The position numbers were made by a program, and so were the translations under genes. Below, piece by piece: positions 1 to 63,121 of a DNA stretch of 63,121 nt. The stretch is taken from positions 1-63,121 of the forward strand of contig JAFWKK010000032.1 in the NCBI GenBank assembly GCA_017514235.1. The letters run 5' to 3'. Under the pieces are notes generated by a model. It was given only the letters and a program-made list of their open reading frames with translations, was not told the DNA's origin and made no database searches. Every line of letters starts with the position of its first letter. Position 1 is the stretch's first letter. The stretch comes from Kiritimatiellia bacterium. Its GTDB lineage: Bacteria; Verrucomicrobiota; Kiritimatiellia; RFP12; UBA1067.

Positions 1-178
1 CAGATGGAGTTCGAGCTGCTTTCGGGGTAGACTTAACCGCTTCCGCAACAAGCATGGCCGCAAAACCTTCGGAATTCCGCAAAAACCGCGCGGGCCTTTC
101 CGAGGGCTCGACAGCGTTTCCCAAAGGTGGGGATATTCCAGGACTGGCTTGCGGTGGGCAGATGACGTGAATTTATGG
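1..178. other. Intergenic sequence, possibly with the tail of an upstream gene
   Basis: No convincing gene is visible. Bases 1-30 read in frame to a TAG and could be the last nine codons of an upstream gene, but this is too short to support. The rest looks non-coding and leads into the -10 box at 179-184. Confidence 0.3.
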
Positions 179-184
179 TAATAT
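179..184 (+). promoter_or_regulatory. -10 box of a leaderless promoter
   Basis: TAATAT preceded by TGG ends exactly 7 nt before the GTG at 192, the same geometry as several other leaderless starts in this window. No Shine-Dalgarno sequence lies in between. Confidence 0.5.
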
Positions 185-191
185 ATCAGAC

Positions 192-980
192 GTGTGCCCG
201 ATAGTCTCCTTGATTGCCGCGTCAGTTCTTTCGCCGTTCTTCTTTGAGGCTGCGCCCGAGGTGCGCTCCACCTACGTGTCGCTCGGGAAGCTCGTCGAAG
301 ATCGTCCGATGCAGATCACGTCCGCCCGTGTCGGTGTCGACGCCGGGGCGTTCGGCCGCTTCGGCGTCCGCACCTGGGACGTCAGCTCCCTGACGGACCG
401 CCGCGCCGACGCGCACCGCCATGCGCTCTACCACATGGAGTTCGGGCCTACGTGGCAGTACGACATCGACGTCGCCGAGGGCTGGCGGCTCAAGAACGAC
501 CTCACGCGGTCGTGGACGATCTACCGTGGTTTTGAGTCGGAGACGTCGAACAGGACGTACCACTGGTGTCAGCTGGACCAGTCGCTGGAAAATCCGTACC
601 TTGTGCCGTTCTGGCGAATCAGAAAGTGCTTCCGCGGCAACGACTACTTCTACTTCAAGACAGGAGTTCGCAGAAAGTTCCCGTTCCTCGACGACTTTTC
701 GCTAACGCCGTCGGTTTACGCCGAAGGCGGAAGTTCGCACGACATGAAGCGCGTGCTGGGCGACAGGCGCGACGGGAAAAAGTGGAACGACGGCGTGGCG
801 TCCGTCTCGTTCAGGCTGGAGCTTGGCTGGAGCATCACGGAGAACTTCGCGGCCTTTGCCTATGCCGAGCAGTACGAGGTCGTCGGCGGTGATGCGCGGC
901 GGGCGGTTCGCGCAAGCTCCTACCGCTGCGCCCACGCCGACTGGACCCTTGGCGGCGTCGGCCTTCGCATCAGGTTCTGA
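192..980 (+). CDS. Putative outer-membrane beta-barrel protein, unknown function
   Basis: This encodes 262 residues that I cannot assign to a named family. A short hydrophobic N-terminus (about residues 4-19) looks like a signal peptide. The body alternates polar and aromatic residues in short stretches, and the chain ends in Arg-Ile-Arg-Phe; a terminal Phe is typical of outer-membrane barrels recognised by the BAM complex. The GTG start is chosen because a TGG-TAATAT box lies 7 nt upstream, matching the leaderless promoter pattern seen elsewhere here. It stands alone, upstream of a separate promoter at 1021. The barrel assignment is an inference from composition and the C-terminus. Confidence 0.6.
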   Translation: MCPIVSLIAASVLSPFFFEAAPEVRSTYVSLGKLVEDRPMQITSARVGVDAGAFGRFGVRTWDVSSLTDRRADAHRHALYHMEFGPTWQYDIDVAEGWRLKNDLTRSWTIYRGFESETSNRTYHWCQLDQSLENPYLVPFWRIRKCFRGNDYFYFKTGVRRKFPFLDDFSLTPSVYAEGGSSHDMKRVLGDRRDGKKWNDGVASVSFRLELGWSITENFAAFAYAEQYEVVGGDARRAVRASSYRCAHADWTLGGVGLRIRF

Positions 981-1020
981 GAATGCCGCGCTGACGTTTT
1001 CATTACGCGGGGGGATTTGG

Positions 1021-1054
1021 TATAATCCTGTCATATCGAACGAGTGACAAGGAG
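1021..1054 (+). promoter_or_regulatory. Promoter -10 box and ribosome binding site for the 1063 operon
   Basis: TATAAT at 1021-1026, preceded by TTTGG, gives a leader of about 30 nt. AAGGAG at 1049-1054 lies 8 nt before the ATG at 1063 and decides that start over the in-frame TTG at 1057. Confidence 0.65.
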
Positions 1055-1062
1055 AGTTGGAC

Positions 1063-2718
1063 ATGGCAACAGGGAAAACCAAGATGGGAAGCGGCAAGAA
1101 CGCAATGGTTTTGCTGTCCGCTGTCGTTGCTTCGTTGCTTGCTTCAAGTGCCGCGTTCGCCGCAATGCCGGAAAAGAAGATCGTCCTCTACGGCTGGGAC
1201 ACGGGGGAGGCGTCGCTCGAGACGGTTCTCTCCAACGCCGACAAGTTCGCCGATACGGGGCTGGACGGCATTTCGCTCGCCATCAAGGGCAACCGCGCAG
1301 GGATTCCCCGCAAATCGCAGACGCGAGACTTCGCGTTCGTCGATCCGAAGTGGACGAAGGCCGAGTTCGCAAAGCAGATTGGATTGTTGCGCGAGATTAC
1401 CGCCAAGCCGGGGCTCAGGCACTGCTACCTTCAGGTCGATTGGTCGCAGAAGCCGCGCCTCAGGTGGAGCGACGACGAGGCGTGGGACCGCGCCGCGCAT
1501 AACATGGGCATTCTCGCATGGATCGCGAAGGAGGGACGCCTTGACGGCTTCTTCATCGATCACGAGGACTATTCTGGAACGCGGCAGTTCGAGCCGTGTC
1601 CGGAAGAAGGCGACTTCGCGACCGTATCGCGCCTCGCCCGCAGGCGCGGCGCGCAGATCGTCGCGGCGATGGCGGAGGAGAACCCCAACCTGCATCTCGT
1701 CTTCTTCTGGCTGCTGTCGCACTCCACGCGCTGGATAGGCGACCCCGAAAGCGACCTCGCCGCCATCGTCGCCCAGCGCCAGGATCCGTGGCCGGCGTTC
1801 GTGAACGGAATGCTCGACGCCCTGCCGCCGCAGATGCGCCTTGCGGACGGCAACGAATTCGGCTACCTCTTCCGCGCCGACAACAACGACTACATCATGG
1901 ACAACTGGCGCCAGAGGCAGATGCTCGTGCAGCTAGTCGCGCCGGAGAACCTCATGAAGTTCCGCTCGAACGTGCAGGTCAGCTCCGGACACTACCTCGA
2001 CTGCTACTCCAACAAGGACGGGCACTGGTATCATCCGCCGCTGAACGGTTCGCGCCTGGCGCGGCTGGAGGACAACCTTCATCAGGGACTTGCCTCCGCA
2101 GACGAGACCATATGGCTCTTCGGCGAACGGCGGCAGATCGTCAGGTGGGACGGCAATGCCGCGCGGTGGAACGGCGTGAAGACGTGGGAGGAGGAGTTGC
2201 CTGGCTTTGCGGACGTGATGCGGCGTTTGCGCAGCCCGCGCAAGTGGGCGGAAGAGAAGCTGGCCGCCAAGCGCAAGGACAGGACTCTCGTCAACATCGC
2301 GGCGAACGAGAAGGCGTTTAGCGTCTGGAAGGGCGCGGACTGCACCGGAACGCTGACGGTCGAACAGGCGGACGGAAAAGTTGCGCTCTGCGCGACGGGC
2401 GTGAAGAAGAGCGGATGTTTCCTTGTCGGCGTGCCAAACGTGAAGGTGGGGCAGTGGTATTCGATCGGGTTTGACGTAAAGGGCGAGATCGATCCGCGCT
2501 GCGGCGTGCAGTGGCAGAACAGGGGCGCATACGACTGGAACGTCCCTGCGAGATATCCGGTGTTCAAGCCGCTTCAGGACGGCTGGCGCCGCGGCACGAT
2601 CTCGGTGCGCGTTCCGCATGGGGTCGACAGGATGATGCTGCATCTTTCGCCGAGGCACAAGTCGGCAGAAGAAAAGACGCATTTCGCTAACGTCGCCATA
2701 TACGGTCTGGCGGATTGA
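1063..2718 (+). CDS. Secreted glycoside-hydrolase-like protein with C-terminal beta-sandwich
   Basis: This 551-residue protein has a clear signal peptide (hydrophobic stretch ending Ala-Phe-Ala-Ala at about residues 31-34). Residues about 36-390 have the alternating strand/helix character of a TIM barrel and a motif GFFIDHEDY (about residue 164) with acidic residues at a strand end, as in glycoside hydrolases. The last 140 residues resemble a carbohydrate-binding beta-sandwich. I cannot name the GH family. It is followed after 48 nt by a GDPD-family gene with its own AAGGAG, so the two probably form one operon. A role in periplasmic or surface glycan breakdown is an inference from the fold and the neighbours. 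Confidence 0.7.
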   Translation: MATGKTKMGSGKNAMVLLSAVVASLLASSAAFAAMPEKKIVLYGWDTGEASLETVLSNADKFADTGLDGISLAIKGNRAGIPRKSQTRDFAFVDPKWTKAEFAKQIGLLREITAKPGLRHCYLQVDWSQKPRLRWSDDEAWDRAAHNMGILAWIAKEGRLDGFFIDHEDYSGTRQFEPCPEEGDFATVSRLARRRGAQIVAAMAEENPNLHLVFFWLLSHSTRWIGDPESDLAAIVAQRQDPWPAFVNGMLDALPPQMRLADGNEFGYLFRADNNDYIMDNWRQRQMLVQLVAPENLMKFRSNVQVSSGHYLDCYSNKDGHWYHPPLNGSRLARLEDNLHQGLASADETIWLFGERRQIVRWDGNAARWNGVKTWEEELPGFADVMRRLRSPRKWAEEKLAAKRKDRTLVNIAANEKAFSVWKGADCTGTLTVEQADGKVALCATGVKKSGCFLVGVPNVKVGQWYSIGFDVKGEIDPRCGVQWQNRGAYDWNVPARYPVFKPLQDGWRRGTISVRVPHGVDRMMLHLSPRHKSAEEKTHFANVAIYGLAD

Positions 2719-2766
2719 CCTGAATCTTTCAACCTCAAACAAGAAACAAGAATTAAGGAGAAAACG

Positions 2767-3702
2767 ATGAAGAAACTGACGCTTGCCGCCGTTGCGGCGC
2801 TTTCGTTTGCGACGCTGTCCGGCAGCACCCGTACGGAAGCCCTGTTGGAGCGGCTCCACGGCCCGGACCGCACCTATGTGTTCTACTGCATGCACCGCGG
2901 CGACTGGCGCCACGCACCGGAGAACTCCAGGCCTTCCATCCTCGGTTCCATTGCACTTGGTGCGGACATGATCGAGCTGGACGTGCGCAAGACGAAGGAC
3001 GGGCGCTACATACTCAGCCACGACCCGACGCTTGACCGCATGACCGACGGGACTGGCCTTATCGCCGATCACACCCTCGCCGAGATCAAGCAGCTCCATC
3101 TGAAGGAGTTCCAGGGCGGCAAGGATGCCAGGCTGACCGACGAGCGCCCCGTCACGCTGGAAGAGGCGTTGGCCCTGACGAAGGGCAAGATACTCGTCAA
3201 TCTCGACAAGAGCTGGCTCGACTACCGCGGCATCGCGCAGGTGCTTGTGCGCGAAGGTGTGGGACGGGAGGTCGTGATGAAGGGCCCTGGCTCGATGACG
3301 CCCGACGAGGTGAAGGCCGCGTTCGGTCCGGACCTCTGGGCGCTCGTGGAGAAGAACGAGATCCTCTTCATGCCGATCATCTACGCCGACAGCATAGGGC
3401 AGATGGCGGTGTTCTACCAGTGGGAGGCGCAGAAGGTGCGGCCGTTCGCCTACGAGTTCGTGACCAACAGCCGCACTGACCGCCCGCTTCCTTACTTCGG
3501 CTTCGGCGAGAAGTCTCCGCGCCTGTGGCTCAACACGATGTGGGAGGGCCTTACGGGCGACCACACCGACAAGCGGTCTCTAAAGGATCCTGACAGCGGC
3601 TGGGGTTGGTGCCTGCGCCAAGGCGCCACGATGATCCAGACCGACTCTCCCGCCGAGTGCGGCGCATGGCTCCGCAAGGTCGGGCGCCATGCCGGCGAGT
3701 GA
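2767..3702 (+). CDS. Glycerophosphodiester phosphodiesterase family protein
   Basis: The 311-residue protein carries a signal peptide (residues 1-20) and the GDPD signature: HRGD at 43-46 followed by PENS, the metal-binding pair in MIELDVR (Glu70, Asp72), and SHDPTLDR with the second catalytic His85. Family members hydrolyse glycerophosphodiesters, and some act on related phosphodiesters or wall polymers; the substrate here is unknown. The signal peptide places it in the periplasm or outside the cell. The start follows TTAAGGAG by a normal distance. It is probably co-transcribed with the upstream hydrolase. The stop codon lies in the loop of a perfect 7-bp hairpin at 3689-3709. Confidence 0.88.
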   Translation: MKKLTLAAVAALSFATLSGSTRTEALLERLHGPDRTYVFYCMHRGDWRHAPENSRPSILGSIALGADMIELDVRKTKDGRYILSHDPTLDRMTDGTGLIADHTLAEIKQLHLKEFQGGKDARLTDERPVTLEEALALTKGKILVNLDKSWLDYRGIAQVLVREGVGREVVMKGPGSMTPDEVKAAFGPDLWALVEKNEILFMPIIYADSIGQMAVFYQWEAQKVRPFAYEFVTNSRTDRPLPYFGFGEKSPRLWLNTMWEGLTGDHTDKRSLKDPDSGWGWCLRQGATMIQTDSPAECGAWLRKVGRHAGE

Positions 3703-3709
3703 CCGGCAT
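3689..3709. terminator. Perfect hairpin between convergent genes, repeated near 8870
   Basis: ATGCCGG and CCGGCAT form a perfect 7-bp stem around a 7-nt loop that contains the TGA of the GDPD gene. There is no long U-tract. The surrounding 26 bp (3690-3715) recur at 8868-8893 with three substitutions, again just beyond the 3' end of a minus-strand regulator. It could act as a bidirectional terminator or a dispersed palindromic element. Confidence 0.5.
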
Positions 3710-3729
3710 GGTTCGCGCATTTCCGGAAT

Positions 3730-4854
3730 TCAAATCATCGGCGCATCGGGAAACGAGTCGCCGGGAATGTATTGGCGGAATTCGGGCGGCTCGGGCTTGG
3801 CGCGCCCTTCGCGCTTTGCTATCAGGCAGTCCGCGACATAGGCGCCAAAGGCTACAGGGTCGTATTCGTATCTTGCCAATGTCACGGGAAACGCTGGCGC
3901 GAATCCCTTGTTGGACATTGTGACCACCTTGACCTCGTCTGGCACACTTACATGCTGAGCTAGCAAGGCGGTCAATCCTCCCCTCGCTAGGTAGTCGTCT
4001 CCAAAATATATCAGCTCCGGTCGGCGATGCTGGCGTGCGAACCGTTCCACGCACAATTCAAATGATTTGCGTTCAAGCTCCTCAAGGCTTTGGACATGCC
4101 GCTGCCTGCAAATCTTGAGGTGCTCCACCTTGAATCCCCTGCGTCGCATTTTCCTTGCCTCGTCTTCGCTATTGTTGATGTCAACATACAAGATGTTGCT
4201 TATGCCGGCGGCCTGGCAGCGTTCAAGCATCTCTCTCGGCACTTTGCCGCCGCAAGAATGTATGGCATCGGCGTCCGAAGGAGCTCCGTCCACTGTTATC
4301 GTCGGCAACTTTTTGCGAAGCAGTCTCGTCAAGGGCTCGTCGGGGCAGATGGCCAGGGCCGCATCGTATTTGTCCAGAAGAGCCTCTTTGATCGGATTTG
4401 CGTCATGGCCATGTCGGTGCGTCGGCTTGCGGCTTGTCGACAGGTATGAATACAGGAATCTGGCGTTAGACAGCCGTTTGCGCACCTCCGACATCATTGT
4501 GCCGAAGAAGTAGGAACCATCTGAGGCGTGTCGCTCGACGATGAAGAATCGTCCGTTCCACAGGGTTTCTCGCGCCGCCATTACCGAACACCCGACGCCA
4601 CGGCGCGGACGGATCAGGTTCTCGGCTGCCAGGATGGCCATGGCTTCGCGGGGTATGCGCACGGAAATGCCAAGGGCGCGCGCAATCTCAGTGCGAGACG
4701 GCAGGACGTCCCCTGGCCTGTAGTGGCCTGAACGAATCGCCTTTCGGAATCCTTCCGCCACTTGATCAGAAAGGCTGTTGCAACCGTTCCTGTCCACTGC
4801 AAATGGCATTTGAATTCGTCGGCAGCTCTTTGCCTTGCTTCTTCCACTGCTCAT
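3730..4854 (-). CDS. GntR-type transcriptional regulator with LacI-like sensor domain
   Basis: The protein has 374 residues. About residues 25-90 form a GntR winged helix-turn-helix, with SDQVAEGFRKAIRSGHYRPG followed by LPSRTEIARALGIS and a wing containing RPRRGVGC. The remainder resembles a LacI/periplasmic-binding sensor, with PELIYFGDDYLARGG and DEVKVVTMSNKG matching the usual promoter-activation and domain-contact segments. The start at 4854 is chosen because TATAAT (minus strand, 4870-4865) ends 10 nt before it and the upstream frame holds no domain. It is transcribed divergently from the DUF4838 operon and probably controls it in response to a sugar. A perfect inverted repeat at 4882-4897 overlaps its own -35 region. 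A paralogue of equal length starts at 14490. Confidence 0.85.
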   Translation of the reverse strand: MSSGRSKAKSCRRIQMPFAVDRNGCNSLSDQVAEGFRKAIRSGHYRPGDVLPSRTEIARALGISVRIPREAMAILAAENLIRPRRGVGCSVMAARETLWNGRFFIVERHASDGSYFFGTMMSEVRKRLSNARFLYSYLSTSRKPTHRHGHDANPIKEALLDKYDAALAICPDEPLTRLLRKKLPTITVDGAPSDADAIHSCGGKVPREMLERCQAAGISNILYVDINNSEDEARKMRRRGFKVEHLKICRQRHVQSLEELERKSFELCVERFARQHRRPELIYFGDDYLARGGLTALLAQHVSVPDEVKVVTMSNKGFAPAFPVTLARYEYDPVAFGAYVADCLIAKREGRAKPEPPEFRQYIPGDSFPDAPMI

Positions 4855-4864
4855 GCTGGTGAGA

Positions 4865-4893
4865 ATTATACCATAATTCAGACGGTTTCCCAA
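4865..4893 (-). promoter_or_regulatory. Promoter of the divergent regulator
   Basis: On the minus strand TATAAT (4870-4865), preceded by TGG, is spaced 17 bp from TTGGGA (4893-4888). The -10 ends 10 nt before the ATG at 4854, so the transcript would have almost no leader. Confidence 0.6.
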
Positions 4894-4897
4894 CCGT
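4882..4897. promoter_or_regulatory. Candidate operator between divergent genes
   Basis: ACGGTT-TCCC-AACCGT is a perfect 6-bp inverted repeat with a 4-bp spacer. It overlaps the -35 element of the regulator promoter and lies about 35 bp upstream of the other gene's -35, where a GntR dimer could repress itself and regulate the neighbour. Binding is an inference. Confidence 0.45.
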
Positions 4898-4930
4898 GCG
4901 CCAAATGGTACAAAAGGCACATTATCCCCA

Positions 4931-4959
4931 TTGCGCGCACTCAATCGCTTTGCTATAAT
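4931..4959 (+). promoter_or_regulatory. Promoter of the DUF4838 operon
   Basis: TTGCGC (4931-4936) and TATAAT (4954-4959) are separated by 17 bp. AAGGAGGG follows, giving a led transcript for the ATG at 4992. The same -35 hexamer occurs at 29391 and 56049. Confidence 0.65.
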
Positions 4960-4991
4960 TATGCGCGAAACGACAAGGAGGGAAAATCGGG

Positions 4992-6770
4992 ATGGGCAAC
5001 AAAGACCAGCTGAGACGCACCTGTGTCCGCACCCTCGCAATGTCTGCCGCTATGTTGTGCATGGCGGCATATGGCGGGGACGAGCCGTTGGTGCTGGCGC
5101 GGCGAGGTGCGGCCGGCGAGTATTCTATCCGCGTGCCGGAAGGGGCGTCGTCAAACCTCGTCCATGCAGCCAGGGAACTGTCTCGGTACGTCGAACAGCT
5201 TACGGGCGTCGCTCTGCCTGTGTCGGCCGGCGCGGCGGCGGGCCGCGAGATACGGCTGGCGGTAAAGCCCGGGCTTGGGCATGATGCTTTTCTCTTTCGT
5301 ACGTCCGGAGAGAATCTCTATATCGTAGGCAACGATGATAGGGCGGTGCTGTTCGGGGTGTACGACTTTCTTGAAACCTACGGCGACTGCGACTGGCTCA
5401 CGCCGGATCAGGAGTTCGTGCCGAGGCAGGAAGTGGTTCAGGTGCCGCGCAACCTCGATCGCATTTGCAGGCCGGCGTTCAGGATACGCGACTGCTACTA
5501 TTCTGACGCCCGCCAGAGGCCGGATTTCGCCGCGAAGCTCAAGCTGAACGAAGACGACCCGTTCGACCAGTTCCTGTGGAAGTGTCACACGTTCATGCGG
5601 CTTATGCCGCCGGAGACGTACTACAAGGATCATCCTGAGTACTATGCGCTCGTGAATGGCGAGCGCAAGAAGAACGGCTGGCGCGTAAACCTGTGCCTCA
5701 CCAATCCCGATGTGCTGCGAATCGTCACGTCGAACGTGCTGGATCGCATCGCCAAGGTCTATCCGAAGGTAAAGGTGTTCGGCGTGTCCCAGAGCGATTG
5801 CTGGGATCATTGCGAGTGCGCTGGCTGCACGGCAATTGACGAGCGGGAGGAGTCGCCTGCAGGGTCCAATCTCGCTTTCGTGAACGCTGTCGCAGATGCA
5901 GTGGCCAAGAAGTATCCCGACGTCATCATTGAGACGCTGGCCTACCAGTACACGGTGAAGCCGCCGAAGAACCTGAAGCCGCGCGACAACGTGATGGTGT
6001 GCCTCTGCACGGACATGTGCGACTTCTCGCGTCCGCTTGTCGAGTCGCGCTTCCGTCCGCGCGGGCGGTACTTCGTCGACGACCTCCGCACGTGGTGCGC
6101 GATCGCGAAGAACCGCGTTCACCTCTGGGACTATACGATGAACTTCCAGTACAAGCTTCATGCGTTCCCCAACATCTACTCCCTGAAGCAGAATCTTGAA
6201 ACGTTCCTAGACTGCGGCGTGTCGGAAGTGTTTGAACAGGGGCCGTTGCCGTCGCGGCATCAGGCGGGCGAAGCGCTCAAGCTCTATCTGCTGGGGCATC
6301 TGCTGTGGAATCCGCGTCAGCCGCTTGAACCGCTGTTGTCGCGCTTCTACCGGCGATACTATGGCGCGGCGGGGAAGTGGATGCGTCGGTACATGGAGGA
6401 GCTTCACGCGGTTTCGCGGGTGCGCGACGAGACGGAGTGCCCGTTGATGATGTGGGGCGTGATTGATTCCCCCGCATTGCCGACGGATTTCTTCGAGCAT
6501 GGCGCCATTTGGATAGCCAAGGCGGCGGAGGCGGTGAAGGACGATCCTGTGAAGAGCCGCAACGTGCGCTGGGAGATGAACGCCAACGACTACACGCGCA
6601 TCATGCGCTCCGAGCAGCCGACGCCTGAGCTGAAGGCGGCGGCGGTGCGCATTCTTGAGGACTGGAAGAATCATCCCGATTCCGCGAAAATCAGCGAGAT
6701 GGATACGGTTCTGGACGAAGCCCGGCAAAAGCTGGAGAAGTACGCCGAGGTTCAGATGCCGCCAATGTGA
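4992..6770 (+). CDS. DUF4838 domain-containing secreted protein (alpha-glucuronidase-like N-terminus)
   Basis: This 592-residue protein has a signal peptide ending around residue 28. Residues about 35-140 resemble the N-terminal domain of GH67 alpha-glucuronidases (AARELSRYVEQLTGVALPV, and a segment ending GVYDFLETYGDCDWLTP). Residues about 190-470 match the DUF4838 TIM-barrel-like region, with FGVSQSDCWDHCECAGC as a recognisable family motif. DUF4838 proteins are common in polysaccharide-degrading PVC bacteria and Bacteroidota, but their reaction is not established. The start has a strong AAGGAGGG. It is followed after 33 nt by a LamG protein in the same operon, opposite a GntR-type regulator. 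Confidence 0.82.
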   Translation: MGNKDQLRRTCVRTLAMSAAMLCMAAYGGDEPLVLARRGAAGEYSIRVPEGASSNLVHAARELSRYVEQLTGVALPVSAGAAAGREIRLAVKPGLGHDAFLFRTSGENLYIVGNDDRAVLFGVYDFLETYGDCDWLTPDQEFVPRQEVVQVPRNLDRICRPAFRIRDCYYSDARQRPDFAAKLKLNEDDPFDQFLWKCHTFMRLMPPETYYKDHPEYYALVNGERKKNGWRVNLCLTNPDVLRIVTSNVLDRIAKVYPKVKVFGVSQSDCWDHCECAGCTAIDEREESPAGSNLAFVNAVADAVAKKYPDVIIETLAYQYTVKPPKNLKPRDNVMVCLCTDMCDFSRPLVESRFRPRGRYFVDDLRTWCAIAKNRVHLWDYTMNFQYKLHAFPNIYSLKQNLETFLDCGVSEVFEQGPLPSRHQAGEALKLYLLGHLLWNPRQPLEPLLSRFYRRYYGAAGKWMRRYMEELHAVSRVRDETECPLMMWGVIDSPALPTDFFEHGAIWIAKAAEAVKDDPVKSRNVRWEMNANDYTRIMRSEQPTPELKAAAVRILEDWKNHPDSAKISEMDTVLDEARQKLEKYAEVQMPPM

Positions 6771-6803
6771 CGGAAGAACTTGTGACGCTTTAAAGGAGGG
6801 AAA

Positions 6804-8723
6804 ATGACTATGAAAAGACTCATCTTATTGAATCATGCTTGCATTCGTGCGGCTGTCGCCTTGACGACCGTTGCGATGGGATGCATGACTACATTCGGAG
6901 CAAGCGTCTGGAAGGATGCCGTGCTCTGGATGAACGGACCGGTTGATTTGAATGGCGACGGCAAGTGGAATGGCAATGTCGGAAGTCCCGTGCCGGTTAA
7001 GTGCGACGGTGCAAGTGCGGCAAGCGAACTGCCTGATGCGCGGCATGGCGCACGCGCCTACTCCGACAGTCAGGTTGTCAGCTATGCGACCGACAACCAG
7101 ACCGTGTACGAGAATTCGGGCTTTCAGATTCGCACGAACGACGTCCATTTCACGGCGTGGGGCAACAGGACGGCGAAGTGGCCCTGCCTGTATCTGCCGC
7201 AGGCCCCAAGCGGAAACCCGGATGCACCCTATTCGCAGCGCATGGCTTTGTTCGCTGACGGTGGCTGTCCAATCACGGGAAACAACTGGTCGGTCCTGTT
7301 TCGCTGCCGCATAGAGGACTGCTTCCAGTATAACTGGGGCGGGTCTTGGCTTTTGGGCATCACTACTACTGATCTTGGCGGAGCCAAGGAGCTGCGCATT
7401 GGATTCACCCAAGGCGGATGGACGGGGGACTTCTCGTCTCCATATTATGTAGGCGCTCTTATAGGTGGTGGTGCGGGCAGCACGGCGTTTACGGGGATAC
7501 CGGCGGTCAAGACAAACGAATGGATGGAGGTCGCCCTGACTGTGGAAGGGCCGAAGTGGCGCATGTCTTGCGCGACGACAAATGGTGTCCGCTGGAGCCA
7601 GACCTACTATGTCCCGGGGAACCACGGCAGTTATTCAACGAACTTCATCCCCGCCTCGATAAGTCTTGGCGGCCCGCGTGCATATGGCGTCCGCGATGGA
7701 TCGGACAACTTCTGTGGCGACATTCAGATGTTCGCCATGTGGAACCGGACATTGAGCGATCGCGAGGTGTGCGAGGCGTTTGGTGGTGGTGCACCAAACC
7801 GCTTCCGCATTGGCGAAGAGGGCTGCACTGCCGAAATGTACGGCGGTGCGGCGCCGGCGGCAGGCGACACGGTCACTCTTGACCCGCTCGCAAGCGACAA
7901 GCGGGCGTTTCCGACTACGCTTACGAGGGGTGCGACGTTCAACATGCCGTTCGCGGTTGACAAGTATGCGGCGGGTCTGGCGCACTGGCTCCGGTTTGTG
8001 CCACAGGAAGGCTCGTCGGGTGGCACGATAGCGGTTGCTGTTGACGGCAACGCACTTGATCCGCTCAACGTGACGGCGCGTGGCGTCGGGGTGGCCGAGC
8101 AGCCGGCCCTGATCTTCATCAATGGTGATGTCTTTACCGAAGGCGACCATGTGTTGACGCTCACGAGAACAGATGGCGGAAGCGGCAATGTCGTATTTGA
8201 CGTGATTGAGCTCGGCGGCAGCTGGAGTGCGGGCGTTGATGACGAAGACACGTCTGACGGTACGTCAAACGGCTATCTGGAAGGTGGCTATGCGTCAGAC
8301 ACATGGTATGCAGATTCTTTGAATCTCAAGGAGTTCGTCTATGCGACAAGCCGGAATCCGGACGATTCAAGCCATCGCGCCAAACGGATCGTCTGGAATC
8401 TGCCGCAGGGTGTTGCCGAGCGATTTGACATGCGGCTTAGCTACAATGTCCTCTGGTTCGGCAGTACGGAGAATTCGCTTGTGACGTACGTGAACGACGT
8501 CCCTGTCCACACGAATTCGTCGGTTGGGTGGACTGCTCATGTGTTTACGACCGACGTTTTGGCTGAGTCTGGTTTGTTCAGAGACGGAGAAAACGAAATA
8601 AAGATCGACTTCCTGCCATGTTTGGGCGCAGAGAACGCTGATTGGGCGACGTTCGACATGATTGCGGCGGAACCTACGCGTCTGCACAGGCAGAAGCTGG
8701 GTTTGAGAATCGAAGTCCGTTGA
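6804..8723 (+). CDS. Secreted LamG/concanavalin-like domain protein
   Basis: The 639-residue protein has an N-terminal signal sequence (about residues 1-34). Residues about 100-325 form a LamG-type jelly roll, with NEWMEVALTVEGPKWRMSC, then FCGDIQMFAMWNRTLSDREV, the usual LamG C-terminal strand that describes a small displayed element. Residues about 350-625 look like two further beta-sandwich domains resembling carbohydrate-binding modules (GDHVLTLTRTDGGSGNVVFD). No catalytic motif is visible. The start follows AAAGGAGGG. It lies directly after the DUF4838 gene and is probably co-transcribed, so a glycan-binding role at the cell surface is a reasonable inference. The basic last residues match no known sorting signal. 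Confidence 0.72.
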   Translation: MTMKRLILLNHACIRAAVALTTVAMGCMTTFGASVWKDAVLWMNGPVDLNGDGKWNGNVGSPVPVKCDGASAASELPDARHGARAYSDSQVVSYATDNQTVYENSGFQIRTNDVHFTAWGNRTAKWPCLYLPQAPSGNPDAPYSQRMALFADGGCPITGNNWSVLFRCRIEDCFQYNWGGSWLLGITTTDLGGAKELRIGFTQGGWTGDFSSPYYVGALIGGGAGSTAFTGIPAVKTNEWMEVALTVEGPKWRMSCATTNGVRWSQTYYVPGNHGSYSTNFIPASISLGGPRAYGVRDGSDNFCGDIQMFAMWNRTLSDREVCEAFGGGAPNRFRIGEEGCTAEMYGGAAPAAGDTVTLDPLASDKRAFPTTLTRGATFNMPFAVDKYAAGLAHWLRFVPQEGSSGGTIAVAVDGNALDPLNVTARGVGVAEQPALIFINGDVFTEGDHVLTLTRTDGGSGNVVFDVIELGGSWSAGVDDEDTSDGTSNGYLEGGYASDTWYADSLNLKEFVYATSRNPDDSSHRAKRIVWNLPQGVAERFDMRLSYNVLWFGSTENSLVTYVNDVPVHTNSSVGWTAHVFTTDVLAESGLFRDGENEIKIDFLPCLGAENADWATFDMIAAEPTRLHRQKLGLRIEVR

Positions 8724-8745
8724 AGGCAGATGCGCAGCAATTGGC

Positions 8746-8862
8746 TTTTGTGCGGCAGTTATGACTTATGGCGCATAAAAGTGTATAATGTCCGCCATGA
8801 GAATCCTGAAGATAAACAGGCAAGAGATAGGTGCGGACGGCGGTTGCAGCGCGGACGACTGG
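8746..8862 (+). repeat. 117-bp duplicated promoter/start cassette, copy 1
   Basis: This segment is identical to 13217-13333 except for one base (A here, G there, in the middle of the small reading frame). It carries a palindrome TTATG-GCG-CATAA (8766-8778), TATAAT (8784-8789), an ATG 7 nt later (8797) and 22 codons. In this copy the frame ends soon after the repeat; in copy 2 it runs into a DUF5009 gene. Confidence 0.85.
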
Positions 8863-8889
8863 CGTAGTGCCGACGAGTGGCCGGCATAG
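8797..8889 (+). CDS. 30-residue reading frame from the duplicated cassette, likely remnant or leader peptide
   Basis: The frame begins MRILKINRQEIGA and continues GGCSADDW, then diverges and stops after 30 codons. The first 22 residues match, with one substitution, the N-terminus produced from the second cassette at 13268. TATAAT ends 7 nt before the ATG, so a leaderless transcript is expected. The tail runs through the 26-bp hairpin element at 8868-8893. It could be what remains of a deleted acyltransferase gene, or a short leader peptide. It is too small to assign a function. Confidence 0.35.
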   Translation: MRILKINRQEIGADGGCSADDWRSADEWPA

Positions 8890-8893
8890 TTCG
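8868..8893. repeat. 26-bp hairpin element, second copy
   Basis: It matches 3690-3715 at 23 of 26 positions. The stem is reduced to TGCCG/CGGCA. It lies 5 bp beyond the 3' end of the minus-strand XylR-like gene. Confidence 0.5.
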
Positions 8894-8897
8894 ATGA

Positions 8898-9623
8898 TCA
8901 CGTGATGCATGGAGAAGGGCTCTTGGCGCGCCATTCTCGCATGGACATTCCGTAACGCTTGAGAAAAGCTGCTCGCAAGGCATTGTCGGTTTTCCAGCCG
9001 CAGTGGTGCGCGATTGCGCCGATCCGCTGTGATGGCATACGGAGCATCACTTCGACATTCTCGAAGCGGACATGATTCAGTTCGTCCATGATAGTGTGTC
9101 CCGTGGCGCGGAGGAAATTCATTTCCGCAAGCCGGTGTGAACCGGGTATTTGTTCTGCGACCTCCCTTGCCGAGATGCCCTCGCATGCGTGTTCTCTGAT
9201 GTAGGCAAGCATCTTCATGACGCGGGGCGACGTGCCGATGCCCACGCGGGTGGAACCACGGCATATGAGGCTCAACGCACCATATGTCTCGCGGATTGGT
9301 CCTGCAGAGGCATTGTCAACGAGCATTGAAAGAATTTCGCATGCTCGGTAACCAGCCTGCCCGAAGTCGAGATGGATGCTGGAGAGAGCCGGACGTGCGT
9401 TCTCGCAGAGCTGCGGATCGTTGTCCACGCCGATGACGGACATCTTGGACGGAATCGGTATCCTCTGCCGCCGGGCGTGGTCTAGTACGTACACGGCGGC
9501 ATAGTCGTTCTCCGCCATTAGACCGCAGGGTTTAGGCAGCACTTTGAGAAATTCTGAGAAGGCCCTGCTCCGCGTTACTTCTGACCGGAATGTTTCTTTG
9601 CGCCCGAAGACCGCGCACGGCAT
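8898..9623 (-). pseudogene. XylR-type AraC family regulator, 5'-truncated
   Basis: The 242-residue frame covers only the second half of a XylR-type regulator. Residues about 34-100 are the end of a LacI-like sensor (GLMAENDYAAVYVLDHARRQ, then SVIGVDNDP and LSSIHLDFGQAGYRA). Residues about 132-236 are an AraC DNA-binding domain (MLAYIREHACEGISAREVAE, then IAHHCGWKTDNALRAAFLKR and MSMREWR). Family members are about 390 residues, so roughly 150 N-terminal residues are missing. Family-like codons continue upstream of the ATG for about 20 codons before an in-frame TGA. The missing end faces the ATPase/repeat module, suggesting that its arrival removed the 5' part. A shortened protein that still binds DNA remains possible. 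Confidence 0.7.
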
Positions 9624-9784
9624 TCCGTGCAGATGAAGTATGTGCCGGAATTCCGCTCGCGGATTCGGTAAAGATGTTGATCGCGCTCCATAAGTTATTC
9701 ATCTCCCGAACGGGGATGTGTATGCGTGAATGGCGCAAGCGCAACCGCACCGTATGACTTCTTGGCAAAATGGCGGAGCCTAAA

Positions 9785-9894
9785 TGTGCCAACTGACGGG
9801 TCAAAAATGCGCCAACTGACGGGTCAAAAATGCGCCAACTGACGGGTCGAAAATGCGCCAACTGACGGGTTGAAAATGCGCCAACTGACGGGTC
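9785..9894. repeat. Tandem array of a 23-bp repeat upstream of the ATPase gene
   Basis: Five head-to-tail units start at 9785, 9808, 9831, 9854 and 9877 with an exact 23-bp period; the last is cut at 9894. The invariant core is GCCAACTGACGGGT, followed by an A-rich tail. Units 1 and 2 contain the perfect palindrome TGAC-GG-GTCA; units 3, 4 and 5 have it with one or two changes. The array ends 3 bp before the TTGACA at 9898. There are no spacers, so this is not CRISPR. It looks like an iterated protein-binding site. Confidence 0.9.
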
Positions 9895-9897
9895 GTG

Positions 9898-9926
9898 TTG
9901 ACATCGAGACGCAAACATGAGATAAT
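9898..9926 (+). promoter_or_regulatory. Consensus promoter of the ATPase gene
   Basis: TTGACA (9898-9903) and GATAAT (9921-9926) are 17 bp apart, close to the sigma-70 ideal. The -10 ends 10 nt before the ATG at 9937 and no Shine-Dalgarno sequence fits between them, so the mRNA is probably leaderless. Confidence 0.75.
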
Positions 9927-9936
9927 ATTGTTCGTT

Positions 9937-11217
9937 ATGGATAGATATAGAAAGAGAGTTTCAGACCAGACCCTTGCTTTCAAGCTTGAAAGTGCGGGAG
10001 CGGTTTTGGTTGAGGGGGTAAAGTGGTGTGGAAAGACTACCACGTCAGAGCAGATAGCAAAAAGCAAAGTGTATATTGACGAAATTCGGGAACAGGTCGG
10101 CAATCTTGATGTGTTGAAGGTTAATCCCGCAATGGTGTTGGATGGCGAGTTTCCACATTTGATTGATGAATGGCAACTCGCGCCATTTCTTTGGGATTCC
10201 GTTCGTCATCGTGTTGACCATTCAGATGGACTCGGACGCTTTATCCTGACTGGTTCATCGGTTCCAGCAGACCAGTCGGAGATGAGTCATAGTGGTGCTG
10301 GTCGTTTTGCCTGGATGAAGATGCGCCCGATGGCGCTTTGGGAGTCCAGCGAGTCTTCAGGAAGCGTTTCGCTGGCGAAAATCTTCGCTGGCGGAGAATT
10401 TCCTGTTGCCGCCTCAAACGGAATGACCTTGGCGGATGTGGCCTTTGCTACTTGTCGTGGAGGATGGCCTCAGTCAATTGGGTTGTCTCGTCGCGCCGCA
10501 TTGCAGCAGGCCTACAACTATGTGGATGCACTTGTCGAGCGGGATGTTTCGCGCGTTGACGGCACGTTGCGCGATCCTGTCCGGACTCGTCGATTGCTTC
10601 GGTCTTACGCACGGCTTCAGGGAACGCAGGCGACGGCTTCTGCGTTGCGGGCCGATCTTGTCGCAAATGCTGACGGTGACAACATCAAGGAGGACACGAT
10701 CTACTCATATCTGTCGGCATTAAGGAAACTGTTTGCAATAGAGGACTCAAAGGCATGGTGCGCCAACCTTCGGTGCAAGACTCCGATTCGCACGACGGAC
10801 ACGCGATATTTTGTCGATCCGTCCATCGCTGCGGCAGCGCTTGAACTTGGGCCTGACGACTTGATGTCCGATCTTGCCACGTTCGGACTCCTCTTTGAGA
10901 CGTTGGCCATACGTGATCTTCGTGTTTATGCAGAGCCTCTTTTCGGTGATGTCTGCCATTACCGTGACAAACAGGGGCGTGAGTGCGATGCCGTCATTAA
11001 GATTCGTGGCGGCAGATACGCATTTGTCGAGATAAAACTTGGTGGCGGATCGCTTGTGGAAGAGGGGGCGCAGACCTTGAATACTTTGGAAACCCTGATA
11101 GATACAAGCAAGATGGGACGTCCCGCATTCAAGATGGTGCTGACTGCTGTTGGCGAATATGCATATCGGCGTCCTGATGGTGTCATAGTCTGTCCAATCT
11201 CTGCCCTTAGACCGTAG
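9937..11217 (+). CDS. AAA_14/DUF4143 family ATP-binding protein
   Basis: The protein has 426 residues. The N-terminal AAA_14 ATPase domain shows a Walker A motif GVKWCGKTT (residues 27-35), a Walker B-like LIDEWQ (75-80) and a sensor-like ILTGSS (103-108). From about residue 190 it is DUF4143, ending in a region with the spacing of a PD-(D/E)XK nuclease fold: GRECDAVI (Asp351) and FVEIK (Glu365, Lys367). Members are widespread, patchily distributed and of unknown function; mobile-element, defence or toxin-like roles have all been considered. The start at 9937 is favoured by the promoter spacing over an in-frame GTG at 9895, which would fall inside the promoter. A 23-bp repeat array lies immediately upstream, and both flanking genes are 5'-truncated, marking this as a horizontally acquired cassette. 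Confidence 0.88.
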   Translation: MDRYRKRVSDQTLAFKLESAGAVLVEGVKWCGKTTTSEQIAKSKVYIDEIREQVGNLDVLKVNPAMVLDGEFPHLIDEWQLAPFLWDSVRHRVDHSDGLGRFILTGSSVPADQSEMSHSGAGRFAWMKMRPMALWESSESSGSVSLAKIFAGGEFPVAASNGMTLADVAFATCRGGWPQSIGLSRRAALQQAYNYVDALVERDVSRVDGTLRDPVRTRRLLRSYARLQGTQATASALRADLVANADGDNIKEDTIYSYLSALRKLFAIEDSKAWCANLRCKTPIRTTDTRYFVDPSIAAAALELGPDDLMSDLATFGLLFETLAIRDLRVYAEPLFGDVCHYRDKQGRECDAVIKIRGGRYAFVEIKLGGGSLVEEGAQTLNTLETLIDTSKMGRPAFKMVLTAVGEYAYRRPDGVIVCPISALRP

Positions 11218-11461
11218 TGCTTGAAAAGCATAATTGCGGGGCGGCGGTTAAGGGTAAAGTCATTGTTTCTGTTGGCTGGTCTCGGGCGGGGCGAAAGAGG
11301 TGCGGATGAAGGGCTGGCGCGAACACGCGGCAGGATGAAGCTTGGTTCTCCCCACAAGTTCATGTCCCGCCGAAACGCGCAAAGGCCCATTTTATAAGGG
11401 TTTCGCGGGAGCCCCACAGGTTTTAGAGGCTACCCCTGCAAGTTTCTCGCGGATTTCGCAT
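11218..11461. other. Non-coding stretch downstream of the ATPase, up to the symporter fragment
   Basis: I see no gene here. An open frame from 11342 runs into the symporter, but its first 40 codons resemble nothing. CTCGCGGATT at 11446-11455 also occurs at 9656-9665 on the other side of the ATPase module and may mark the borders of the inserted segment; with only ten bases it could be chance. Confidence 0.35.
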
Positions 11462-12454
11462 ATGTTGGTCATTCCGATCGCAGTGCAGTGGTGGAACGTG
11501 TGGAAGTCGGGGAGCGAGCCCGGCGGCGGAGGATACATCGTGCAGCGCATGCTTACGGCGAAGAACGACAGCCACGCCCTGGGCGGCACGCTCTTCTTCA
11601 ACGTGCTTAACTGGGTCGTGCGTCCCTGGCCTTGGTACGTCGTCGGGCTATGCTCGGTCATCGTGTACCCCGACCTCGCATCCATCAAGGCGGCGTTTCC
11701 GAAGGTCGATCCGTCTCTCGTCCATGGCGACATGGCATATCCGGCGATGCTCACCAAGGTTCCTCACCTTTGGCTCGGCGTTGTCGCGGCGTCAATGATG
11801 GGGGCGCTGTTTTCGACAGTCGCCGCGCACCTCAACCTAGGGAGCGCCTACGTTGTGAATGACTTCTGGAAGCGTTTCGTGCGGCCGCAGGCAAAAGACA
11901 GCGAGCTGATCTGGATCGGGCGCGCGTCGATGCTTGCGCTGCTCCTTCTCGGATGCTGGATCGCCCCGCACCTAAAGAGCGCTAAGGCTGCATTTGACCT
12001 GATGCTCCTCATCGGCGCAGGGTCTGGCTCGGTGTTCTTGCTGCGCTGGTTTTGGATGAGGATTAACGCCTGGACCGAAATCGTCGGCATGGGCGTGTCG
12101 TTCGCTGTTGCGCTCGTCCTCCAGTTCGGCTTCCCAGAACTTCTTCCGTGGCAGAAGCTGCTCATTACGATTGCGGCCACATCCGCAAGCTGGCTCGCCG
12201 TCACGTTCCTTACGAAGCCGACGGAGGCTGTGGTTGCCGCGCGGTTCCGAGCGGCGGTGAGGGCCGAGGGACGCGACGTCGGGCGCGGAGTTCTCCTCAC
12301 TGCAATAGCCTCGTTCGCGGTCTATGACATGATGTATGCCGTCGGCGCGTGGCTCTACGGATGGACGGCGAAGGCAGCCGTGGCGACGGCCCTTGCGATC
12401 GCCGCCTCCGGTGTCATCATCTTGGTGCTGCGAAAGAAGGACTGGCCAGGCTGA
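11462..12454 (+). pseudogene. Sodium/solute symporter (SSS family), 5'-truncated
   Basis: About 330 residues match the C-terminal part of a sodium:solute symporter: VQWWNVWKSGSEPGGGGYI, then LFFNVLNWVVRPWPWY and MGALFSTVAAHLNLGSAYVV are characteristic, followed by several further membrane helices. Intact relatives are about 550-600 residues, so the first five or so helices are missing. Similarity begins abruptly at about 11462, next to the ATPase module. The original gene was probably divergent from the XylR-like regulator, forming a regulator/transporter pair. It is followed 1 nt later by the activase gene. A transporter lacking its N-terminal half is unlikely to work. Confidence 0.75.
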
Positions 12455-12455
12455 A

Positions 12456-13205
12456 ATGAAAGGCATTGTCTTTGACATAAAGCGCGGCGTAACGAAGGAT
12501 GGCCCGGGATTCCGCACGAGCGTCTTCCTAAAGGGGTGTCCGCTCCGTTGCGTCAGGTGCCACAACCCGGAGTCGCAGTGCCCGAAGGCCGAGCGCACCG
12601 TGACGACGGATGAAGTCTGCGGACGCGAAATGTCCGATGGAGAGGTCATGGACGAGGTGAAACGCGACAAGGTGTTCTACGCTTCGTCTGGCGGCGGCAT
12701 GACGCTCACCGGCGGCGAGCCGACGATGCAGGCTGAATTTGCGCTTGCCATTGCCTGCGCCGCACGCGCCGAGGGCGTCAGCGTCGCGCTCGACACTTGC
12801 GGCTTCGCGCCATGGGCGGCGTTCGAGAGGTTGCTCCCCGTTGTCGATCTCTTTCTATACGACCTCAAGTGCATGGACGCGGAGAAGCACCGTGGGCTGA
12901 CCGGTGCGGACAACGCGCCGATCCTCGGCAACCTCCGCCGACTTGACGCGGCTGGTGCGAAGTCATGGATCCGCTGTCCGCTTGTTCCTGGCCTCAACGA
13001 TTCGGATTCCGACCTCGCCGCGCTCAGGGACTTCGTGCTTTCTCTCCGCAATGTCCAGAAGGTCGAGATTTGCCCGTATCACACGCTGGGGCTGGAAAAG
13101 TACGTCAAGTTCGGCAGGCAGGTTCCGCCCGGCGTCCCGACGGCGCCGGCCGGCCCTGCCGACATCAGACGCTGGCGGCAGGACTTGGGCCTTGGCATTG
13201 CTTGA
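12456..13205 (+). CDS. Glycyl-radical enzyme activating protein (radical SAM)
   Basis: This 249-residue protein has the radical SAM cluster motif CPLRCVRCHNPES (CxxxCxxC, about residues 31-38), a glycyl-radical-activase N-terminus (FDIKRGVTKDGPGFRTSVF), and SGGGMTLTGGEPTMQ for S-adenosylmethionine binding. LFLYDLKCMDAEKHRGLTG is another family signature. Such proteins use a [4Fe-4S] cluster and S-adenosylmethionine to place a radical on a glycine of a partner enzyme under anaerobic conditions. The extra ferredoxin-like cluster domain of larger activases is absent. The ATG overlaps the operon context, 1 nt after the symporter stop. No glycyl-radical enzyme is encoded in this window, so its partner is unknown. 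Confidence 0.88.
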   Translation: MKGIVFDIKRGVTKDGPGFRTSVFLKGCPLRCVRCHNPESQCPKAERTVTTDEVCGREMSDGEVMDEVKRDKVFYASSGGGMTLTGGEPTMQAEFALAIACAARAEGVSVALDTCGFAPWAAFERLLPVVDLFLYDLKCMDAEKHRGLTGADNAPILGNLRRLDAAGAKSWIRCPLVPGLNDSDSDLAALRDFVLSLRNVQKVEICPYHTLGLEKYVKFGRQVPPGVPTAPAGPADIRRWRQDLGLGIA

Positions 13206-13216
13206 CGGCGTTGGTT

Positions 13217-13333
13217 TTTTGTGCGGCAGTTATGACTTATGGCGCATAAAAGTGTATAATGTCCGCCATGAGAATCCTGAAGATAAACAGGCAAGAGATA
13301 GGTGCGGGCGGCGGTTGCAGCGCGGACGACTGG
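13217..13333 (+). repeat. 117-bp duplicated promoter/start cassette, copy 2
   Basis: This second copy of 8746-8862 has one mismatch. It provides the palindrome TTATG-GCG-CATAA, TATAAT (13255-13260) and the ATG (13268) for the DUF5009 acyltransferase gene. The repeat ends within that gene's N-terminal coding region. Confidence 0.85.
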
Positions 13334-14485
13334 ATGCCAAAGCGTTTCGCCGAAACTCCAGAGCGCAAGGACGCGAAGGCAGGAACCTGCGAACGGCTTC
13401 TTTCGCTCGATACGCTGAGAGGATTCGACATGTTCTTCATAACAGGCGGCACGATGCTTGTTTCCGGAGTGTGCGCCGCGCTTGGGCTTGGCGACGGGTG
13501 CTGGCTGGCGGTTCAGATGCGCCATGCGGAGTGGGCGGGGTTCACGCACCACGATACGATATTTCCGCTGTTCCTGTTCCTGGCGGGGGTGGCGTGGCCT
13601 TTCTCCCTCGCCTCGCAGGAAGCCAAGGGTCGCGGCAGGTGGCAGATATTCCGCAAGATAGCGTTGCGAAGCATTGTGCTTTTTCTCCTGGGCCTTTCGA
13701 TCGGCGGGATTCTACGCTTCTCGCCTAAATTCAGGCTGATGAGCGTGCTTGGCTTCATCGGGTTGAGCTGGGGCGCGGCGGCATTCATTCGCCTTTGCGT
13801 GCGGTGGAGCTGGATAAGGTGGGCGATTGCCGCGGCTCTCCTGGCTTGGACGTATTGCATGCTCCATTTCTTCGTGGCGCCGGACGCGGCGGCGGGGACG
13901 CTTCCCTACACGTGCGAAGGGAATCTGCCGATGTGGTGCGACCGCATGCTTTGGCCTACCCACATGTTAAGCAAGGGTTTCGAACCGGAATCGCTCTTTT
14001 CCCTGTCGGGCGGGATCGCAATTGCGCTCATGGGCACGTTCGCCGGCGGACTTCTGCGAAACGATGCGCTTGCCCCGGCGCGCAAGGCGTTTGTCCTGGC
14101 GCTTGCCGCAGTTGCGTCCGCCGCCGCGGCGTATGCGAGCGTAAGGTGGCTGGGCGATCCCATCATAAAGAAGCTGTGGACCGTGTCGTTCGTCTTCGCG
14201 TCGGTGGCCTATTCCCTCGCCATGCTGTCGGTTTTCTATTGGATTGTCGACGTGAAGGGCTGGCGCGGATGGACGGTTGCGTTCAGTCCCGTCGGGAAGA
14301 ACTCCATCCTCGCCTACATGCTGATGCTGACCGGCGTGACGGCGGCGATGCAGAAGTTCGCTTTCACGGGCCTTTGCGAAAACGTCGGCGCATGGGGCAT
14401 GGCGGCGAAGGGCCTTTCGTTCTATCTCCTGACCTGGGGCGTTCTCTTCTATCTCGGGAGGAAGCGCGTGTTCCTGAAGGTTTGA
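13268..14485 (+). CDS. DUF5009 (HGSNAT-like) membrane acyltransferase
   Basis: The 405-residue polytopic protein resembles heparan-alpha-glucosaminide N-acetyltransferase and DUF5009 proteins: LLSLDTLRGFDMFFI near the start, HHDTIFPLFLFLAGVAWPFS, and about ten membrane helices ending in FYLGRKRVFLKV. Family members are thought to move acetyl groups onto sugars across the membrane. The first 22 residues come from the duplicated 117-bp cassette and have no family match; the conserved part begins at about residue 43. The cassette places TATAAT 7 nt before this ATG. An internal ATG at 13334 is the alternative start. The gene is followed after 4 nt by a GntR-type regulator. A paralogue lies at 20387. 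Confidence 0.85.
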   Translation: MRILKINRQEIGAGGGCSADDWMPKRFAETPERKDAKAGTCERLLSLDTLRGFDMFFITGGTMLVSGVCAALGLGDGCWLAVQMRHAEWAGFTHHDTIFPLFLFLAGVAWPFSLASQEAKGRGRWQIFRKIALRSIVLFLLGLSIGGILRFSPKFRLMSVLGFIGLSWGAAAFIRLCVRWSWIRWAIAAALLAWTYCMLHFFVAPDAAAGTLPYTCEGNLPMWCDRMLWPTHMLSKGFEPESLFSLSGGIAIALMGTFAGGLLRNDALAPARKAFVLALAAVASAAAAYASVRWLGDPIIKKLWTVSFVFASVAYSLAMLSVFYWIVDVKGWRGWTVAFSPVGKNSILAYMLMLTGVTAAMQKFAFTGLCENVGAWGMAAKGLSFYLLTWGVLFYLGRKRVFLKV

Positions 14486-14489
14486 CACG

Positions 14490-15614
14490 ATGAGCCGGCA
14501 GGGTATGCGCATGAATGATCATGGGCTTAGGCAGTTGCCGTTCGTCATCGACCGGCATTCTCCGCGCGGGCTTTCCGATCAGATGACGGATGGCCTGCGG
14601 AACGCAATCCTCACTGGCTACTACCGAGAAGGGGAGTCGCTGCCGAAGATCCTCGAATGGGCGAAGCTCCTCAACGTTTCGATCCGCGTGCCGGAGGCCG
14701 CGATCACTCGGCTCGTCAAGGAGGGGCTTGTTGCGGCGCATCCCGGCCTTGGCTGCGTGGTGCGCCCGCGCAAGGCGCTTGCGTGGCGCGGCCATGTGCT
14801 GTTCATAATGCCGGATTCCGAGACGGTCTATTCGGCAAACGTGATGGCGAGCAGGATGCGCACGCGGTTTTCTTCAGCAGGGTATCTTGTAACGCAGCAC
14901 GCGGTTTGGCACGATCCCGATGGACGCTACGACCTTTCGCAACTTGAACTTACGCTGAAGCAGCCTGTTGAGCTGGTGATTCTCTTCGCCAAGCGGCAGC
15001 AGATCGAGCATTTCCTCTCTGTTGCCGCCGTCCCTTTTGTGGTGATCGGCCAGAAGACATGCCGACTCCCGCATTGCGTTGGGCACGTGCGCCTGCATCT
15101 TGAGGCGGCCTTGCCCGATTTCGTGCAGCACTGCGCGCGGGCGAAGGTGCGCAGCGTGCTGCAGGTGGAGAAGCCGCCCGAGATAGACGCGGTGCCGCTG
15201 CTGCGAAAGGCGAAGATTGCGGCCGAGCGGTGGCGCATTCCTGAACTGCCCGGGCGCCGTCCGGCCGCAGTGCAGCAGAGCGCGCTCGAGGCGTTCAAGC
15301 GGCGTTTGGCGGAAGGGGTTGACTGGTTGCCGGACGTTCTCTATTTCACGGATGACTTCCTTGCCGCCGGAGCGCTGACCGCCCTTCTTCATGAAGGGGT
15401 GCGCATTCCGGAGGATGTTCGCGTGGTCACAATCGCCAACAAGGGGCTTGGGCCTGTCTTCTGGGATACGCTCGCAAGGATTGAGCTTGATTCTCATGCT
15501 GGGGGCGACGATGCGGCCGAACATGTCCTCGCTTGGCTTGGCGGCGACCGCAGACATCCCATCGACTGCACCATCTCCACCACCTACCGCCCAGGCGCAA
15601 CCTTTACCACTTGA
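14490..15614 (+). CDS. GntR-type transcriptional regulator with LacI-like sensor domain
   Basis: This 374-residue paralogue of the regulator at 3730-4854 shares SDQMTDGLRNAILTGYYREG, then a helix-turn-helix around LLNVSIRVPEAAITRLVKEG, LGCVVRPRK in the wing, and DVLYFTDDFLAAGALTALL and DVRVVTIANKG in the sensor half. It lies 4 nt after the acyltransferase gene and so shares its transcript. It may regulate that promoter, where TTATG-GCG-CATAA is a candidate operator, or the GH106 operon downstream. Two M codons (14490, 14508) are possible starts; the first is kept for operon spacing. The ligand is unknown, probably a sugar or oligosaccharide. Confidence 0.83.
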   Translation: MSRQGMRMNDHGLRQLPFVIDRHSPRGLSDQMTDGLRNAILTGYYREGESLPKILEWAKLLNVSIRVPEAAITRLVKEGLVAAHPGLGCVVRPRKALAWRGHVLFIMPDSETVYSANVMASRMRTRFSSAGYLVTQHAVWHDPDGRYDLSQLELTLKQPVELVILFAKRQQIEHFLSVAAVPFVVIGQKTCRLPHCVGHVRLHLEAALPDFVQHCARAKVRSVLQVEKPPEIDAVPLLRKAKIAAERWRIPELPGRRPAAVQQSALEAFKRRLAEGVDWLPDVLYFTDDFLAAGALTALLHEGVRIPEDVRVVTIANKGLGPVFWDTLARIELDSHAGGDDAAEHVLAWLGGDRRHPIDCTISTTYRPGATFTT

Positions 15615-15646
15615 TTTTCGGGGGGCATTTAGAAAGGCGTGCATGG

Positions 15647-15652
15647 TATAAT
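15647..15652 (+). promoter_or_regulatory. -10 box upstream of a hairpin-rich region
   Basis: TATAAT preceded by ATGG. The expected start point is about 15659, at the beginning of the 31-nt palindrome, so the transcript would begin with a stable hairpin. Confidence 0.5.
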
Positions 15653-15656
15653 TCGT

Positions 15657-15930
15657 TGCAACCAACAGTTCGGAACTGTCGGTTGCAGGCGAAAGGGCAA
15701 TGCAGTTTTACGGCAGAAAAGATGAGATACGATATTTGACGAAATATTGGGAACTCTCAAAAAAGAGTGGCTCGATTGACTGTTATGACAGGGCGTCGCC
15801 GTGTGGGCGAGCCCAAACTCATTCAACGGGCGATGGAAGATGAACCCTACATTTATCCATTGGTGACGTGAAGATCTGAAATGGATCAATGTGCGGACTT
15901 TATTGAAAAGGAGGTTTTGCCTGTGATTTT
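15657..15930 (+). ncRNA. Candidate structured RNA or long structured leader
   Basis: No coding frame is convincing across this stretch. It contains at least five inverted repeats in series: 15657-15687 (14 of 15 pairs, ACAGTTC/GAACTGT at its core), 15732-15747 (ATATTT/AAATAT), 15753-15768 (ACTCT/AGAGT), 15791-15814 (GGGC-TCGCC paired with GGCGA-GCCC, one bulge) and 15855-15886 (ATCCATT/AATGGAT). A -10 box sits just upstream, and an independent promoter follows at 15941. It matches no RNA family I recognise. It may be a separate small RNA or the leader of the downstream operon. Confidence 0.4.
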
Positions 15931-15940
15931 TCTGCCCCAC

Positions 15941-15969
15941 TTGACAAGGCAAACTACATAATATACAAT
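15941..15969 (+). promoter_or_regulatory. Promoter of the 16007-23475 operon
   Basis: TTGACA (15941-15946) and TACAAT (15964-15969) are separated by 17 bp. The leader of about 30 nt contains GGAAGGAG before the ATG at 16007. Confidence 0.7.
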
Positions 15970-16006
15970 ACCGTGCCGAAGAACAAATCAGGGAAGGAGT
16001 GATATC

Positions 16007-16231
16007 ATGGGTAACATCGCAGTTCACTCAACAGGGCGTGAAATATGTGTAGTGGCAGTTGCCGTCGCAACCATTGCGGCTCTTGCAGGGATTGCAGACG
16101 TCACACGCTCGCCGGACTCAACGGCAATGTCTTCCGCCGGAGCCGTCAACACCACCGTTGGACATTCGGCTGTTTCTGATGATGGTTCGCTCGATACCAT
16201 GCCGTTGGGCATGGTGTTCACAATACGGTAA
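16007..16231 (+). CDS. Small single-pass membrane or secreted protein, unknown function
   Basis: A 74-residue frame with GAAGGAG 7 nt before its ATG and its own consensus promoter. Residues about 14-29 are hydrophobic (VVAVAVATIAALAGIA) and could be a membrane anchor or signal. The rest is Ser/Thr/Asp-rich with no recognisable motif. It is the first gene ahead of the SUMF1-like and GH106 genes. The good ribosome binding site supports translation; the sequence gives no clue to function. Confidence 0.5.
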   Translation: MGNIAVHSTGREICVVAVAVATIAALAGIADVTRSPDSTAMSSAGAVNTTVGHSAVSDDGSLDTMPLGMVFTIR

Positions 16232-16266
16232 CCATTTTCGCAACCCATGTAACAAGGAAAGCAATC

Positions 16267-17571
16267 ATGAATACGAAAACAAATGTCATCAAGTCTTTTG
16301 CAGTTGCTGCCGCCGCGCTGACGTCTGCTGCGTGTGTCGCTGGAGAAATCACCGTCTCCGATGTGGCGTATGCCCAGACGGCCAACCGCCATGTCGTAAT
16401 CACATACAGGCTGACAGGCTCTGAGAGCGCAGTGGTCACGATAGACGTTCTGACCAACGGCGTGAGCATCGGCGAGCAGAACTTCACGCGGCTTTCCGGC
16501 GACGTGAATACAATCGTCGCGCCAAGCGCAACAGAGACAAAGCACATCTTCTGGAAGGCGACGAAGGATTGGCCGAACCACAAGATCGACTCCGGCGTGA
16601 CGGTGAAGGTCTGCGCGCGGGCACTCACCAATCCGCCGGACTACTTTGTGCTCGATCTTACGACTGGCGACAGGAAGTACTACAACAGCACCAACGCCCT
16701 GCCGGACGGCGGTCTCGCCAACGATATCTACAAGTTGACAAAGCTCGTCATGCGCCGCATCCCCGCCGGCGGCGAGACGTTCATGATGGGCTGGCCAAAT
16801 GAGCCTGCATTGTCATACAGCGCTTATGCCTCGAAAACAACGCCTCAGCATTCAGTGTCATTCACCAACGACTTCTACATGGCCATCTACGAGACGACGG
16901 CGAAGCAATACGCCACCGTCTGGCCTTCTCAGTCGAATCTGATACCTGGTGTTGAGCACCCACAGACCGAGAAGCAGCCAAGAGCATACGTTCCTACCTC
17001 CAACATAAGGGGTGTCAATAAATACTGGCCGCGTGATGGGCACGAGGTGCAGGACGCCCCAGACCGTTTCATAAAGCTGATACGAGGCATCGGTGGTGGT
17101 GTCGAGTTCGATCTTCCGACAGAGGCGCAGTGGGAGTTTGCTTGTAGCGCAGGTTCGACTACGCTTTGGTATGACAACATTTCGTGGAACGGGACGCAGG
17201 GAGTTTTCGTTGACGGACGCGGGGTCTGCAGCCAGTATATGTGGGCAGACGACAAGAGTGAAACCGCCTCGGTGCACGAAGTGGGGTTGCTGAAGCCGAA
17301 TGCATACGGGCTTTACGACATGCACGGCAACGTCGCGGAAGCTTGCCTCGACGCTTGGGCTTCTGGGACTGATTCATACTACAGCAATGCTGCCGTCGAA
17401 CCTACAGGATTGCCAGCGTCCGATGGAGGTACTTACCGCGTCGTAAAGGGCGGTGGATACGGGACTGACAAGGCGCTTTGCGGCACTTGCATGCGCACCA
17501 CGACGCCCAAAGCTGCGTCGTATGATCCTGACATCGGCTTCCGTCTCGTTTGCCCGGCGGTTGCGCGGTAA
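16267..17571 (+). CDS. Secreted SUMF1/formylglycine-generating-enzyme-like protein
   Basis: The 434-residue protein has a signal peptide (cleavage near residue 25), then a beta-rich region (about 28-120) and an FGE-sulfatase domain (about 160-430): MRRIPAGGETFMMGWPNEP, then DFYMAIYETTAKQY, LPTEAQWEFACSAG, YGLYDMHGNVAE and IGFRLVC. True formylglycine-generating enzymes oxidise a sulfatase cysteine using two active-site cysteines. By my alignment of GGGYGTDKALC the first of these is Thr and only the second is Cys, so catalysis is doubtful. No sulfatase gene is nearby. It lies 10 nt upstream of a GH106 gene, so a substrate-binding or structural role in that operon is plausible. Confidence 0.8.
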   Translation: MNTKTNVIKSFAVAAAALTSAACVAGEITVSDVAYAQTANRHVVITYRLTGSESAVVTIDVLTNGVSIGEQNFTRLSGDVNTIVAPSATETKHIFWKATKDWPNHKIDSGVTVKVCARALTNPPDYFVLDLTTGDRKYYNSTNALPDGGLANDIYKLTKLVMRRIPAGGETFMMGWPNEPALSYSAYASKTTPQHSVSFTNDFYMAIYETTAKQYATVWPSQSNLIPGVEHPQTEKQPRAYVPTSNIRGVNKYWPRDGHEVQDAPDRFIKLIRGIGGGVEFDLPTEAQWEFACSAGSTTLWYDNISWNGTQGVFVDGRGVCSQYMWADDKSETASVHEVGLLKPNAYGLYDMHGNVAEACLDAWASGTDSYYSNAAVEPTGLPASDGGTYRVVKGGGYGTDKALCGTCMRTTTPKAASYDPDIGFRLVCPAVAR

Positions 17572-17580
17572 GCTGTGTTG

Positions 17581-20337
17581 ATGAAGAAAAACATCGTTGC
17601 TGCGGCAGTGGCCGCAATCGGCATGTTTTCGGCGGCGGTTGCCGCCGACATCTCGCCCGTGGCGTTTGCCAATCCGGCGCGCATGTACGCGCCATACGTG
17701 TGGTGGCACTGGATGAACGGCAACGTGACGAAGGAGGGCATTACCGCAGACCTTGAAGCGCTTGCCGGAAACGGGCTCGCGGGCGCCATGATGTTTGACG
17801 CAAGCTGCCACATCCCCAAGGGTCCGATCACGTTCGGCACGCATGAATACTTCGACTGCATGCGCCATGCCGCGAAGGAGGCGAAGCGGCTCGGTCTTGT
17901 GCTGGGCATTGCGAACGGCACGGGCTGGGCCAACTCGGGCGGGCCGTGGGTGACGCCGGCGGAGTCGATGAAGTACACCACGTGTTCGGAAACGCCCGTC
18001 AAGGGGCCGGTGCGTTTCGACGCGGTCCTGCCGCGTCGCATGGACGACAACGGCTTCTACGCCGACATAGCGGTGTTGGCGGTGAAGGGCGTCGGCCGCC
18101 GAATGCAGGCGGACGTGACTACGGTCGAGAACGAGCCGGATGCGATGTCCAGGCACGACGAAGCGGAGTTCGCGGTGAGGGCGACAAAGGGGAACGTCAC
18201 AACCGTGACGGCGCCTGAGAAGGTGACGGCGGCTGGTTTCTCGTGGCGCATCTCGTTCCCGTGGCACTGGAACCTGCCGGGCGTCGCAGAGATAGAGGTG
18301 TCCGACGACGGCAGGGAATTCCGCCACCTTGAGACGATGCCTTTCCACGTGTCGTACTTCAACGCTCAGTTCCGCGACCTGCGGCGCCATACGTTCGAGA
18401 AGCCGGTGACGTTCAAGGCGCTGCGCTTCACGACGCGCTGCGACTGGAAGATCAAGCTGGAGGAGTTCCATCTCGAATCGGAACCACGCCTGGAGGACAT
18501 CGACGGAAAGAAACTCCGCTTCAAGATGCCCTGCGCGAAGTCGCTTGCCACGACGTCGAAGCAGGGTGTGGCCGATCCGGCGGAGACGGTCGTTCTCACC
18601 GACAGGATGGATGCGTCGGGGCGGCTCGTCTGGGACGTGCCGGAAGGCGAATGGACCATCATCCGCGTGGGCTACCACTCGAACGGCAAGCTTGTCAGCG
18701 CATCCGGCACGGCCGCAGGACGGGGACTTGAGGTCGACAAGCTTTCCGTGTCTGCCGTGGAACGCCACTTCGAGGCGTATGTCGGGAAGCTGATGCGTCT
18801 GCTCGGCCCTGACGGCGAGTCCGTGAAGATGGTGCTCAACGACAGCTTCGAGGCCGAGAGCCAGAACTGGACGCATGGTTTCGAGAGGGAGTTCGAACGC
18901 CGCATGGGCTACTCCATCGTGCCGTACCTGCCGACGTTCACCGGGCGCATCGTCGGTTCCGTAGACAAGTCCGAGAAGTTCCTCGCCGACTACCGCAAGG
19001 TGATCAACGACATGTTCGCCGAGAACTACGCCGGCACCATGCTGCGCAAGTCGCACGAGTACGGGCTGCAGTTCTACCTCGAGCCGTACGGCAACGGGCC
19101 TTCCGACGATTTCACGTACGCGCGCTTCTGCGACGTGCCGCAGTGCGAGTTCTGGAGCCGCCCGGAAACGGACCGCTTCTGGCTTTCGACGGGATGGCAC
19201 CTCGGCAACGTGGAGGAGGTGGTCGCCTCCGCCGACGCCTGGGGGCACGGGATTGTCGCCGCGGAGGCCTTCACGGCGAGCAAGAACGAGGGGCGCTGGC
19301 AGGTGTATCCGTATTCCCTCAAGTGCCAATGCGACCACGTCTACGAGCTTGGCGTCAACCGCATCTTCTTCCATCGCTTCACGCACCAGCCGTGGCGCGA
19401 GCCGAAATATCCGGGCATGACGATGGGGCCTTGGGGCATGCACTTCGACAGGACGCAGACGTGGTGGCGCGAGTGCGCGGAATTCGTCCGCTACCAGACG
19501 CGCTGCCAGTATATGCTGCAGGAGGGCATGAAGGTGAAGGACGACGTCTGCCATCGCCGCAACGCCTTGGCCGACTGGTACTTCGTGACGTCCACGAACC
19601 ACCATCCCGTCACGGTCGAGAAGTCCTGCGCCGTCGTCGGACGCGTGCCGGAGATATGGTATCCGGAATCAGGCGAGATGGTCACGGCGGCAAACTGGCG
19701 CTACGAAGACGGACGCACCGTGGTGTCCGTCGATCTGCCGATTGCAGGATCGGCCTTCGTCGTGTTCCGCAACGGCGGCGGCGATCTGCCGTTGCAGCCG
19801 ACATACGCGAAATCTCGGACGATCCCCGTGGAAGGTCCGTGGAAAGTGCGCTTCGAATCGCCCGCCGGACGCGAACCGCCGCCCATGGAGCTGACGCCCG
19901 GCATGAAGTGGAACGAGTCGGACATCCGCGACCTGAAGTATTTCTCTGGGTCGGCGTACTATTCGAGGAAGATTGACGTGTCCTCCGCCATGGAACTTGA
20001 GAACTCACCTTCGCTTAAACCAAAGAAGCGCATAGTGCTTGACCTCGGCGATGTCTGGGACTTCGCCACGGTTACCGTCAACGGCAAGGAGTTCCGTACG
20101 CTCTGGAAGCCGCCGTTCAGGATTGACATAACCGATGCGCCGAAGAGCTCGCAGAAGCCAGTCATATTTGACATAGAGGTGCGCGTCACCAACCGCTGGC
20201 CGAACCGGCTCATCGGCGAGGACATGCTGCCGGAAGACGAGCGCACCACATGGACGAGCTGGAAGCACTGGTCGAAGGATGACAAGCTGCTCGACTCAGG
20301 CCTGCTCGGTCCCGTAAAACTTGAGGTGCTGTGGTGA
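17581..20337 (+). CDS. GH106 alpha-L-rhamnosidase
   Basis: The 918-residue protein has a signal peptide (residues 1-22) followed by the GH106 N-terminus: ARMYAPYVWWHWMNGNVTKE, then ADLEALAGNGLAGAMMFDA. LGIANGTGWANSGGPWVTP and DSFEAESQNWTHGFE, with its acidic residues, are typical of the catalytic barrel; KNEGRWQVYPYSLKCQCDHV lies near its end. Beta-sandwich domains make up the last 250 residues. GH106 enzymes remove terminal alpha-L-rhamnose from plant or microbial polysaccharides and glycosides. The signal peptide places it in the periplasm or outside the cell. ATG 17581 is 9 nt after the preceding stop with only a weak binding site, so translation is probably coupled. GTG 17575 and TTG 17578 are in-frame alternatives. 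Confidence 0.87.
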   Translation: MKKNIVAAAVAAIGMFSAAVAADISPVAFANPARMYAPYVWWHWMNGNVTKEGITADLEALAGNGLAGAMMFDASCHIPKGPITFGTHEYFDCMRHAAKEAKRLGLVLGIANGTGWANSGGPWVTPAESMKYTTCSETPVKGPVRFDAVLPRRMDDNGFYADIAVLAVKGVGRRMQADVTTVENEPDAMSRHDEAEFAVRATKGNVTTVTAPEKVTAAGFSWRISFPWHWNLPGVAEIEVSDDGREFRHLETMPFHVSYFNAQFRDLRRHTFEKPVTFKALRFTTRCDWKIKLEEFHLESEPRLEDIDGKKLRFKMPCAKSLATTSKQGVADPAETVVLTDRMDASGRLVWDVPEGEWTIIRVGYHSNGKLVSASGTAAGRGLEVDKLSVSAVERHFEAYVGKLMRLLGPDGESVKMVLNDSFEAESQNWTHGFEREFERRMGYSIVPYLPTFTGRIVGSVDKSEKFLADYRKVINDMFAENYAGTMLRKSHEYGLQFYLEPYGNGPSDDFTYARFCDVPQCEFWSRPETDRFWLSTGWHLGNVEEVVASADAWGHGIVAAEAFTASKNEGRWQVYPYSLKCQCDHVYELGVNRIFFHRFTHQPWREPKYPGMTMGPWGMHFDRTQTWWRECAEFVRYQTRCQYMLQEGMKVKDDVCHRRNALADWYFVTSTNHHPVTVEKSCAVVGRVPEIWYPESGEMVTAANWRYEDGRTVVSVDLPIAGSAFVVFRNGGGDLPLQPTYAKSRTIPVEGPWKVRFESPAGREPPPMELTPGMKWNESDIRDLKYFSGSAYYSRKIDVSSAMELENSPSLKPKKRIVLDLGDVWDFATVTVNGKEFRTLWKPPFRIDITDAPKSSQKPVIFDIEVRVTNRWPNRLIGEDMLPEDERTTWTSWKHWSKDDKLLDSGLLGPVKLEVLW

Positions 20338-20386
20338 CATGTCTTTATCTCGGCTGTGAAAACAGAAACATATATGGGAATCGAAG

Positions 20387-21553
20387 ATGGAACCGAACAG
20401 AAGGCTGATGTCGCTTGACGCGCTGCGCGGTGCGGACATGCTTTTCATCATGGGATTCTCCGGCGCGGTGGTGGCGTGTTGCCAGTTGCTGGGCTTTGGC
20501 AAGGAATGCTGGCTCGCGACGCAGATGGTGCATGTGGCGTGGCACGGCTTCCGCCAGCACGACACGATATTCCCTCTCTTCCTCTTTCTTGCCGGGGTGT
20601 CGTGGTCGTTCTCGCTTTCTGCGCAGCGCGAGCGCAGGCGTACGACGGCGCAGATCGTCCTAAAGGTGCTGAAGCGTGTCTTCACGCTGTGGTTCCTTGG
20701 GCTTGCCATGTACACCGCGCTCTGGAAGTTTGATTTCCGAGGGCTCAGGTACGATCCGGTTCTCGCTCACATCGGCATTTGCTGGGGCGTCGCCGCGCTT
20801 GTCACGTTGTTCGTTAAGGGCTTTTGGACGAGGCTGGCGATTGTTGCATTGCTGTTGGCCGCCCACTTCATTGCGCTCGCGGCTTTCACGGCGCCGGACG
20901 CGGCAGAAATTCTCGCCTCGACCGATCCTGCCGTGGCCAAACGCGTAGCCTCGTATGCGGCATACGGCACGGGGCCGTTTTCGTTCTCCGGCAACATCGC
21001 GGGATGGATCGACCGCACCGTAATGCCGGGACGGCTTACGGAGATCGTCTTTGACGCGGACGGTCTTCTTGCGAAGGTGACAGGATCGGCTTTGGCGATG
21101 CTGGGCGTGTTCACGGGGGACTTGCTGCGCAGGAGCGACTTGTCGGGGAACCGCAAGACGGTTGTCCTTCTCGGCGCGGCGGTGGTTTCGCTTGCGCTGT
21201 GTCTTGTGTGGAGTGCGTGGTGCCCTGTCAACAAGAAGATGTGGACCTCCACGTTCATTCTCGCCGCCGCATCGTATTCGCTTGCCGCGCTGGCGGCATT
21301 CTACTGGGTGATCGACGTGAAAGGCTGGCGGCGGTGGACGTTCTTCTTCCGCGTCATAGGAATGAATTCAATCACGATCTACATGCTCATGGCGTTTGTC
21401 GGATTTCAGACGATGTCTCAGCGATTCTTTGCCGGCGTCGCCGAACTCGGCAACGAACGCTGGGGGACGATGGTCTATGCGCTTGGGCAGGTTGCAATCG
21501 AATGGCTCGTCCTGCTGTGGATGTATCGCAAAGGCGCATTCCTCAAGGTCTGA
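20387..21553 (+). CDS. DUF5009 (HGSNAT-like) membrane acyltransferase
   Basis: This 388-residue paralogue of the 13268 gene shares RLMSLDALRGADMLFIMG, then QHDTIFPLFLFLAGVSWSFS, the central FYWVIDVKGWRRWTFFF and the C-terminal GAFLKV. About ten membrane helices are predicted. The expected role is transmembrane acetyl transfer to a sugar, which could acetylate or deacetylate-recycle rhamnose-containing oligosaccharides released by the GH106 enzyme; that link is inferred from the operon. It lies 49 nt after the rhamnosidase with a weak ribosome binding site. Unlike its paralogue it lacks the extra N-terminal extension, which supports the view that the extension at 13268 was acquired with the promoter cassette. 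Confidence 0.85.
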   Translation: MEPNRRLMSLDALRGADMLFIMGFSGAVVACCQLLGFGKECWLATQMVHVAWHGFRQHDTIFPLFLFLAGVSWSFSLSAQRERRRTTAQIVLKVLKRVFTLWFLGLAMYTALWKFDFRGLRYDPVLAHIGICWGVAALVTLFVKGFWTRLAIVALLLAAHFIALAAFTAPDAAEILASTDPAVAKRVASYAAYGTGPFSFSGNIAGWIDRTVMPGRLTEIVFDADGLLAKVTGSALAMLGVFTGDLLRRSDLSGNRKTVVLLGAAVVSLALCLVWSAWCPVNKKMWTSTFILAAASYSLAALAAFYWVIDVKGWRRWTFFFRVIGMNSITIYMLMAFVGFQTMSQRFFAGVAELGNERWGTMVYALGQVAIEWLVLLWMYRKGAFLKV

Positions 21554-21576
21554 CGCATGATAGGACGATAGACATT

Positions 21577-23475
21577 ATGAGGATTTTCTTTAATTGTGCC
21601 GGTGCGGCATTGACGGTAATGTTCGCGGCGACGGGATACGCCCGCGTTTCAAGCGAAGGCGTGGAAGCGTCGTCCTTCGGATGGAACGCGACGAATGCTA
21701 CGAAGTGCCTGCAGGCTGCGTTTGACTCCGGCGCGGCGAAGGTGGTGATCGACCGGCAGGCGGGTGACTGGATCATCGAGCCGGTGTTCTTGCGTTCCAA
21801 TCAGGAAATCTTTATCGAGGACGGCGTAGTTGTGCGGGCGCTGAAGGGTGCATACAAGAACAGAAACGACTGTCTTTTTACCGCTCGCGGCGTTTCTAAC
21901 GTGGTGCTGCGCGGCGAAGGCAGTGCGCTTCTGCGCATGGAGCGCGATGACTACACCGACCGCAAGATGTACTGCTTCAGCGAATGGCGGCATACGCTCA
22001 ACATCATCAACAGCACGAACATCCGCGTCTCCGATCTCGCGTTCCGCCATTCGGGTGGCGACGGCATATATGTGGGCAAGCGCAGTACGGATGTTGACAT
22101 CCGCCGCGTGGACTGCCGCGACCACTTCCGCCAGGGCATAAGCATCACTGGCGCCCACAACTTGACCATCGCGGATTCGCGGTTTTCTGCAACGAAGGGC
22201 ACTCCGCCGCAGTGCGGCATAGACTTCGAGCCGAACAAGCCAGCCGACCGTCTTTCCGGTTGCCTTGTGGAGAACTGCGAGTTTGACGGCAACGCCTCCA
22301 GCGGCATACTGTTTCACCTGACGCAGCTTGACGAGACGACGGAGCCGATTTCAATCACCATCAAGAACTGCCGTGCGCACGACAACGCGGCGAACGGCCT
22401 CACGATGACTGTTGGAGCCAATGGCAAGCGCAAGCCTGTGAAGGGCGAGATTCGCATCGAGAACTGCCAGTTTGCTGGGAACAAATCAAGGGCAATGGTC
22501 ATCAACGGCGTTTCGCGCGAGACGGCATCGGCAGTCGTGACGGATTCCATGTTTGACGCGCGTGGCGGCATGTGGAGCGGCCTCCTCATCAGCAACAACG
22601 GGCTGTTCGCCGATGCCGCGAATCTGGCGTTCGAGAATTGCCGCCTTGTAGTGGATAAAGATCCTGCGGTTGAGTTCTCCGGAACCGTGGGCGTTGGCAT
22701 CGAATCAATCGGTGGAACGCTTGCGGTCGAGCGCGACGGTGTCTCCGTGCCGTTTGACTTTGCTGCGTTTGCCGCGCAGAACCGGCCGAATCCAGAACTG
22801 CGCAAGGCGTTCGGCGGCGGATTTGTCGATTACCGTGCGCTGCGCCCGATTGCGCCGGATGCGGCCGTGAAGCGGGGAACGCCGATGTGCCGGGGCAAGT
22901 TCACGTTCCTCCAGTATCTGCCGAAGGAGGGCGAGTACGCGATTACGTTCAAGGCGAAGACCGTCGGCAACCGCAAGCTGAACTGTCCCGTGCAGATGCG
23001 GGACATGATGGGGACTGACCTTGGCACGTTCAGCATCACCGCTGCCGTGCAGAAGGTGACGGTCAAGACGGCGGGACGCAACTTGCGCCGATTTGAGATC
23101 GACACGCGCGGCAACACGGTGTCCGTCTGCTCGCCATGCCCCGGGCAGGGCCTTTTGGCTGACACGCCTCTCAACCTGTTCCGTGAAACCTGCCGACTCT
23201 ATTTTCCTGTGCCGGACGGGGTGAAGAATGTGCACGTGGCGATCACGCCCGAGGAACCTGCGGCGGTGGACATGCTTAACGCAGCCGGTGCGGCGGTTGC
23301 GTCCATGCCGCGCCAGACTGCGGCGGCCACGCTGACCGGCAAGCGTGAGGATGCGCCGTCGGAAGTCTGGTCGCTTGACGTAAAGGCTGACGAGGACGTG
23401 ATGTTGCGGCTTGGCGCTTCCGTCCTGCCGATCCTTGCGGGTGAAGAGGCCGTCGGCCTCGTGCAAACGAAGTGA
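21577..23475 (+). CDS. Secreted right-handed beta-helix protein (pectate-lyase-like)
   Basis: The 632-residue protein begins with a signal peptide (residues 1-22). Residues about 30-370 form a parallel beta-helix: repeated turns such as VSNVVLRGEGSALLRME, then LNIINSTNIRVSDLAFRHSG, IRRVDCRDHFRQGISI and LTIADSRFSATKG, with GGDGIYVG resembling the catalytic segment of GH28/pectate-lyase-like enzymes. The last 230 residues are beta-sandwich. The exact activity is uncertain; polysaccharide lyases, epimerases and hydrolases share this fold. Start ATG 21577 lies 23 nt after the acyltransferase stop, at the end of the GH106 operon, suggesting a pectin- or rhamnogalacturonan-like substrate. Confidence 0.75.
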   Translation: MRIFFNCAGAALTVMFAATGYARVSSEGVEASSFGWNATNATKCLQAAFDSGAAKVVIDRQAGDWIIEPVFLRSNQEIFIEDGVVVRALKGAYKNRNDCLFTARGVSNVVLRGEGSALLRMERDDYTDRKMYCFSEWRHTLNIINSTNIRVSDLAFRHSGGDGIYVGKRSTDVDIRRVDCRDHFRQGISITGAHNLTIADSRFSATKGTPPQCGIDFEPNKPADRLSGCLVENCEFDGNASSGILFHLTQLDETTEPISITIKNCRAHDNAANGLTMTVGANGKRKPVKGEIRIENCQFAGNKSRAMVINGVSRETASAVVTDSMFDARGGMWSGLLISNNGLFADAANLAFENCRLVVDKDPAVEFSGTVGVGIESIGGTLAVERDGVSVPFDFAAFAAQNRPNPELRKAFGGGFVDYRALRPIAPDAAVKRGTPMCRGKFTFLQYLPKEGEYAITFKAKTVGNRKLNCPVQMRDMMGTDLGTFSITAAVQKVTVKTAGRNLRRFEIDTRGNTVSVCSPCPGQGLLADTPLNLFRETCRLYFPVPDGVKNVHVAITPEEPAAVDMLNAAGAAVASMPRQTAAATLTGKREDAPSEVWSLDVKADEDVMLRLGASVLPILAGEEAVGLVQTK

Positions 23476-23512
23476 GAAGAGATATGCCGCGGCGAATGGC
23501 AGCGCCGCTTTG

Positions 23513-24529
23513 CTAGCCTGCCGCGATTATCATTCCAAGTCCGACGAGGAAGAGAACGAACATCGCGAGGTTTAGCCGTGCCGCACCCTTCGGTGCACCC
23601 CTGAATTCGCGCCAGACGAGTATGCCCCATAACGCCGAGACGAGCGTCGCCCCCTGTCCGAGCCCGTAGGAGATTGCCGCGCCCGCCTTGCCTGCCGCAA
23701 CGAGGCTGATGCCGTTGCCGAGACCCCATATCAATCCGCCAAGCACGCCGACAAGGTGGATGGGAAAGCCGCCCTTGAAATACTCCTTCTCCGTTATGGG
23801 TTCGCCAGTCACGGGCCGCCGCATGGCGATGGCGTTGAAGACGAAGTTCGACGCGAAGATGCCGAGCGAGAACACGAAGAACGCGGAGTACGGTGTCATC
23901 ATGCCGGACTGCGGCGCGGCGGCGGTGAAGTCCATGTCCATCGTGCGGGCGATGAACCGGTAGAAGAACGCCATCAGGACGCCGCACACCACAGAGAGCG
24001 CGATTCCCTTGCCGCTGCCCTTTGCGCTTTTTGCGCTGTCCGAAGCCGAAGCCTTTATTCCATATGCCATCGCGTTGCAGAGGATTGCCATTACGATCAG
24101 GGCTACGCCGCCGAAGAGCAGAATGGGGTCGCCCTTCGGGGCGCCGACGTAGTTCACGACGACGCCCAAGACGAGCGCAAGGCCGATGCCGACGGGAAAT
24201 GCGACGCTCATGCCGGCGATCGAGATTGCCGCCGCCAGCAGAATGTTTGCCGCGTTGAACACGATGCCGCCGAGAAAGGCCGAGCCGAGATTCGCCGCAG
24301 ACGCCTGCCTGAGGTTGGCGACAAAACTCCACTCTCCGCCGCCGAACGAGCCTGCGGTCATGCCGCTGACGAGCGCGAAGAGAACGACGCCTATCACGTA
24401 GTCCCAGTAGAAAAGCTCGTATCGCCAGGTCTTGCCCGCGAGTTTCTGGGTGTTGCCCCAGCTGCCCCAGCAGAGCATCGTGACTACGCAGAACACGACG
24501 GCGAGAGGATAGTTGTTGCAGTAGTACAT
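23513..24529 (-). CDS. GRP/RhaT-like sugar transporter (DMT superfamily)
   Basis: The 338-residue protein has ten hydrophobic helices arranged as two repeats, with WGSWGNTQKLAGKTWRYELF near the start, AFPVGIGLALVLGVVVNY in the middle and GLIWGLGNGISLVAA in the second half, all typical of glucose/ribose permease (GRP) or RhaT-type drug/metabolite transporters. These move a sugar inward with a cation. It is the last gene of a minus-strand operon after a nucleoside hydrolase and ribokinase, so ribose is the most likely substrate. A heptamer repeat occupies the 65 nt between it and ribokinase, and no clear Shine-Dalgarno sequence precedes its ATG. Confidence 0.82.
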   Translation of the reverse strand: MYYCNNYPLAVVFCVVTMLCWGSWGNTQKLAGKTWRYELFYWDYVIGVVLFALVSGMTAGSFGGGEWSFVANLRQASAANLGSAFLGGIVFNAANILLAAAISIAGMSVAFPVGIGLALVLGVVVNYVGAPKGDPILLFGGVALIVMAILCNAMAYGIKASASDSAKSAKGSGKGIALSVVCGVLMAFFYRFIARTMDMDFTAAAPQSGMMTPYSAFFVFSLGIFASNFVFNAIAMRRPVTGEPITEKEYFKGGFPIHLVGVLGGLIWGLGNGISLVAAGKAGAAISYGLGQGATLVSALWGILVWREFRGAPKGAARLNLAMFVLFLVGLGMIIAAG

Positions 24530-24543
24530 GGGCGGCGGGTGGT

Positions 24544-24613
24544 GATTAGTGGTTAGTGGTTAGTGATTATTGATTAGTGGTTGGTGAATAGCGGTTAGTG
24601 GGCAGCGGTTAAC
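24544..24613. repeat. Perfectly phased heptamer repeat (about ten units)
   Basis: Ten consecutive 7-mers with consensus GGTTAGT or GATTAGT run without a slip from 24544 to 24613, the outer ones degenerate. On the minus strand it reads ACTAACC. It fills the ribokinase/transporter spacer and encodes the last few ribokinase codons and its stop (24595-24597). Copy number could vary by slippage. Confidence 0.85.
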
Positions 24614-25503
24614 TCCCTGCGGAACGGCACGGACGACTGTGCGCCGCGCCGCGTCACCGAGATTGCCGAAGCCTCCTGCGCGAACGCTATCGCGTCAGCG
24701 GTCGCAAGGCCCTCGACTAGAGCGACGACAAGCGCTCCGTTGAAGGTGTCGCCGGCGGCGACGCAGTCGACCGCCTTCACCTTGCGGCAGGGGAACAGCT
24801 TCCCGCAGTCGCCGCAGTATGCGCCTTTCGCGCCCATCGTGATGATTACGTGTCCGACGCCGCGCTTCATCAGTGTTGCCGTCGCCTTCGCCGCGCTTTC
24901 CGCATTGACCACCTTTACGCCCGTAAGGATCTCAGCTTCGGTCTCGTTCGGCGTGATCCAGTCTAACAGCGGATATAGCGCCTTCGGGAGATCCCGCGCC
25001 GGCGCCGGGTTGAGCACCACCGGCACGCCTTCGCGGTGCGCGACCTTGGCCGCCCACGCAACCGTGTCGAGCGGCGTTTCAAGCTGCATAAGCAGGGCCG
25101 CCGCTCCCGCGATCTCGTCCTTGAAAGGAGCGATGTCCGCCGGAGAAAGCGTCCCGTTCGCGCCGAGTGCGACGGAAATTACGTTCTGCCCCTTCGCGTC
25201 GACTAGGATTAGCGCCGTGCCGGAAGGCTCTTTGCCGTCCACGACCAGCCGCGCGGCTATGCCTTCCTTCTTCATTCGCCGCGCCGTGTCGCGTCCGAAG
25301 AGGTCGTCGCCGACCTTGGCAATGAACGTGCACGCGCCGCGCTTCGCTGAAAGCCGCGCAACGGCTACGGCCTGGTTTGCGCCCTTTCCGCCGGGACTCA
25401 TCATGAAATGCCCGCCTGACACCGTTTCGCCGGGCACGGGAATCTTCCTGCCCGAAATCACCATGTCGGTGTTTGTGGAGCCCAAGACTGCTATTTTCTT
25501 CAT
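24595..25503 (-). CDS. rbsK: Ribokinase
   Basis: This 302-residue PfkB-family kinase shows the family order: an N-terminal LGSTNTDMV, SPGGKGANQAVAVARLSA (substrate and phosphate contacts near residues 37-54), KVGDDLFG, LNPAPARDLP, ITPNETEAEILTG and the signature AAGDTFNGALVVAL with the catalytic Asp. Ribokinase converts ribose and ATP to ribose-5-phosphate in the cytoplasm. Its ATG overlaps the nucleoside hydrolase stop in ATGA, so translation is coupled. The C-terminus (LTAAH) is encoded by the heptamer repeat. A general sugar kinase of the PfkB family is possible, but the neighbours support ribose. Confidence 0.88.
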   Translation of the reverse strand: MKKIAVLGSTNTDMVISGRKIPVPGETVSGGHFMMSPGGKGANQAVAVARLSAKRGACTFIAKVGDDLFGRDTARRMKKEGIAARLVVDGKEPSGTALILVDAKGQNVISVALGANGTLSPADIAPFKDEIAGAAALLMQLETPLDTVAWAAKVAHREGVPVVLNPAPARDLPKALYPLLDWITPNETEAEILTGVKVVNAESAAKATATLMKRGVGHVIITMGAKGAYCGDCGKLFPCRKVKAVDCVAAGDTFNGALVVALVEGLATADAIAFAQEASAISVTRRGAQSSVPFRRELTAAH

Positions 25504-26624
25504 TCCGTCATCCCTTTCGCCTTGCCCGACTTTGCCGGAGGACGGCATATGAGCTCGTCGATCATGCGGCCGACCTCTGCCTTCGCGAGCTTTTCCGTGA
25601 TGCGGATGTGCGGGCCGCCTTCCGACGGCGCCCACTCGTTCGTTCCGTCGTTGCCGACCATGCGGTACGTGCCGTGCGCGATGTTGAAGTAGCTCGTTTC
25701 GCCGCGAACCGCCGCGAGCACGGCTGTCTCGTCCCACGAACTGCGTCCGCCCATGCCGTAGCAGGACAACAGCCATTTTGCAGGGTCGCGGCGCACCTCG
25801 TCCCGCGAAGGGATGTTCCCGGAGAACACGTCGCGCACGGGATTGCGCACGGAGCAGTCCGACTCGGCCAAGGCCCTGCCAGCGAAGATGTCGAATCCGT
25901 AGGACCAGTCGGAGAACACGACTGGCGTCGGCCAGCGCTCGAGCGCAATGCGCGACGATTCGGCGTCCCATCGCGAATTGTACTCCTTCCCTTTCGGATA
26001 CCGGCATGCCATCGCGACCCACCGTTTCACCTTCTTGGCGACGAGCGACATGCCGTCCAGCGGCGAAATGGAGTCTGGCTGCGTTTCAAGGAGGCGGCGG
26101 ATGTTGGTGAGGAACCCGACAGAGCATATCACTACGCTTCCGTCCGGCTGGGCGGCAAGGGCTTTTCGGTAGACTTCGTTCGCGTCCGGCGCGTCGTCCG
26201 AGTCGGCGTAGCGGTACCAGCCGGGATAGTCCGCGAGCAGCTTGCGGTACTTGTAGTGTCCGCCGTCGTGGCCAACGCGCTCGCCAAGCGGAGACGTGGG
26301 ATCTACCTTTGCCTCCGCGCCGGCGAACGCGCCTAGGACGCCGATGCCTTTCGGCGCGCCGACCGGGATGTCGGGACGGCCGTAGTAGCGGTTGATGATC
26401 TCGACTGCGCCGACTGATGCGTTGCCGCGCGTGCAGCTGACTGTCGCGAGAATCTCGCACTCGCCCGCATCGGCGAGCGCATGGAGGCAGGCGAGAGCGC
26501 CGACGTCGTCGAAGTCGGTCAGCATGTCGGTGTCGAAGATTACCTTGACCGGCTCCGCACGGAGAGCCAGCATCATGGCAAAGGCGGAAACAATCGTTCC
26601 GGTACGTGATGTCAGCTTGTTCAT
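25500..26624 (-). CDS. Secreted nucleoside hydrolase
   Basis: The 374-residue protein begins with a signal peptide (about residues 1-24) and then the calcium-binding nucleoside-hydrolase motif VIFDTDMLTDFDDVGA (Asp31, Asp33, Asp37, Asp39, Asp40). CSVGFLTNIRRLLE and the run of residues near FSDWSYGFD fit the family. These enzymes split nucleosides into base and ribose. Export implies that extracellular or periplasmic nucleosides are attacked. The start at 26624 is chosen because TATAAT (minus, 26637-26632) ends exactly 7 nt upstream and the longer frame upstream has no signal. It is the first gene of a trio with ribokinase and a sugar transporter. Confidence 0.85.
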   Translation of the reverse strand: MNKLTSRTGTIVSAFAMMLALRAEPVKVIFDTDMLTDFDDVGALACLHALADAGECEILATVSCTRGNASVGAVEIINRYYGRPDIPVGAPKGIGVLGAFAGAEAKVDPTSPLGERVGHDGGHYKYRKLLADYPGWYRYADSDDAPDANEVYRKALAAQPDGSVVICSVGFLTNIRRLLETQPDSISPLDGMSLVAKKVKRWVAMACRYPKGKEYNSRWDAESSRIALERWPTPVVFSDWSYGFDIFAGRALAESDCSVRNPVRDVFSGNIPSRDEVRRDPAKWLLSCYGMGGRSSWDETAVLAAVRGETSYFNIAHGTYRMVGNDGTNEWAPSEGGPHIRITEKLAKAEVGRMIDELICRPPAKSGKAKGMTE

Positions 26625-26631
26625 ACGTTGC

Positions 26632-26637
26632 ATTATA
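26632..26637 (-). promoter_or_regulatory. -10 box of the nucleoside/ribose operon
   Basis: On the minus strand TTTTTTTGG-TATAAT is followed 7 nt later by the ATG at 26624. It shows the leaderless arrangement shared by many genes here. Confidence 0.6.
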
Positions 26638-26677
26638 CCAAAAAAACTTGCACCAGCTGGCTCAGATGCGGAAGCGG

Positions 26678-27643
26678 CTAGGCGCGGGTCTTGATTACTG
26701 CACCGACCTGGCCGATGGCGTCGAGGAGCTTCTTCTCCTTGCTCGGCACGGTGACGAACCACGGGGCCATGAGGAAGCCTTTCAGGCGTTCCGGCGCGAC
26801 GGTCTTTCCGCAATAGGCCACCAGTGCGCCGAAGTTCTCGTCGCTCTCGTAGTTGGAGCCGCACGGCATCTCGTCAAACCCGGCGTCCGACAGCCGCCCG
26901 AAAGTCTTGCAGCGGATAACCCTGTGCGCATTCCTGCTTGACTCGAAATGCGTGCCGTAGTACCAGTTCGACTGCAGGACGCTTCTTGGCATCCTGCGCA
27001 AGAACTCCTCCTCGTGGTCCCAGGCGTAGTCGCTCCATATCCACGGACGCATGCCGCGCTTCTCGGCGAATCCCGAGATCTTGAGGAAGTCGCTCCACCA
27101 CTGATCGCCCTGACGCACCACGGCGTATGCGCAGAATCTCTGGCACTTCCAGTTTTCCTCGTCGTAGCCGAGATGGAAGAAACGTGGCTTGTCGAATATT
27201 TCGCAGACTTCGGCTATCACGTCCTCGCAGACGCGGTAGTATTCCGGGGTCGAGAGCATGCGGCTGTAATCCTTCAGCCAGATGTCGTGCGCAGCCGAGA
27301 AGTTCAGCTTCGGGATGGGCTCGAGCCCTGCCTTGCGAAGGCGGTCCAGCTCGGCGCGGAAGCGGTCTATGGTCCACGAGCCCTTGACCGCCAGCTCGGG
27401 ATGGCTCTTCAGCTGGATGCCTTCGCCGACGTCGATGACGATCATGTTCATGCCGACCTCTGCCATGCGCCCGGTGACGCGCCGCCAGACGCCTTCGTCG
27501 AACCGCAGGTGGTCCGCCGCCGAGAGCATCGCGAGGTCCTCCTGAGAGTAGTCCTTGTACGCCTTTATCGGCTGGTCGCACCACATGTTTATGCCGAAGT
27601 GCAGCAGCGCGGCCCAGATCGTATCCTTGTCCTGCCTTTCCAC
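26678..27643 (-). CDS. GH20-like cytoplasmic glycosidase-like protein
   Basis: The 321-residue protein has no signal peptide. It looks like a GH20-type TIM barrel: MNMIVIDVGEGIQLKSHPEL near the start, PIPKLNFSAAHDIW, and RFFHLGYDEENW, where Asp161-Glu162 correspond to the catalytic Asp-Glu of the GH20 motif HxGGDE (one Gly is Tyr here). The start is set at GTG 27643 because AGGAGG lies 8 nt before it; an ATG at 27670 is possible but has only a too-close purine run. It lies 40 nt after a secreted GH20 gene on the same strand. Activity on an N-acetylhexosamine or related sugar is inferred, not shown. Confidence 0.68.
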   Translation of the reverse strand: MERQDKDTIWAALLHFGINMWCDQPIKAYKDYSQEDLAMLSAADHLRFDEGVWRRVTGRMAEVGMNMIVIDVGEGIQLKSHPELAVKGSWTIDRFRAELDRLRKAGLEPIPKLNFSAAHDIWLKDYSRMLSTPEYYRVCEDVIAEVCEIFDKPRFFHLGYDEENWKCQRFCAYAVVRQGDQWWSDFLKISGFAEKRGMRPWIWSDYAWDHEEEFLRRMPRSVLQSNWYYGTHFESSRNAHRVIRCKTFGRLSDAGFDEMPCGSNYESDENFGALVAYCGKTVAPERLKGFLMAPWFVTVPSKEKKLLDAIGQVGAVIKTRA

Positions 27644-27683
27644 CTTTCGTTCCTCCTGTTCCGGTATCATCTCCGCCGGCGGG

Positions 27684-29267
27684 CTAGCGCAACGGAGCGC
27701 AGTTCACGCCCATCGACACGAGCCGCTTGCGGTGAACCTCCATGCGCTTCAAGAAGTTGTTGAAGTCGCGCGGCGACGGCGCCGTCCACAGAGCCTCTGC
27801 CATCGCGCAGGTGCGCGGCCACATCTTCCAGGCTAGGTCGTGTTCGTTCCAGGTGAATTCCGACCAGTTGTTGCACTGGCCCCCGAGCACGTGCGTCCGG
27901 GCGTCGTCCGCCACGCCGTCGCAGGGATCAAACGAGTACGCTTTCTCCAGCGGGACGTGTCCGCCGATGTACTGGAACGGGTCGTCGGGGAGGTCCTGGC
28001 TGTAGTCGTAGTAGCAGATCAAGTGCGGGGTCATCACCATGTCATGACCGCGCTGAGCGCCTTCTGCGCCGCTCGTGAGCTTGTCGCCGGCGCCGTTCTT
28101 CTGGCTCGTGCGCCAGCTCATTCCGATGGCGCTTTGCGGCACGTCGCCGCTAAGGATTTCGTCCCAGCCCATTATGCGGCGTCCCTTTTTCTCCAGGTAG
28201 TCGGCGAAGTGGCGCGTGATCCATGCCTGAAGGTCGTTTGCATCGTTCAGGCCCTCGGCCTTCATGCGCGCCTGGCACTTCGGGCACTCCTTCCAGCGGG
28301 TGCGCGGACATTCGTCGCCGCCGATGTGTATGACCTGCGACGGGAACAGCTCGCATACGCAGTCGAGCACGCCTTCCAGGAAGCGTATCGTCTCGTCGTT
28401 GCCCGCGCAGAACACGTCGACGGTGTTGCCCCAGCCGGCGTTCCAGATGCGTTCGCGCGCGCCTTCCGGCTTGCAGGCGAGATGCGGATAGGCCGTGACC
28501 GCCGCGCCGGCGTGGCCCGGCAGTTCGATCTCGGGCACTACGGTGATGTGACGCGCCGCCGCGCAGGCGAGTATCTCCCGCACGTCGTCCGCCGTATAGA
28601 AATAAGGGCCGTAGGCCTCGGTGTTGCGGTCGATGACGCTCCGCCCGTTCACCTTGTGCGGCTTGCCGCCACGCTTCCAGGAATTGGGACGCTTCGCGCC
28701 GATCCTGGTCAGTTCGGGGTATTTCGGTATCTCAAGCCGCCACCCCTCGTCGTCGGTGAGGTGCCAGTGGAAGACGTTCATCTTGTGGTACGCCATCAGG
28801 TCGAGTATGCGCATAACGTTCTCCTTGCCGAAGAAGTGGCGCACTTCGTCGAGATGGACGCCACGCCAGCGATAGGCCGGCGAATCCTCTGCCTCCACGC
28901 ATGGAATCGCGATGTCGGCAGTGCCGTCGGCGCCTGCCTTGCCGCATGTCGCCAATTGCCTTATCGTTTGCCGTGCGTAGAACGCGCCGGCCGCGTCCGC
29001 ACTCGCGACCGACACGCCGCCTGTCGTGACGGAGAGCCGGTAGCCTTCGGGCGGCAGCGACGCGTCATGCGTCTCATGCACGGAGATTTCGCCAAGGCCG
29101 GCGGCCTTGGCGACGAATTCGCCTTCGCCGACCTTCATGTGCCGCGGGGCAGGCACTAGGACGGGCATCTTGCCGCCGGACGCTGCCATGCATATCAGGG
29201 TGACGGCCAGCGCGACAATGCGGCTGTGCCGCCGTTCGGCATTTTCTCTTGCTGCAGGTCTTGACAT
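27684..29267 (-). CDS. GH20 beta-N-acetylhexosaminidase
   Basis: The 527-residue protein has a hydrophobic N-terminal segment (about residues 16-30, signal or anchor), a GH20b-type N-terminal domain (about 35-125) and the GH20 barrel from about 132: YRWRGVHLDEVRHFFGKE, then HKMNVFHWHLTDDEGWRLEI, EIELPGHAGAA and HIGGDECPRTRWKECPKC, with catalytic Asp318-Glu319. These enzymes remove terminal GlcNAc or GalNAc through substrate-assisted catalysis. A host-glycan or peptidoglycan substrate is possible. The ATG at 29267 follows AAGGAAAGG, and TATAAT lies on the minus strand at 29321-29316. The downstream GH20-like gene is probably co-transcribed. Confidence 0.9.
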   Translation of the reverse strand: MSRPAARENAERRHSRIVALAVTLICMAASGGKMPVLVPAPRHMKVGEGEFVAKAAGLGEISVHETHDASLPPEGYRLSVTTGGVSVASADAAGAFYARQTIRQLATCGKAGADGTADIAIPCVEAEDSPAYRWRGVHLDEVRHFFGKENVMRILDLMAYHKMNVFHWHLTDDEGWRLEIPKYPELTRIGAKRPNSWKRGGKPHKVNGRSVIDRNTEAYGPYFYTADDVREILACAAARHITVVPEIELPGHAGAAVTAYPHLACKPEGARERIWNAGWGNTVDVFCAGNDETIRFLEGVLDCVCELFPSQVIHIGGDECPRTRWKECPKCQARMKAEGLNDANDLQAWITRHFADYLEKKGRRIMGWDEILSGDVPQSAIGMSWRTSQKNGAGDKLTSGAEGAQRGHDMVMTPHLICYYDYSQDLPDDPFQYIGGHVPLEKAYSFDPCDGVADDARTHVLGGQCNNWSEFTWNEHDLAWKMWPRTCAMAEALWTAPSPRDFNNFLKRMEVHRKRLVSMGVNCAPLR

Positions 29268-29315
29268 GGTAAGCTGTTTCCTTTCCTTATTATATGCGGG
29301 GGCTTGCCGATGGTG

Positions 29316-29321
29316 ATTATA
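29316..29321 (-). promoter_or_regulatory. -10 box of the GH20 operon
   Basis: TATAAT on the minus strand (29321-29316), preceded by TTTTGC, gives a leader of about 40 nt containing AAGGAAAGG before the ATG at 29267. It is divergent from the strong promoter at 29391. Confidence 0.55.
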
Positions 29322-29370
29322 GCAAAACGGCCCTTTGAAGCACAAGGCGGAGACGTTTTGGCGGTGCAAA

Positions 29371-29420
29371 AAATTTTTTAAAATACCCCCTTGCGCAATG
29401 ATGGGGAAATATGGTATGAT
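29371..29420 (+). promoter_or_regulatory. Strong promoter with UP-like element for the cysteine-rich protein gene
   Basis: An A/T tract (AAAAAATTTTTTAAAAT) lies just upstream of TTGCGC (29391-29396); TATGAT (29415-29420) follows after 18 bp. The block from ATACCCCCTTGCGCA to the -10 closely matches the acpP promoter at 56041-56078. The A/T tract fits an alpha-subunit-binding UP element. Confidence 0.7.
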
Positions 29421-29447
29421 ACCCGTGTCTTGACCGAAGAAGGGTTC

Positions 29448-29495
29448 AGGCACGGTGCCTGTTACCTTGATTCCGAGGAAGAGGCAAGGTTAACC
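29448..29495 (+). promoter_or_regulatory. Double hairpin in the 5' leader of the cysteine-rich protein mRNA
   Basis: CAGGCAC-G-GTGCCTG (29448-29462) is a perfect 7-bp palindrome, followed directly by GTTACCTTG paired with CAAGGTTAAC (29462-29495, one bulge). They sit near the start of a leader of about 130 nt and may stabilise the mRNA or regulate it. Confidence 0.45.
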
Positions 29496-29559
29496 TCCTG
29501 AAGCGTTGACGGACCGTTTGCCGAAGGCGCGGATGGAAAAACAGAAAGAACAAAAAACA

Positions 29560-30366
29560 ATGAAGAAGGTTATGATGGCGCTTGCGATCACGGCTGTTGC
29601 CGGTGTCGCTTCCGCTGCCTCCTGCACTGACTGCCCGTTCGGCTATCGCCTGAAGGTGATGGTTCGCACGACCGCCAGCTGCAATGTTGTCGCCAAGGAT
29701 GCGTGCAATGAGTGCACCACCGCCACCTATCGTGGTCCGGTGATCCGTCGCTTCATGGGCATGGTCTATGGCACCACCGCCACCGAGGCTGGTACCTGCG
29801 GTGACACTGGTTGCAAGTGCAATGATTGGAAGGATACGGCTAACGTCGCGTTCTTCGATTATGACAACGCCGGCCCGATGATCCTCGACGCTGACACGAC
29901 TGAGCTCATCCAGCTCAACCGCATCGGCTGCAAGGCTGAGGACCGCAACAAGGCCGAGATGGCCTTCACGGTTGGCTACAAGTGCAAGGAGAACGTCGCT
30001 CAGATGACGTTCGCTGGCTTCGGCCTCGTCGGCAACCACGACGGCAAGATCACGCTCGGTGCCGTTTCCGGCTACTGCGCTGGTCAGCTCCCGGCTGGTG
30101 CTGTGATCAGCAATGGTCCCTGCAACGAGCCGTCGACCGTCTGCGGCAACTATGTGTGGAATCTCTGCTGCAACACCTCCTACACCTGCGCGTACACGGC
30201 CGCTTATGGCAAGTGGACGCTCGTGTGGGACGCTGGCATCACCGACAAGGTCGGCACGAACCTCACCGAGGCTCAGGCCAAGACCGGTTGGGGCACTGCC
30301 ACCCCTGTCAAGCTCGCCGACAAGCGCGCTTGCTCGGATGTTGCTTGCAGCGTCTGCGTTGAGTAA
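29560..30366 (+). CDS. Abundant cysteine-rich secreted protein, unknown function
   Basis: The 268-residue protein has a clear signal peptide (residues 1-20, ending VASAAS). The mature part of about 248 residues contains 19 cysteines, many in CxxC or paired arrangements (SCTDC, ACNEC, CGDTGCKC, LCC, ACSDVACSVC). The codon choice is highly biased (nearly all Lys AAG, Arg CGC/CGT, repeated GCT), and the gene has a strong promoter, a hairpin-rich leader and an excellent terminator; all suggest very high expression. I recognise no family. A disulfide-linked envelope or surface-layer protein is a reasonable guess, supported by the thioredoxin-like and foldase genes downstream. The ATG at 29560 is chosen for its signal peptide; upstream in-frame codons lie in the leader. 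Confidence 0.78.
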   Translation: MKKVMMALAITAVAGVASAASCTDCPFGYRLKVMVRTTASCNVVAKDACNECTTATYRGPVIRRFMGMVYGTTATEAGTCGDTGCKCNDWKDTANVAFFDYDNAGPMILDADTTELIQLNRIGCKAEDRNKAEMAFTVGYKCKENVAQMTFAGFGLVGNHDGKITLGAVSGYCAGQLPAGAVISNGPCNEPSTVCGNYVWNLCCNTSYTCAYTAAYGKWTLVWDAGITDKVGTNLTEAQAKTGWGTATPVKLADKRACSDVACSVCVE

Positions 30367-30424
30367 TCACTTGTGTGATTGCGAAAGGGGGGGTTGCGCG
30401 AGAGCGCAGCCCCTTCTTTGTTTT
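30365..30424 (+). terminator. Rho-independent terminator, preceded by a small hairpin
   Basis: GGGG-T-TGCGC and GCGCA-G-CCCC (30390-30413) form a strong stem with a GAGA tetraloop followed by TTCTTTGTTTTT. A smaller hairpin AATCAC-TTGT-GTGATT (30365-30380) begins at the stop codon. This insulates the highly expressed gene from the next one. Confidence 0.88.
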
Positions 30425-30463
30425 TAGAAAAAGTTTGTCATTGTCATCAGCGCACGGCATATC

Positions 30464-30469
30464 TATAAT
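30464..30469 (+). promoter_or_regulatory. -10 box of the envelope operon
   Basis: TATAAT ends 11 nt before the ATG at 30481. No Shine-Dalgarno sequence fits in the gap, so the mRNA would have a leader of about 4-5 nt. Confidence 0.5.
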
Positions 30470-30480
30470 AGAGTAGTGCT

Positions 30481-31779
30481 ATGAAAATCAAGTGGTATAT
30501 TCTGGTGTCGCTGGCGCTTGCGCTGGCTGGCTGTTGGGACAACGGCCAGCCTGAGGCTGCGCCTGAGTCTTCGGCTGCCGACAAGTCGGCTACGGGCGAA
30601 AAGCCGGTGCGCAACCGCGTTGTCGTTACGGTCAACGGGCGTGAATTGCATTCGACGAACCTGAACGAGCGGGTGGAGATGCTCGTAAAGGTGAGCACGA
30701 TTGCGAACCCCAAGATGACGCTGAGCGACATACCGAAGCTTCGCAAGCGTCTTAGGACGGCCTTGCCGAAGATGTTCGTTCGCGAAGTGGCGTTCGAAGA
30801 GTTTGTCAAGAGCGAGAATATCAAGATCGACGAGGCTGCGATTGAAAAGGCGAAGAAGAAATTCCTGTCGGGTTTCGGGGGGCGCATGACATACGACAAC
30901 CTGCGCCGCAAAGTAGGGTCTCTGGCGGCGGTGATGGATGATTTTGTTCGCATACAGGCGATGGAGGATGCCGTCCGCCAACGCATTCTCGAGAAAAATC
31001 CGCCGAATCTGCCGCCTAACTACGCGGCTGAGCAGATAAAGAGGATCAAGGCGTACAACGCCGAAATGGCGCTTACGAACGCGGCTGTGTACGCGCGGGC
31101 GACGAACGCGTGGGAGAAGCTGAAGGCAAAGGAGAACTTCAAGCTGGTTGCGCGGCAGTTTTCGGAAGTGCCGAGAGAGGCGAAGGAGGGCGGCGACTGG
31201 GGTACGCTTGGCCTTCAGCAGCTTGAGCCTGACGAGGATCTGGTCAAGTGGGTCCAGAAGCTTCGGCCGGGGCAATTCTCCCCGCCGATCGAGGGCGACA
31301 ACGGCCTTATGATCTTGAAGGTGAATTCCAAGAAGGGCGATGACTATGCTCTTTCGCGCATTTACTTCCGGTTGCCGATGTTTCAGGAGCTCGTCGACGA
31401 AGAAACGCTTGTAAAGAGGAAGCGCCAGCAGCACGAGCAGGCGGTTCTGGCCAGGGAGATCTCGGCCATTGTCAAGGCGGCGGATGTCGTAAAGCCGAAG
31501 ACGAAGAAGAAAGCTCACAACAAGAAGAACAAGGCGAAGAAGAAAGGCGACAAGGCTGTAGACTCCGGCAAAAAGTTGCGTTCTAAGGAAGCGGCTAAGA
31601 AGAACGGAACGGCAAATAAGAGTGCCGAAGTCAAGAAGCCGAAAGTGGCGGCGCCTAAAAAAGTGTCTGCACCTAAAGTTGATAAGCCGAAAGCGGCAGT
31701 GCCTAAGGCTGACAAGCCGAACACAAAAGCAGATTTGAAGGGAAAAGTAAAGAAAACTGATTCTACAAAGACAAAATAA
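30481..31779 (+). CDS. Parvulin-type peptidyl-prolyl isomerase lipoprotein with lysine-rich tail
   Basis: The 432-residue protein has a lipoprotein signal with lipobox LALAGC (Cys18). Residues about 45-185 are a SurA/PrsA-like helical chaperone region, and about 210-300 match a PpiC-type rotamase (LKAKENFKLVARQFSEVP, GGDWGTLGLQQLEPD, LRPGQFSPPIEGDNGLMILKV). The last 100 residues are extraordinarily Lys/Ala/Pro-rich (repeats such as APKKVSAPKVDKPKAAVP). The foldase would act on proteins outside the inner membrane. It precedes two giant secreted proteins by short gaps. The tail may bind acidic surface glycans or the envelope, but this is speculation. Confidence 0.85.
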   Translation: MKIKWYILVSLALALAGCWDNGQPEAAPESSAADKSATGEKPVRNRVVVTVNGRELHSTNLNERVEMLVKVSTIANPKMTLSDIPKLRKRLRTALPKMFVREVAFEEFVKSENIKIDEAAIEKAKKKFLSGFGGRMTYDNLRRKVGSLAAVMDDFVRIQAMEDAVRQRILEKNPPNLPPNYAAEQIKRIKAYNAEMALTNAAVYARATNAWEKLKAKENFKLVARQFSEVPREAKEGGDWGTLGLQQLEPDEDLVKWVQKLRPGQFSPPIEGDNGLMILKVNSKKGDDYALSRIYFRLPMFQELVDEETLVKRKRQQHEQAVLAREISAIVKAADVVKPKTKKKAHNKKNKAKKKGDKAVDSGKKLRSKEAAKKNGTANKSAEVKKPKVAAPKKVSAPKVDKPKAAVPKADKPNTKADLKGKVKKTDSTKTK

Positions 31780-31787
31780 GGAAAAAA

Positions 31788-34700
31788 ATGAAGGAAATGC
31801 TAAAGAAAATGGTAGTCTGCCTCGCCGCAACGGTGGGGTTGACGGTCGTTGCGGCGACTGATTCGTACTTTGAGAATTCAAAGGGGGCTAAGATACCCTA
31901 CAACTCGAAGGGGGCCATCGTTCGTGGCGAGTGGACCAGCCAGCTTGACAAGGCGATGAAGCAGGCGGCTGAAGAGAACGTCCCCGTGCTTGTCTTCTGG
32001 GCGAACAACGGTTGCGGCCATTGTGCGGCCACGGAGGTTGAACTTTGCACCAAGACGTTCACCAACTGGCAGAAGAAGTACCAGATTTACATGGTCTTCG
32101 CTTGCGGCGGCTATCCGGGGCCTGCCAAGAACGAGTCCGACGTTGCCAAGGAGGTTGCGCGCGACAAGTCAGGCGAATTCCCGTACGTCGGCGTCTACTG
32201 GGGCACCGGGTCTAAGGAAACCTACAAGGGCAAGTCATACAACAACAAGAAGCGCGGCACGTTCACGGGCAACGGCCTTGATGCCGCCACGTTCATCAAG
32301 AAGGCTGAGGCGCTCCTTAGCGGTTACACCCCGGCTGTCGGCGGGTGGTTCGAGTTAACGGACGCTTCGGACGGGAATCGCTACGAGGCGGATGCGTCGA
32401 CGAAGAAGGTAGCGCTCAGGATGACGCGCAGCAGTTCCAAGAAGTCGGTCGTGGGAACGGATTCCGTGAAGCTCTACAAAGGTGCGGTGAAAGACGCAAA
32501 CCTCGTCAAGACGTATACTGCCAACTGGACGAAGGGCGCGACCACGCTTGATCTCACGGTGGCGATTCCGTCCGGCCTCGCAGCTGGCGACAAGCTCATC
32601 GCGGTCATAAACGGCGAGTCCGCGGCGAAGTACAGGAACACCATCTATTTTGTCGCGAAGGAGAACGGCACGGGCAACCCCCGGTGGAAGGGTGCTGAGT
32701 TCGGCGAGTGGACGGCCGACATCGACGCGGCCAAGGCATTGGCGGCGACGAAGGCAGGCAAGTTGTCCACGGCAGGCAAGGCGGCGGTGACCGTCGGCTC
32801 GACGAAGGCGTATACGCTCGTGAGCTTCCAGGGGTCGCTCTGGTGCCCCGATTGCGCCAACACCGACCGTAACTTCCTCGAAGTCGAGGATGCGAACGGC
32901 AACAACCGCTTCCAGGCGTGGGCGAAGTCGAAGAACGTGGCGCTCGTCGCGGTAGACATTCCGTCCTACGCCGGGTCTAGCTATAAGGATCGGTCGACCC
33001 CGACGCTTTTCTCCAGAGACGCCTACAAGACGACGCTTGCGCGCGCAAGGGAGTATCCGGCGTCCGGTGCGTCGGCCAAGCTGACCAATGCGGTGGAGCG
33101 CAGCGGCCTTGGCTACCTTACGCGCAACGGCATTTCTGACGCGGACGCGCTCGCGAGGCTCAAGAAGTTCCACGACCTGGCGTACAAGACGCCGGAGCAG
33201 GGCGGCTTCCACCTCTTCTACGGAGATGGCGACCCGCGCAACGAGGACAGCAACGCCTACCGTGTGAACGTTCCCATCTTCGTGCTGCTGAGGAGCGACG
33301 GCACGATAGCGGCGCGTCTCACGCGGTTCGCCTTTGTCAGTCCGATGAAGGCCGACAAGGCGAACTTCGACAGCTACATCAAGCGCTTCGATGAGATGCT
33401 GGCGATTGCCGATGCCGAGGCCGGAACTGCCGACGCGAACGAAATCGAGAACAACACGCCTTCCGCCAAGACCACGGAACTGCCGGTCGGGACCAGGACG
33501 GCAGTGGAAGGGCGCCTCTGCACCGCCGACATGCGCGACACGTTCAAGCTGACGAACTTCAAGGGCGCGGCGGACGTGAGCGTCAAGATCACCGGTTCGT
33601 CCAACGCCAAGGTCGTGGCTCAGTTCATGATCGAGAAGGGCGGGGCGTTCGAGCTTGTCGGCGATCCCGTCACGACTGCGATCAATGCCAACGCCGAGGT
33701 TCTCGGCGAGTTCGACGAAGTGGGCACGTGCTATCTGCGGATTGCCGGCGCGGACATCACTTCCGATGCATTCGCCATCGGGAGCGCGACCGCGAACCAC
33801 TTTACGGAGTACACCCTGACGGCTTCCGTGCAGTCCCTTGACCCGCAGGAAGAATTCGCGTCCGTGCCGCTCGCCAAGGGCTCTTCCATACAGATGTCCG
33901 TTGACGCCGGCAAGGTCTACCGCATCACAGGCATCGTGACGGATCCGATTCCCGAAGGACTCAAGCTCCGTGAGGACGGCATGTTCGAGGCTGCCGTGAA
34001 CGGTGACGTCGAGCTTGTCGCGTCGGCCGCCGGCGAAGTCGGGTACCAGAAGTGGGTGCCGTCCAAGGTTGCCTTCAACGACAACGAGCCGAAAGACGGC
34101 ATCGGCGAGAGCAAGGGCAAGTGGACGGTTACGATAATGCGTAACGGCGGCGTTTCCGGTTCGGTTTCGGCGACAGTCGCCGTGAACGTCGACAAGTCCA
34201 CGTTCTACTACGACCACAAGACGAAGCTGCTGCCGCGCTTCGCCATCGACGACGAGTGGGGCTTCATGGCGAAGCAGCTGACGTGGGAGGACGGCGACGG
34301 CGAGCCCAAGAAACTCGTGATTACGGTCGAGAAGAGCGCGGAGCTGTCGAAGTACTTCGGCGACGGTGACATAGTGCTTGGTCTCGAAGGCCTGGCGAGC
34401 GACAATGGCGACGCAACGTTCGGCAAGAAGGAGTACACGCTGACTGTCAAGGACGAGTCGAAGAAGGCTCAGAGCACGGTGGCGATCTCCGGCACTGAGC
34501 CGGCCGCCACGTTCGGCACGACCGTATACGCGCGGCGCAGCGCGGGCGTCACCATGACGCTCCGCCGTTCCAACGACGGCAAGCCGCTCGCCAACTCCAT
34601 AGGGCTCAAGTCTTCCGTCGACACGGTTTCGTTCGCCGGCGAGACCACGCTTGGGTCGGAAGTCGGCTGGGGCGCCGACGACTACGCTGACAAGAAGGTT

Positions 34701-36485
34701 ACCGTGAAGGGCCTGCCCAAGGCGGAGAAGAAGGCCACCGTGTCGCTGAAAGCCACGGACGACAGCTTCAAGGCCGACAAGTCGGCAAACGAGATAACCA
34801 TCGTGTCCGTCGACGACAAGGCCCCGGCCTTCGTCTCGGACAAGATCGCCCAGATCAAGATGGTGACGTATTCGACATGCAGCGCGTCCGTCGCGTTCGA
34901 TTCCGCCTACATCCAGAAGGGCGACGAGCTTTCCGTCGAGCTGTTCAAGGGTTCTCTTCCGAAGGGCATCAAGGCGAAGGTAAGCGGACAGAAGCTTAAG
35001 CTGACGGGCATTCCGACTGCCGCCGGCTCTTATACCGCCTACTTCCGCGCATGCGCGACGCGCAGCAAGAAGCTTGTGAAGGGCCTGCCGCTCAAGGTCA
35101 GCTTCAGGGTCGTCGATCCGGCCACTGTCAAGCCGACCGACAAGACGTACGGCAAGCTTTCCAACACTGCGGTGAAGACGTCGCGGACGCTTTCGAGCCT
35201 GATGGTCCTTTCCGGCGGCAGTCCGAGTCGGCTTGCCGGAACCCTGAACGTGACGATTCCGCGTTCCGGCAAGGTGAGCGCGAAGTACGCCTGCAACGGC
35301 GGCACGGTCTCGTTCTCGTCGAAGAGCTGGGACGCGAAGGACCTTTCGGACTCCGACGGCACGCTTACGGCGACTCTGACGCCGTCCAAGGAGGGGTACG
35401 CCCTGGAGGTGAAGGCATACTCCAACGGACGCGTCGAGGCGATTGTCACCGACAAGGCGTTCAAGGACCAGGAGCTGACGGCGAAGTCCCTCGGCAAGGT
35501 CTGGAGCAGCAGCGCGTCGGCCAAGTCGTGGGTTGGCGTCTACAACGGTGCGCTCGCGCCGTCCGGGACGCCATACTACCGCGGCAACGGGCAGTACGGT
35601 GCGTTTACCGGCGAGATCGTGCAGCCGACGAACGAGGAGTTCGCGGCGCCCGTCGGCTACGGCTACGTTTCGCTGAAGCTGACCTCGAAGGCCGCCTCTA
35701 CCGGCAAGGCGACATGGGCGGGCAAGCTGCCCAACGGCCAGGCGATTTCCGGCTCGGCCGTCCTGTCGAAGGGCGCGAACAACTGGGTCGGCCGTTCCGG
35801 CTACGCATACCTGCCGATCTTCAAGAAGCGTTCCGCCGACCGCGTCGCGGTCGTGGCGGAGATCAAGTCCGGCGCGGCCAGCGCCGCTAACGGCGGCAAC
35901 AGGTGCCTGCTCGGCTGCCCGGACCTCTCGCCCGTCCTGCCGCTCGGCACGTGGACGCACAAGGGCGACAACGGCACGGGCTACAGCATGGACATTCACC
36001 TCATGGGCGGTCTCTACGACGCGACCAAGAGCCTGAAGGACTGCTGCAAGGAATCGTCCATGAACCCCACTGCGATGCAGCTTCAGATAGAGGTCCCGGA
36101 GTTCGCGGGCTACGACCGCTACGCCGGTCGTGGTGAGGCGCAGGCGATTCCCGTGCAGACGGTCTCGGTCGGGAAGAACTCAATAAGCGTGACGAAGTCC
36201 ACGAACAAGTTCAAGCTGTCCATCGACCGCGCCACGGGCATCTTGAGCGGCTCGCTCCGCCTCAACTACGCCGTCGGCGGCAAGAACAGCTACATAGACG
36301 CCACCTGGAACGGTGTGCTCTTGACGGGTTGGAGCGCGGAGTGCGACTGCTCCGAGGGCGAGGAGATTCAGATGCCGTTCATCTGCGGCGCGTTCTCGTT
36401 CGAGGATCAGGTAGGCAAGTCGAGCAAGGACACGGTGCTTTCCGGCGGGCGGATCTATTCCGGGTCCGCGTTCCCGGCGAAGTGA
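31788..36485 (+). CDS. Giant secreted protein with two N-terminal thioredoxin-like domains
   Basis: The 1565-residue protein has a signal peptide (residues 1-23). A first thioredoxin-like domain carries NGCGHC (CxxC at 76-79) and is related to the 41588 protein. A second, about residues 335-540, carries LWCPDC (CxxC at 353-356). Several Ig-like or cadherin-like beta domains follow (KAPAFVSDKIAQIKMVTYS marks a putative-Ig repeat, with GIKAKVSGQKLKLTGIPTAA), then a C-terminal two-part beta domain (about 1210-1560) related to that of the next gene (ATWAGKLPNGQAISGSAVLS, IDRATGILSGSLRL). Oxidoreductase activity is possible on both CxxC sites. The start has only TAAGGAAAA. The substrate may be the cysteine-rich protein upstream. 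Confidence 0.78.
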   Translation: MKEMLKKMVVCLAATVGLTVVAATDSYFENSKGAKIPYNSKGAIVRGEWTSQLDKAMKQAAEENVPVLVFWANNGCGHCAATEVELCTKTFTNWQKKYQIYMVFACGGYPGPAKNESDVAKEVARDKSGEFPYVGVYWGTGSKETYKGKSYNNKKRGTFTGNGLDAATFIKKAEALLSGYTPAVGGWFELTDASDGNRYEADASTKKVALRMTRSSSKKSVVGTDSVKLYKGAVKDANLVKTYTANWTKGATTLDLTVAIPSGLAAGDKLIAVINGESAAKYRNTIYFVAKENGTGNPRWKGAEFGEWTADIDAAKALAATKAGKLSTAGKAAVTVGSTKAYTLVSFQGSLWCPDCANTDRNFLEVEDANGNNRFQAWAKSKNVALVAVDIPSYAGSSYKDRSTPTLFSRDAYKTTLARAREYPASGASAKLTNAVERSGLGYLTRNGISDADALARLKKFHDLAYKTPEQGGFHLFYGDGDPRNEDSNAYRVNVPIFVLLRSDGTIAARLTRFAFVSPMKADKANFDSYIKRFDEMLAIADAEAGTADANEIENNTPSAKTTELPVGTRTAVEGRLCTADMRDTFKLTNFKGAADVSVKITGSSNAKVVAQFMIEKGGAFELVGDPVTTAINANAEVLGEFDEVGTCYLRIAGADITSDAFAIGSATANHFTEYTLTASVQSLDPQEEFASVPLAKGSSIQMSVDAGKVYRITGIVTDPIPEGLKLREDGMFEAAVNGDVELVASAAGEVGYQKWVPSKVAFNDNEPKDGIGESKGKWTVTIMRNGGVSGSVSATVAVNVDKSTFYYDHKTKLLPRFAIDDEWGFMAKQLTWEDGDGEPKKLVITVEKSAELSKYFGDGDIVLGLEGLASDNGDATFGKKEYTLTVKDESKKAQSTVAISGTEPAATFGTTVYARRSAGVTMTLRRSNDGKPLANSIGLKSSVDTVSFAGETTLGSEVGWGADDYADKKVTVKGLPKAEKKATVSLKATDDSFKADKSANEITIVSVDDKAPAFVSDKIAQIKMVTYSTCSASVAFDSAYIQKGDELSVELFKGSLPKGIKAKVSGQKLKLTGIPTAAGSYTAYFRACATRSKKLVKGLPLKVSFRVVDPATVKPTDKTYGKLSNTAVKTSRTLSSLMVLSGGSPSRLAGTLNVTIPRSGKVSAKYACNGGTVSFSSKSWDAKDLSDSDGTLTATLTPSKEGYALEVKAYSNGRVEAIVTDKAFKDQELTAKSLGKVWSSSASAKSWVGVYNGALAPSGTPYYRGNGQYGAFTGEIVQPTNEEFAAPVGYGYVSLKLTSKAASTGKATWAGKLPNGQAISGSAVLSKGANNWVGRSGYAYLPIFKKRSADRVAVVAEIKSGAASAANGGNRCLLGCPDLSPVLPLGTWTHKGDNGTGYSMDIHLMGGLYDATKSLKDCCKESSMNPTAMQLQIEVPEFAGYDRYAGRGEAQAIPVQTVSVGKNSISVTKSTNKFKLSIDRATGILSGSLRLNYAVGGKNSYIDATWNGVLLTGWSAECDCSEGEEIQMPFICGAFSFEDQVGKSSKDTVLSGGRIYSGSAFPAK

Positions 36486-36536
36486 CGCAAGAGACCGAAG
36501 ACTGGCTGACAGGCTGACAAGACTAAGGAGATGAAG

Positions 36537-39500
36537 ATGATGAAGCAGGTAGTGACGGCGGCGCTCGGCGTGCTGTGTCTTGCGGGTTCGAGCTTCGGTG
36601 CGAATCCCGTGAAGGAGAAGTACGCGCTGGGCCTGTCGGCCAAGTCTTCGGTGCAGAAGAAGACGGTCAAGCTCTACAAGACCACCGACGATCAGAAGAA
36701 GACTGTCTACCGGTGCTACTACAAGATGACGCTGTCCAAGGGCAAGGCGTACACCGTGTGGCTTACCGGCGTAAACTCCACGAACAGCAACATCAGGATC
36801 CGCACGGCCTACGGGATGGAGTCCAAAGACTGGAACACCAACGAGCCTCTCGCCCATTTCGACAACGTGGACTGCGGCATCGAGACGCGCTGGCTTGTCA
36901 CGGGCAAGGAATGGTCCAACGACTGGAACGACGACTGGGACACCTCGGCCTGGACGGACATCGTCTCCGACGACGACTGGGGCGACTGGGGCAAGTCCAC
37001 GACGCCCAGCAGCTGGACGTACTACATCCTCGTCGAGGGCGACAAGGGGGCGACCGCGACGCTCAACTACGTGCAGGCGAACAAGATACCGAAGGGCGTG
37101 GCGGCCAATCCGCTCGTGATCAAGCCGAAGACCAAGTCGCAGACCGTGACCCTCAAGGACGGCTTCATGGGCGAGTTCTACTACGTGAAGGTCGTGCTCA
37201 AGGGCGGCTCGTGCTACCGCTTCGGCGCGCTGGACGGCACTGCGTCGAACGTGCTGTCGTTCGACGAGGAGTACAACCTCAACCTCGGCATACTCGGCCC
37301 GTACAAGTCATGGGCCAAGGCCAACAACCAGGCGATCTCGTTCATTCCGGACGGCGACCAGACGGTCCTGATGCGCCTCAGGTCCTCGAAGGGCTACAAG
37401 GCCAAGGGCAGGCTGCGCTTCTTCGTGGAGAAGACGAGGACGCCGGCCAAGCACAAGCCGACGGCGCTTGCGCTCGGCAAGTCCGTGGAGTTCAAGCCCG
37501 GCTACCTGAACAAGCCAGGGTCCGGCTACTTCGACATGGTGGCCGACCAGCAGCTCTTCTCGATAGCCGCAAAGAAGGGCAAGAACTACGTGGTGGAGAC
37601 GAGCGGGGCGACGAACGAGGTGCCCATAGTGGCGTATCTCTACGACTCCAAGGGCACCGTCATCAAGACGAACCGCTCTAAGGGCAGCGACAGCGCGGAC
37701 GTGCGCGTCGTGTTCACGCCGGCGAAGTCGGCCACCTACTACGTGGGCGTCTGCGAGGACCACGGGGTCTTCGACGAGTTCACCCCGAAGTACCGCAAGG
37801 TCAGCATAAAGGCCTCCACCGTGTCGACTACGGTGAAGACGGTGAAGCTTTCGCCCGTCCCGGGCACCAAGGACTCGAAGCCGCAGACGGCGGACGCCGC
37901 CGGAAGCTCTGCCTTTACGCTTGGGAAGAACTGCTGGACGGCCAAGTGCGTGATCGGCGCGGCGAGCGGCGTGACCTATGCGCTCACAGCGAGCTTCGCC
38001 GATGCGAAGAACACCGAGACCAACCGGCTTGGCGCGCTGATCTACAGCGGCAAGGTGTCTGAGAAGTCGCTGGTCAAGGCCGTGACGTTCACGCCCGGCA
38101 AGACGTTCACCTTCAAGGCGAGCGTCGACGGAATGTACTACGTGGTCATCCGCCCGGCCGCCGGCGAGGGACTCGACTACAAGCCGATCCGCATGCATTC
38201 GGTCGGCTATCTCACGAACGGCAAGAAGTGCGGCGCCCTCAAGGTGACGATCAAGGGCGCGAGCGGGAAGTGGATGCTCGCAAAGAAGGGCACCCAGTAC
38301 GCCAGCGGCGTGAGCGTCATCATGCCTGCCGGCAAGAAGACGCTGTACTTCACCTCCGTCAAGGGCTACACGACGCCCAAGAACGCAAGCGCCACGGTGT
38401 CCAACGGCAAGACGACCGTGGTCGGCGACATCTACTACACCGACAAGTGGGATCCGAAGGACGACTCGACGAAGAAGGCTACGTCGTGGTCGCTGAAGTC
38501 GAAGTACACTTCGCAGACGAAGCACACGCTCTGGAAGACCGACAAGACCGACTGCTTCTCCTTCTATTCGAAGAAGGGCTATCACTACACGTTCAGCCTC
38601 TACGGCAACGGCAAGGGTGATCAGGTGTTCACCATCAAGAACGAGAACGGAACCTACTACGCGAAGAAGGTGACTTCCGTGAATCGTCTGATGCTGCCAA
38701 AGTCGTCGAAGAAGTATTACCTCATAGTTTCGCACAAGACCTCTACCAACGAGGGCGGGGCCTACAAGCTCAAGGGCCGCTACGAGGACCTTGGCGTCGT
38801 GAAGTTCAGCAATGCGACGTTCAAGGCCAAGGACAGCGCGACGTCCGTGACCGTCACCGCCGTCCGCACGAAGGCTACGGGCGAGTGCCGCGTGAAGTAC
38901 ACCCTTTCGGCGGGAACGGCGAAGGCAGGGGTCAACTACATCAACTCCTCCGGCTACGTCAGCTGGAAGAACGGCGACAAGGGCAAGAAGAAGATCAAGA
39001 TCGCCCTCGTTCCGAAGGCCATTCCGGTCAAGAGCAAAGACCTGTCTTTCAAGGTCACGCTGAATGACGCCTCGTCCGTGTCCGCCGAGAAGGCAGGCGA
39101 CAAGCTGAAGAACCCGGTGCAGGCGGCGTTCCCGAAATACAAGACCTCGGTGCAGGCGACGGTGAAGATCGTGAACTCTGCCAAGTACAAGACTGCAGCG
39201 GCGGCATATGCGTCGGTCTACACCGACAAGGCCGCGAAGCAGAAGAACGAGGACAAGAGCAACCTCCGCGTCGGCACGTTCTACGGCCTGGTGCGCGAGA
39301 GCGGTTCGCAGCTCACGAACGGAGCTCCCGAGTTCGCCGCCGTCACGCTGACGGTATCCCCGTCTTCCGCCTCTTCGCCGGAGACGATGTCCGCAAAAGT
39401 GCAGCTTGCGGGCAAGACCTATTCGTTCGCCACAGATTCGATGTGGGACGGCAAGGACGGTAACGGCGCCATGGTGAAGACGCTGATCAACGTCTGGCCC

Positions 39501-40652
39501 GGCAGCGACGAGGAACCGCCTTACACCAACGAGCTGACTGTCGCGGTGACCGACGGAAAGTATTCCAACTGGGCCAAGTCGGGCTGCAAGGCCAGCCTGA
39601 AGCTCCGCGTGCCGGACGCTTCCGGTTCCGGCGCCCAGACCGACATCGCGTATGCCGGCTCGCTCTACCGCCGCAACGCGAAGATACAGAAGTACCTTGA
39701 CACTGCGTTCCTCTTCGACGGCTACTACACGGTGTCGCTCGTTCCCGGTGCGGTCGACGGAACCGACCGCGGGGCGGCCGGAGCGGGCGTGCCCGCCGGC
39801 AACGGCTACCTGACGGTAACGGTGGACAACAAGGGCGGTGCGAAGATCGCCGGCCTCCTGGCCGACAAGACAGCCGTCGCGGCATCGGCCACGGCATGCG
39901 CGGTGGTGCCGAACTCGTCGTCGAAGACGGGCTACGAGATGATAATCCCCGTCTACCAGGCTACCGCCTCCAGCTGCTTCGCCGCAGAGCTCCACCTGTT
40001 CATGCAGTCCGACAAGAACCATCTGGACGGCAAGAAGTACAAGACCGTCGTCGATTCCAAGAAGACGGTCTGCTGGAACTCCGACGACGCCTCCGCCACG
40101 GAGGACGGCGAACAGGGCTGGCGCATGAAGTGCGTCCCGGTCGGCGGATGGTATGACCTTCTGGCGAACCTGCAGGGCTACTACAACTCGATGGCCAAGG
40201 CGTTCGCGGCCGGTGCGCCCAATGCGTTCCCGACGGAACTTCTGGACGCCGGCTACGCTTACGCGGCCACGCCGAGCGCGGTGCAGGTTACGCTCGTCGG
40301 CAACAAGTTCTCCGCCGTATCCAGGAAGCTGGTGACCGAAGCGGACGACGCGACGAAGTACGACCTGGTCGCCAGTGTCAACCCCTGCAACGTCAAGATC
40401 GCCTTCAGCCGCGCGACGGGCGTCTCGTCGGGCTCGTGCTCGGCGTGGATCGCCAGCGAGGCCGAGGGCGCACAGAGGCAGATATCCGGATTCGAGCACT
40501 TCGGAGTGCTTACGATCGACCGCGACACCCGCAGCGGCATCGCGGGCGGCCTCGGCGAAGACGCGCTGATCAGCGGCGCGATCGTCAAGCCTTTCAAGAT
40601 CGGGGAGCGCACCTGGATGTTCTCGCTCCCGTTTGAGGTTTACGCCGACTGA
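36537..40652 (+). CDS. Giant secreted repeat protein, possible surface structural protein
   Basis: The protein has about 1371 residues. A signal peptide is followed by several repeats of roughly 100-130 residues resembling pre-peptidase C-terminal beta-sandwiches (YYILVEGDKGATATLNYVQ, YVVIRPAAGEGLDY, YYLIVSHKTSTNEGG). A Calx-beta-like segment (VTVTAVRTKATGECRVKYTL and following) lies near residue 760-880, then a C-terminal domain shared with the preceding protein (NGYLTVTVDNKGGAKIAGLL). Lys, Tyr and Thr are very frequent. No enzyme motif is visible. AAGGAG ends at 36530, so ATG 36537 (6 nt away) is favoured over 36531 or 36540. A fibrous or scaffold role is inferred. Confidence 0.75.
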   Translation: MMKQVVTAALGVLCLAGSSFGANPVKEKYALGLSAKSSVQKKTVKLYKTTDDQKKTVYRCYYKMTLSKGKAYTVWLTGVNSTNSNIRIRTAYGMESKDWNTNEPLAHFDNVDCGIETRWLVTGKEWSNDWNDDWDTSAWTDIVSDDDWGDWGKSTTPSSWTYYILVEGDKGATATLNYVQANKIPKGVAANPLVIKPKTKSQTVTLKDGFMGEFYYVKVVLKGGSCYRFGALDGTASNVLSFDEEYNLNLGILGPYKSWAKANNQAISFIPDGDQTVLMRLRSSKGYKAKGRLRFFVEKTRTPAKHKPTALALGKSVEFKPGYLNKPGSGYFDMVADQQLFSIAAKKGKNYVVETSGATNEVPIVAYLYDSKGTVIKTNRSKGSDSADVRVVFTPAKSATYYVGVCEDHGVFDEFTPKYRKVSIKASTVSTTVKTVKLSPVPGTKDSKPQTADAAGSSAFTLGKNCWTAKCVIGAASGVTYALTASFADAKNTETNRLGALIYSGKVSEKSLVKAVTFTPGKTFTFKASVDGMYYVVIRPAAGEGLDYKPIRMHSVGYLTNGKKCGALKVTIKGASGKWMLAKKGTQYASGVSVIMPAGKKTLYFTSVKGYTTPKNASATVSNGKTTVVGDIYYTDKWDPKDDSTKKATSWSLKSKYTSQTKHTLWKTDKTDCFSFYSKKGYHYTFSLYGNGKGDQVFTIKNENGTYYAKKVTSVNRLMLPKSSKKYYLIVSHKTSTNEGGAYKLKGRYEDLGVVKFSNATFKAKDSATSVTVTAVRTKATGECRVKYTLSAGTAKAGVNYINSSGYVSWKNGDKGKKKIKIALVPKAIPVKSKDLSFKVTLNDASSVSAEKAGDKLKNPVQAAFPKYKTSVQATVKIVNSAKYKTAAAAYASVYTDKAAKQKNEDKSNLRVGTFYGLVRESGSQLTNGAPEFAAVTLTVSPSSASSPETMSAKVQLAGKTYSFATDSMWDGKDGNGAMVKTLINVWPGSDEEPPYTNELTVAVTDGKYSNWAKSGCKASLKLRVPDASGSGAQTDIAYAGSLYRRNAKIQKYLDTAFLFDGYYTVSLVPGAVDGTDRGAAGAGVPAGNGYLTVTVDNKGGAKIAGLLADKTAVAASATACAVVPNSSSKTGYEMIIPVYQATASSCFAAELHLFMQSDKNHLDGKKYKTVVDSKKTVCWNSDDASATEDGEQGWRMKCVPVGGWYDLLANLQGYYNSMAKAFAAGAPNAFPTELLDAGYAYAATPSAVQVTLVGNKFSAVSRKLVTEADDATKYDLVASVNPCNVKIAFSRATGVSSGSCSAWIASEAEGAQRQISGFEHFGVLTIDRDTRSGIAGGLGEDALISGAIVKPFKIGERTWMFSLPFEVYAD

Positions 40653-40674
40653 ACGGCATAATGACGGAGAACAG

Positions 40675-41562
40675 ATGAAACTCTGGAAACTGATAGTTCT
40701 GACGGTCGCTCTCGTCGGCCTTGGCATAGGCGGCTGGTGGCTGTCCGCGCCGAAGGCCGATGAGCCGGACGACAAGCCCGGCCGCGTGCTGCGCTCCCGC
40801 GTCATACGCGAGGAGAAGCCCGCCTCCAGGGCCAGCGCCCGTCGCATCGCGGCGAAGCAACGCCGCGAGAAGGGCCTTGGCACCCTTGGAAGCGACACCA
40901 AGAAAAAGGCAAAGGTCGATGAAGACTGGAACCCGTTCGACGACGAAAAGGGCGACTTTGACATGGACATCGACTTCACCCTGGAGGGCGAGGTCGCCGT
41001 CGAGATGTCGAAGGCCGTGCGCGACATCTTGACAGAGATGCGCCGCGCCCAGATGAACTTCGACCGCAAGGGTGTGCTGGCTGCGGTGCGCAAGTTGCTT
41101 GCGAAGATAAGCAGGGGCTCCCCGGTTTCGTCGTACGCGAAGTGCCAGGCCGTCGAGGCCATCAAGTCCGTAGGCGGCGGCATAATGGAGTCGCTGCCGG
41201 AGCTGGCCCAGCTCGCGGCGGACGAAAGCCCGGAAGTCGCCGAAGTTTCGCTCGAGGCGATACAGGAGCTGCTGTGGGACTTCGACACCACGCCGCAGCA
41301 GATTTCCGAGGCCATCGGACTGCTGGTCAAGATGACGACCGACGGCCAGGTGCTCAATCCCTTCATCTTCGAGATGAACGGCATGCCGAACTCCATCAAG
41401 GTCGAAACGGCCCTCGTCATTCTCGACAGCGGCAACCAGACGGCTATCGACGCGCTGGGCGACAACATGGCGTTCGTGTTCGACGACTTCGCCGGCAAGA
41501 TTCAGACCCGCGAGGACATCATCCAGTACGGCAAGGAAAACCCGGACGTCATAGAGGAATAG
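40675..41562 (+). CDS. Membrane-anchored acidic protein with HEAT-like helices
   Basis: The 295-residue protein has one N-terminal membrane helix (about residues 6-22), a basic stretch rich in Arg/Lys (about 35-80), an acidic linker (DEDWNPFDDEKGDFDMDIDF) and a helical C-terminal half (about 115-270) with HEAT-like repeats (LPELAQLAADESPEVAEVSL). The start at 40675 follows GGAG and gives the membrane anchor. I recognise no family. Its layout resembles the 45474 protein, and together they bracket the thioredoxin-like, O-antigen-ligase-like and transferase genes; they may be scaffold subunits of an envelope assembly machine. Confidence 0.62.
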   Translation: MKLWKLIVLTVALVGLGIGGWWLSAPKADEPDDKPGRVLRSRVIREEKPASRASARRIAAKQRREKGLGTLGSDTKKKAKVDEDWNPFDDEKGDFDMDIDFTLEGEVAVEMSKAVRDILTEMRRAQMNFDRKGVLAAVRKLLAKISRGSPVSSYAKCQAVEAIKSVGGGIMESLPELAQLAADESPEVAEVSLEAIQELLWDFDTTPQQISEAIGLLVKMTTDGQVLNPFIFEMNGMPNSIKVETALVILDSGNQTAIDALGDNMAFVFDDFAGKIQTREDIIQYGKENPDVIEE

Positions 41563-41587
41563 CGTGTCCCAGCCAGGAGGTGCCGCC

Positions 41588-42322
41588 ATGTTCCTGAGAG
41601 CGCTGATTTCCACCGTGTGCGCGGCGCTCTGTCTCGCCGGCTCCGGCGCCACGCGGACGCATGAGGGGCTCAAATACTCCACGACGGCTGTGAGGACGGG
41701 CGTCTGGTCGTCGCAGTACTCCAAGTGCAGGGGCCATGCGGAGAAACTCGGCGTTCCGCTCGTCGTAATGTGGGTGAACCCGGGTTGCGGACATTGCAAG
41801 GCCCTCTGCAACGACATAGCGGTCTCTTCGGCATTCAAGGAATGGCGCAAGTCCTGCGGCTATGTGTTCGTGCTTGGCATAGGAAAGAAAACCAAATCTG
41901 GAGCGAGAGCAAATGCGTTCGCCAAGAAGGATGAAAGCACCACCCTGCATTCCTATCCTTTCTGCGCCGTATACCTGAATCCGGTTGGCCCGGTGTCTAC
42001 GACGGTAAAGAAGGTTTTTACAGGCAGCGGGTTGACGGCCAAGTCCTTCCGCAGCAAGATAAAGTATGTCATCAGGAAATACGCAAGGATCAAGCTGAGG
42101 GCTTGCGACAAGAACGGCAAGGCCAGCAACAAGTACGGCAAGGTCGTGCAGGTGCGCTGGCAGAAGATCGGCAAGAAGGTGACTCTCATCGCCAAGCCGA
42201 AAAGCGGCTGCAAGTTGATCGGCTGGTATAACGCGAAGGGCAAGCTTGTCTCGAAGAAAACCGATTACAAGGTCAAGGTCGAGAAATCCATGAAGTACTA
42301 TGCGAGGTTTGGGAAGAAATGA
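41588..42322 (+). CDS. Secreted thioredoxin-like protein with InlB-type repeat
   Basis: The 244-residue protein has a signal peptide (about residues 1-20), then a thioredoxin-like domain with MWVNPGCGHCKALCND (CxxC at 67-70). It is related to the first domain of the 31788 protein (shared VWSSQ/GEWTSQ and GCGHC segments). The C-terminal 60 residues resemble a divergent InlB B-repeat (VTLIAKPKSGCKLIGWYNAK), a surface adhesion-type module. The ATG at 41588 is chosen because AGGAGG lies 7 nt upstream; GTG 41564 is in frame but lacks a signal. It overlaps the next gene by 4 nt. A disulfide role in the envelope is inferred. Confidence 0.75.
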   Translation: MFLRALISTVCAALCLAGSGATRTHEGLKYSTTAVRTGVWSSQYSKCRGHAEKLGVPLVVMWVNPGCGHCKALCNDIAVSSAFKEWRKSCGYVFVLGIGKKTKSGARANAFAKKDESTTLHSYPFCAVYLNPVGPVSTTVKKVFTGSGLTAKSFRSKIKYVIRKYARIKLRACDKNGKASNKYGKVVQVRWQKIGKKVTLIAKPKSGCKLIGWYNAKGKLVSKKTDYKVKVEKSMKYYARFGKK

Positions 42323-44127
42323 CACGTATGCGTCAGTTGCTTTGTCTCCTGTTGCTTGCGTCGTTCGCGGCCGTCTCTATGGCTGCGGACGAGCCGTCTG
42401 AAACTGACCTTGCCGGGATCACGTACTTTGCGCCCGTCTGCCCGTTCTACTACCGCATGATGGGGCCCGACGGCGAGTTGCGAGAGTTCCAGCAGCTCGA
42501 CGCACGGAGCTTCGGCGGGCCGCGCGGATGGTCGGCGGAGACCGTGGACGGCAAGGTGGTCGTGCGTGCCCCTGGACACCGTCGCTTCACGTACGCCGAC
42601 GGACGGCTTGTGACGTACCAGCGCGGCAGGAAGCGGCATGCCATCACCTATCCGTTCGAGCCGGCATATGGCGGCAAGCCGGCTTCGCTGTGGGGAATCG
42701 AGCCGGAGCAGATGAACCGCGAGAAGATGCAGAAGCGGCTTGACCGCCTGACGGACATCTGGAGCATGACGGGCCGCTTCTCTCTCTGGTTCAGGAGTCC
42801 GAACGTGGCGGCGGCGTTCCTGGCCGGCACGGCTCTTGTCGGCGCGGCGCTGTTCCTTTCGTGCGGCGCCGTATGGCTGTCGGTCGGGCTTGTCGCGATG
42901 CTAGCGTCGCTGGCGGGGCTGGCCATGACGGGCTCGCGCGGCGGCATGTTGGCGTTTTTGGCCGGCTTTGCAGTGCTCCTGGCGGCGGAGTTGCTTCGCC
43001 GGGCCGGACGTTCCGTGCTGAAGCGAGTGCTGGTGCTTGTGGGCTGCCTTGTCTTGGCCGGCGCGTTTGCCGTAGCCACTCAAGGTTCCGCCAGATTCAC
43101 CAAGGGACTGGTCCGTGCGATAGAGGGGCGTGGCGAGGGGCGCGACCGCAGCTCCATCTTTGTCGCTGGCGCCCGGATGATTGCCGATGCACCTGACGGC
43201 TGGGGCGTCAGGAACGCGGGACCGGCCTATTCCCACTGGTACCAGTCGATGGGCGGAGACACCTGGCAGATGACGCTCGTTAGCGACCATCTCACTCATC
43301 TGGTCGGCTACGGCTGGACCGGCCGCTGGCTGTGGATTCTCGGATGGTTCGCGGCGATGGCTCTTCTTTGGAAGCATGCTCGGAGAGGCTTCACGGCCGC
43401 AGGCGTTGCGGTATGGGTCTCGCTTTTCGTCGCCGCGCTATTCAACGTGATGCTGGCGCAGTCAGCGCTTTGGATACTGCCGGCGTTCTTCATCGGCCTA
43501 ATGGCCTGGCGCATCTTCCGCGGCGAATGGCGGGAGTGGCGCGGCTACCTTGCCGCCCTAGGCATTGCCGTTGCCGCCAGCATTGTTGCCGTTGCCGCGC
43601 TCTACGCCGTCTGCCGCGCCGCAGGGCCGTCCAGCCCGCGCATCCGCCACGCCGGCAACACTGTGACGGTAGGAGAGGGTGAGCCATCGGTTTGGATAGT
43701 CGACGACGGCGAAACGCTAGGCGGAATCTATACGCAGAACCTGATACGCCGCCACTACATGACTGCTTCCTCGGCGTCTAATGTCGTGCCGGCCTGCGTC
43801 TACTGCCGCAGCCTAGCGGACGTGCCGGGGCGCGTGGGACGGCTTGTGCTGCCTGGCCGTCAGGGCGAGCGGTATCTTGCGCTCTTCCGCCAGGGCCATG
43901 CGCCATCCGCCGGCGAGATAGTCTTCCTTTCGCCTCCGTTCGGCCCGAAGGATTTCCCGAAGGAGCTTTTCGCCGTAACGCGCGTGGGCATGTTGCTCGG
44001 TGAGTTCGCGGCGAGGTACGTCGACGTATACGGCGAAGGTCCGCACCCCGAGTGGGTGACGGTCGTCAAGGGGGCTGAGCTGTACATACCCAACTGGACC
44101 GACTACGTGATAGGAGGCGGCAAGTGA
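42319..44127 (+). CDS. O-antigen-ligase-like membrane protein with N- and C-terminal soluble domains
   Basis: The 602-residue protein begins with a signal peptide, then a soluble segment (about 24-155), eight or so membrane helices (about 160-440) and a final soluble domain of about 150 residues. AGLAMTGSRGGMLAFLAGFA matches the WaaL/Wzy motif with its conserved Ser-Arg-Gly, and VSDHLTHLVGYGWTGRWL resembles the conserved periplasmic histidine region of the family. The helix count is lower than in classic ligases, so substrate and activity are uncertain. Its ATG overlaps the thioredoxin gene's stop (ATGA) and its stop overlaps the next start (GTGA), so three genes are translationally coupled. 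Transfer of glycan to a surface protein or lipid is possible. Confidence 0.62.
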   Translation: MTRMRQLLCLLLLASFAAVSMAADEPSETDLAGITYFAPVCPFYYRMMGPDGELREFQQLDARSFGGPRGWSAETVDGKVVVRAPGHRRFTYADGRLVTYQRGRKRHAITYPFEPAYGGKPASLWGIEPEQMNREKMQKRLDRLTDIWSMTGRFSLWFRSPNVAAAFLAGTALVGAALFLSCGAVWLSVGLVAMLASLAGLAMTGSRGGMLAFLAGFAVLLAAELLRRAGRSVLKRVLVLVGCLVLAGAFAVATQGSARFTKGLVRAIEGRGEGRDRSSIFVAGARMIADAPDGWGVRNAGPAYSHWYQSMGGDTWQMTLVSDHLTHLVGYGWTGRWLWILGWFAAMALLWKHARRGFTAAGVAVWVSLFVAALFNVMLAQSALWILPAFFIGLMAWRIFRGEWREWRGYLAALGIAVAASIVAVAALYAVCRAAGPSSPRIRHAGNTVTVGEGEPSVWIVDDGETLGGIYTQNLIRRHYMTASSASNVVPACVYCRSLADVPGRVGRLVLPGRQGERYLALFRQGHAPSAGEIVFLSPPFGPKDFPKELFAVTRVGMLLGEFAARYVDVYGEGPHPEWVTVVKGAELYIPNWTDYVIGGGK

Positions 44128-45455
44128 CGGAGGCGAGGCTTCGCGTTCTCGCCCTCGTGCTGACCGATGTCGTTACGATGGCGGCGGTCTGGGCGTTCGA
44201 CGTCTGGGCTTACTGGGCCATCGGCATCGGGCGCTACATGTACGGATGGACCTTCTACCTGCGGCTCTGGCCGGCGCTCGTGGCGTTTGTCATTGTGAAC
44301 GTGGCGTTCCGGCTCTATCAGGGCCGCTTCGCCTATCCGGCCGCGCCCGTGTCGCCCGTGGAAGAGATGCGTCGGCTGATCGCTTCGGCTCTCCTTACGC
44401 ACATGGCCCTGGTCGCCTACATAGCCCTTACCAACCAGACGCTCAAGGAGACCTCCCGCGTGGTGACCGTGTTCTCTGGCGTGTTCACCGCCATCCTGGC
44501 GCAGCCGATGCGCGACCTGGTGCGCATGGCGATCTCGCGTTTCCGCATCTTCCGCATACCCGCCGCAGTCGTCGGACCTGATGATGCCGTGAGGCGGCTC
44601 TCCGTGGCGCTGGGCAAGGACGCCTACGCCGGGTTCCGCGCCGTCCCGGAGTCCGCCAGGCCGCATGTGCTGTTCTCGTGCGAGGAGATGGACGTTTTTC
44701 GCGCAAGTTACCCCGAATACGCGCAACGCTATTCGCACATCGAGTACATTCCGCCTTCAGGCGCACTGCCTCTGGGCGGGGTGCGTCCTATCTCGGTGGA
44801 CGGACGCGGCGGCATCGAGTTCGCCAGCCAGCGTCGCATGCGCCTCCTGCGGTTCGAGAAGTGGCTGCTCGACAAGTCGCTGGCCCTGCTCGTATTCATC
44901 GGCTCCTTGCCTCTCTTCGTCATAATCCCTGTGCTGATAAAGCTTACCTCGCGCGGCCCGGTGTTCTACCGCCACAACAGGCTAGGCAAGCGCGGCCGGC
45001 CCCTGCGCGTCTGGAAGTTTCGCACGATGTATGTCGACGCTGACGAACGTCTGGCGGCGATCCTCGCGTCCGACCCTGCGAAGAAGGCCGAATGGGAGGC
45101 GAACTTCAAGCTGGCGGAAGACCCGCGCGTGACGCCGCTCGGCCGGTTCCTGCGCCGGACGTCGCTGGACGAGTTTCCGCAGCTCTTCAACGTGTTCGCC
45201 GGCGACATGACGCTTGTCGGCCCGCGTCCCATAGTGGAGGGAGAGGTGCACTACTACGGCGACGACTACGCCACGTTCTCGTCCGTCAAGCCTGGCGTGA
45301 CCGGCCTGTGGCAGGCGTCGGGCCGCAGCGACACCGACTACGTTCGCCGCGTCGCCCTCGACGTGCATTACATACTCAACTGGTCGCCCTGGCTTGACCT
45401 TTGGATTCTTAAGAAGACGTTCGCCGCCGTCGTGTTCATGCGCGGCGCCCGATGA
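44124..45455 (+). CDS. Polyprenyl-phosphate sugar-1-phosphate transferase (WbaP/WcaJ-like)
   Basis: The 443-residue protein has four or five N-terminal membrane helices, a Rossmann-like segment and the bacterial sugar transferase domain at about 245-443: FEKWLLDKSLALLVFIG, FYRHNRLGKRGRPLRVWKFR, RRTSLDEFPQLFNVF, DMTLVGPRPIVEGE and GVTGLWQASGRS. Members transfer a sugar phosphate from a nucleotide sugar to undecaprenyl phosphate, the first step of exopolysaccharide, capsule or O-antigen synthesis. Its GTG start overlaps the upstream stop by 4 nt, linking it to the ligase-like protein. No other glycosyltransferases are nearby, so the rest of the pathway must lie elsewhere. Confidence 0.92.
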   Translation: MTEARLRVLALVLTDVVTMAAVWAFDVWAYWAIGIGRYMYGWTFYLRLWPALVAFVIVNVAFRLYQGRFAYPAAPVSPVEEMRRLIASALLTHMALVAYIALTNQTLKETSRVVTVFSGVFTAILAQPMRDLVRMAISRFRIFRIPAAVVGPDDAVRRLSVALGKDAYAGFRAVPESARPHVLFSCEEMDVFRASYPEYAQRYSHIEYIPPSGALPLGGVRPISVDGRGGIEFASQRRMRLLRFEKWLLDKSLALLVFIGSLPLFVIIPVLIKLTSRGPVFYRHNRLGKRGRPLRVWKFRTMYVDADERLAAILASDPAKKAEWEANFKLAEDPRVTPLGRFLRRTSLDEFPQLFNVFAGDMTLVGPRPIVEGEVHYYGDDYATFSSVKPGVTGLWQASGRSDTDYVRRVALDVHYILNWSPWLDLWILKKTFAAVVFMRGAR

Positions 45456-45473
45456 TACGAGGAGAGGCATAAG

Positions 45474-46139
45474 ATGAAGAAACTGGCAGTATTGACATTG
45501 GTCGCCGTCACGCTCGCCGCCGTGGCGGTGTGGCTCTGCACCGTCGTCCGTGGCCCGGCGGGGCAGACTGACCTCGAACGCGAGTTTGAGCGCATGGAGC
45601 CGAACGACAAGGAGCTGGACGACTTCAAGGGCGACATTCCGCTTGAGGCCGCGCCCGGGAAGAAGGGCAAGGCTGGCGGACGCCCCGACAAGGCAAATGC
45701 CAAGGAAGAAGGCGAAGACGAGCCTGCCGCAGAGCTGACCGAAGAAGAGAAGGCCGAGGCGGAGGCCGAGAAGATCGTCGAGGAGTTCGACGCGTTGACG
45801 GACAAGTGGATGGAGACGTCGTCCGGAAATCCGCCGACGCTCGCCGAAGTCGACGCCTTCGTGGAACTGTTCCGCAAGGTCCCCGCCGACCGAAAGGACG
45901 AGTGCATCCACCGCGCCCTGAACCTCATACCCGACGAGAACGTCATGCTGCTTGCAGGCGTGCTGATGGACAAGGGCCAGGATCCGGAGACGATCGACAC
46001 CGTGTTCAGCGACATACTCAACCGCGAGGAGGGCGTGAAACTGCCAGTGCTGCGCGAGGTCATCAAGGACACGAAGCACCCGTGCTGGAAGGATGCCGCC
46101 TGGATCCTCGACGTGACCAAGCAGCTGCCGGACGAATGA
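45474..46139 (+). CDS. Membrane-anchored acidic protein of unknown function
   Basis: The 221-residue protein has one membrane helix (about residues 5-23), then a long charged linker with very acidic stretches (EEEKAEAEAEKIVEEFDA region, about 90-110) and a helical C-terminal half (about 120-221, LPVLREVIKDTKHPCWKDAA). GGAGAGG lies close to the ATG. The layout is like the 40675 protein, though the sequences are not obviously homologous. As the last gene of the ligase/transferase operon, it may be an accessory subunit. I recognise no family. Confidence 0.6.
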   Translation: MKKLAVLTLVAVTLAAVAVWLCTVVRGPAGQTDLEREFERMEPNDKELDDFKGDIPLEAAPGKKGKAGGRPDKANAKEEGEDEPAAELTEEEKAEAEAEKIVEEFDALTDKWMETSSGNPPTLAEVDAFVELFRKVPADRKDECIHRALNLIPDENVMLLAGVLMDKGQDPETIDTVFSDILNREEGVKLPVLREVIKDTKHPCWKDAAWILDVTKQLPDE

Positions 46140-46183
46140 TTGCCCCGAGCGCCGCAGGCGCGTGCAATGCCTTCAGCTCGGAC

Positions 46184-47737
46184 TTATGACTTGCCCGCGA
46201 CGGTGACGGCTGGCTGCCAGTCGCTGACAATCGGGTGGCCGGGCTTGCCGAGCGAGTTGACCGGACGCACCGCAAAGCGGAACTTGACGCCCTGCGGCAG
46301 CTGGTCGGCCGCTATGCGGACCGTCTGCGGACGGTGCGTGCGCGGGTTGTCCTCAGACATGTTGTAGCCGTCCGCCATCAGGTAGCGCTTCACTTTCCCG
46401 CCGCCGTCCTTGGGAGCGGCTACGATCTCGTAGTCGAACACGCGACCGCCCCTGACGGCATCCGCCGCCGGGAAGTCGAGCACGAATATGGGTTTTTCCT
46501 CGGACGGGACGGCCGGGGCCTTGCCTTTTGCGGAGGCGCCGCGGTTCTTGCCGCGCGCCCGCGAGACGAGGAGTGCGGCGCCGGCCGGGAACTCCGGCGC
46601 GATCGAACGCTTGGCGTGTTCGGCGAACGAGAATGGCTTTGGCTCCGCCGCCGGCAGCGGCAGCACCCAGTCTTCGCCGAGGGACTGGTCGTAGACGAAC
46701 TCGCGACGCGTGAACGCAACATGACTGTCGTACACACGCACGAGCATGCCCTGGCGTCCGTCCCTCGTGCTGCCGTAGCCGCCCATGATCTTGCAGGCGT
46801 CGTATGCGGCCGTCCCGCCGTCGTTCTCGTAGCCCATGGGAGCGCGCACCTTGGAGTAGGCCCCGCCCGTATAGCGGAGAGAACTGGTGCCTAGCGACGT
46901 GAACGCGCCCTGCCAGATGGACTGTTCGTGGGTGAGCGAAGTGTGCGAGTGCCCGGAGAACGCGATGGCGTTCGGAAAGGCGGAGAGGGCGCGCGTCGCC
47001 CGGCCGTCGTCGTGTCCCCAGGCCCACGAGCCGTAGCAAGTGTCCTTGGGGTGCGGGTGCTGGAAGTAGAAGAACGGCTTCTTTGGGTCGAGCAGGCTGC
47101 GGTGCGCGTCGAAGAACTCCTCTACTCCGCCGATGCCGGTCTCCTCCCAGCCATGACACTTGTCGGCTGTCCAGTGCCCGCCCACGAAGGCGTAGCCCTT
47201 TACGTCCCAGCTCATGATCGGAGAATATTCCTCGTGGAAGATGTTCTCCCAGTTCGCCTTCTGGTCGGTGCGAAGGACATGCTTGGCGCGCTCAGTCTCG
47301 TCTTCCCAGATCTTCTTCGCGTAGCCGCCGTAGTTGAAGCCCTCGTAGTCGTGGTTGCCGTAGACGAAGAGACGCTGGACGTGGCGGCCGTCGGGGGCCT
47401 TGTCGTCCGGAAACACCTTGAACCAGGCGTCCGCCACGGCCTGAAGCTCGTCCACGAGACCCTTGTCGGCGATATCGCCCACGATCATCACGGCGTCCAC
47501 ATCCTGGTCGCGGAACCATTCTAGGGTGTGGATGAAGGTCAAGGGGTCGCTGTCCTTGGCGAAGCCTTCGCCGGTCGGCCCCAGGCGCACATGCACGTCG
47601 CTAACGACGCCGAACGTGAGGTTGGGCTTGCCGCCCGTGAATTTCCCGGCGTGTGCGCAAAACACCCGGTTGCCGCCGAACGCGCCGTACGAGGCGAGTC
47701 CGCCGATAAACCATCTGCGTGAAACTTTGACGCTCAT
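46184..47737 (-). CDS. Exported metallophosphoesterase
   Basis: The 517-residue protein has an N-terminus (SRRWFIGGLASYGAFGG) like a twin-arginine signal, followed by a calcineurin-like phosphoesterase: FGVVSDVHV (Asp47, His49), IVGDIAD (Asp88), YGNHD (127-131), a histidine in FYFQHPHPK and SGHSHTS (262-266). The C-terminal 150 residues look like a fibronectin-type beta domain. Family members hydrolyse phosphomono- or diesters using two metal ions. Fold export by the Tat route would fit a metal-loaded enzyme. It is transcribed convergently with the preceding envelope operon, 44 nt away, and divergently from the LamG-like gene. Confidence 0.86.
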   Translation of the reverse strand: MSVKVSRRWFIGGLASYGAFGGNRVFCAHAGKFTGGKPNLTFGVVSDVHVRLGPTGEGFAKDSDPLTFIHTLEWFRDQDVDAVMIVGDIADKGLVDELQAVADAWFKVFPDDKAPDGRHVQRLFVYGNHDYEGFNYGGYAKKIWEDETERAKHVLRTDQKANWENIFHEEYSPIMSWDVKGYAFVGGHWTADKCHGWEETGIGGVEEFFDAHRSLLDPKKPFFYFQHPHPKDTCYGSWAWGHDDGRATRALSAFPNAIAFSGHSHTSLTHEQSIWQGAFTSLGTSSLRYTGGAYSKVRAPMGYENDGGTAAYDACKIMGGYGSTRDGRQGMLVRVYDSHVAFTRREFVYDQSLGEDWVLPLPAAEPKPFSFAEHAKRSIAPEFPAGAALLVSRARGKNRGASAKGKAPAVPSEEKPIFVLDFPAADAVRGGRVFDYEIVAAPKDGGGKVKRYLMADGYNMSEDNPRTHRPQTVRIAADQLPQGVKFRFAVRPVNSLGKPGHPIVSDWQPAVTVAGKS

Positions 47738-47908
47738 TGAAAATTTCTTTTTCGGATGTTGGAAATGGTCTGGACAGATGGTTGTAGTGTATCAAAACAA
47801 AAGCCCTTGGGCAAGTCGCTGCGTTGTTCAGGACTTGCTTTCGGCAGAGGATTGTTGGAGGGCACTTTCTCCAGCCGTGACAACATGGAAATGCGACAGG
47901 TCACTGGG

Positions 47909-47936
47909 TTGAAATGCGCGGCAAGTATGATATAAT
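47909..47936 (+). promoter_or_regulatory. Promoter of the 47944 gene
   Basis: TTGAAA (47909-47914) and TATAAT (47931-47936) are separated by 16 bp; the -10 ends 7 nt before the ATG at 47944, again leaderless. Confidence 0.6.
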
Positions 47937-47943
47937 TTACACC

Positions 47944-50900
47944 ATGAAAAGTCTATTGTCAGTGGCATGTGCTGCGGCGACGCTGACCTCGCCGCTTTCT
48001 TCATTCGCGGCATGGTATGACAGCCCTGCCGTAAGCGCGACGGTGAATGTCGGCGCGGCAACTACAGATCCACACTACATCAACGTGAGCGAGGACGGCA
48101 AATACCTGCTGGTGGATTTGCATGCTTCCAACCCCGCGCTTCCCGTGCAGCTCTACTCCGTGGCCGACCTTGTTGCCGCAAACGGCGCGGTGAACAAACT
48201 CGCGATGTCGTCCGCACTCGCCGGCGACTTTTTCGGTACGGGCACAGGCACTGGCAGCTGGAAGGGCGGCGCGGTCTCCACGAAGCTGGGCGTGATGATG
48301 CCAGGCAGCGGAAAGTCGTCCGGCGCGCTCTACACGGCGTTCAGCGTCCCGGCGTTCGGATGGAAGACCAACGAGACGGCTTTCGCGCTTTCCGGCTTCG
48401 GCGACGCGGGCTTTGACGGAATCGACTTCAACGCTGCTGGAACGCGCCTCTACGTGAACCAGTATGCAAACGGCAACCGCAACAAGATTCTCGCCTACGA
48501 TACGGCGCCCCTCAAGACGGCGCAGACGCTTTCGCTTCTCACCACCAAGACCGTTGATGGCGTAACGCGCATCCGCAACCTTTCCTGCTACACCGTCAAG
48601 GGCAAGGATTTGATCTACTTCGGCGAGGGCGCTGTCTCCGGCTCCAACAACTCCGTCTATGTCTATGACCCGGCGGAGGACAGCGTAACGGCGATCCTCA
48701 CTGACGCGGCGCTTTTCGACGGCGACATCATGAACGTGAAGCTTTCCGATGTCGCTTCCGGTTGCCCGACGATGTACGTGCAGACCGACAACGGGCGTCT
48801 GCACGTTTTCCTGCTTTCGCCGGACGGCAAGAGCGTGACGAGTGCGAAGCCCGTCAAGAGCTTCACTGCGGCGCAGTGCGCCACGCTCTGCGGCCTCCCA
48901 GCCGCACCGTCCAGCCCGAAGTTCCGCAGTTTCGAGGTGACAGACGACGGCAGCGCGGCGTTCTTCATCCATACGAACGGCCCCGGCCTCTGCGTCGTGA
49001 AGTCCGCCCCGACCGAGGACGCCTACATTTCCACATCGCCGGAATACACGGCAAAGCACACCGGAAACGTTCTTTTCTCCGACTACTTCTTCGGGGCGAA
49101 CTCCCGTATCGAGGTAGATTACGCCTACCTTGACGAGAGCTGCTACGGATTCATTTTTTCGCCGTGGGAGGCGAACAGCGGCTCCCGCAGCGCAATCTGG
49201 CGCAACAACGGAACCTACACCTATTTCGTCGGCAACCGAAACGCAGGCATCGCAAGCGTTAAACTGGCGGACACGGCCCGCCACACGATGTGCATCGACG
49301 CGGCGAACATGAAGGGCTTCATCGCCACGGGGGATGTCACGAACGAGGTGAACTTCGACGAATACAATATCACGTTCTCCACCTCGCCGTGGCCTGTCAT
49401 GTTCCTCGGCGCCGCCAACGGAAGCAAGACTGCGGTCAACACCGAGCACTACGCCCGCGCCAAAATCTACAGCGCGAAGATATACGAAAGCGGCGTCCTC
49501 GTCCGCGACTACGTGCCGGCAATCGTGAACGGCGTCCCGTGCCTCTACGACCGCGTGAACGGCTCCGTCGCCGCCGAGACGCGCGACGGCATGAACCTCC
49601 CCGGCTTCGGCGGTAGCGTCTTGCGCCTGACGGGCGAGACTTGCATTCAGCTCACTTCCGTCTCTGGCGACAATTCACAGAAGGGCATCAACACAGGCTA
49701 CTGCATGAAGCCGACTTCGCGGATTGAACTCGACTGCCGCCTTGACGCAAACACGCCTGGCGACACGCGCCCCATCGGCGCATGGAACCATGCCGCAGCC
49801 CCCAAGAACCTGGTGTATGTGAACAGTGGCGTCCTCACGTTCTTCCTTGGCTATCTGGGAACATGGAACAATCGCAGCGTGACGCCGGTCAAACCAGGCA
49901 CGGAACGCACGACGTTCGTCCTCGACACGCCCAACATGACGTCCTATGTCGTCAAGGACGGATTCATCCACTATTCCATTGCGGCGAAAGATCCTAAACC
50001 TACGGAAGACGCGACGGAGGCGCTCGCGCTCTTCGCCGATTCCAACAGCCCCGATGGCACCTCGTTCCAGAGCCCGGCCCTCGGCATGAAGGCATACTCG
50101 CTGGCAATCAGGGAAAGCGGCACAACCGTCACGAACTTCCTTCCCTTCATTGACATTTCCGGCGCCTGCATGAAGGACGTCCTGACTGGCGAAATAATCC
50201 ATCCGCGCAAGTCGGCTTATTTCTTCTACCGCCTCGAAACCGCTTCGGACGCGACCCCTGGCTATATCGTAAAGACCACGGGGGAGCGCAATGTCGGTTT
50301 CCTGACGGACTGGCAATTCGACGCCCAATCCAGAGTCGAAGAGGATTTCGCCTTTGGCAGCACGGCAGACGCGCAGCGTCCGTTCGGTGCATGGAACAAC
50401 ACAAGCTCGAAGCTTCGGACTCTCGTCTGGACGACATCTGGAAAACTGCAGTACTTCATCAACAGCGGAAGCGCAGCGTTCCTGACAAGCACCGCAACAG
50501 ACGTCGATTGGCACAAATATGTGATCGACTTCACGACGGATGGCGCGCCGACGGGCTATTACTACACGGGCGACACTCTGACGGCGAGCGGCCAGGGCAC
50601 GGTTCTCGCCAACACGACAGACCGCAGCAACCTTGTTAGCATCTTCGCCGACAACAATGGAACGGCAATGACGCAAACTCCGTATGCCGGCGCCCGTTTC
50701 CGCGGCATGAAGGCATACGAGGCCGGCGAGGTCGTTCACGACTGGGTGCCGTCCAGGAAGGACGGCGCAGTCGGCATCGCCGACAAGCTCACGGGACTCT
50801 TCATGGCGGCCGATGCCAACTTTGGCGGGGCGGGCGACCTTTGGGAATGCGCGAGCGACGCCTACGTTGAGAGCGATGGAACGCAGGTGCTGAACACGGG

Positions 50901-51756
50901 CTACAAGGCGAAGAAGTCAAGCCGCATAGAGGTAGATTTCATGCCGCTCGACGCCCAGAGCAAGTGTTACTTCGGCGTTTACGGCAGCGGCGCCAACTCC
51001 TACACCTACTGGTGCGCGCCGCCCTATGTCCGCTTCATGATGATGAACGGAAACGTTTCCTCTCCGTATCAGTTCAATTGCAGGAGCATACGGCACACAG
51101 GCGTGATTGACTTCAAGAACAAGGAAGAATACGTCAAACTCGGTGGTCGCAAGATTGACGCGTTTACGGCCGACATGTCCTCAAAGAGCGTCGCCGACGA
51201 TTGGATGTGCCCGTATCCGATGGGCGTATGCGGTTCGATGAAGACGGAGGACACGATCAGCACCGGTCCCGGTCCTGCCGCGATGCGCGTCTACGCCGTG
51301 CGCATCTACGAGAATGACGCGTTGGTGCATCTCTTCGTGCCATATAGCGGCGCGGATGGCGTTGGGCTTGTCGATATGCTGACTGGCGCTAAGGCGTTCA
51401 AGCATGCTGCATCTGTTTCCGATCCGGTATATGTAGCCGGGCCGCTGGCTGTCACGGCGGCAGAGCTCGCAAACGTCAGGACAACGGGTCCGGGCGACAT
51501 TACGATCGGCAAGGGCGACGTTGCCGCGGCAATCGCTTCCGCAGCTGGCGCGACTGCCTACCGCTGGACGCGCAATGGCGTCGTGATCGGCGAGACTTAT
51601 GACGGCAGGCTTGGCCTTGGCTGGCGTAAGCAGAGCGCGGCGGACGTGTTCACCGTGACGCCCGTGTACCGCACCGCTTCCGGCGACGTCGATGGTGAAA
51701 CGGCCTCGTTCACGGTTACATGCCCGGCACTTGGCTCAATGCTCATCATTCGGTAA
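47944..51756 (+). CDS. Secreted protein with beta-propeller-like region and four LamG-type repeats
   Basis: The 1270-residue protein has a signal peptide (residues 1-23). About residues 30-350 resemble a beta-propeller (repeats such as GIDFNAAGTRLYVNQYANGN and the YFGEGAVSG segment). Then come four homologous LamG-like units of roughly 180-210 residues each, every one with an SRIEVD/SRIELD/SRVEED strand, a central glycine/aromatic core, and a C-terminal segment like ARAKIYSAKIYESGVLVRDY or AMRVYAVRIYENDALVHLFV. The chain ends with a short Ig-like stretch. It probably binds or displays glycans at the surface. The start is fixed by the promoter 7 nt upstream; a longer frame from 47914 would overlap the promoter. 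Confidence 0.78.
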   Translation: MKSLLSVACAAATLTSPLSSFAAWYDSPAVSATVNVGAATTDPHYINVSEDGKYLLVDLHASNPALPVQLYSVADLVAANGAVNKLAMSSALAGDFFGTGTGTGSWKGGAVSTKLGVMMPGSGKSSGALYTAFSVPAFGWKTNETAFALSGFGDAGFDGIDFNAAGTRLYVNQYANGNRNKILAYDTAPLKTAQTLSLLTTKTVDGVTRIRNLSCYTVKGKDLIYFGEGAVSGSNNSVYVYDPAEDSVTAILTDAALFDGDIMNVKLSDVASGCPTMYVQTDNGRLHVFLLSPDGKSVTSAKPVKSFTAAQCATLCGLPAAPSSPKFRSFEVTDDGSAAFFIHTNGPGLCVVKSAPTEDAYISTSPEYTAKHTGNVLFSDYFFGANSRIEVDYAYLDESCYGFIFSPWEANSGSRSAIWRNNGTYTYFVGNRNAGIASVKLADTARHTMCIDAANMKGFIATGDVTNEVNFDEYNITFSTSPWPVMFLGAANGSKTAVNTEHYARAKIYSAKIYESGVLVRDYVPAIVNGVPCLYDRVNGSVAAETRDGMNLPGFGGSVLRLTGETCIQLTSVSGDNSQKGINTGYCMKPTSRIELDCRLDANTPGDTRPIGAWNHAAAPKNLVYVNSGVLTFFLGYLGTWNNRSVTPVKPGTERTTFVLDTPNMTSYVVKDGFIHYSIAAKDPKPTEDATEALALFADSNSPDGTSFQSPALGMKAYSLAIRESGTTVTNFLPFIDISGACMKDVLTGEIIHPRKSAYFFYRLETASDATPGYIVKTTGERNVGFLTDWQFDAQSRVEEDFAFGSTADAQRPFGAWNNTSSKLRTLVWTTSGKLQYFINSGSAAFLTSTATDVDWHKYVIDFTTDGAPTGYYYTGDTLTASGQGTVLANTTDRSNLVSIFADNNGTAMTQTPYAGARFRGMKAYEAGEVVHDWVPSRKDGAVGIADKLTGLFMAADANFGGAGDLWECASDAYVESDGTQVLNTGYKAKKSSRIEVDFMPLDAQSKCYFGVYGSGANSYTYWCAPPYVRFMMMNGNVSSPYQFNCRSIRHTGVIDFKNKEEYVKLGGRKIDAFTADMSSKSVADDWMCPYPMGVCGSMKTEDTISTGPGPAAMRVYAVRIYENDALVHLFVPYSGADGVGLVDMLTGAKAFKHAASVSDPVYVAGPLAVTAAELANVRTTGPGDITIGKGDVAAAIASAAGATAYRWTRNGVVIGETYDGRLGLGWRKQSAADVFTVTPVYRTASGDVDGETASFTVTCPALGSMLIIR

Positions 51757-51774
51757 GCTTTACGCGGATTATGT

Positions 51775-51780
51775 TATAAT
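51775..51780 (+). promoter_or_regulatory. -10 box of the argS operon
   Basis: TATAAT, preceded by TTATGT. The expected start of transcription is about 51787, 7 nt before a small upstream reading frame. Confidence 0.55.
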
Positions 51781-51793
51781 GCCGGAACCTTGT

Positions 51794-51826
51794 ATGGCAG
51801 AAAGACAATTAAGATATGAAACTTGA
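51794..51826 (+). CDS. Short upstream reading frame overlapping the argS start
   Basis: ATG to TGA encodes MAERQLRYET. Its stop overlaps the first codons of argS (ATG 51816) in a different frame. Two of its ten codons are AGA for arginine, a codon that is rare in neighbouring genes, which use CGC. This is the form expected of a leader peptide that senses charged arginine tRNA, but it may also be chance. Confidence 0.35.
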   Translation: MAERQLRYET

Positions 51827-53486
51827 CGCAACCGTGAGGTCGGCCTTCGAGAAGGCGTTTCCAGGGGAGGACTTCGGCTTTGTCAGGGTGACGCCTGCGA
51901 CGGACCCGAAGTTCGGCGACTACCAGTGCAACGACGCTCTCAAGATCGCAAAGCGGCTCGGCATGCCCCCGCGCGAAGTCGCCGCAAAGGTCGCCGCCAA
52001 CGTCGACCCTTCGCTCAAGGCTGAGGTCGCAGGGCCCGGCTTCCTCAATCTTACGGTGTCCGCCGCTTGGCTGGCAGCCGCGCTTGCGGACCTCGCCGCC
52101 AAGCCCGGCTGCGGAATTCCGCAGAACGGCGCGGGCAAGAGGGTCGTAATCGACTACTCGTCCCCGAACGCGGCGAAGCAGATGCACATCGGCCATATAC
52201 GCTCCACCGTGATAGGCGGAGCGCTCGACCGCATATTCCGTGCGCTCGGCTACGATGTCGTCGCCGACAACCACCTCGGCGACTGGGGAACGCAGTTTGG
52301 AATACTCATCAAGGGCTACCGAGAATGCCTTTCCGACGACGAGCGCGCCAACCTCACCGTCGCCGCGCTCGAGAAATGCTACGTGCTCTCCGCCGCGAAG
52401 GCCAAGGCCGACGAAACCTGGAAGGACGCCTGCCGCGCCGAGCTGGTGAAGCTTCAGCAGGGTGACGCCGGCAACCTTGCGCTCTGGAAGCGGTTCATCG
52501 ACATCTCGATAGGCGAGTTCGAGCGCATGTACGAGAAGCTGGGCGTGAAGTTCGACACCTACCGCGGCGAGTCCTACTACAACGACATCATGCCTGGCGT
52601 CGTCGCAAGGCTGCAGGAGATGGGCCTTGCCGTGGAGAGCGAGGGCGCCCTTGTCGTCAATCTCGAGGCCGAGAACCTCGGCGTCGCGATCGTCAGGAAG
52701 TCCGACGGCGGCTACAACTACACGACGAGCGACCTCGCGTGCGTCAAGACGCGCGTCGAGGAATACGCCCCCGAACGCATAATATACGTGACCGACGCGC
52801 GTCAGCAGCTCCATTTCAAGCAGTGGTTCTCGATTGCGGCGAAGATGGGCTATACGGACGTCAAGCTCGTGCACGTTCCCTTCGGCCTGATGTCCTACCA
52901 GGGCAAGGCCATATCGACCCGCGAGGGCAACCTGATACGCCTCGACGACCTGCTGACGGAGGCGAAGCGCCGTGCGCTCGAGATCGTGCGGGACCGCGGC
53001 GGTGACGAGAAGCTTGCCGAGCAGATAGGCTACGGGGCCGTGAAGTACTCCGACCTTTCCCACGATCCGGCGACGGACATCGACTTCAGCTGGGACAAGG
53101 CGCTTGCGCTGGAGGGCAATTCCGGCCCGTACCTGCAGTATGCCTACGCGCGCGTCTGCTCCCTGATGGCGAAGGCCGGCGTGGACGCGGCAGGGCCGTC
53201 CGGCGGAACGTTCGCGGTCGAGACGCCGAGCGAGAAGCGCCTTGCCCTGCAGCTGCTGGAGTTTCCCGGCGCAGTCGTCAGGGCTGCCGAGGCGTACAAG
53301 CCGTCCGTGCTGGCCGACTATCTCTTCCAGACGGCGCAGCTCTATTCGAGCTTCTACCAGAACTCGCCGATCCTGAAGAGCGAGGCGGCGGTGCGCGAGG
53401 CGCGGCTGGGGCTTTGCGCCCTCTTCGGCCGCATATTGCGCACCGGCCTGAACCTGCTCGGCATCGAGACGCCGCAGCACATCTGA
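51816..53486 (+). CDS. argS: Arginyl-tRNA synthetase
   Basis: This 556-residue class I synthetase charges arginine tRNA in the cytoplasm. The ArgRS N-terminal tRNA-binding domain (about 1-85) is followed by the catalytic core with SSPNAAKQMHIGHIRS (HIGH at 124-127), DNHLGDWGTQFGILIKGY, a KAISTREGNLIRL segment that replaces KMSKS, as in many ArgRS, and a C-terminal helical anticodon-binding domain (EFPGAVVRAAEAYKPSVLA). Length is normal for the family. There is no good Shine-Dalgarno sequence, and a 10-codon reading frame overlaps the start, so initiation may depend on it. The EamA transporter gene follows after 1 nt. Confidence 0.95.
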   Translation: MKLDATVRSAFEKAFPGEDFGFVRVTPATDPKFGDYQCNDALKIAKRLGMPPREVAAKVAANVDPSLKAEVAGPGFLNLTVSAAWLAAALADLAAKPGCGIPQNGAGKRVVIDYSSPNAAKQMHIGHIRSTVIGGALDRIFRALGYDVVADNHLGDWGTQFGILIKGYRECLSDDERANLTVAALEKCYVLSAAKAKADETWKDACRAELVKLQQGDAGNLALWKRFIDISIGEFERMYEKLGVKFDTYRGESYYNDIMPGVVARLQEMGLAVESEGALVVNLEAENLGVAIVRKSDGGYNYTTSDLACVKTRVEEYAPERIIYVTDARQQLHFKQWFSIAAKMGYTDVKLVHVPFGLMSYQGKAISTREGNLIRLDDLLTEAKRRALEIVRDRGGDEKLAEQIGYGAVKYSDLSHDPATDIDFSWDKALALEGNSGPYLQYAYARVCSLMAKAGVDAAGPSGGTFAVETPSEKRLALQLLEFPGAVVRAAEAYKPSVLADYLFQTAQLYSSFYQNSPILKSEAAVREARLGLCALFGRILRTGLNLLGIETPQHI

Positions 53487-53487
53487 C

Positions 53488-54366
53488 ATGCGCCGCGGCA
53501 TCGTCTGCATCTGCCTGAGCGCGTTCGGGTTCGCGCTGATGGCGATGTTCGTGCGCATGGCGGACGTCGTAGGCGAGCCGTTGCCGGCGATCCAGAAGGC
53601 GTTCTTCCGCAATCTTGTCGCGGTGGCGCTCGCCCTGCCGGCGTTCCTGCGGATGCGGCGCCGCGATCCCGCGCTGCGGCACGGCGGCCCCATGTCGGCG
53701 GGCGACTGGCTGGCGCTCGTGCTGCGCTCCCTCTGCGGCACGCTCGGCGTCTTCACCAACTTCTACGCGATTTCGGTCATTCCGCTGTGTGACGCGATGG
53801 CGCTGAACAAGACCGCTCCGTTCTTCACGCTTCTCGCCTGCTGGGTGTTCCTAGGCGAGCGCATGCGCCCGAGGCAGCTGCTGTGCGTCGTCGGAGCGTT
53901 CCTCGGCGCGATGCTCGTGGTGAAGCCGGGCTTCTCCGGCGGCCTTACGTTCCCGTCGCTGATCGGGCTTTCGAGCGGGGCGTTCGCCGGGTTTGCCTAC
54001 GCCTTGCTGCACCGGCTGGGGCGCCGCGGCGTCAGCGGAACCTTCATCGTGCTGTTCTTTTCGGTGTTCTCCTGCCTGGCGTGCCTGCCGTTCATCGCGG
54101 TCGGGAGCAGGCCGATGAACTGCGCGCAGCTGGCGGCGCTCGGCGGGGCGGGGGCCGGCGCGGCGCTCGGGCAGTTCGGCATAACCTGGGCGTACCGGTT
54201 CGCGGAACCGCGTCAGATCGCCGTCTACGACTATTCGGGACTGATATTCGTCTCCGCGTTCGGCTTCCTGGCGTTCGGGCAGGTGCCGGACGCCTGGAGC
54301 TGCCTCGGCTTCGCCGCCATAGTCTCAATGGCCGTCCTCCTCTATGCCCGTGAGCGCACGGCCTGA
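53488..54366 (+). CDS. EamA/DMT family transporter
   Basis: The 292-residue protein has ten hydrophobic helices in two EamA repeats. AIQKAFFRNLVAVALALPAF and CDAMALNKTAPFFTLLACWV, then LGERMRPRQLLCVVGAFLGA match the family, and ITWAYRFAEPRQIAVYDYSG marks the second repeat. EamA proteins export or import small metabolites such as amino acids; the substrate cannot be predicted. It begins 1 nt after argS and is likely co-transcribed; its 3' end is near the fabD promoter. Confidence 0.87.
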   Translation: MRRGIVCICLSAFGFALMAMFVRMADVVGEPLPAIQKAFFRNLVAVALALPAFLRMRRRDPALRHGGPMSAGDWLALVLRSLCGTLGVFTNFYAISVIPLCDAMALNKTAPFFTLLACWVFLGERMRPRQLLCVVGAFLGAMLVVKPGFSGGLTFPSLIGLSSGAFAGFAYALLHRLGRRGVSGTFIVLFFSVFSCLACLPFIAVGSRPMNCAQLAALGGAGAGAALGQFGITWAYRFAEPRQIAVYDYSGLIFVSAFGFLAFGQVPDAWSCLGFAAIVSMAVLLYARERTA

Positions 54367-54374
54367 AAGTATGG

Positions 54375-54380
54375 TATAAT
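54375..54380 (+). promoter_or_regulatory. -10 box of the fabD operon
   Basis: ATGG-TATAAT ends 7 nt before the fabD ATG (54388); no ribosome binding site intervenes. Confidence 0.6.
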
Positions 54381-54387
54381 AACGGTC

Positions 54388-55308
54388 ATGAGCTACTGTT
54401 GCATGTTTGCCGGTCAAGGCGCCCAGGTTCCCGGCATGGGCAAGGACTTCGCCGAGGCGGATGCCGAGGCGATGGGGTTCTTCGACAAGGCCAACGCCGT
54501 CCTCGGCTTCGACCTCAAGAAGGTTTGCTTCGAGGGGCCGGCCGAGGAGCTTGTGAAGTCGAACGTCTGCCAGCCCGCGATCTTCGTCGTGAGCTATGCC
54601 GCGTTCGCGGCCCTGCGCAAGCGCAAGGCGATCGACTTCGCATGCGCCGCCGGGCTGTCGCTTGGCGAGTGGGGGGCGCTTTGCGCCGCCGGCGTGCTGG
54701 ACTTCGACTCCACCCTCAAGGTGCTGGAGGCGCGCGGCCGCTTCATGCAGGAGGCTTGCGAGGCGGCCCCGTCCGGCATGATCGCCGTCGTCGGCGCGTC
54801 GTCCGACCAGCTGAAGGCGCTCTGCGAGCGGACCGGCTGCACCGTCGCCAACATCAATTCCGCGGCGCAGCAGGTGCTGTCCGGCTCGAAGGACGCGATA
54901 GCCGCCGCCGCCGCCGCCGCCAAGGAACTTGGCATAAAGCGGGCGATTCCGCTGGCTACGGCCGGGGCGTTCCATTCTCCGTTCATGGCGTCCGCCCGCG
55001 AGAAGCTGGCCCCCGTGCTGGATTCCGTCACGTTCGGCATTCCGCGTTTCCCGGTCCTTTCCAACGTGACTGGGCGGCCCCACCAGTCAGACCCCGGGGC
55101 GATCAAGGCGGCGATGCTCGAGCAGGTGACGGGTACGACCAACTGGGCGGCGGACGTCGAGGCGGCCAAGGCGCTTGGCTGCACGGCGTTTGTGGAGTTC
55201 GGTCCCGGCAAGGTGCTGTCGGGCCTGGTGAAGAAGATCGACGCGGCGTTGGCCACGTTCAACGTATCTGACGTAGCGTCGCTGGAAGAAACCGCAGGAG
55301 GGCTGTGA
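54388..55308 (+). CDS. fabD: Malonyl-CoA:acyl-carrier-protein transacylase
   Basis: The 306-residue enzyme transfers malonyl groups from CoA to acyl carrier protein in fatty acid synthesis. The N-terminus (CCMFAGQGAQVPGMGKD) is typical, with the active-site motif GLSLGEW (Ser91) and a second-half histidine in GAFHSPFM. VANINSAAQQVLSGS and FVEFGPGKVLSGL match other family blocks. Length is normal. It is followed after 1 nt by fabG. The start is leaderless by promoter position, a notable arrangement for a housekeeping gene. Confidence 0.95.
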   Translation: MSYCCMFAGQGAQVPGMGKDFAEADAEAMGFFDKANAVLGFDLKKVCFEGPAEELVKSNVCQPAIFVVSYAAFAALRKRKAIDFACAAGLSLGEWGALCAAGVLDFDSTLKVLEARGRFMQEACEAAPSGMIAVVGASSDQLKALCERTGCTVANINSAAQQVLSGSKDAIAAAAAAAKELGIKRAIPLATAGAFHSPFMASAREKLAPVLDSVTFGIPRFPVLSNVTGRPHQSDPGAIKAAMLEQVTGTTNWAADVEAAKALGCTAFVEFGPGKVLSGLVKKIDAALATFNVSDVASLEETAGGL

Positions 55309-55309
55309 A

Positions 55310-56041
55310 ATGGGAACGCTTGAGGGCCGCATAGCGATAGTAACCGGCGCGTCGCGCGGAATCGGCGCGGCGATAGTGGGCAAGCTTGCCGCCGAGGGGG
55401 CGACTGTAGTCGCTTGCGCACGCTCGATCGAGTCATGCCCGGGCGCTTCGCTCTGCCTTAAGGTGGACGTGTCGAACGCCGGGCAGGTCGATGCCTGCGT
55501 GAAGGAGACGGTTGCGAAGTTCGGGCGGGTCGATATCCTCGTCAACAACGCCGGCATCACGAAGGACGGGCTGCTGATGAGGATGTCCGACGCCGACTGG
55601 AACCAGGTGATCGACATCAACCTCAAGGGCACGTTCCTCTTCACGCGCGCGGTGTCGCGCCCGATGATGAAGAACAAGGGGGCGGACGGGCAGCCGACCG
55701 GCGGCGCGATCGTCAACATCGCGTCGGTAGTGGGCATCACCGGCAACGCCGGGCAGGCGAACTACACCGCGTCCAAGGGCGGCGTCATCGCGCTGACGAA
55801 GACCGTAGCCAAGGAGCTTGGCTCGCGGCAGATACGCTGCAATGCGGTCGCCCCGGGGTTCATACGTTCGCAGATGACCGACGTGCTGCCCGAGGACGTC
55901 AAGAACCAGTATGCCCAGACCATTCCGCTTAAGCGGTTCGGAGAAGCGACGGACGTCGCCAACGCCGTCGCCTGGCTTGCGTCGGACGCGGCTTCCTACG
56001 TGACCGGGCAGGTCATAAGCGTCAACGGGGGCATGGTCTGA
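55310..56041 (+). CDS. fabG: 3-oxoacyl-ACP reductase
   Basis: The 243-residue SDR enzyme reduces 3-oxoacyl-ACP using NADPH. It shows TGASRGIG (cofactor binding, residues 12-19), NNAGITKDGLLMRM, the catalytic Ser139-Tyr152-Lys156 (NIASVVG and YTASKGG) and a C-terminal GQVISVNGGM. Length and motifs are those of FabG. It lies 1 nt after fabD and upstream of acpP, the classic cluster order. Beta-ketoacyl synthase (fabF) is not in the window. Confidence 0.95.
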   Translation: MGTLEGRIAIVTGASRGIGAAIVGKLAAEGATVVACARSIESCPGASLCLKVDVSNAGQVDACVKETVAKFGRVDILVNNAGITKDGLLMRMSDADWNQVIDINLKGTFLFTRAVSRPMMKNKGADGQPTGGAIVNIASVVGITGNAGQANYTASKGGVIALTKTVAKELGSRQIRCNAVAPGFIRSQMTDVLPEDVKNQYAQTIPLKRFGEATDVANAVAWLASDAASYVTGQVISVNGGMV

Positions 56042-56078
56042 TACCCCCTTGCGCACTCATTGGGAAATTTGGTAAAAT
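56041..56078 (+). promoter_or_regulatory. acpP promoter
   Basis: TTGCGC (56049-56054) and TAAAAT (56073-56078) are 18 bp apart. Across 38 bp including ATACCCCCTTGCGCA it differs from the cysteine-rich protein promoter at only about six positions. AAAGGAG follows before the ATG at 56112. Confidence 0.7.
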
Positions 56079-56111
56079 AATAGCACCAACAACAAAGGAG
56101 TTGAAAAGAAC

Positions 56112-56378
56112 ATGGCAGGAAAACTTGAAGAACGCGTGAGAGACATCATCGTCGAGCAGCTTGGCGTCAACGCCGATCAGGTTACGCCGGAGGCTTCGTT
56201 TATCGACGATCTCGGTGCCGATTCGCTTGACAGCGTCGAGCTCATCATGGCGTTTGAGGAAGAATTTGGAGCGGCTATTCCCGAGGAAGACGCCGAGAAG
56301 CTTACCACGATCGGCAAGGTTGTCGATTATTTGAAGGCCAAGGGCTACGGCGACGACGGCGCTGCGCCTGCGCAGTGA
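56112..56378 (+). CDS. acpP: Acyl carrier protein
   Basis: This 88-residue acidic protein carries fatty acyl chains on a phosphopantetheine arm attached at Ser38 in the motif [13 protein letters not shown]. Helices I-III are easily seen ([14 protein letters not shown], then [11 protein letters not shown] and [16 protein letters not shown]). It has its own strong promoter within the fab cluster and a clear AAAGGAG. Its stop overlaps the next GTG start. Confidence 0.96.
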
Positions 56379-57409
56379 CGGCGAAGGGCGATATGCCCGA
56401 ATACGCGATCGGCAGGATCGTGTTCGGCAGCGCCGCATCGATTGATGCGGCGTACCGACTTTTTAGGGATCAGTCGATTGACGAATCACGGTTGGCGGAG
56501 GCGGCTCCGCCGTTTCCTGCGCGGCGGCAGGCGCTGTCTGGCGAAGCGCGTGTCGCCGGGATCGGCACTTTCAAGGGCAGCGAACGGCAGTCTGTCACGT
56601 TCGCGCCGAGCGAGCGTCCGGGCTGGTGGATCCGCCGCATGGACCAGCCGGAGCAGCTCGACACCAAGGTGGACATCGCAAACCTTTGGACCAGCGCCCA
56701 GAACCTGGTGCTGAGGTCCGGTTCGCCGCACAACTACCTGCGCATGGTCGAGCACATCATCGCGCTCAAGTGCGGCTTGGGGCTGGATGACGTGCTGCTC
56801 AAGGTCTATTCCGGCGATCCTCCGCTTTTCGACCAGTCGTCGATCCCCCTGATCGAGACGGTCGAGCGCGCCGGCATCGTGGATGGCACGGGGGACGCGA
56901 CCTACGTGACGGTTCGCGAACCGGTCGCTTTCGGCGGCAGCCGCGGCGACTTTCTTCTTTTCTTTCCGGCGGAAGGCGGCGACCGCCGCCTGCGCATCGA
57001 CTGCGCCATCTCCTGGAATACGGTGATCGGCCGCCAGCGCGTGCTGTTCGACGTAACGCCCGAGACGTTCCGGTATGCGGCTCTGGCCCGCACGAACGCG
57101 ACCCACCGCCAGTACCTCTTCGTCAAGACAATAGGCAAGCTGTTTGCCGCGACGCGCAACTGGGGCTACAACGAGCGCAACATACTCATTCATGGCCCTA
57201 GGCGCTACTATACCGAACCGCGCTTCCACGTGGGCGACAAGTTCCTGGAGCCGGTCTGGCACCGGGCGGCCCTGGACCTGATGGCGGCGCTTGCCCTCAC
57301 CGGGGAGCACCGCTTCTGCGGCACGGTCGTCTCCTACCGCGCCGGGCATACGCTTGACTGCGATGCCGTCCGGGCGCTTTACCGCAACAACCTTCTGAAG
57401 CAGGTCTGA
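56375..57409 (+). CDS. LpxC-like UDP-3-O-acyl-GlcNAc deacetylase homologue, altered metal site
   Basis: The 344-residue protein aligns with LpxC, the zinc deacetylase of lipid A synthesis: [20 protein letters not shown] (Glu126-His127 correspond to the conserved EH), [31 protein letters not shown] and [11 protein letters not shown] (His325). In usual LpxC the metal His and Asp are three residues apart (HKxLD) and are followed by IGD; here there is an extra residue (His296 to Asp301) and IGD becomes MAA. The protein is also longer than the typical 300. It may be a divergent active enzyme, or one with a changed or lost metal site. GTG 56375 overlaps the acpP stop by 4 nt (GTGA). Confidence 0.72.
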
Positions 57410-57423
57410 GGAGCTTGGGCGAC

Positions 57424-58194
57424 ATGGACGCGACCGCATGCAATCCGATGAGCCTTGTCGGCCGGCGTGTGCTGGTCACCGGCGCATCGTCGGGAATAGG
57501 TCGCGCTACGGCGGCACTTGCGGCGGCGCTCGGCGCGGACGTGGTGCTGACGGGCCGGCGGAGCGACGAGTTGGAGCGCACGCGTGGCCTGATGGCGCGT
57601 CCCGATGCACACCTGGCAGTCGTCGGCGACCTGAAGGACGCCGCATTTGTCGATGATCTTGCCTCCCGTGCCGTTGACGGGGGGCGGTTGGACGGCTTCG
57701 TTCACGCTGCAGGCGCCTGCACCGTCGTGCCAGTAGGCGTTGTCAGTTCCGCAGTGCTTGCCGATTCCATGGCTGTAGGCTACGGAGCGTTCATGCTTTT
57801 GATGAGGCGGCTGGCGCGGAAGGGGTCTTCGAACGACGGTTTCTCCGCTGTCGCGGTGTCGTCAGTCTCGGCCGAGGCCGGCTGGCCCGGCGGCGCCCCC
57901 TATGCCGGAAGCAAGGGCGCGGTGAATGCGGCGGTCCGTGCACTGGCTGTAGAGCTTGCGCCTCGTCGGATTCGTGTCAACGCGGTCTGCCCGTCGCACA
58001 TCCGCACGCCGCTTTTCGAGTCGCTTACGGCCGGAGCCGGTGAATCGGCAAAGGCGGCCCTCGCCACAAAGCAGCCCCTTGGGCTGGGCGATCCGGAGCA
58101 GGTCGCGTCGGCAATATGCTTTCTCCTTAGTAGCGCGGCGTCATTCGTCACGGGTGTTTGCCTGCCTGTTGACGGCGGTTATCTTGCGCAATAG
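57424..58194 (+). CDS. Short-chain dehydrogenase/reductase, FabG-like
   Basis: The 256-residue SDR has VLVTGASSGIG (cofactor binding), a SSVSAEAGWPGGAPYAGSKG segment with the Ser, Tyr and Lys catalytic residues, NAVCPSHIRTPLFES and a C-terminal GVCLPVDGGYLA. It could reduce a fatty acyl, sugar or other carbonyl; the surrounding fab/lpx genes suggest a lipid or lipid-A-related substrate. GAGGAG lies 10 nt before ATG 57424. TTG 57415 is the alternative. It closes the fatty acid/LpxC cluster. Confidence 0.85.
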   Translation: MDATACNPMSLVGRRVLVTGASSGIGRATAALAAALGADVVLTGRRSDELERTRGLMARPDAHLAVVGDLKDAAFVDDLASRAVDGGRLDGFVHAAGACTVVPVGVVSSAVLADSMAVGYGAFMLLMRRLARKGSSNDGFSAVAVSSVSAEAGWPGGAPYAGSKGAVNAAVRALAVELAPRRIRVNAVCPSHIRTPLFESLTAGAGESAKAALATKQPLGLGDPEQVASAICFLLSSAASFVTGVCLPVDGGYLAQ

Positions 58195-58227
58195 CAAGTA
58201 AAATCATCGGAGTGTTGGCTTAGTCTC

Positions 58228-58251
58228 GGCAGGTGCTGCCCGACACCGGGC
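58228..58251. terminator. Two overlapping hairpins downstream of the SDR gene
   Basis: GGCAG-GTG-CTGCC (58228-58240) and GCCCG-ACAC-CGGGC (58238-58251) share bases and cannot both form. There is no U-tract. They may act as a Rho-type or weak terminator for the fab cluster. Confidence 0.3.
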
Positions 58252-58309
58252 TAGTAGCTTGGCGGCTCCGTGAAAAGATCAAGTTTTTATAGGAAAGCAA
58301 ACACTCCAT

Positions 58310-58338
58310 TTGTAATGATAGGCTAAATATGCTATAAT
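58310..58338 (+). promoter_or_regulatory. Promoter of the 58348 gene
   Basis: TTGTAA (58310-58315) and TATAAT (58333-58338) are separated by 17 bp; the -10 ends 9 nt before ATG 58348. Confidence 0.55.
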
Positions 58339-58347
58339 GCGGCACCA

Positions 58348-59172
58348 ATGAAAGGGTGCTATAGAGTCTTCCGATGGCGGATGACGCTGACAGTGTTTGT
58401 CATTATGCTGTCTGGCGTTGCGTTTTCCTCCATTGAGGATAAGGTGCTGCGGTTCTCGACGCCTGGAATCGACCGCTATGCGGACGGTTCTGCAGTCGTG
58501 GACGGCGAGTGCTATGCGCTTGTTTGGTCGCCCGCCGGCAAAGGGTTCTCCGGCTTCAACGCCGACGGCACGACCGTCTCGCCCGGCGACCGCGTGGTTC
58601 TCGCCGGTGCGCTCGCGAAGGACGGAAAGTGCCGCGACGCGCTTTTCCAGATTCCTGCCGAGGAATACAAGGCGCTTGAGATTGGCAACTGGGCGGTCTG
58701 CCTCGTCGACACGCGTAACTTGGCCGGCGTCCCGCTCGGCGCCAGGAACGGCAAGCCTCTGCGCGTCAACCGCTGGGGAGTCGTTCCAGGCGGCGTCGAA
58801 ATAAAGGAGCCGGGTTCCGCCGATTTTGGAGCCGCCTATGTGAAGAGCGCGCGCCTTGCCGCGTCTTCGGCAGGGGAAGGCGATGGCGGTGTGTCCGCGC
58901 GGCCAGTTCGCGCCACCACGCTTTCTGCCGTGCCGCCCGGCATCAGGCCGCCGAAGATCACGGCCATGGAGATTTCCGACGACGAGGTTGTGCTGGCGGT
59001 GGAGGATACCGAGCCTTACCTCTCCTATGTGATAGAGTCCGGCGCGACCCCAAGTGACTTGAAGGCGGACTATTTCTCCGACGTCGTTGACGGCGAGTCC
59101 GGCGCGGAGGTCGTGATCGGCACGCAGCGGACCGCCAACCGCCGCTTCTTCAGGGTGACGAGGGCCAAGTAA
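58348..59172 (+). CDS. Secreted protein of unknown function
   Basis: The 274-residue protein has a signal peptide (about residues 11-28). The first half is beta-rich with conserved-looking repeats around DRYADGSAVVDGECYALVWS and AGKGFSGFNADGTTVSPGDR. The second half has a different beta-sandwich and ends with ANRRFFRVTRAK, a common C-terminus of secreted proteins with a closing beta-strand. I recognise no catalytic motif. It lies 18 nt before the DUF2341 protein gene and probably shares its transcript, which suggests that it helps in secretion, folding or attachment of that protein. Confidence 0.65.
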   Translation: MKGCYRVFRWRMTLTVFVIMLSGVAFSSIEDKVLRFSTPGIDRYADGSAVVDGECYALVWSPAGKGFSGFNADGTTVSPGDRVVLAGALAKDGKCRDALFQIPAEEYKALEIGNWAVCLVDTRNLAGVPLGARNGKPLRVNRWGVVPGGVEIKEPGSADFGAAYVKSARLAASSAGEGDGGVSARPVRATTLSAVPPGIRPPKITAMEISDDEVVLAVEDTEPYLSYVIESGATPSDLKADYFSDVVDGESGAEVVIGTQRTANRRFFRVTRAK

Positions 59173-59190
59173 GGAGAGAAGGGGGATACG

Positions 59191-62100
59191 ATGAAACGGA
59201 TCAAATTCCTTGCTCTTGCATTTGCTTGCGGTCTTGTCGCGGCAGGCGCGAACGCCGCCGACAGCCTGACGATGGCCGACTTCAACCATTCGATCAAGCT
59301 GCAGGTCGCCGGCTACACCGGCACCGAGACGCTCCAGAACTTCCCCGTCCTCGTGCGCGTGTCGGAGACGCGCATTCCGGGCTTCTTCTTTGCGGACATG
59401 TCCGCGAAAAACGTGAACGGGAAGTCGATGGGCTATGACCTGGCCTTCTTTGCGGAAGACGGCACCCGTCTTGAAATCGACAAGGACGTCTGGGACATCG
59501 ACAAAACAGTTGCACCCACCGGCGAGCAGCTCGTGTGGGTCAAGCTCCCGCAGATGAAGCAGGGCACCAAGTTCTTCATGTGCTACAACGTCGCAGACGG
59601 CGTGTACGTCACGAACGACAAACCGTGGGGCGACTACGTCGGCGTCTGGCACTTGAATGAAACGGGTGGGCAGAACACGGTGATTGCTGATGCGACAACC
59701 AATGGCTTGAACGGCGTATCGGTGGCCGATAACGGCGAGGGCGTTGCGGCAGGCAAGGTCGGAGGCGCACGTCGTATCGCGAAAAACAACGACCACGCCC
59801 ACGGCATCGTCGTCGATGTCCTCTCGGATTCAACGAAGAAGGCTAAAGCTGAAAGCCTCGGCACGGACTTCCATGCCTCGTTCTGGATGATGGCCGGCGA
59901 TAATGTGAATCCTTCCGACTATAGTGGTGGTGGTAATTTGAGCTATGGAAATATCATCGGACGCCGCAAAGGTGATCAGGGCTATTCATGGGGCTTGCAG
60001 TTCGGTGGCGATAAAACCGGATACACGACATTCGATTATATGCGCGTGCATTCAGACAACGACAACAGCCATAACCAGGTTACACCACATAACATTGGTT
60101 CGTGGCTGAAACAGCCTGACGGCGTTTGGAAAAAAGTCGACCTTGTCTGGAAGTATGCGACAAATGGTAATACGCCAGTTGTCAATATCTATACCAACGG
60201 CGTTCTGGATGACGTATTCACAAAGAATCCTCCAGTGAGGCAGGAAGATGCCAATATCGGTATCGGCTGTTCCACGCAGCCAAATCCAGCCAACACGAGC
60301 GGGAAAAAGGGGCGGCGCTTCAACGGCTCGATGGACGAGGTGCGTCTCAGGCCCGGCATCGTGAGCGACGACTGGGTGAAGGCCGACTTCGAGACGGTCA
60401 ACAACGAAAGCTTTGTGACGATTGCGCCGCCCGACGCCTTGGCAGTCACATGGGCGGAGGCGTCTGGAATGACCGGCGTCACGAACGTCACCCTGCATGC
60501 CGCCGTGGTCGGGGGCATCGTCTCGGGATTCGGCCCGAATACGACGGCCTGCACGATTCAGGGCAAGTTCTGGAAGGACGGCGAGAGCGAGCCTTCCGGA
60601 TGGACGGTTCTCAAGGAAGACCTTGCCTTGTACGATGAATTCTCGGTTTCGGTTCCCTGCGAGGAGGGCGCGAGCTACAGCTATAAGCTCCGTGCGGTCG
60701 ATGACGACGGCGGCGAGACTGAGCCGGTCACGGGAACATTTACGGTACCGACCCATATCTCGGTGACGTGGGCGGAGACTTTCTGCCGCGGCGTGACGAA
60801 CGTCTTCGAGCACATCGCCGTCATCGGCGGTTCGCTCGACGACATGGGCAGCTCGACCTCCGCCACGGTCCAAGGCAAGTTCTGGCATGGAGATACGGAG
60901 CCGACGGAGTGGACGACGGTGGGCGAGCCCCTTTCGCAGACGGGCAACTTCTCGGTGTCCATTTCGGGCCTGACGGTTCACATGGACTATTCCTTCAAGC
61001 TCCGCGTCGTCGGCAGCAGCGGGGCGACGACCGATCCGATTTCGGGTACGTTCACGACACGGAACGAACTTACGGTCGTGTGGGCCGCCGGAGCCGAGCT
61101 GCCCGGCATCGAGCGGATTTCGCACGGTTACGTCATTGCCGGCGGCACCGTCTACGACCTTGGCGACTCGACATCGTGCCGCATCGTGTACAAGCTCTGG
61201 ATCGACGGCGAGGAGGAGCCGGATGAATGGACGACGCTTTCGGGGAACCTTGTCGACAACGACACGTGCCACGAGAGAATCACTGTGCTCGACAGCACCA
61301 CCTACCTCTACAAGTTCAAGGCGGTCGGAGATTCCGGCGAGGAAACCGCAGCGGTTTCTGGCACGTTTACGACGATGGATGACGTTTCGGGCGAAACGTA
61401 CTACTATGACGACGGCACGAACGCCTTTTGGGTGGTGAACGAGTTCGAACGCTTCCTGCCGTTCACCGTGACGGGCTACACGGGCACCGAGACGCTCACG
61501 AACTTCCCGGTGCTGGTCGAGGTCCGCAAGAAGGACACCAACGGCTTCAGCTACGACGACTTCTACCATACCGGCGGCAAGGACATCGCGTTCGTGGACG
61601 AAAAGGGGCATGTCATCCCGCACGAGATCGACACGTGGAACCCGAACGGCCAGTCGCTCATCTGGGTGCGTCTCCCCGAAATGAACAACGGGACGAAGTT
61701 CACGATGTGCTACAGGAGCCCGCTTGTCAATCCGCCGGATGACCCTGGCAACACGTTCGAGCGGTACGTCGGCGTGTGGCACATGAACGAGAAGGGGGAC
61801 GGCATCGTGGAAGTCCACGACTCCACTACCAACAACCTCTCCGGCGAGACGCACGCGAATTCGCTGGCCGACGGCAATGGCCGCATCGGCTACGCGCGGC
61901 GCGTGGCGCAGCACAGCGGCACATCCTCCACCTACGGGCACATCCTCATCAACGACCACGACGACATCCTGCGCACGGGCGTCGGGAACGTGTTCACGTA
62001 TTCCTGCTGGAGCAAGCTTGCGGACGGCAAGCCCGGATGGGCGTACCTCGTGAGCCGCAAACGCGAAGACGCCGACAAGGGCTGGGGCATCCAGTACACC

Positions 62101-63121
62101 GATGGAGATCTCAATACCAAGCTCCGCGCATGGAGCGGCAGCACGGAAAAGGGCGACTATACGCATTTTAACGTGAGCGGCTACAGCCACACCTCATGGG
62201 CCTACTGGACATTCGTCTACAGTAATACGGTCTTCCGCGCCTATCTCAACGGAGTCGAGCAGTCGGCGAATTGGTTGACGCTTGAAGGTGTTCAATCGCA
62301 CAATGTTCATCAGGTCGCGAACGACGAGACTGCCTATTATGACAGCCTGATCATCGGTGGACAGCAGATCGGTACCGGCGCGCTCAACGGCTGGGTTGAC
62401 GAGTGCCGTTATTCCAAGGGAATGCGCTCGGCGGACTGGATCAAGGCCGAATACTACTCGACGATGCAGGCGACATGGTGGAACGATCCGGCAAAACGGT
62501 TCGTGACAAAGGGCACGGTCTGTAAGGGAGACGAAACGCCCGTCCCTGTGGTCGTCTGGGAGACTGGCGAAGGCATGCCGGCCACGGTCATTGACGTGAG
62601 CTACGCCTACGTGCAGTTTGCCGGTACGGTGACGTACTGCGGTTCGGGTGCGGATACGTGCTGGATCGAGTACCAGCTCTGGGCGAACGGCGAGGAGCCG
62701 CCGGACGAGGACGACTGGACGATCTTGCTTGCTGACGCCACGCCGGGCACGAAGTTCTCGATTCCCGTGTTCGGGCTCAAGCAGGACATGCCCTACAACT
62801 TCCGCATCCGCGCGGTCAACGAGGTCGCCGGCGAGAGGCGGCAGACGCTCGAGCACACGGGGTCGTTCCGCACGAACGGAAACGTCAACGAATCGGCTGC
62901 TGACGGCGAACTGATGCGTCTCGACAACAAGTTCGTCCATATATACCGCCGCGGAGAATACACGTTCACGACGCCCGACTACGTGACGAACATTGAGATC
63001 ATCGTCGTTGGCGGCGGCGGCGCGGGCGGCTACAAGATCGGCGGCGGCGGCGGCGGCGGTGGCGTCTTCTACAGCAAGTGGTACGGCGTCACGACGAACA
63101 CGACGTACTTCATCACCGTCG
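59191..63121 (+). CDS. Giant DUF2341/LamG/glycine-rich surface protein (incomplete at window end)
   Basis: The reading frame stays open from the ATG (AAGGAGAG 13 nt upstream) to the last base, at least 1310 residues. After a signal peptide (residues 1-24) there is a DUF2341 domain (about 30-150: GYTGTETLQNFPVLVRVSET), a LamG-type domain (about 150-400), several fibronectin-like repeats ending in a GTFT motif (about 415-730), a second DUF2341/LamG pair (about 750-1095: GYTGTETLTNFPVLVEVRKK, then GVWHMNEKG), another fibronectin-like unit and the start of a glycine-rich domain (IVVGGGGAGGYKIGGGGG). Such proteins are common in PVC bacteria as surface-exposed, probably adhesive or glycan-binding proteins. 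The C-terminus, and any sorting signal, lies beyond the window. Confidence 0.82.
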   Translation, partial: MKRIKFLALAFACGLVAAGANAADSLTMADFNHSIKLQVAGYTGTETLQNFPVLVRVSETRIPGFFFADMSAKNVNGKSMGYDLAFFAEDGTRLEIDKDVWDIDKTVAPTGEQLVWVKLPQMKQGTKFFMCYNVADGVYVTNDKPWGDYVGVWHLNETGGQNTVIADATTNGLNGVSVADNGEGVAAGKVGGARRIAKNNDHAHGIVVDVLSDSTKKAKAESLGTDFHASFWMMAGDNVNPSDYSGGGNLSYGNIIGRRKGDQGYSWGLQFGGDKTGYTTFDYMRVHSDNDNSHNQVTPHNIGSWLKQPDGVWKKVDLVWKYATNGNTPVVNIYTNGVLDDVFTKNPPVRQEDANIGIGCSTQPNPANTSGKKGRRFNGSMDEVRLRPGIVSDDWVKADFETVNNESFVTIAPPDALAVTWAEASGMTGVTNVTLHAAVVGGIVSGFGPNTTACTIQGKFWKDGESEPSGWTVLKEDLALYDEFSVSVPCEEGASYSYKLRAVDDDGGETEPVTGTFTVPTHISVTWAETFCRGVTNVFEHIAVIGGSLDDMGSSTSATVQGKFWHGDTEPTEWTTVGEPLSQTGNFSVSISGLTVHMDYSFKLRVVGSSGATTDPISGTFTTRNELTVVWAAGAELPGIERISHGYVIAGGTVYDLGDSTSCRIVYKLWIDGEEEPDEWTTLSGNLVDNDTCHERITVLDSTTYLYKFKAVGDSGEETAAVSGTFTTMDDVSGETYYYDDGTNAFWVVNEFERFLPFTVTGYTGTETLTNFPVLVEVRKKDTNGFSYDDFYHTGGKDIAFVDEKGHVIPHEIDTWNPNGQSLIWVRLPEMNNGTKFTMCYRSPLVNPPDDPGNTFERYVGVWHMNEKGDGIVEVHDSTTNNLSGETHANSLADGNGRIGYARRVAQHSGTSSTYGHILINDHDDILRTGVGNVFTYSCWSKLADGKPGWAYLVSRKREDADKGWGIQYTDGDLNTKLRAWSGSTEKGDYTHFNVSGYSHTSWAYWTFVYSNTVFRAYLNGVEQSANWLTLEGVQSHNVHQVANDETAYYDSLIIGGQQIGTGALNGWVDECRYSKGMRSADWIKAEYYSTMQATWWNDPAKRFVTKGTVCKGDETPVPVVVWETGEGMPATVIDVSYAYVQFAGTVTYCGSGADTCWIEYQLWANGEEPPDEDDWTILLADATPGTKFSIPVFGLKQDMPYNFRIRAVNEVAGERRQTLEHTGSFRTNGNVNESAADGELMRLDNKFVHIYRRGEYTFTTPDYVTNIEIIVVGGGGAGGYKIGGGGGGGGVFYSKWYGVTTNTTYFITV

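Follow-up and report, generated by a model that had tools for sequence, protein, structure and literature searches.

A 23-bp repeat array, a promoter and a PDC-S01-family ATPase gene form a recurrent and probably mobile cassette with a candidate cognate operator

What is the compact unit that stands between two truncated genes in a Kiritimatiellia genome, and how did it come to be there? The stretch of DNA analysed here (63,121 nucleotides, hereafter the window) belongs to contig C21 of a genome of 3.96 Mb and 82 contigs. Along it, the remnant of a regulator gene is followed by 125 bp of filler sequence, a repeat array, a promoter, an ATPase gene, 244 bp of filler sequence and the remnant of a symporter gene (Table 1). 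The initial annotation had regarded array, promoter and ATPase gene as a cassette that had entered a divergent regulator–symporter pair and removed its shared 5' region; the observation was partly confirmed by our analysis and the interpretation partly supported. The reading that we favour, with a probability of roughly 0.6, is that the module constitutes a cassette of the PDC-S01 family which moves horizontally, encodes an ATPase-nuclease and regulates itself, with an operator array of its own. At the level of sequence comparison, this is suggested by the near-universal occurrence of the array in the clade, the placement of the promoter in the home family of the ATPase, the covariation of protein and repeat, the presence of three repeat codes in one genome and the unrelated flanks of the unit.

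Table 1. Features of the module and of its surroundings in the window.
Feature	Position	Strand	Evidence
117-bp direct repeat, left copy, 99%	8746..8862	.	Repeat search
XylR-like regulator, 3' remnant (Peripla_BP_3 + HTH_18)	8898..9656	-	Domain match, alignment to intact relatives
Left filler	9657..9781	.	Among compared loci only short matches in L275 and L282
23-bp direct-repeat array, 4.9 copies, consensus AAATGCGCCAACTGACGGGTCAA; candidate cognate operator	9782..9894	+	TRF score 198, repeat search
Sigma-70-type promoter, TTGACA-17 bp-GATAAT	9898..9926	+	11/12 consensus matches; similar placement in relatives
AAA_14/DUF4143 ATPase gene, 426 aa	9937..11217	+	Pfam, PADLOC, family alignment, AF2
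AAA_14 domain, residues 22-136: Walker A, Walker B, sensor	10000..10344	+	Pfam, invariant residues
Predicted recognition helix, residues 252-264 including 253	10690..10728	+	AF2 helices; covariation with repeat core
PD-(D/E)XK-like motif D344, E349, D351, E365, K367	10966..11037	+	Invariance in 27 representatives, AF2, passages of PMC12988326
Right filler, with dispersed repeat of ~60 bp at 11360-11419	11218..11461	.	Comparison with relatives' loci
SSF sodium:solute symporter, 3' remnant	11462..12454	+	Domain match, alignment to intact relatives
Glycyl-radical-enzyme activase, open over whole length	12456..13205	+	NCBIfam TIGR02494
117-bp direct repeat, right copy: upstream region and 5' end of NagX-like gene	13217..13333	.	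Repeat search, NCBIfam

The frame used in the Pfam search for the ATPase gene opened 14 residues 5' of the ATG at 9937; since homologues align from this codon, it is the most likely start. The search against Rfam retrieved no match in the window at gathering score. The two matches to the left filler among the compared loci are 30 nt at 87% (L275) and 27 nt at 85% (L282), and the dispersed repeat of the right filler recurs, at 82%, on another contig of this genome (C51).

The window protein matched AAA_14 with 44.7 bits and DUF4143 with 105.6 bits (cut-offs 27 and 28.1, respectively). Among 27 representatives of the family, no variation occurs in the residues of Walker A, Walker B and the sensor or in those of the PD-(D/E)XK-like motif. 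In the AF2 model (mean pLDDT 90.3), strands at residues 338-344, 349-355 and 361-367 are followed by a helix at 371-387; sequence and model together display the hallmark of PD-(D/E)XK domains, that is, the acidic residues, the ExK and a strand-strand-strand-helix core. From the search on the PDB with Foldseek, the top matches resulted to be archaeal Cdc6/Orc1 proteins on origin DNA (2qby), with ORC also as a neighbour and with low TM-scores over the whole chain (about 0.2-0.4). The same list contains Cdn1 and Card1, which we take to be PD-(D/E)XK nucleases. Probing the PDB by sequence retrieved three matches, with E between 0.26 and 0.45 and confined to the Walker-A stretch, and neither PHROGs nor NCBIfam gave any match for the ATPase. 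The protein appears to be composed of an AAA+ domain, a winged helix and a PD-(D/E)XK-like domain, and it may have nuclease activity.

PDC-S01 is a single-gene defence candidate of PADLOC that embraces COG1373/DUF4143 ATPases. The window protein matched its model PDLC04790 (E 1.6e-57), as did all 27 representatives at E ≤0.001 (best 7.6e-75), a whole-length match being seen for three of them; the module also has in common with PDC-S01 the combination of an ATPase and a PD-(D/E)XK domain in a single gene. The passages on PDC-S01 in two papers (PMC12988326, PMC13356809) describe it as a very abundant ATPase fused to PD-(D/E)XK, which ranks fourth in frequency among the defences of prokaryotes and is very common in rumen bacteria, where it is the most frequent individual locus, with 10,358 occurrences in rumen genomes; according to the same passages, validation is pending for most PDCs. 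A cognate 23-bp array and a repeat-protein code are absent from these accounts of PDC-S01 (PMC12988326, PMC13356809), and neither "tandem repeat" nor "direct repeat" occurs in the main text of PMC12988326. Moreover, no description of the array was found in the literature searched, a body of text without preprints and with few subscription papers. If the array is cognate and its residue-to-base code real, a family that has so far been a defence candidate would gain a defined DNA partner; the array also bears on how PDC-S01 genes are disseminated and on whether they are rightly counted as defence. A role of the module in defence against foreign DNA is proposed here tentatively, at somewhat less than even odds.

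The initial annotation had also proposed to look for the same repeats upstream of DUF4143 genes in related genomes. A match to the window protein at E 1e-40 or better was retrieved from 51 of 115 genomes, the window's own among them. For the home family, 107 places were found; the analysis proceeded with 99 of them, located in 98 loci, and omitted 8 that were fragments or pieces at contig ends. The removal of three N-truncated fragments left 96. A scan of public genomes yielded at least 582 relatives, 80 of which were kept for the analysis; their records are labelled as Bacteroidota, Spirochaetota, Bacillota, Fibrobacter, Gardnerella and others. Together, the two groups amount to 176 loci, or to 174 after discarding two that are short of upstream DNA; the 174 include the window's ATPase and two paralogues from the same genome. 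Four of the 176 are 100% duplicates, which were kept in the set of 174 and removed for the flank, fake-module, right-end, 3'-end, residue-base and promoter tests.

The repeats do recur: a period of 23 or 46 was found in 169 of the 174 relatives, and of 22 in three others; among 735 stretches drawn at random from these loci, 18 have a period of 23 or 46. When a score of at least 14 is required in addition to this period, the counts are 164 of the 174 and 1 of the 735. Among the near-full-length members of the home family with at least 100 bp upstream, 94 of 95 have a period of 23 or 46, the exception being L127. The cross-phylum relatives with upstream DNA (n = 79) comprise 75 with a period of 23 or 46, three with 22 and one (L194) with a purine-rich repeat of 28. 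Furthermore, 23 was the best period in all seven plasmid relatives examined, out of nine, down to 27.5% identity, the period being weak (score 10) in the relative from an Actinomyces oris plasmid; in the relatives from viral contigs the period is 23 in seven of eight and 46 in the eighth, two of these loci (L295 and L299) looking alike. The array is, in other words, a trait of the family, far wider than the window and present in unrelated gut bacteria.

The link of the repeats with DUF4143 genes held for certain clades and failed for DUF4143 genes in general. A set of other DUF4143 genes was assembled from the best Pfam matches in the phylum (30 loci); 27 of them count, because the longest frame of L313, L314 and L320 misses the DUF4143 match. 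Most of the 27 have no array; in this other lineage arrays were found in L310 (22 bp), in L321 and L328 (23 bp) and perhaps in L322. In a tree of 56 proteins with midpoint root, the array clade falls on one branch (27 of 27 rows, support 100/100), and L310, L321 and L328 stand at the base of the other half. Since many DUF4143 genes of other clades are devoid of repeats, the association between array and gene belongs to certain clades. A 53-bp repeat was seen at another DUF4143 gene (L307).

That repeats, promoter and one ATPase gene form a unit was borne out, the unit occurring in many unrelated contexts and the repeats being near-universal in close homologues. Near-identical units (92-98% DNA identity) lie in unrelated flanks in the pairs L136/L137, L165/L200 and L146/L149, and in each pair the shared DNA begins at the first repeat and ends at the stop codon, give or take a few bases. 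COG1373, with 19 genes, is listed among horizontally shared families in PMC10782964. These sharp borders at the array and at the stop codon also speak for an autonomous single-gene transposable element, of which the array would be the left end and the ATPase-nuclease the recombinase, and whose insertion would duplicate the target or delete neighbours. Such an element would fit the deletion-like context in the window, the identical pair L122/L154 of genome G065 (whose flanks are identical too) and the direct repeats of at least 12 nt that flank 27 of 155 modules, at no more than 250 bp from either edge, versus 3 with inverted repeats, 1 with swapped flanks and 3 of 166 fake modules. A stricter test (at least 25 nt within 400 bp) gave 20 of 78, versus 3 of 78 for inverted repeats and 4 of 152 for fake modules.

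We nevertheless consider a transposable element quite unlikely, since the edge repeats vary in length and gap, several of them look like dispersed repeats, and no target-site duplication of fixed length was found among the flank-tested modules. Neither a repeat copy nor an inverted end was found on the right side of the module, where the own repeat core is not enriched (mean 10.79 versus 10.72 in the control, n = 113); moreover, there is no base preference after the stop codon and no synonymous constraint at the 3' end of the gene. In other sister pairs the identity extends past the stop codon, for 18 bp in L134/L135, 65 bp in L140/L142 and 617 bp in L124/L125. None of 75 within-genome pairs is closer than 30% protein distance, versus 132 of 4020 pairs across genomes, in a test that omits arrays scoring less than 14 (the G065 pair among them) and in draft assemblies, which can hide identical copies. 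With insertion sequences the module shares a compact one-gene structure, the occurrence in many contexts and the direct repeats beside a minority of units; it differs from them in having no right-side terminal repeats, no fixed target duplication and no close copies occupying dissimilar sites of one genome. Its membership of the insertion sequences was rejected, ends on both sides and a fixed target duplication being both absent.

Coming back to a self-regulated cassette, the position of the promoter can be considered. In the window, 3 nt separate the array from the -35 box and 10 nt the -10 box from the ATG. Near-consensus promoter sites are no commoner in the region than in shuffles (1 found, 1.4 expected), so that this promoter counts only by its position. 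A sigma-70-like promoter (at least 9/12) was found in 79 of 95 members of the home family, versus 10 of 95 after shuffling, with a median distance of 3 nt from the array end to the -35 box (10-90%, -1 to 6). The distance from the end of the -10 box to the start codon has a median of 10 nt and is 12 nt or less in 47 of the 79, suggesting that the messages have little or no leader. Of the loci from other phyla, 39 of 76 have such a promoter (shuffled, 20 of 76) and the distances from array to -35 box scatter, which would be understandable if promoter types differ there.

Aligned in register, the repeat unit opens with about CCAA and continues with a core of about 11 nt that is specific to each array, then with AAA and finally with a spacer that is more variable within the array. 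The distance between repeats grows with that between proteins (Mantel r 0.384 over the first 15 positions, with 0 of 2000 permutations as high). The covariation between protein columns and repeat was analysed with relatedness regressed out in two sets, both without arrays scoring less than 14. In the first (54 members, at least 51% identity), columns 251 and 253 rank first and second by z out of 350 (6.4 and 6.1; the next scores 3.8). In the second (67 cross-phylum members), residue 253 has the top z of 348 columns (6.0), with columns 233, 139 and 247 close behind (5.7, 5.5 and 5.1); columns 251 and 257 were not repeated there, ranking 97 and 27 by z.

The pairing of residue and bases was then read in 66 of 128 members, left after thinning at 25% distance and likewise without arrays scoring less than 14. 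The core CGAA accompanies D253 in 22 of 34 members and other residues in 0 of 32; GGAA accompanies E253 in 4 of 8 and others in 4 of 58; ACAA accompanies N253 in 3 of 9 and others in 1 of 57, counts for which the Fisher test takes no account of the tree and in which the covariation is partly shared ancestry. The mutual information (MI) of residue 253 with single bases is 0.70-0.79; pairs outside the helix score high too, such as residue 81 with core position 10 (z 7.4, MI 0.64; 30 permutations each). The AF2 model has helices at residues 214-226, 234-244 and 252-264, and residue 253 is at the N-terminal end of the third, which is the presumed recognition helix. Judged by covariation only, the predicted DNA-reading helix seems to follow the repeat, with residue 253 as the most consistent column.

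A 23-bp array of different sequence accompanies each of the two close paralogues (56% and 53%) that the same genome harbors besides the window's ATPase, so that the three arrays of this genome have three different cores. Searched genome-wide with up to one mismatch, each core was found only at its own array, except for that of the window, which has one extra single site with one mismatch. The repeat codes of paralogues within a genome are not more different than their protein distance predicts, and those of the pair L069/L110, from one genome, are alike; selection for private codes is thus without support.

These codes bear on a second alternative, in which the ATPase gene is a defence gene and the array an ordinary operator for a host regulator or for a phage-titrated factor, rather than for the ATPase. 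The standing of PDC-S01 as a defence candidate and the location of home-family arrays at promoters agree with it; in two sets, however, the repeat code tracks residue 253, which belongs to the predicted recognition helix of the ATPase itself, and a single host factor could hardly account for the three codes borne by the three copies of one genome. We regard it as very unlikely.

The cassette that we favour would accordingly be made of a private operator array, a promoter and one gene for an ATPase with a nuclease-like domain. Its winged helix would read the core of its own repeats, probably by direct binding and with residue 253 as a main determinant, and copies of the ATPase may line up on the array at 23-bp steps beside the -35 box, possibly by cooperative loading. 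In this way the ATPase gene would regulate its own promoter, most likely by repression, although the choice of repression over activation is a guess. Cassettes within one genome can carry different repeat codes and would not need to share operator sites. A bolder version, which we deem unlikely, would extend this to much of PDC-S01: a self-propagating, self-regulated cassette with an addressable operator, read by a winged-helix code (at residue 253, D for CGAA, probably E for GGAA and N for ACAA) whose diversification would permit coexistence in a cell, the array being at once the control site and a cis-acting end for entering new sites across phyla.

The fold neighbours of the ATPase raise a third alternative. 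Archaeal Orc1/Cdc6 initiators consist of an AAA+ domain followed by a winged helix and bind repeated origin boxes; likewise, plasmid initiator genes under iteron control are autoregulated and adjoin direct repeats, each spanning about two helical turns, which their product is presumed to bind. The module might therefore be an iteron-like replication or maintenance element, whose Orc1/Cdc6-like ATPase opens DNA at its own repeats, and this is favoured by the best PDB fold matches (Cdc6/Orc1, 2qby on origin DNA, and ORC) and by the direct repeats that adjoin the ATPase gene. Unlike Orc1/Cdc6, however, the window ATPase has an extra nuclease-like domain, no link to an origin and, as the fold comparison stands, a low TM-score; unlike iteron initiators, it has no Rep domain according to Pfam and NCBIfam, is rare on plasmids and has an array that is anchored to the promoter, where home-family members keep it next to the -35 box. 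Relatives were found in 9 of 72,556 plasmid records (E 1e-30) and 4 of 50,697 phage records (E 1e-20), a pattern scan of IMG/VR gave 8 loci, and no replicon gene was found among the nine reading frames scanned around the module. An iteron-like element is hence highly improbable. A phage origin was rejected, relatives being rare in phage and viral collections.

As for the way in which the cassette came to its present site, the initial annotation had correctly recognised that the regulator and the symporter are truncated at their 5' ends and that both truncated ends face the module. In alignments to intact relatives, which exist for each gene, the regulator remnant aligns from residue 136 of 384, with homology stopping at 9656, and the symporter remnant from about residue 240 of 539, with homology beginning at about 11462. 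Both genes lie on one contig, at 69% identity or more, in four relatives. Two of these (G056 and G049) have the window's order of regulator and symporter, with the truncation points 13.2 and 11.1 kb apart, respectively; what lies between these points in G056 is a gene for a Gfo/Idh oxidoreductase and one for a glycyl-radical enzyme, and symporter and activase come next. In the remaining relatives (G045 and G108) the genes for symporter, activase and regulator lie side by side in a convergent arrangement. The uninterrupted pair sought in relatives was thus found as far as two intact genes are concerned, and a common intergenic region was not.

The glycyl-radical enzyme that precedes the symporter in G056 is absent between regulator and symporter in the window. 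If the ancestor was similar to G056, the window would have lost 11-13 kb and have 1.8 kb instead, and the cassette would sit where this part of a regulator/glycyl-radical-enzyme/symporter locus, as present in two relatives, is missing. Removal of the neighbouring DNA by the module itself is unsupported, the two fillers representing other sequence between the module and the gene remnants. The version in which the cassette replaced only a common intergenic region of a divergent regulator–symporter pair, with the 10-mer CTCGCGGATT as a trace of its borders, is hardly tenable: the two genes are truncated on facing sides, and the 10-mer is commoner than chance in the window (three copies, at 9288, 9656 and 11446, versus a mean of 0.30 in shuffles), but the gene order of the relatives, with the gaps given above, contradicts it, the copy at 9288 lies inside the retained part of the regulator and none is present in six relatives' loci.

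The 117-bp direct repeat was rejected as a simple target-site duplication, its copies being about 0.9 and 2 kb from the module; the pair brackets the regulator remnant, the module, the symporter remnant and the activase.

The regulator remnant, the module, the symporter remnant, and the activase gene are all enclosed by the two copies of a 117-bp direct repeat (see table), which consists of the 5' end of a NagX-like gene together with the region upstream of it; a larger duplication or insertion event is perhaps behind this pair of copies. At L063, the sibling module of the same genome (G000:C61), the module is flanked by two 172-nt copies, 97% identical, of one other gene's 5' end, and the downstream copy appears to continue as the rest of this gene.

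Repeats detected around the module and elsewhere in the window
Feature	Position	Second position	Copies or match
Direct repeat, 117 bp	8746-8862	13217-13333	two copies, 99% identical
Dispersed repeat, ~60 bp	11360-11419 (right filler)	G000:C51:34466-34526 (another contig)	82%
Tandem 7-bp repeat, GTGGTTA	24542-24601		8.6 copies

The 10-mer CTCGCGGATT, proposed in the initial annotation as a possible trace of the module borders, occurs at 9288, 9656, and 11446, that is, three times within 2.2 kb and nowhere else in the window (3 copies versus a mean of 0.30 in shuffles). This proposal was rejected, since the third copy, at 9288, falls inside the retained part of the regulator gene.

In 47 out of 79 home-family modules, no more than 12 nt separate the end of the -10 box from the start codon, which suggests that their messages are leaderless.

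Arrays with a period of 22-23 bp also lie directly before the gene in three loci of another DUF4143 lineage (L310, L321, and L328), with cores resembling CAATTGGACG or CAAATGGACG. The whole G000 genome (3.96 Mb) harbors 24 DUF4143 matches; upstream of a distant DUF4143 gene (L016, G000:C71) there is an array of 19-bp repeats (6.3 copies), which differs from the 23-bp arrays in both unit and period.
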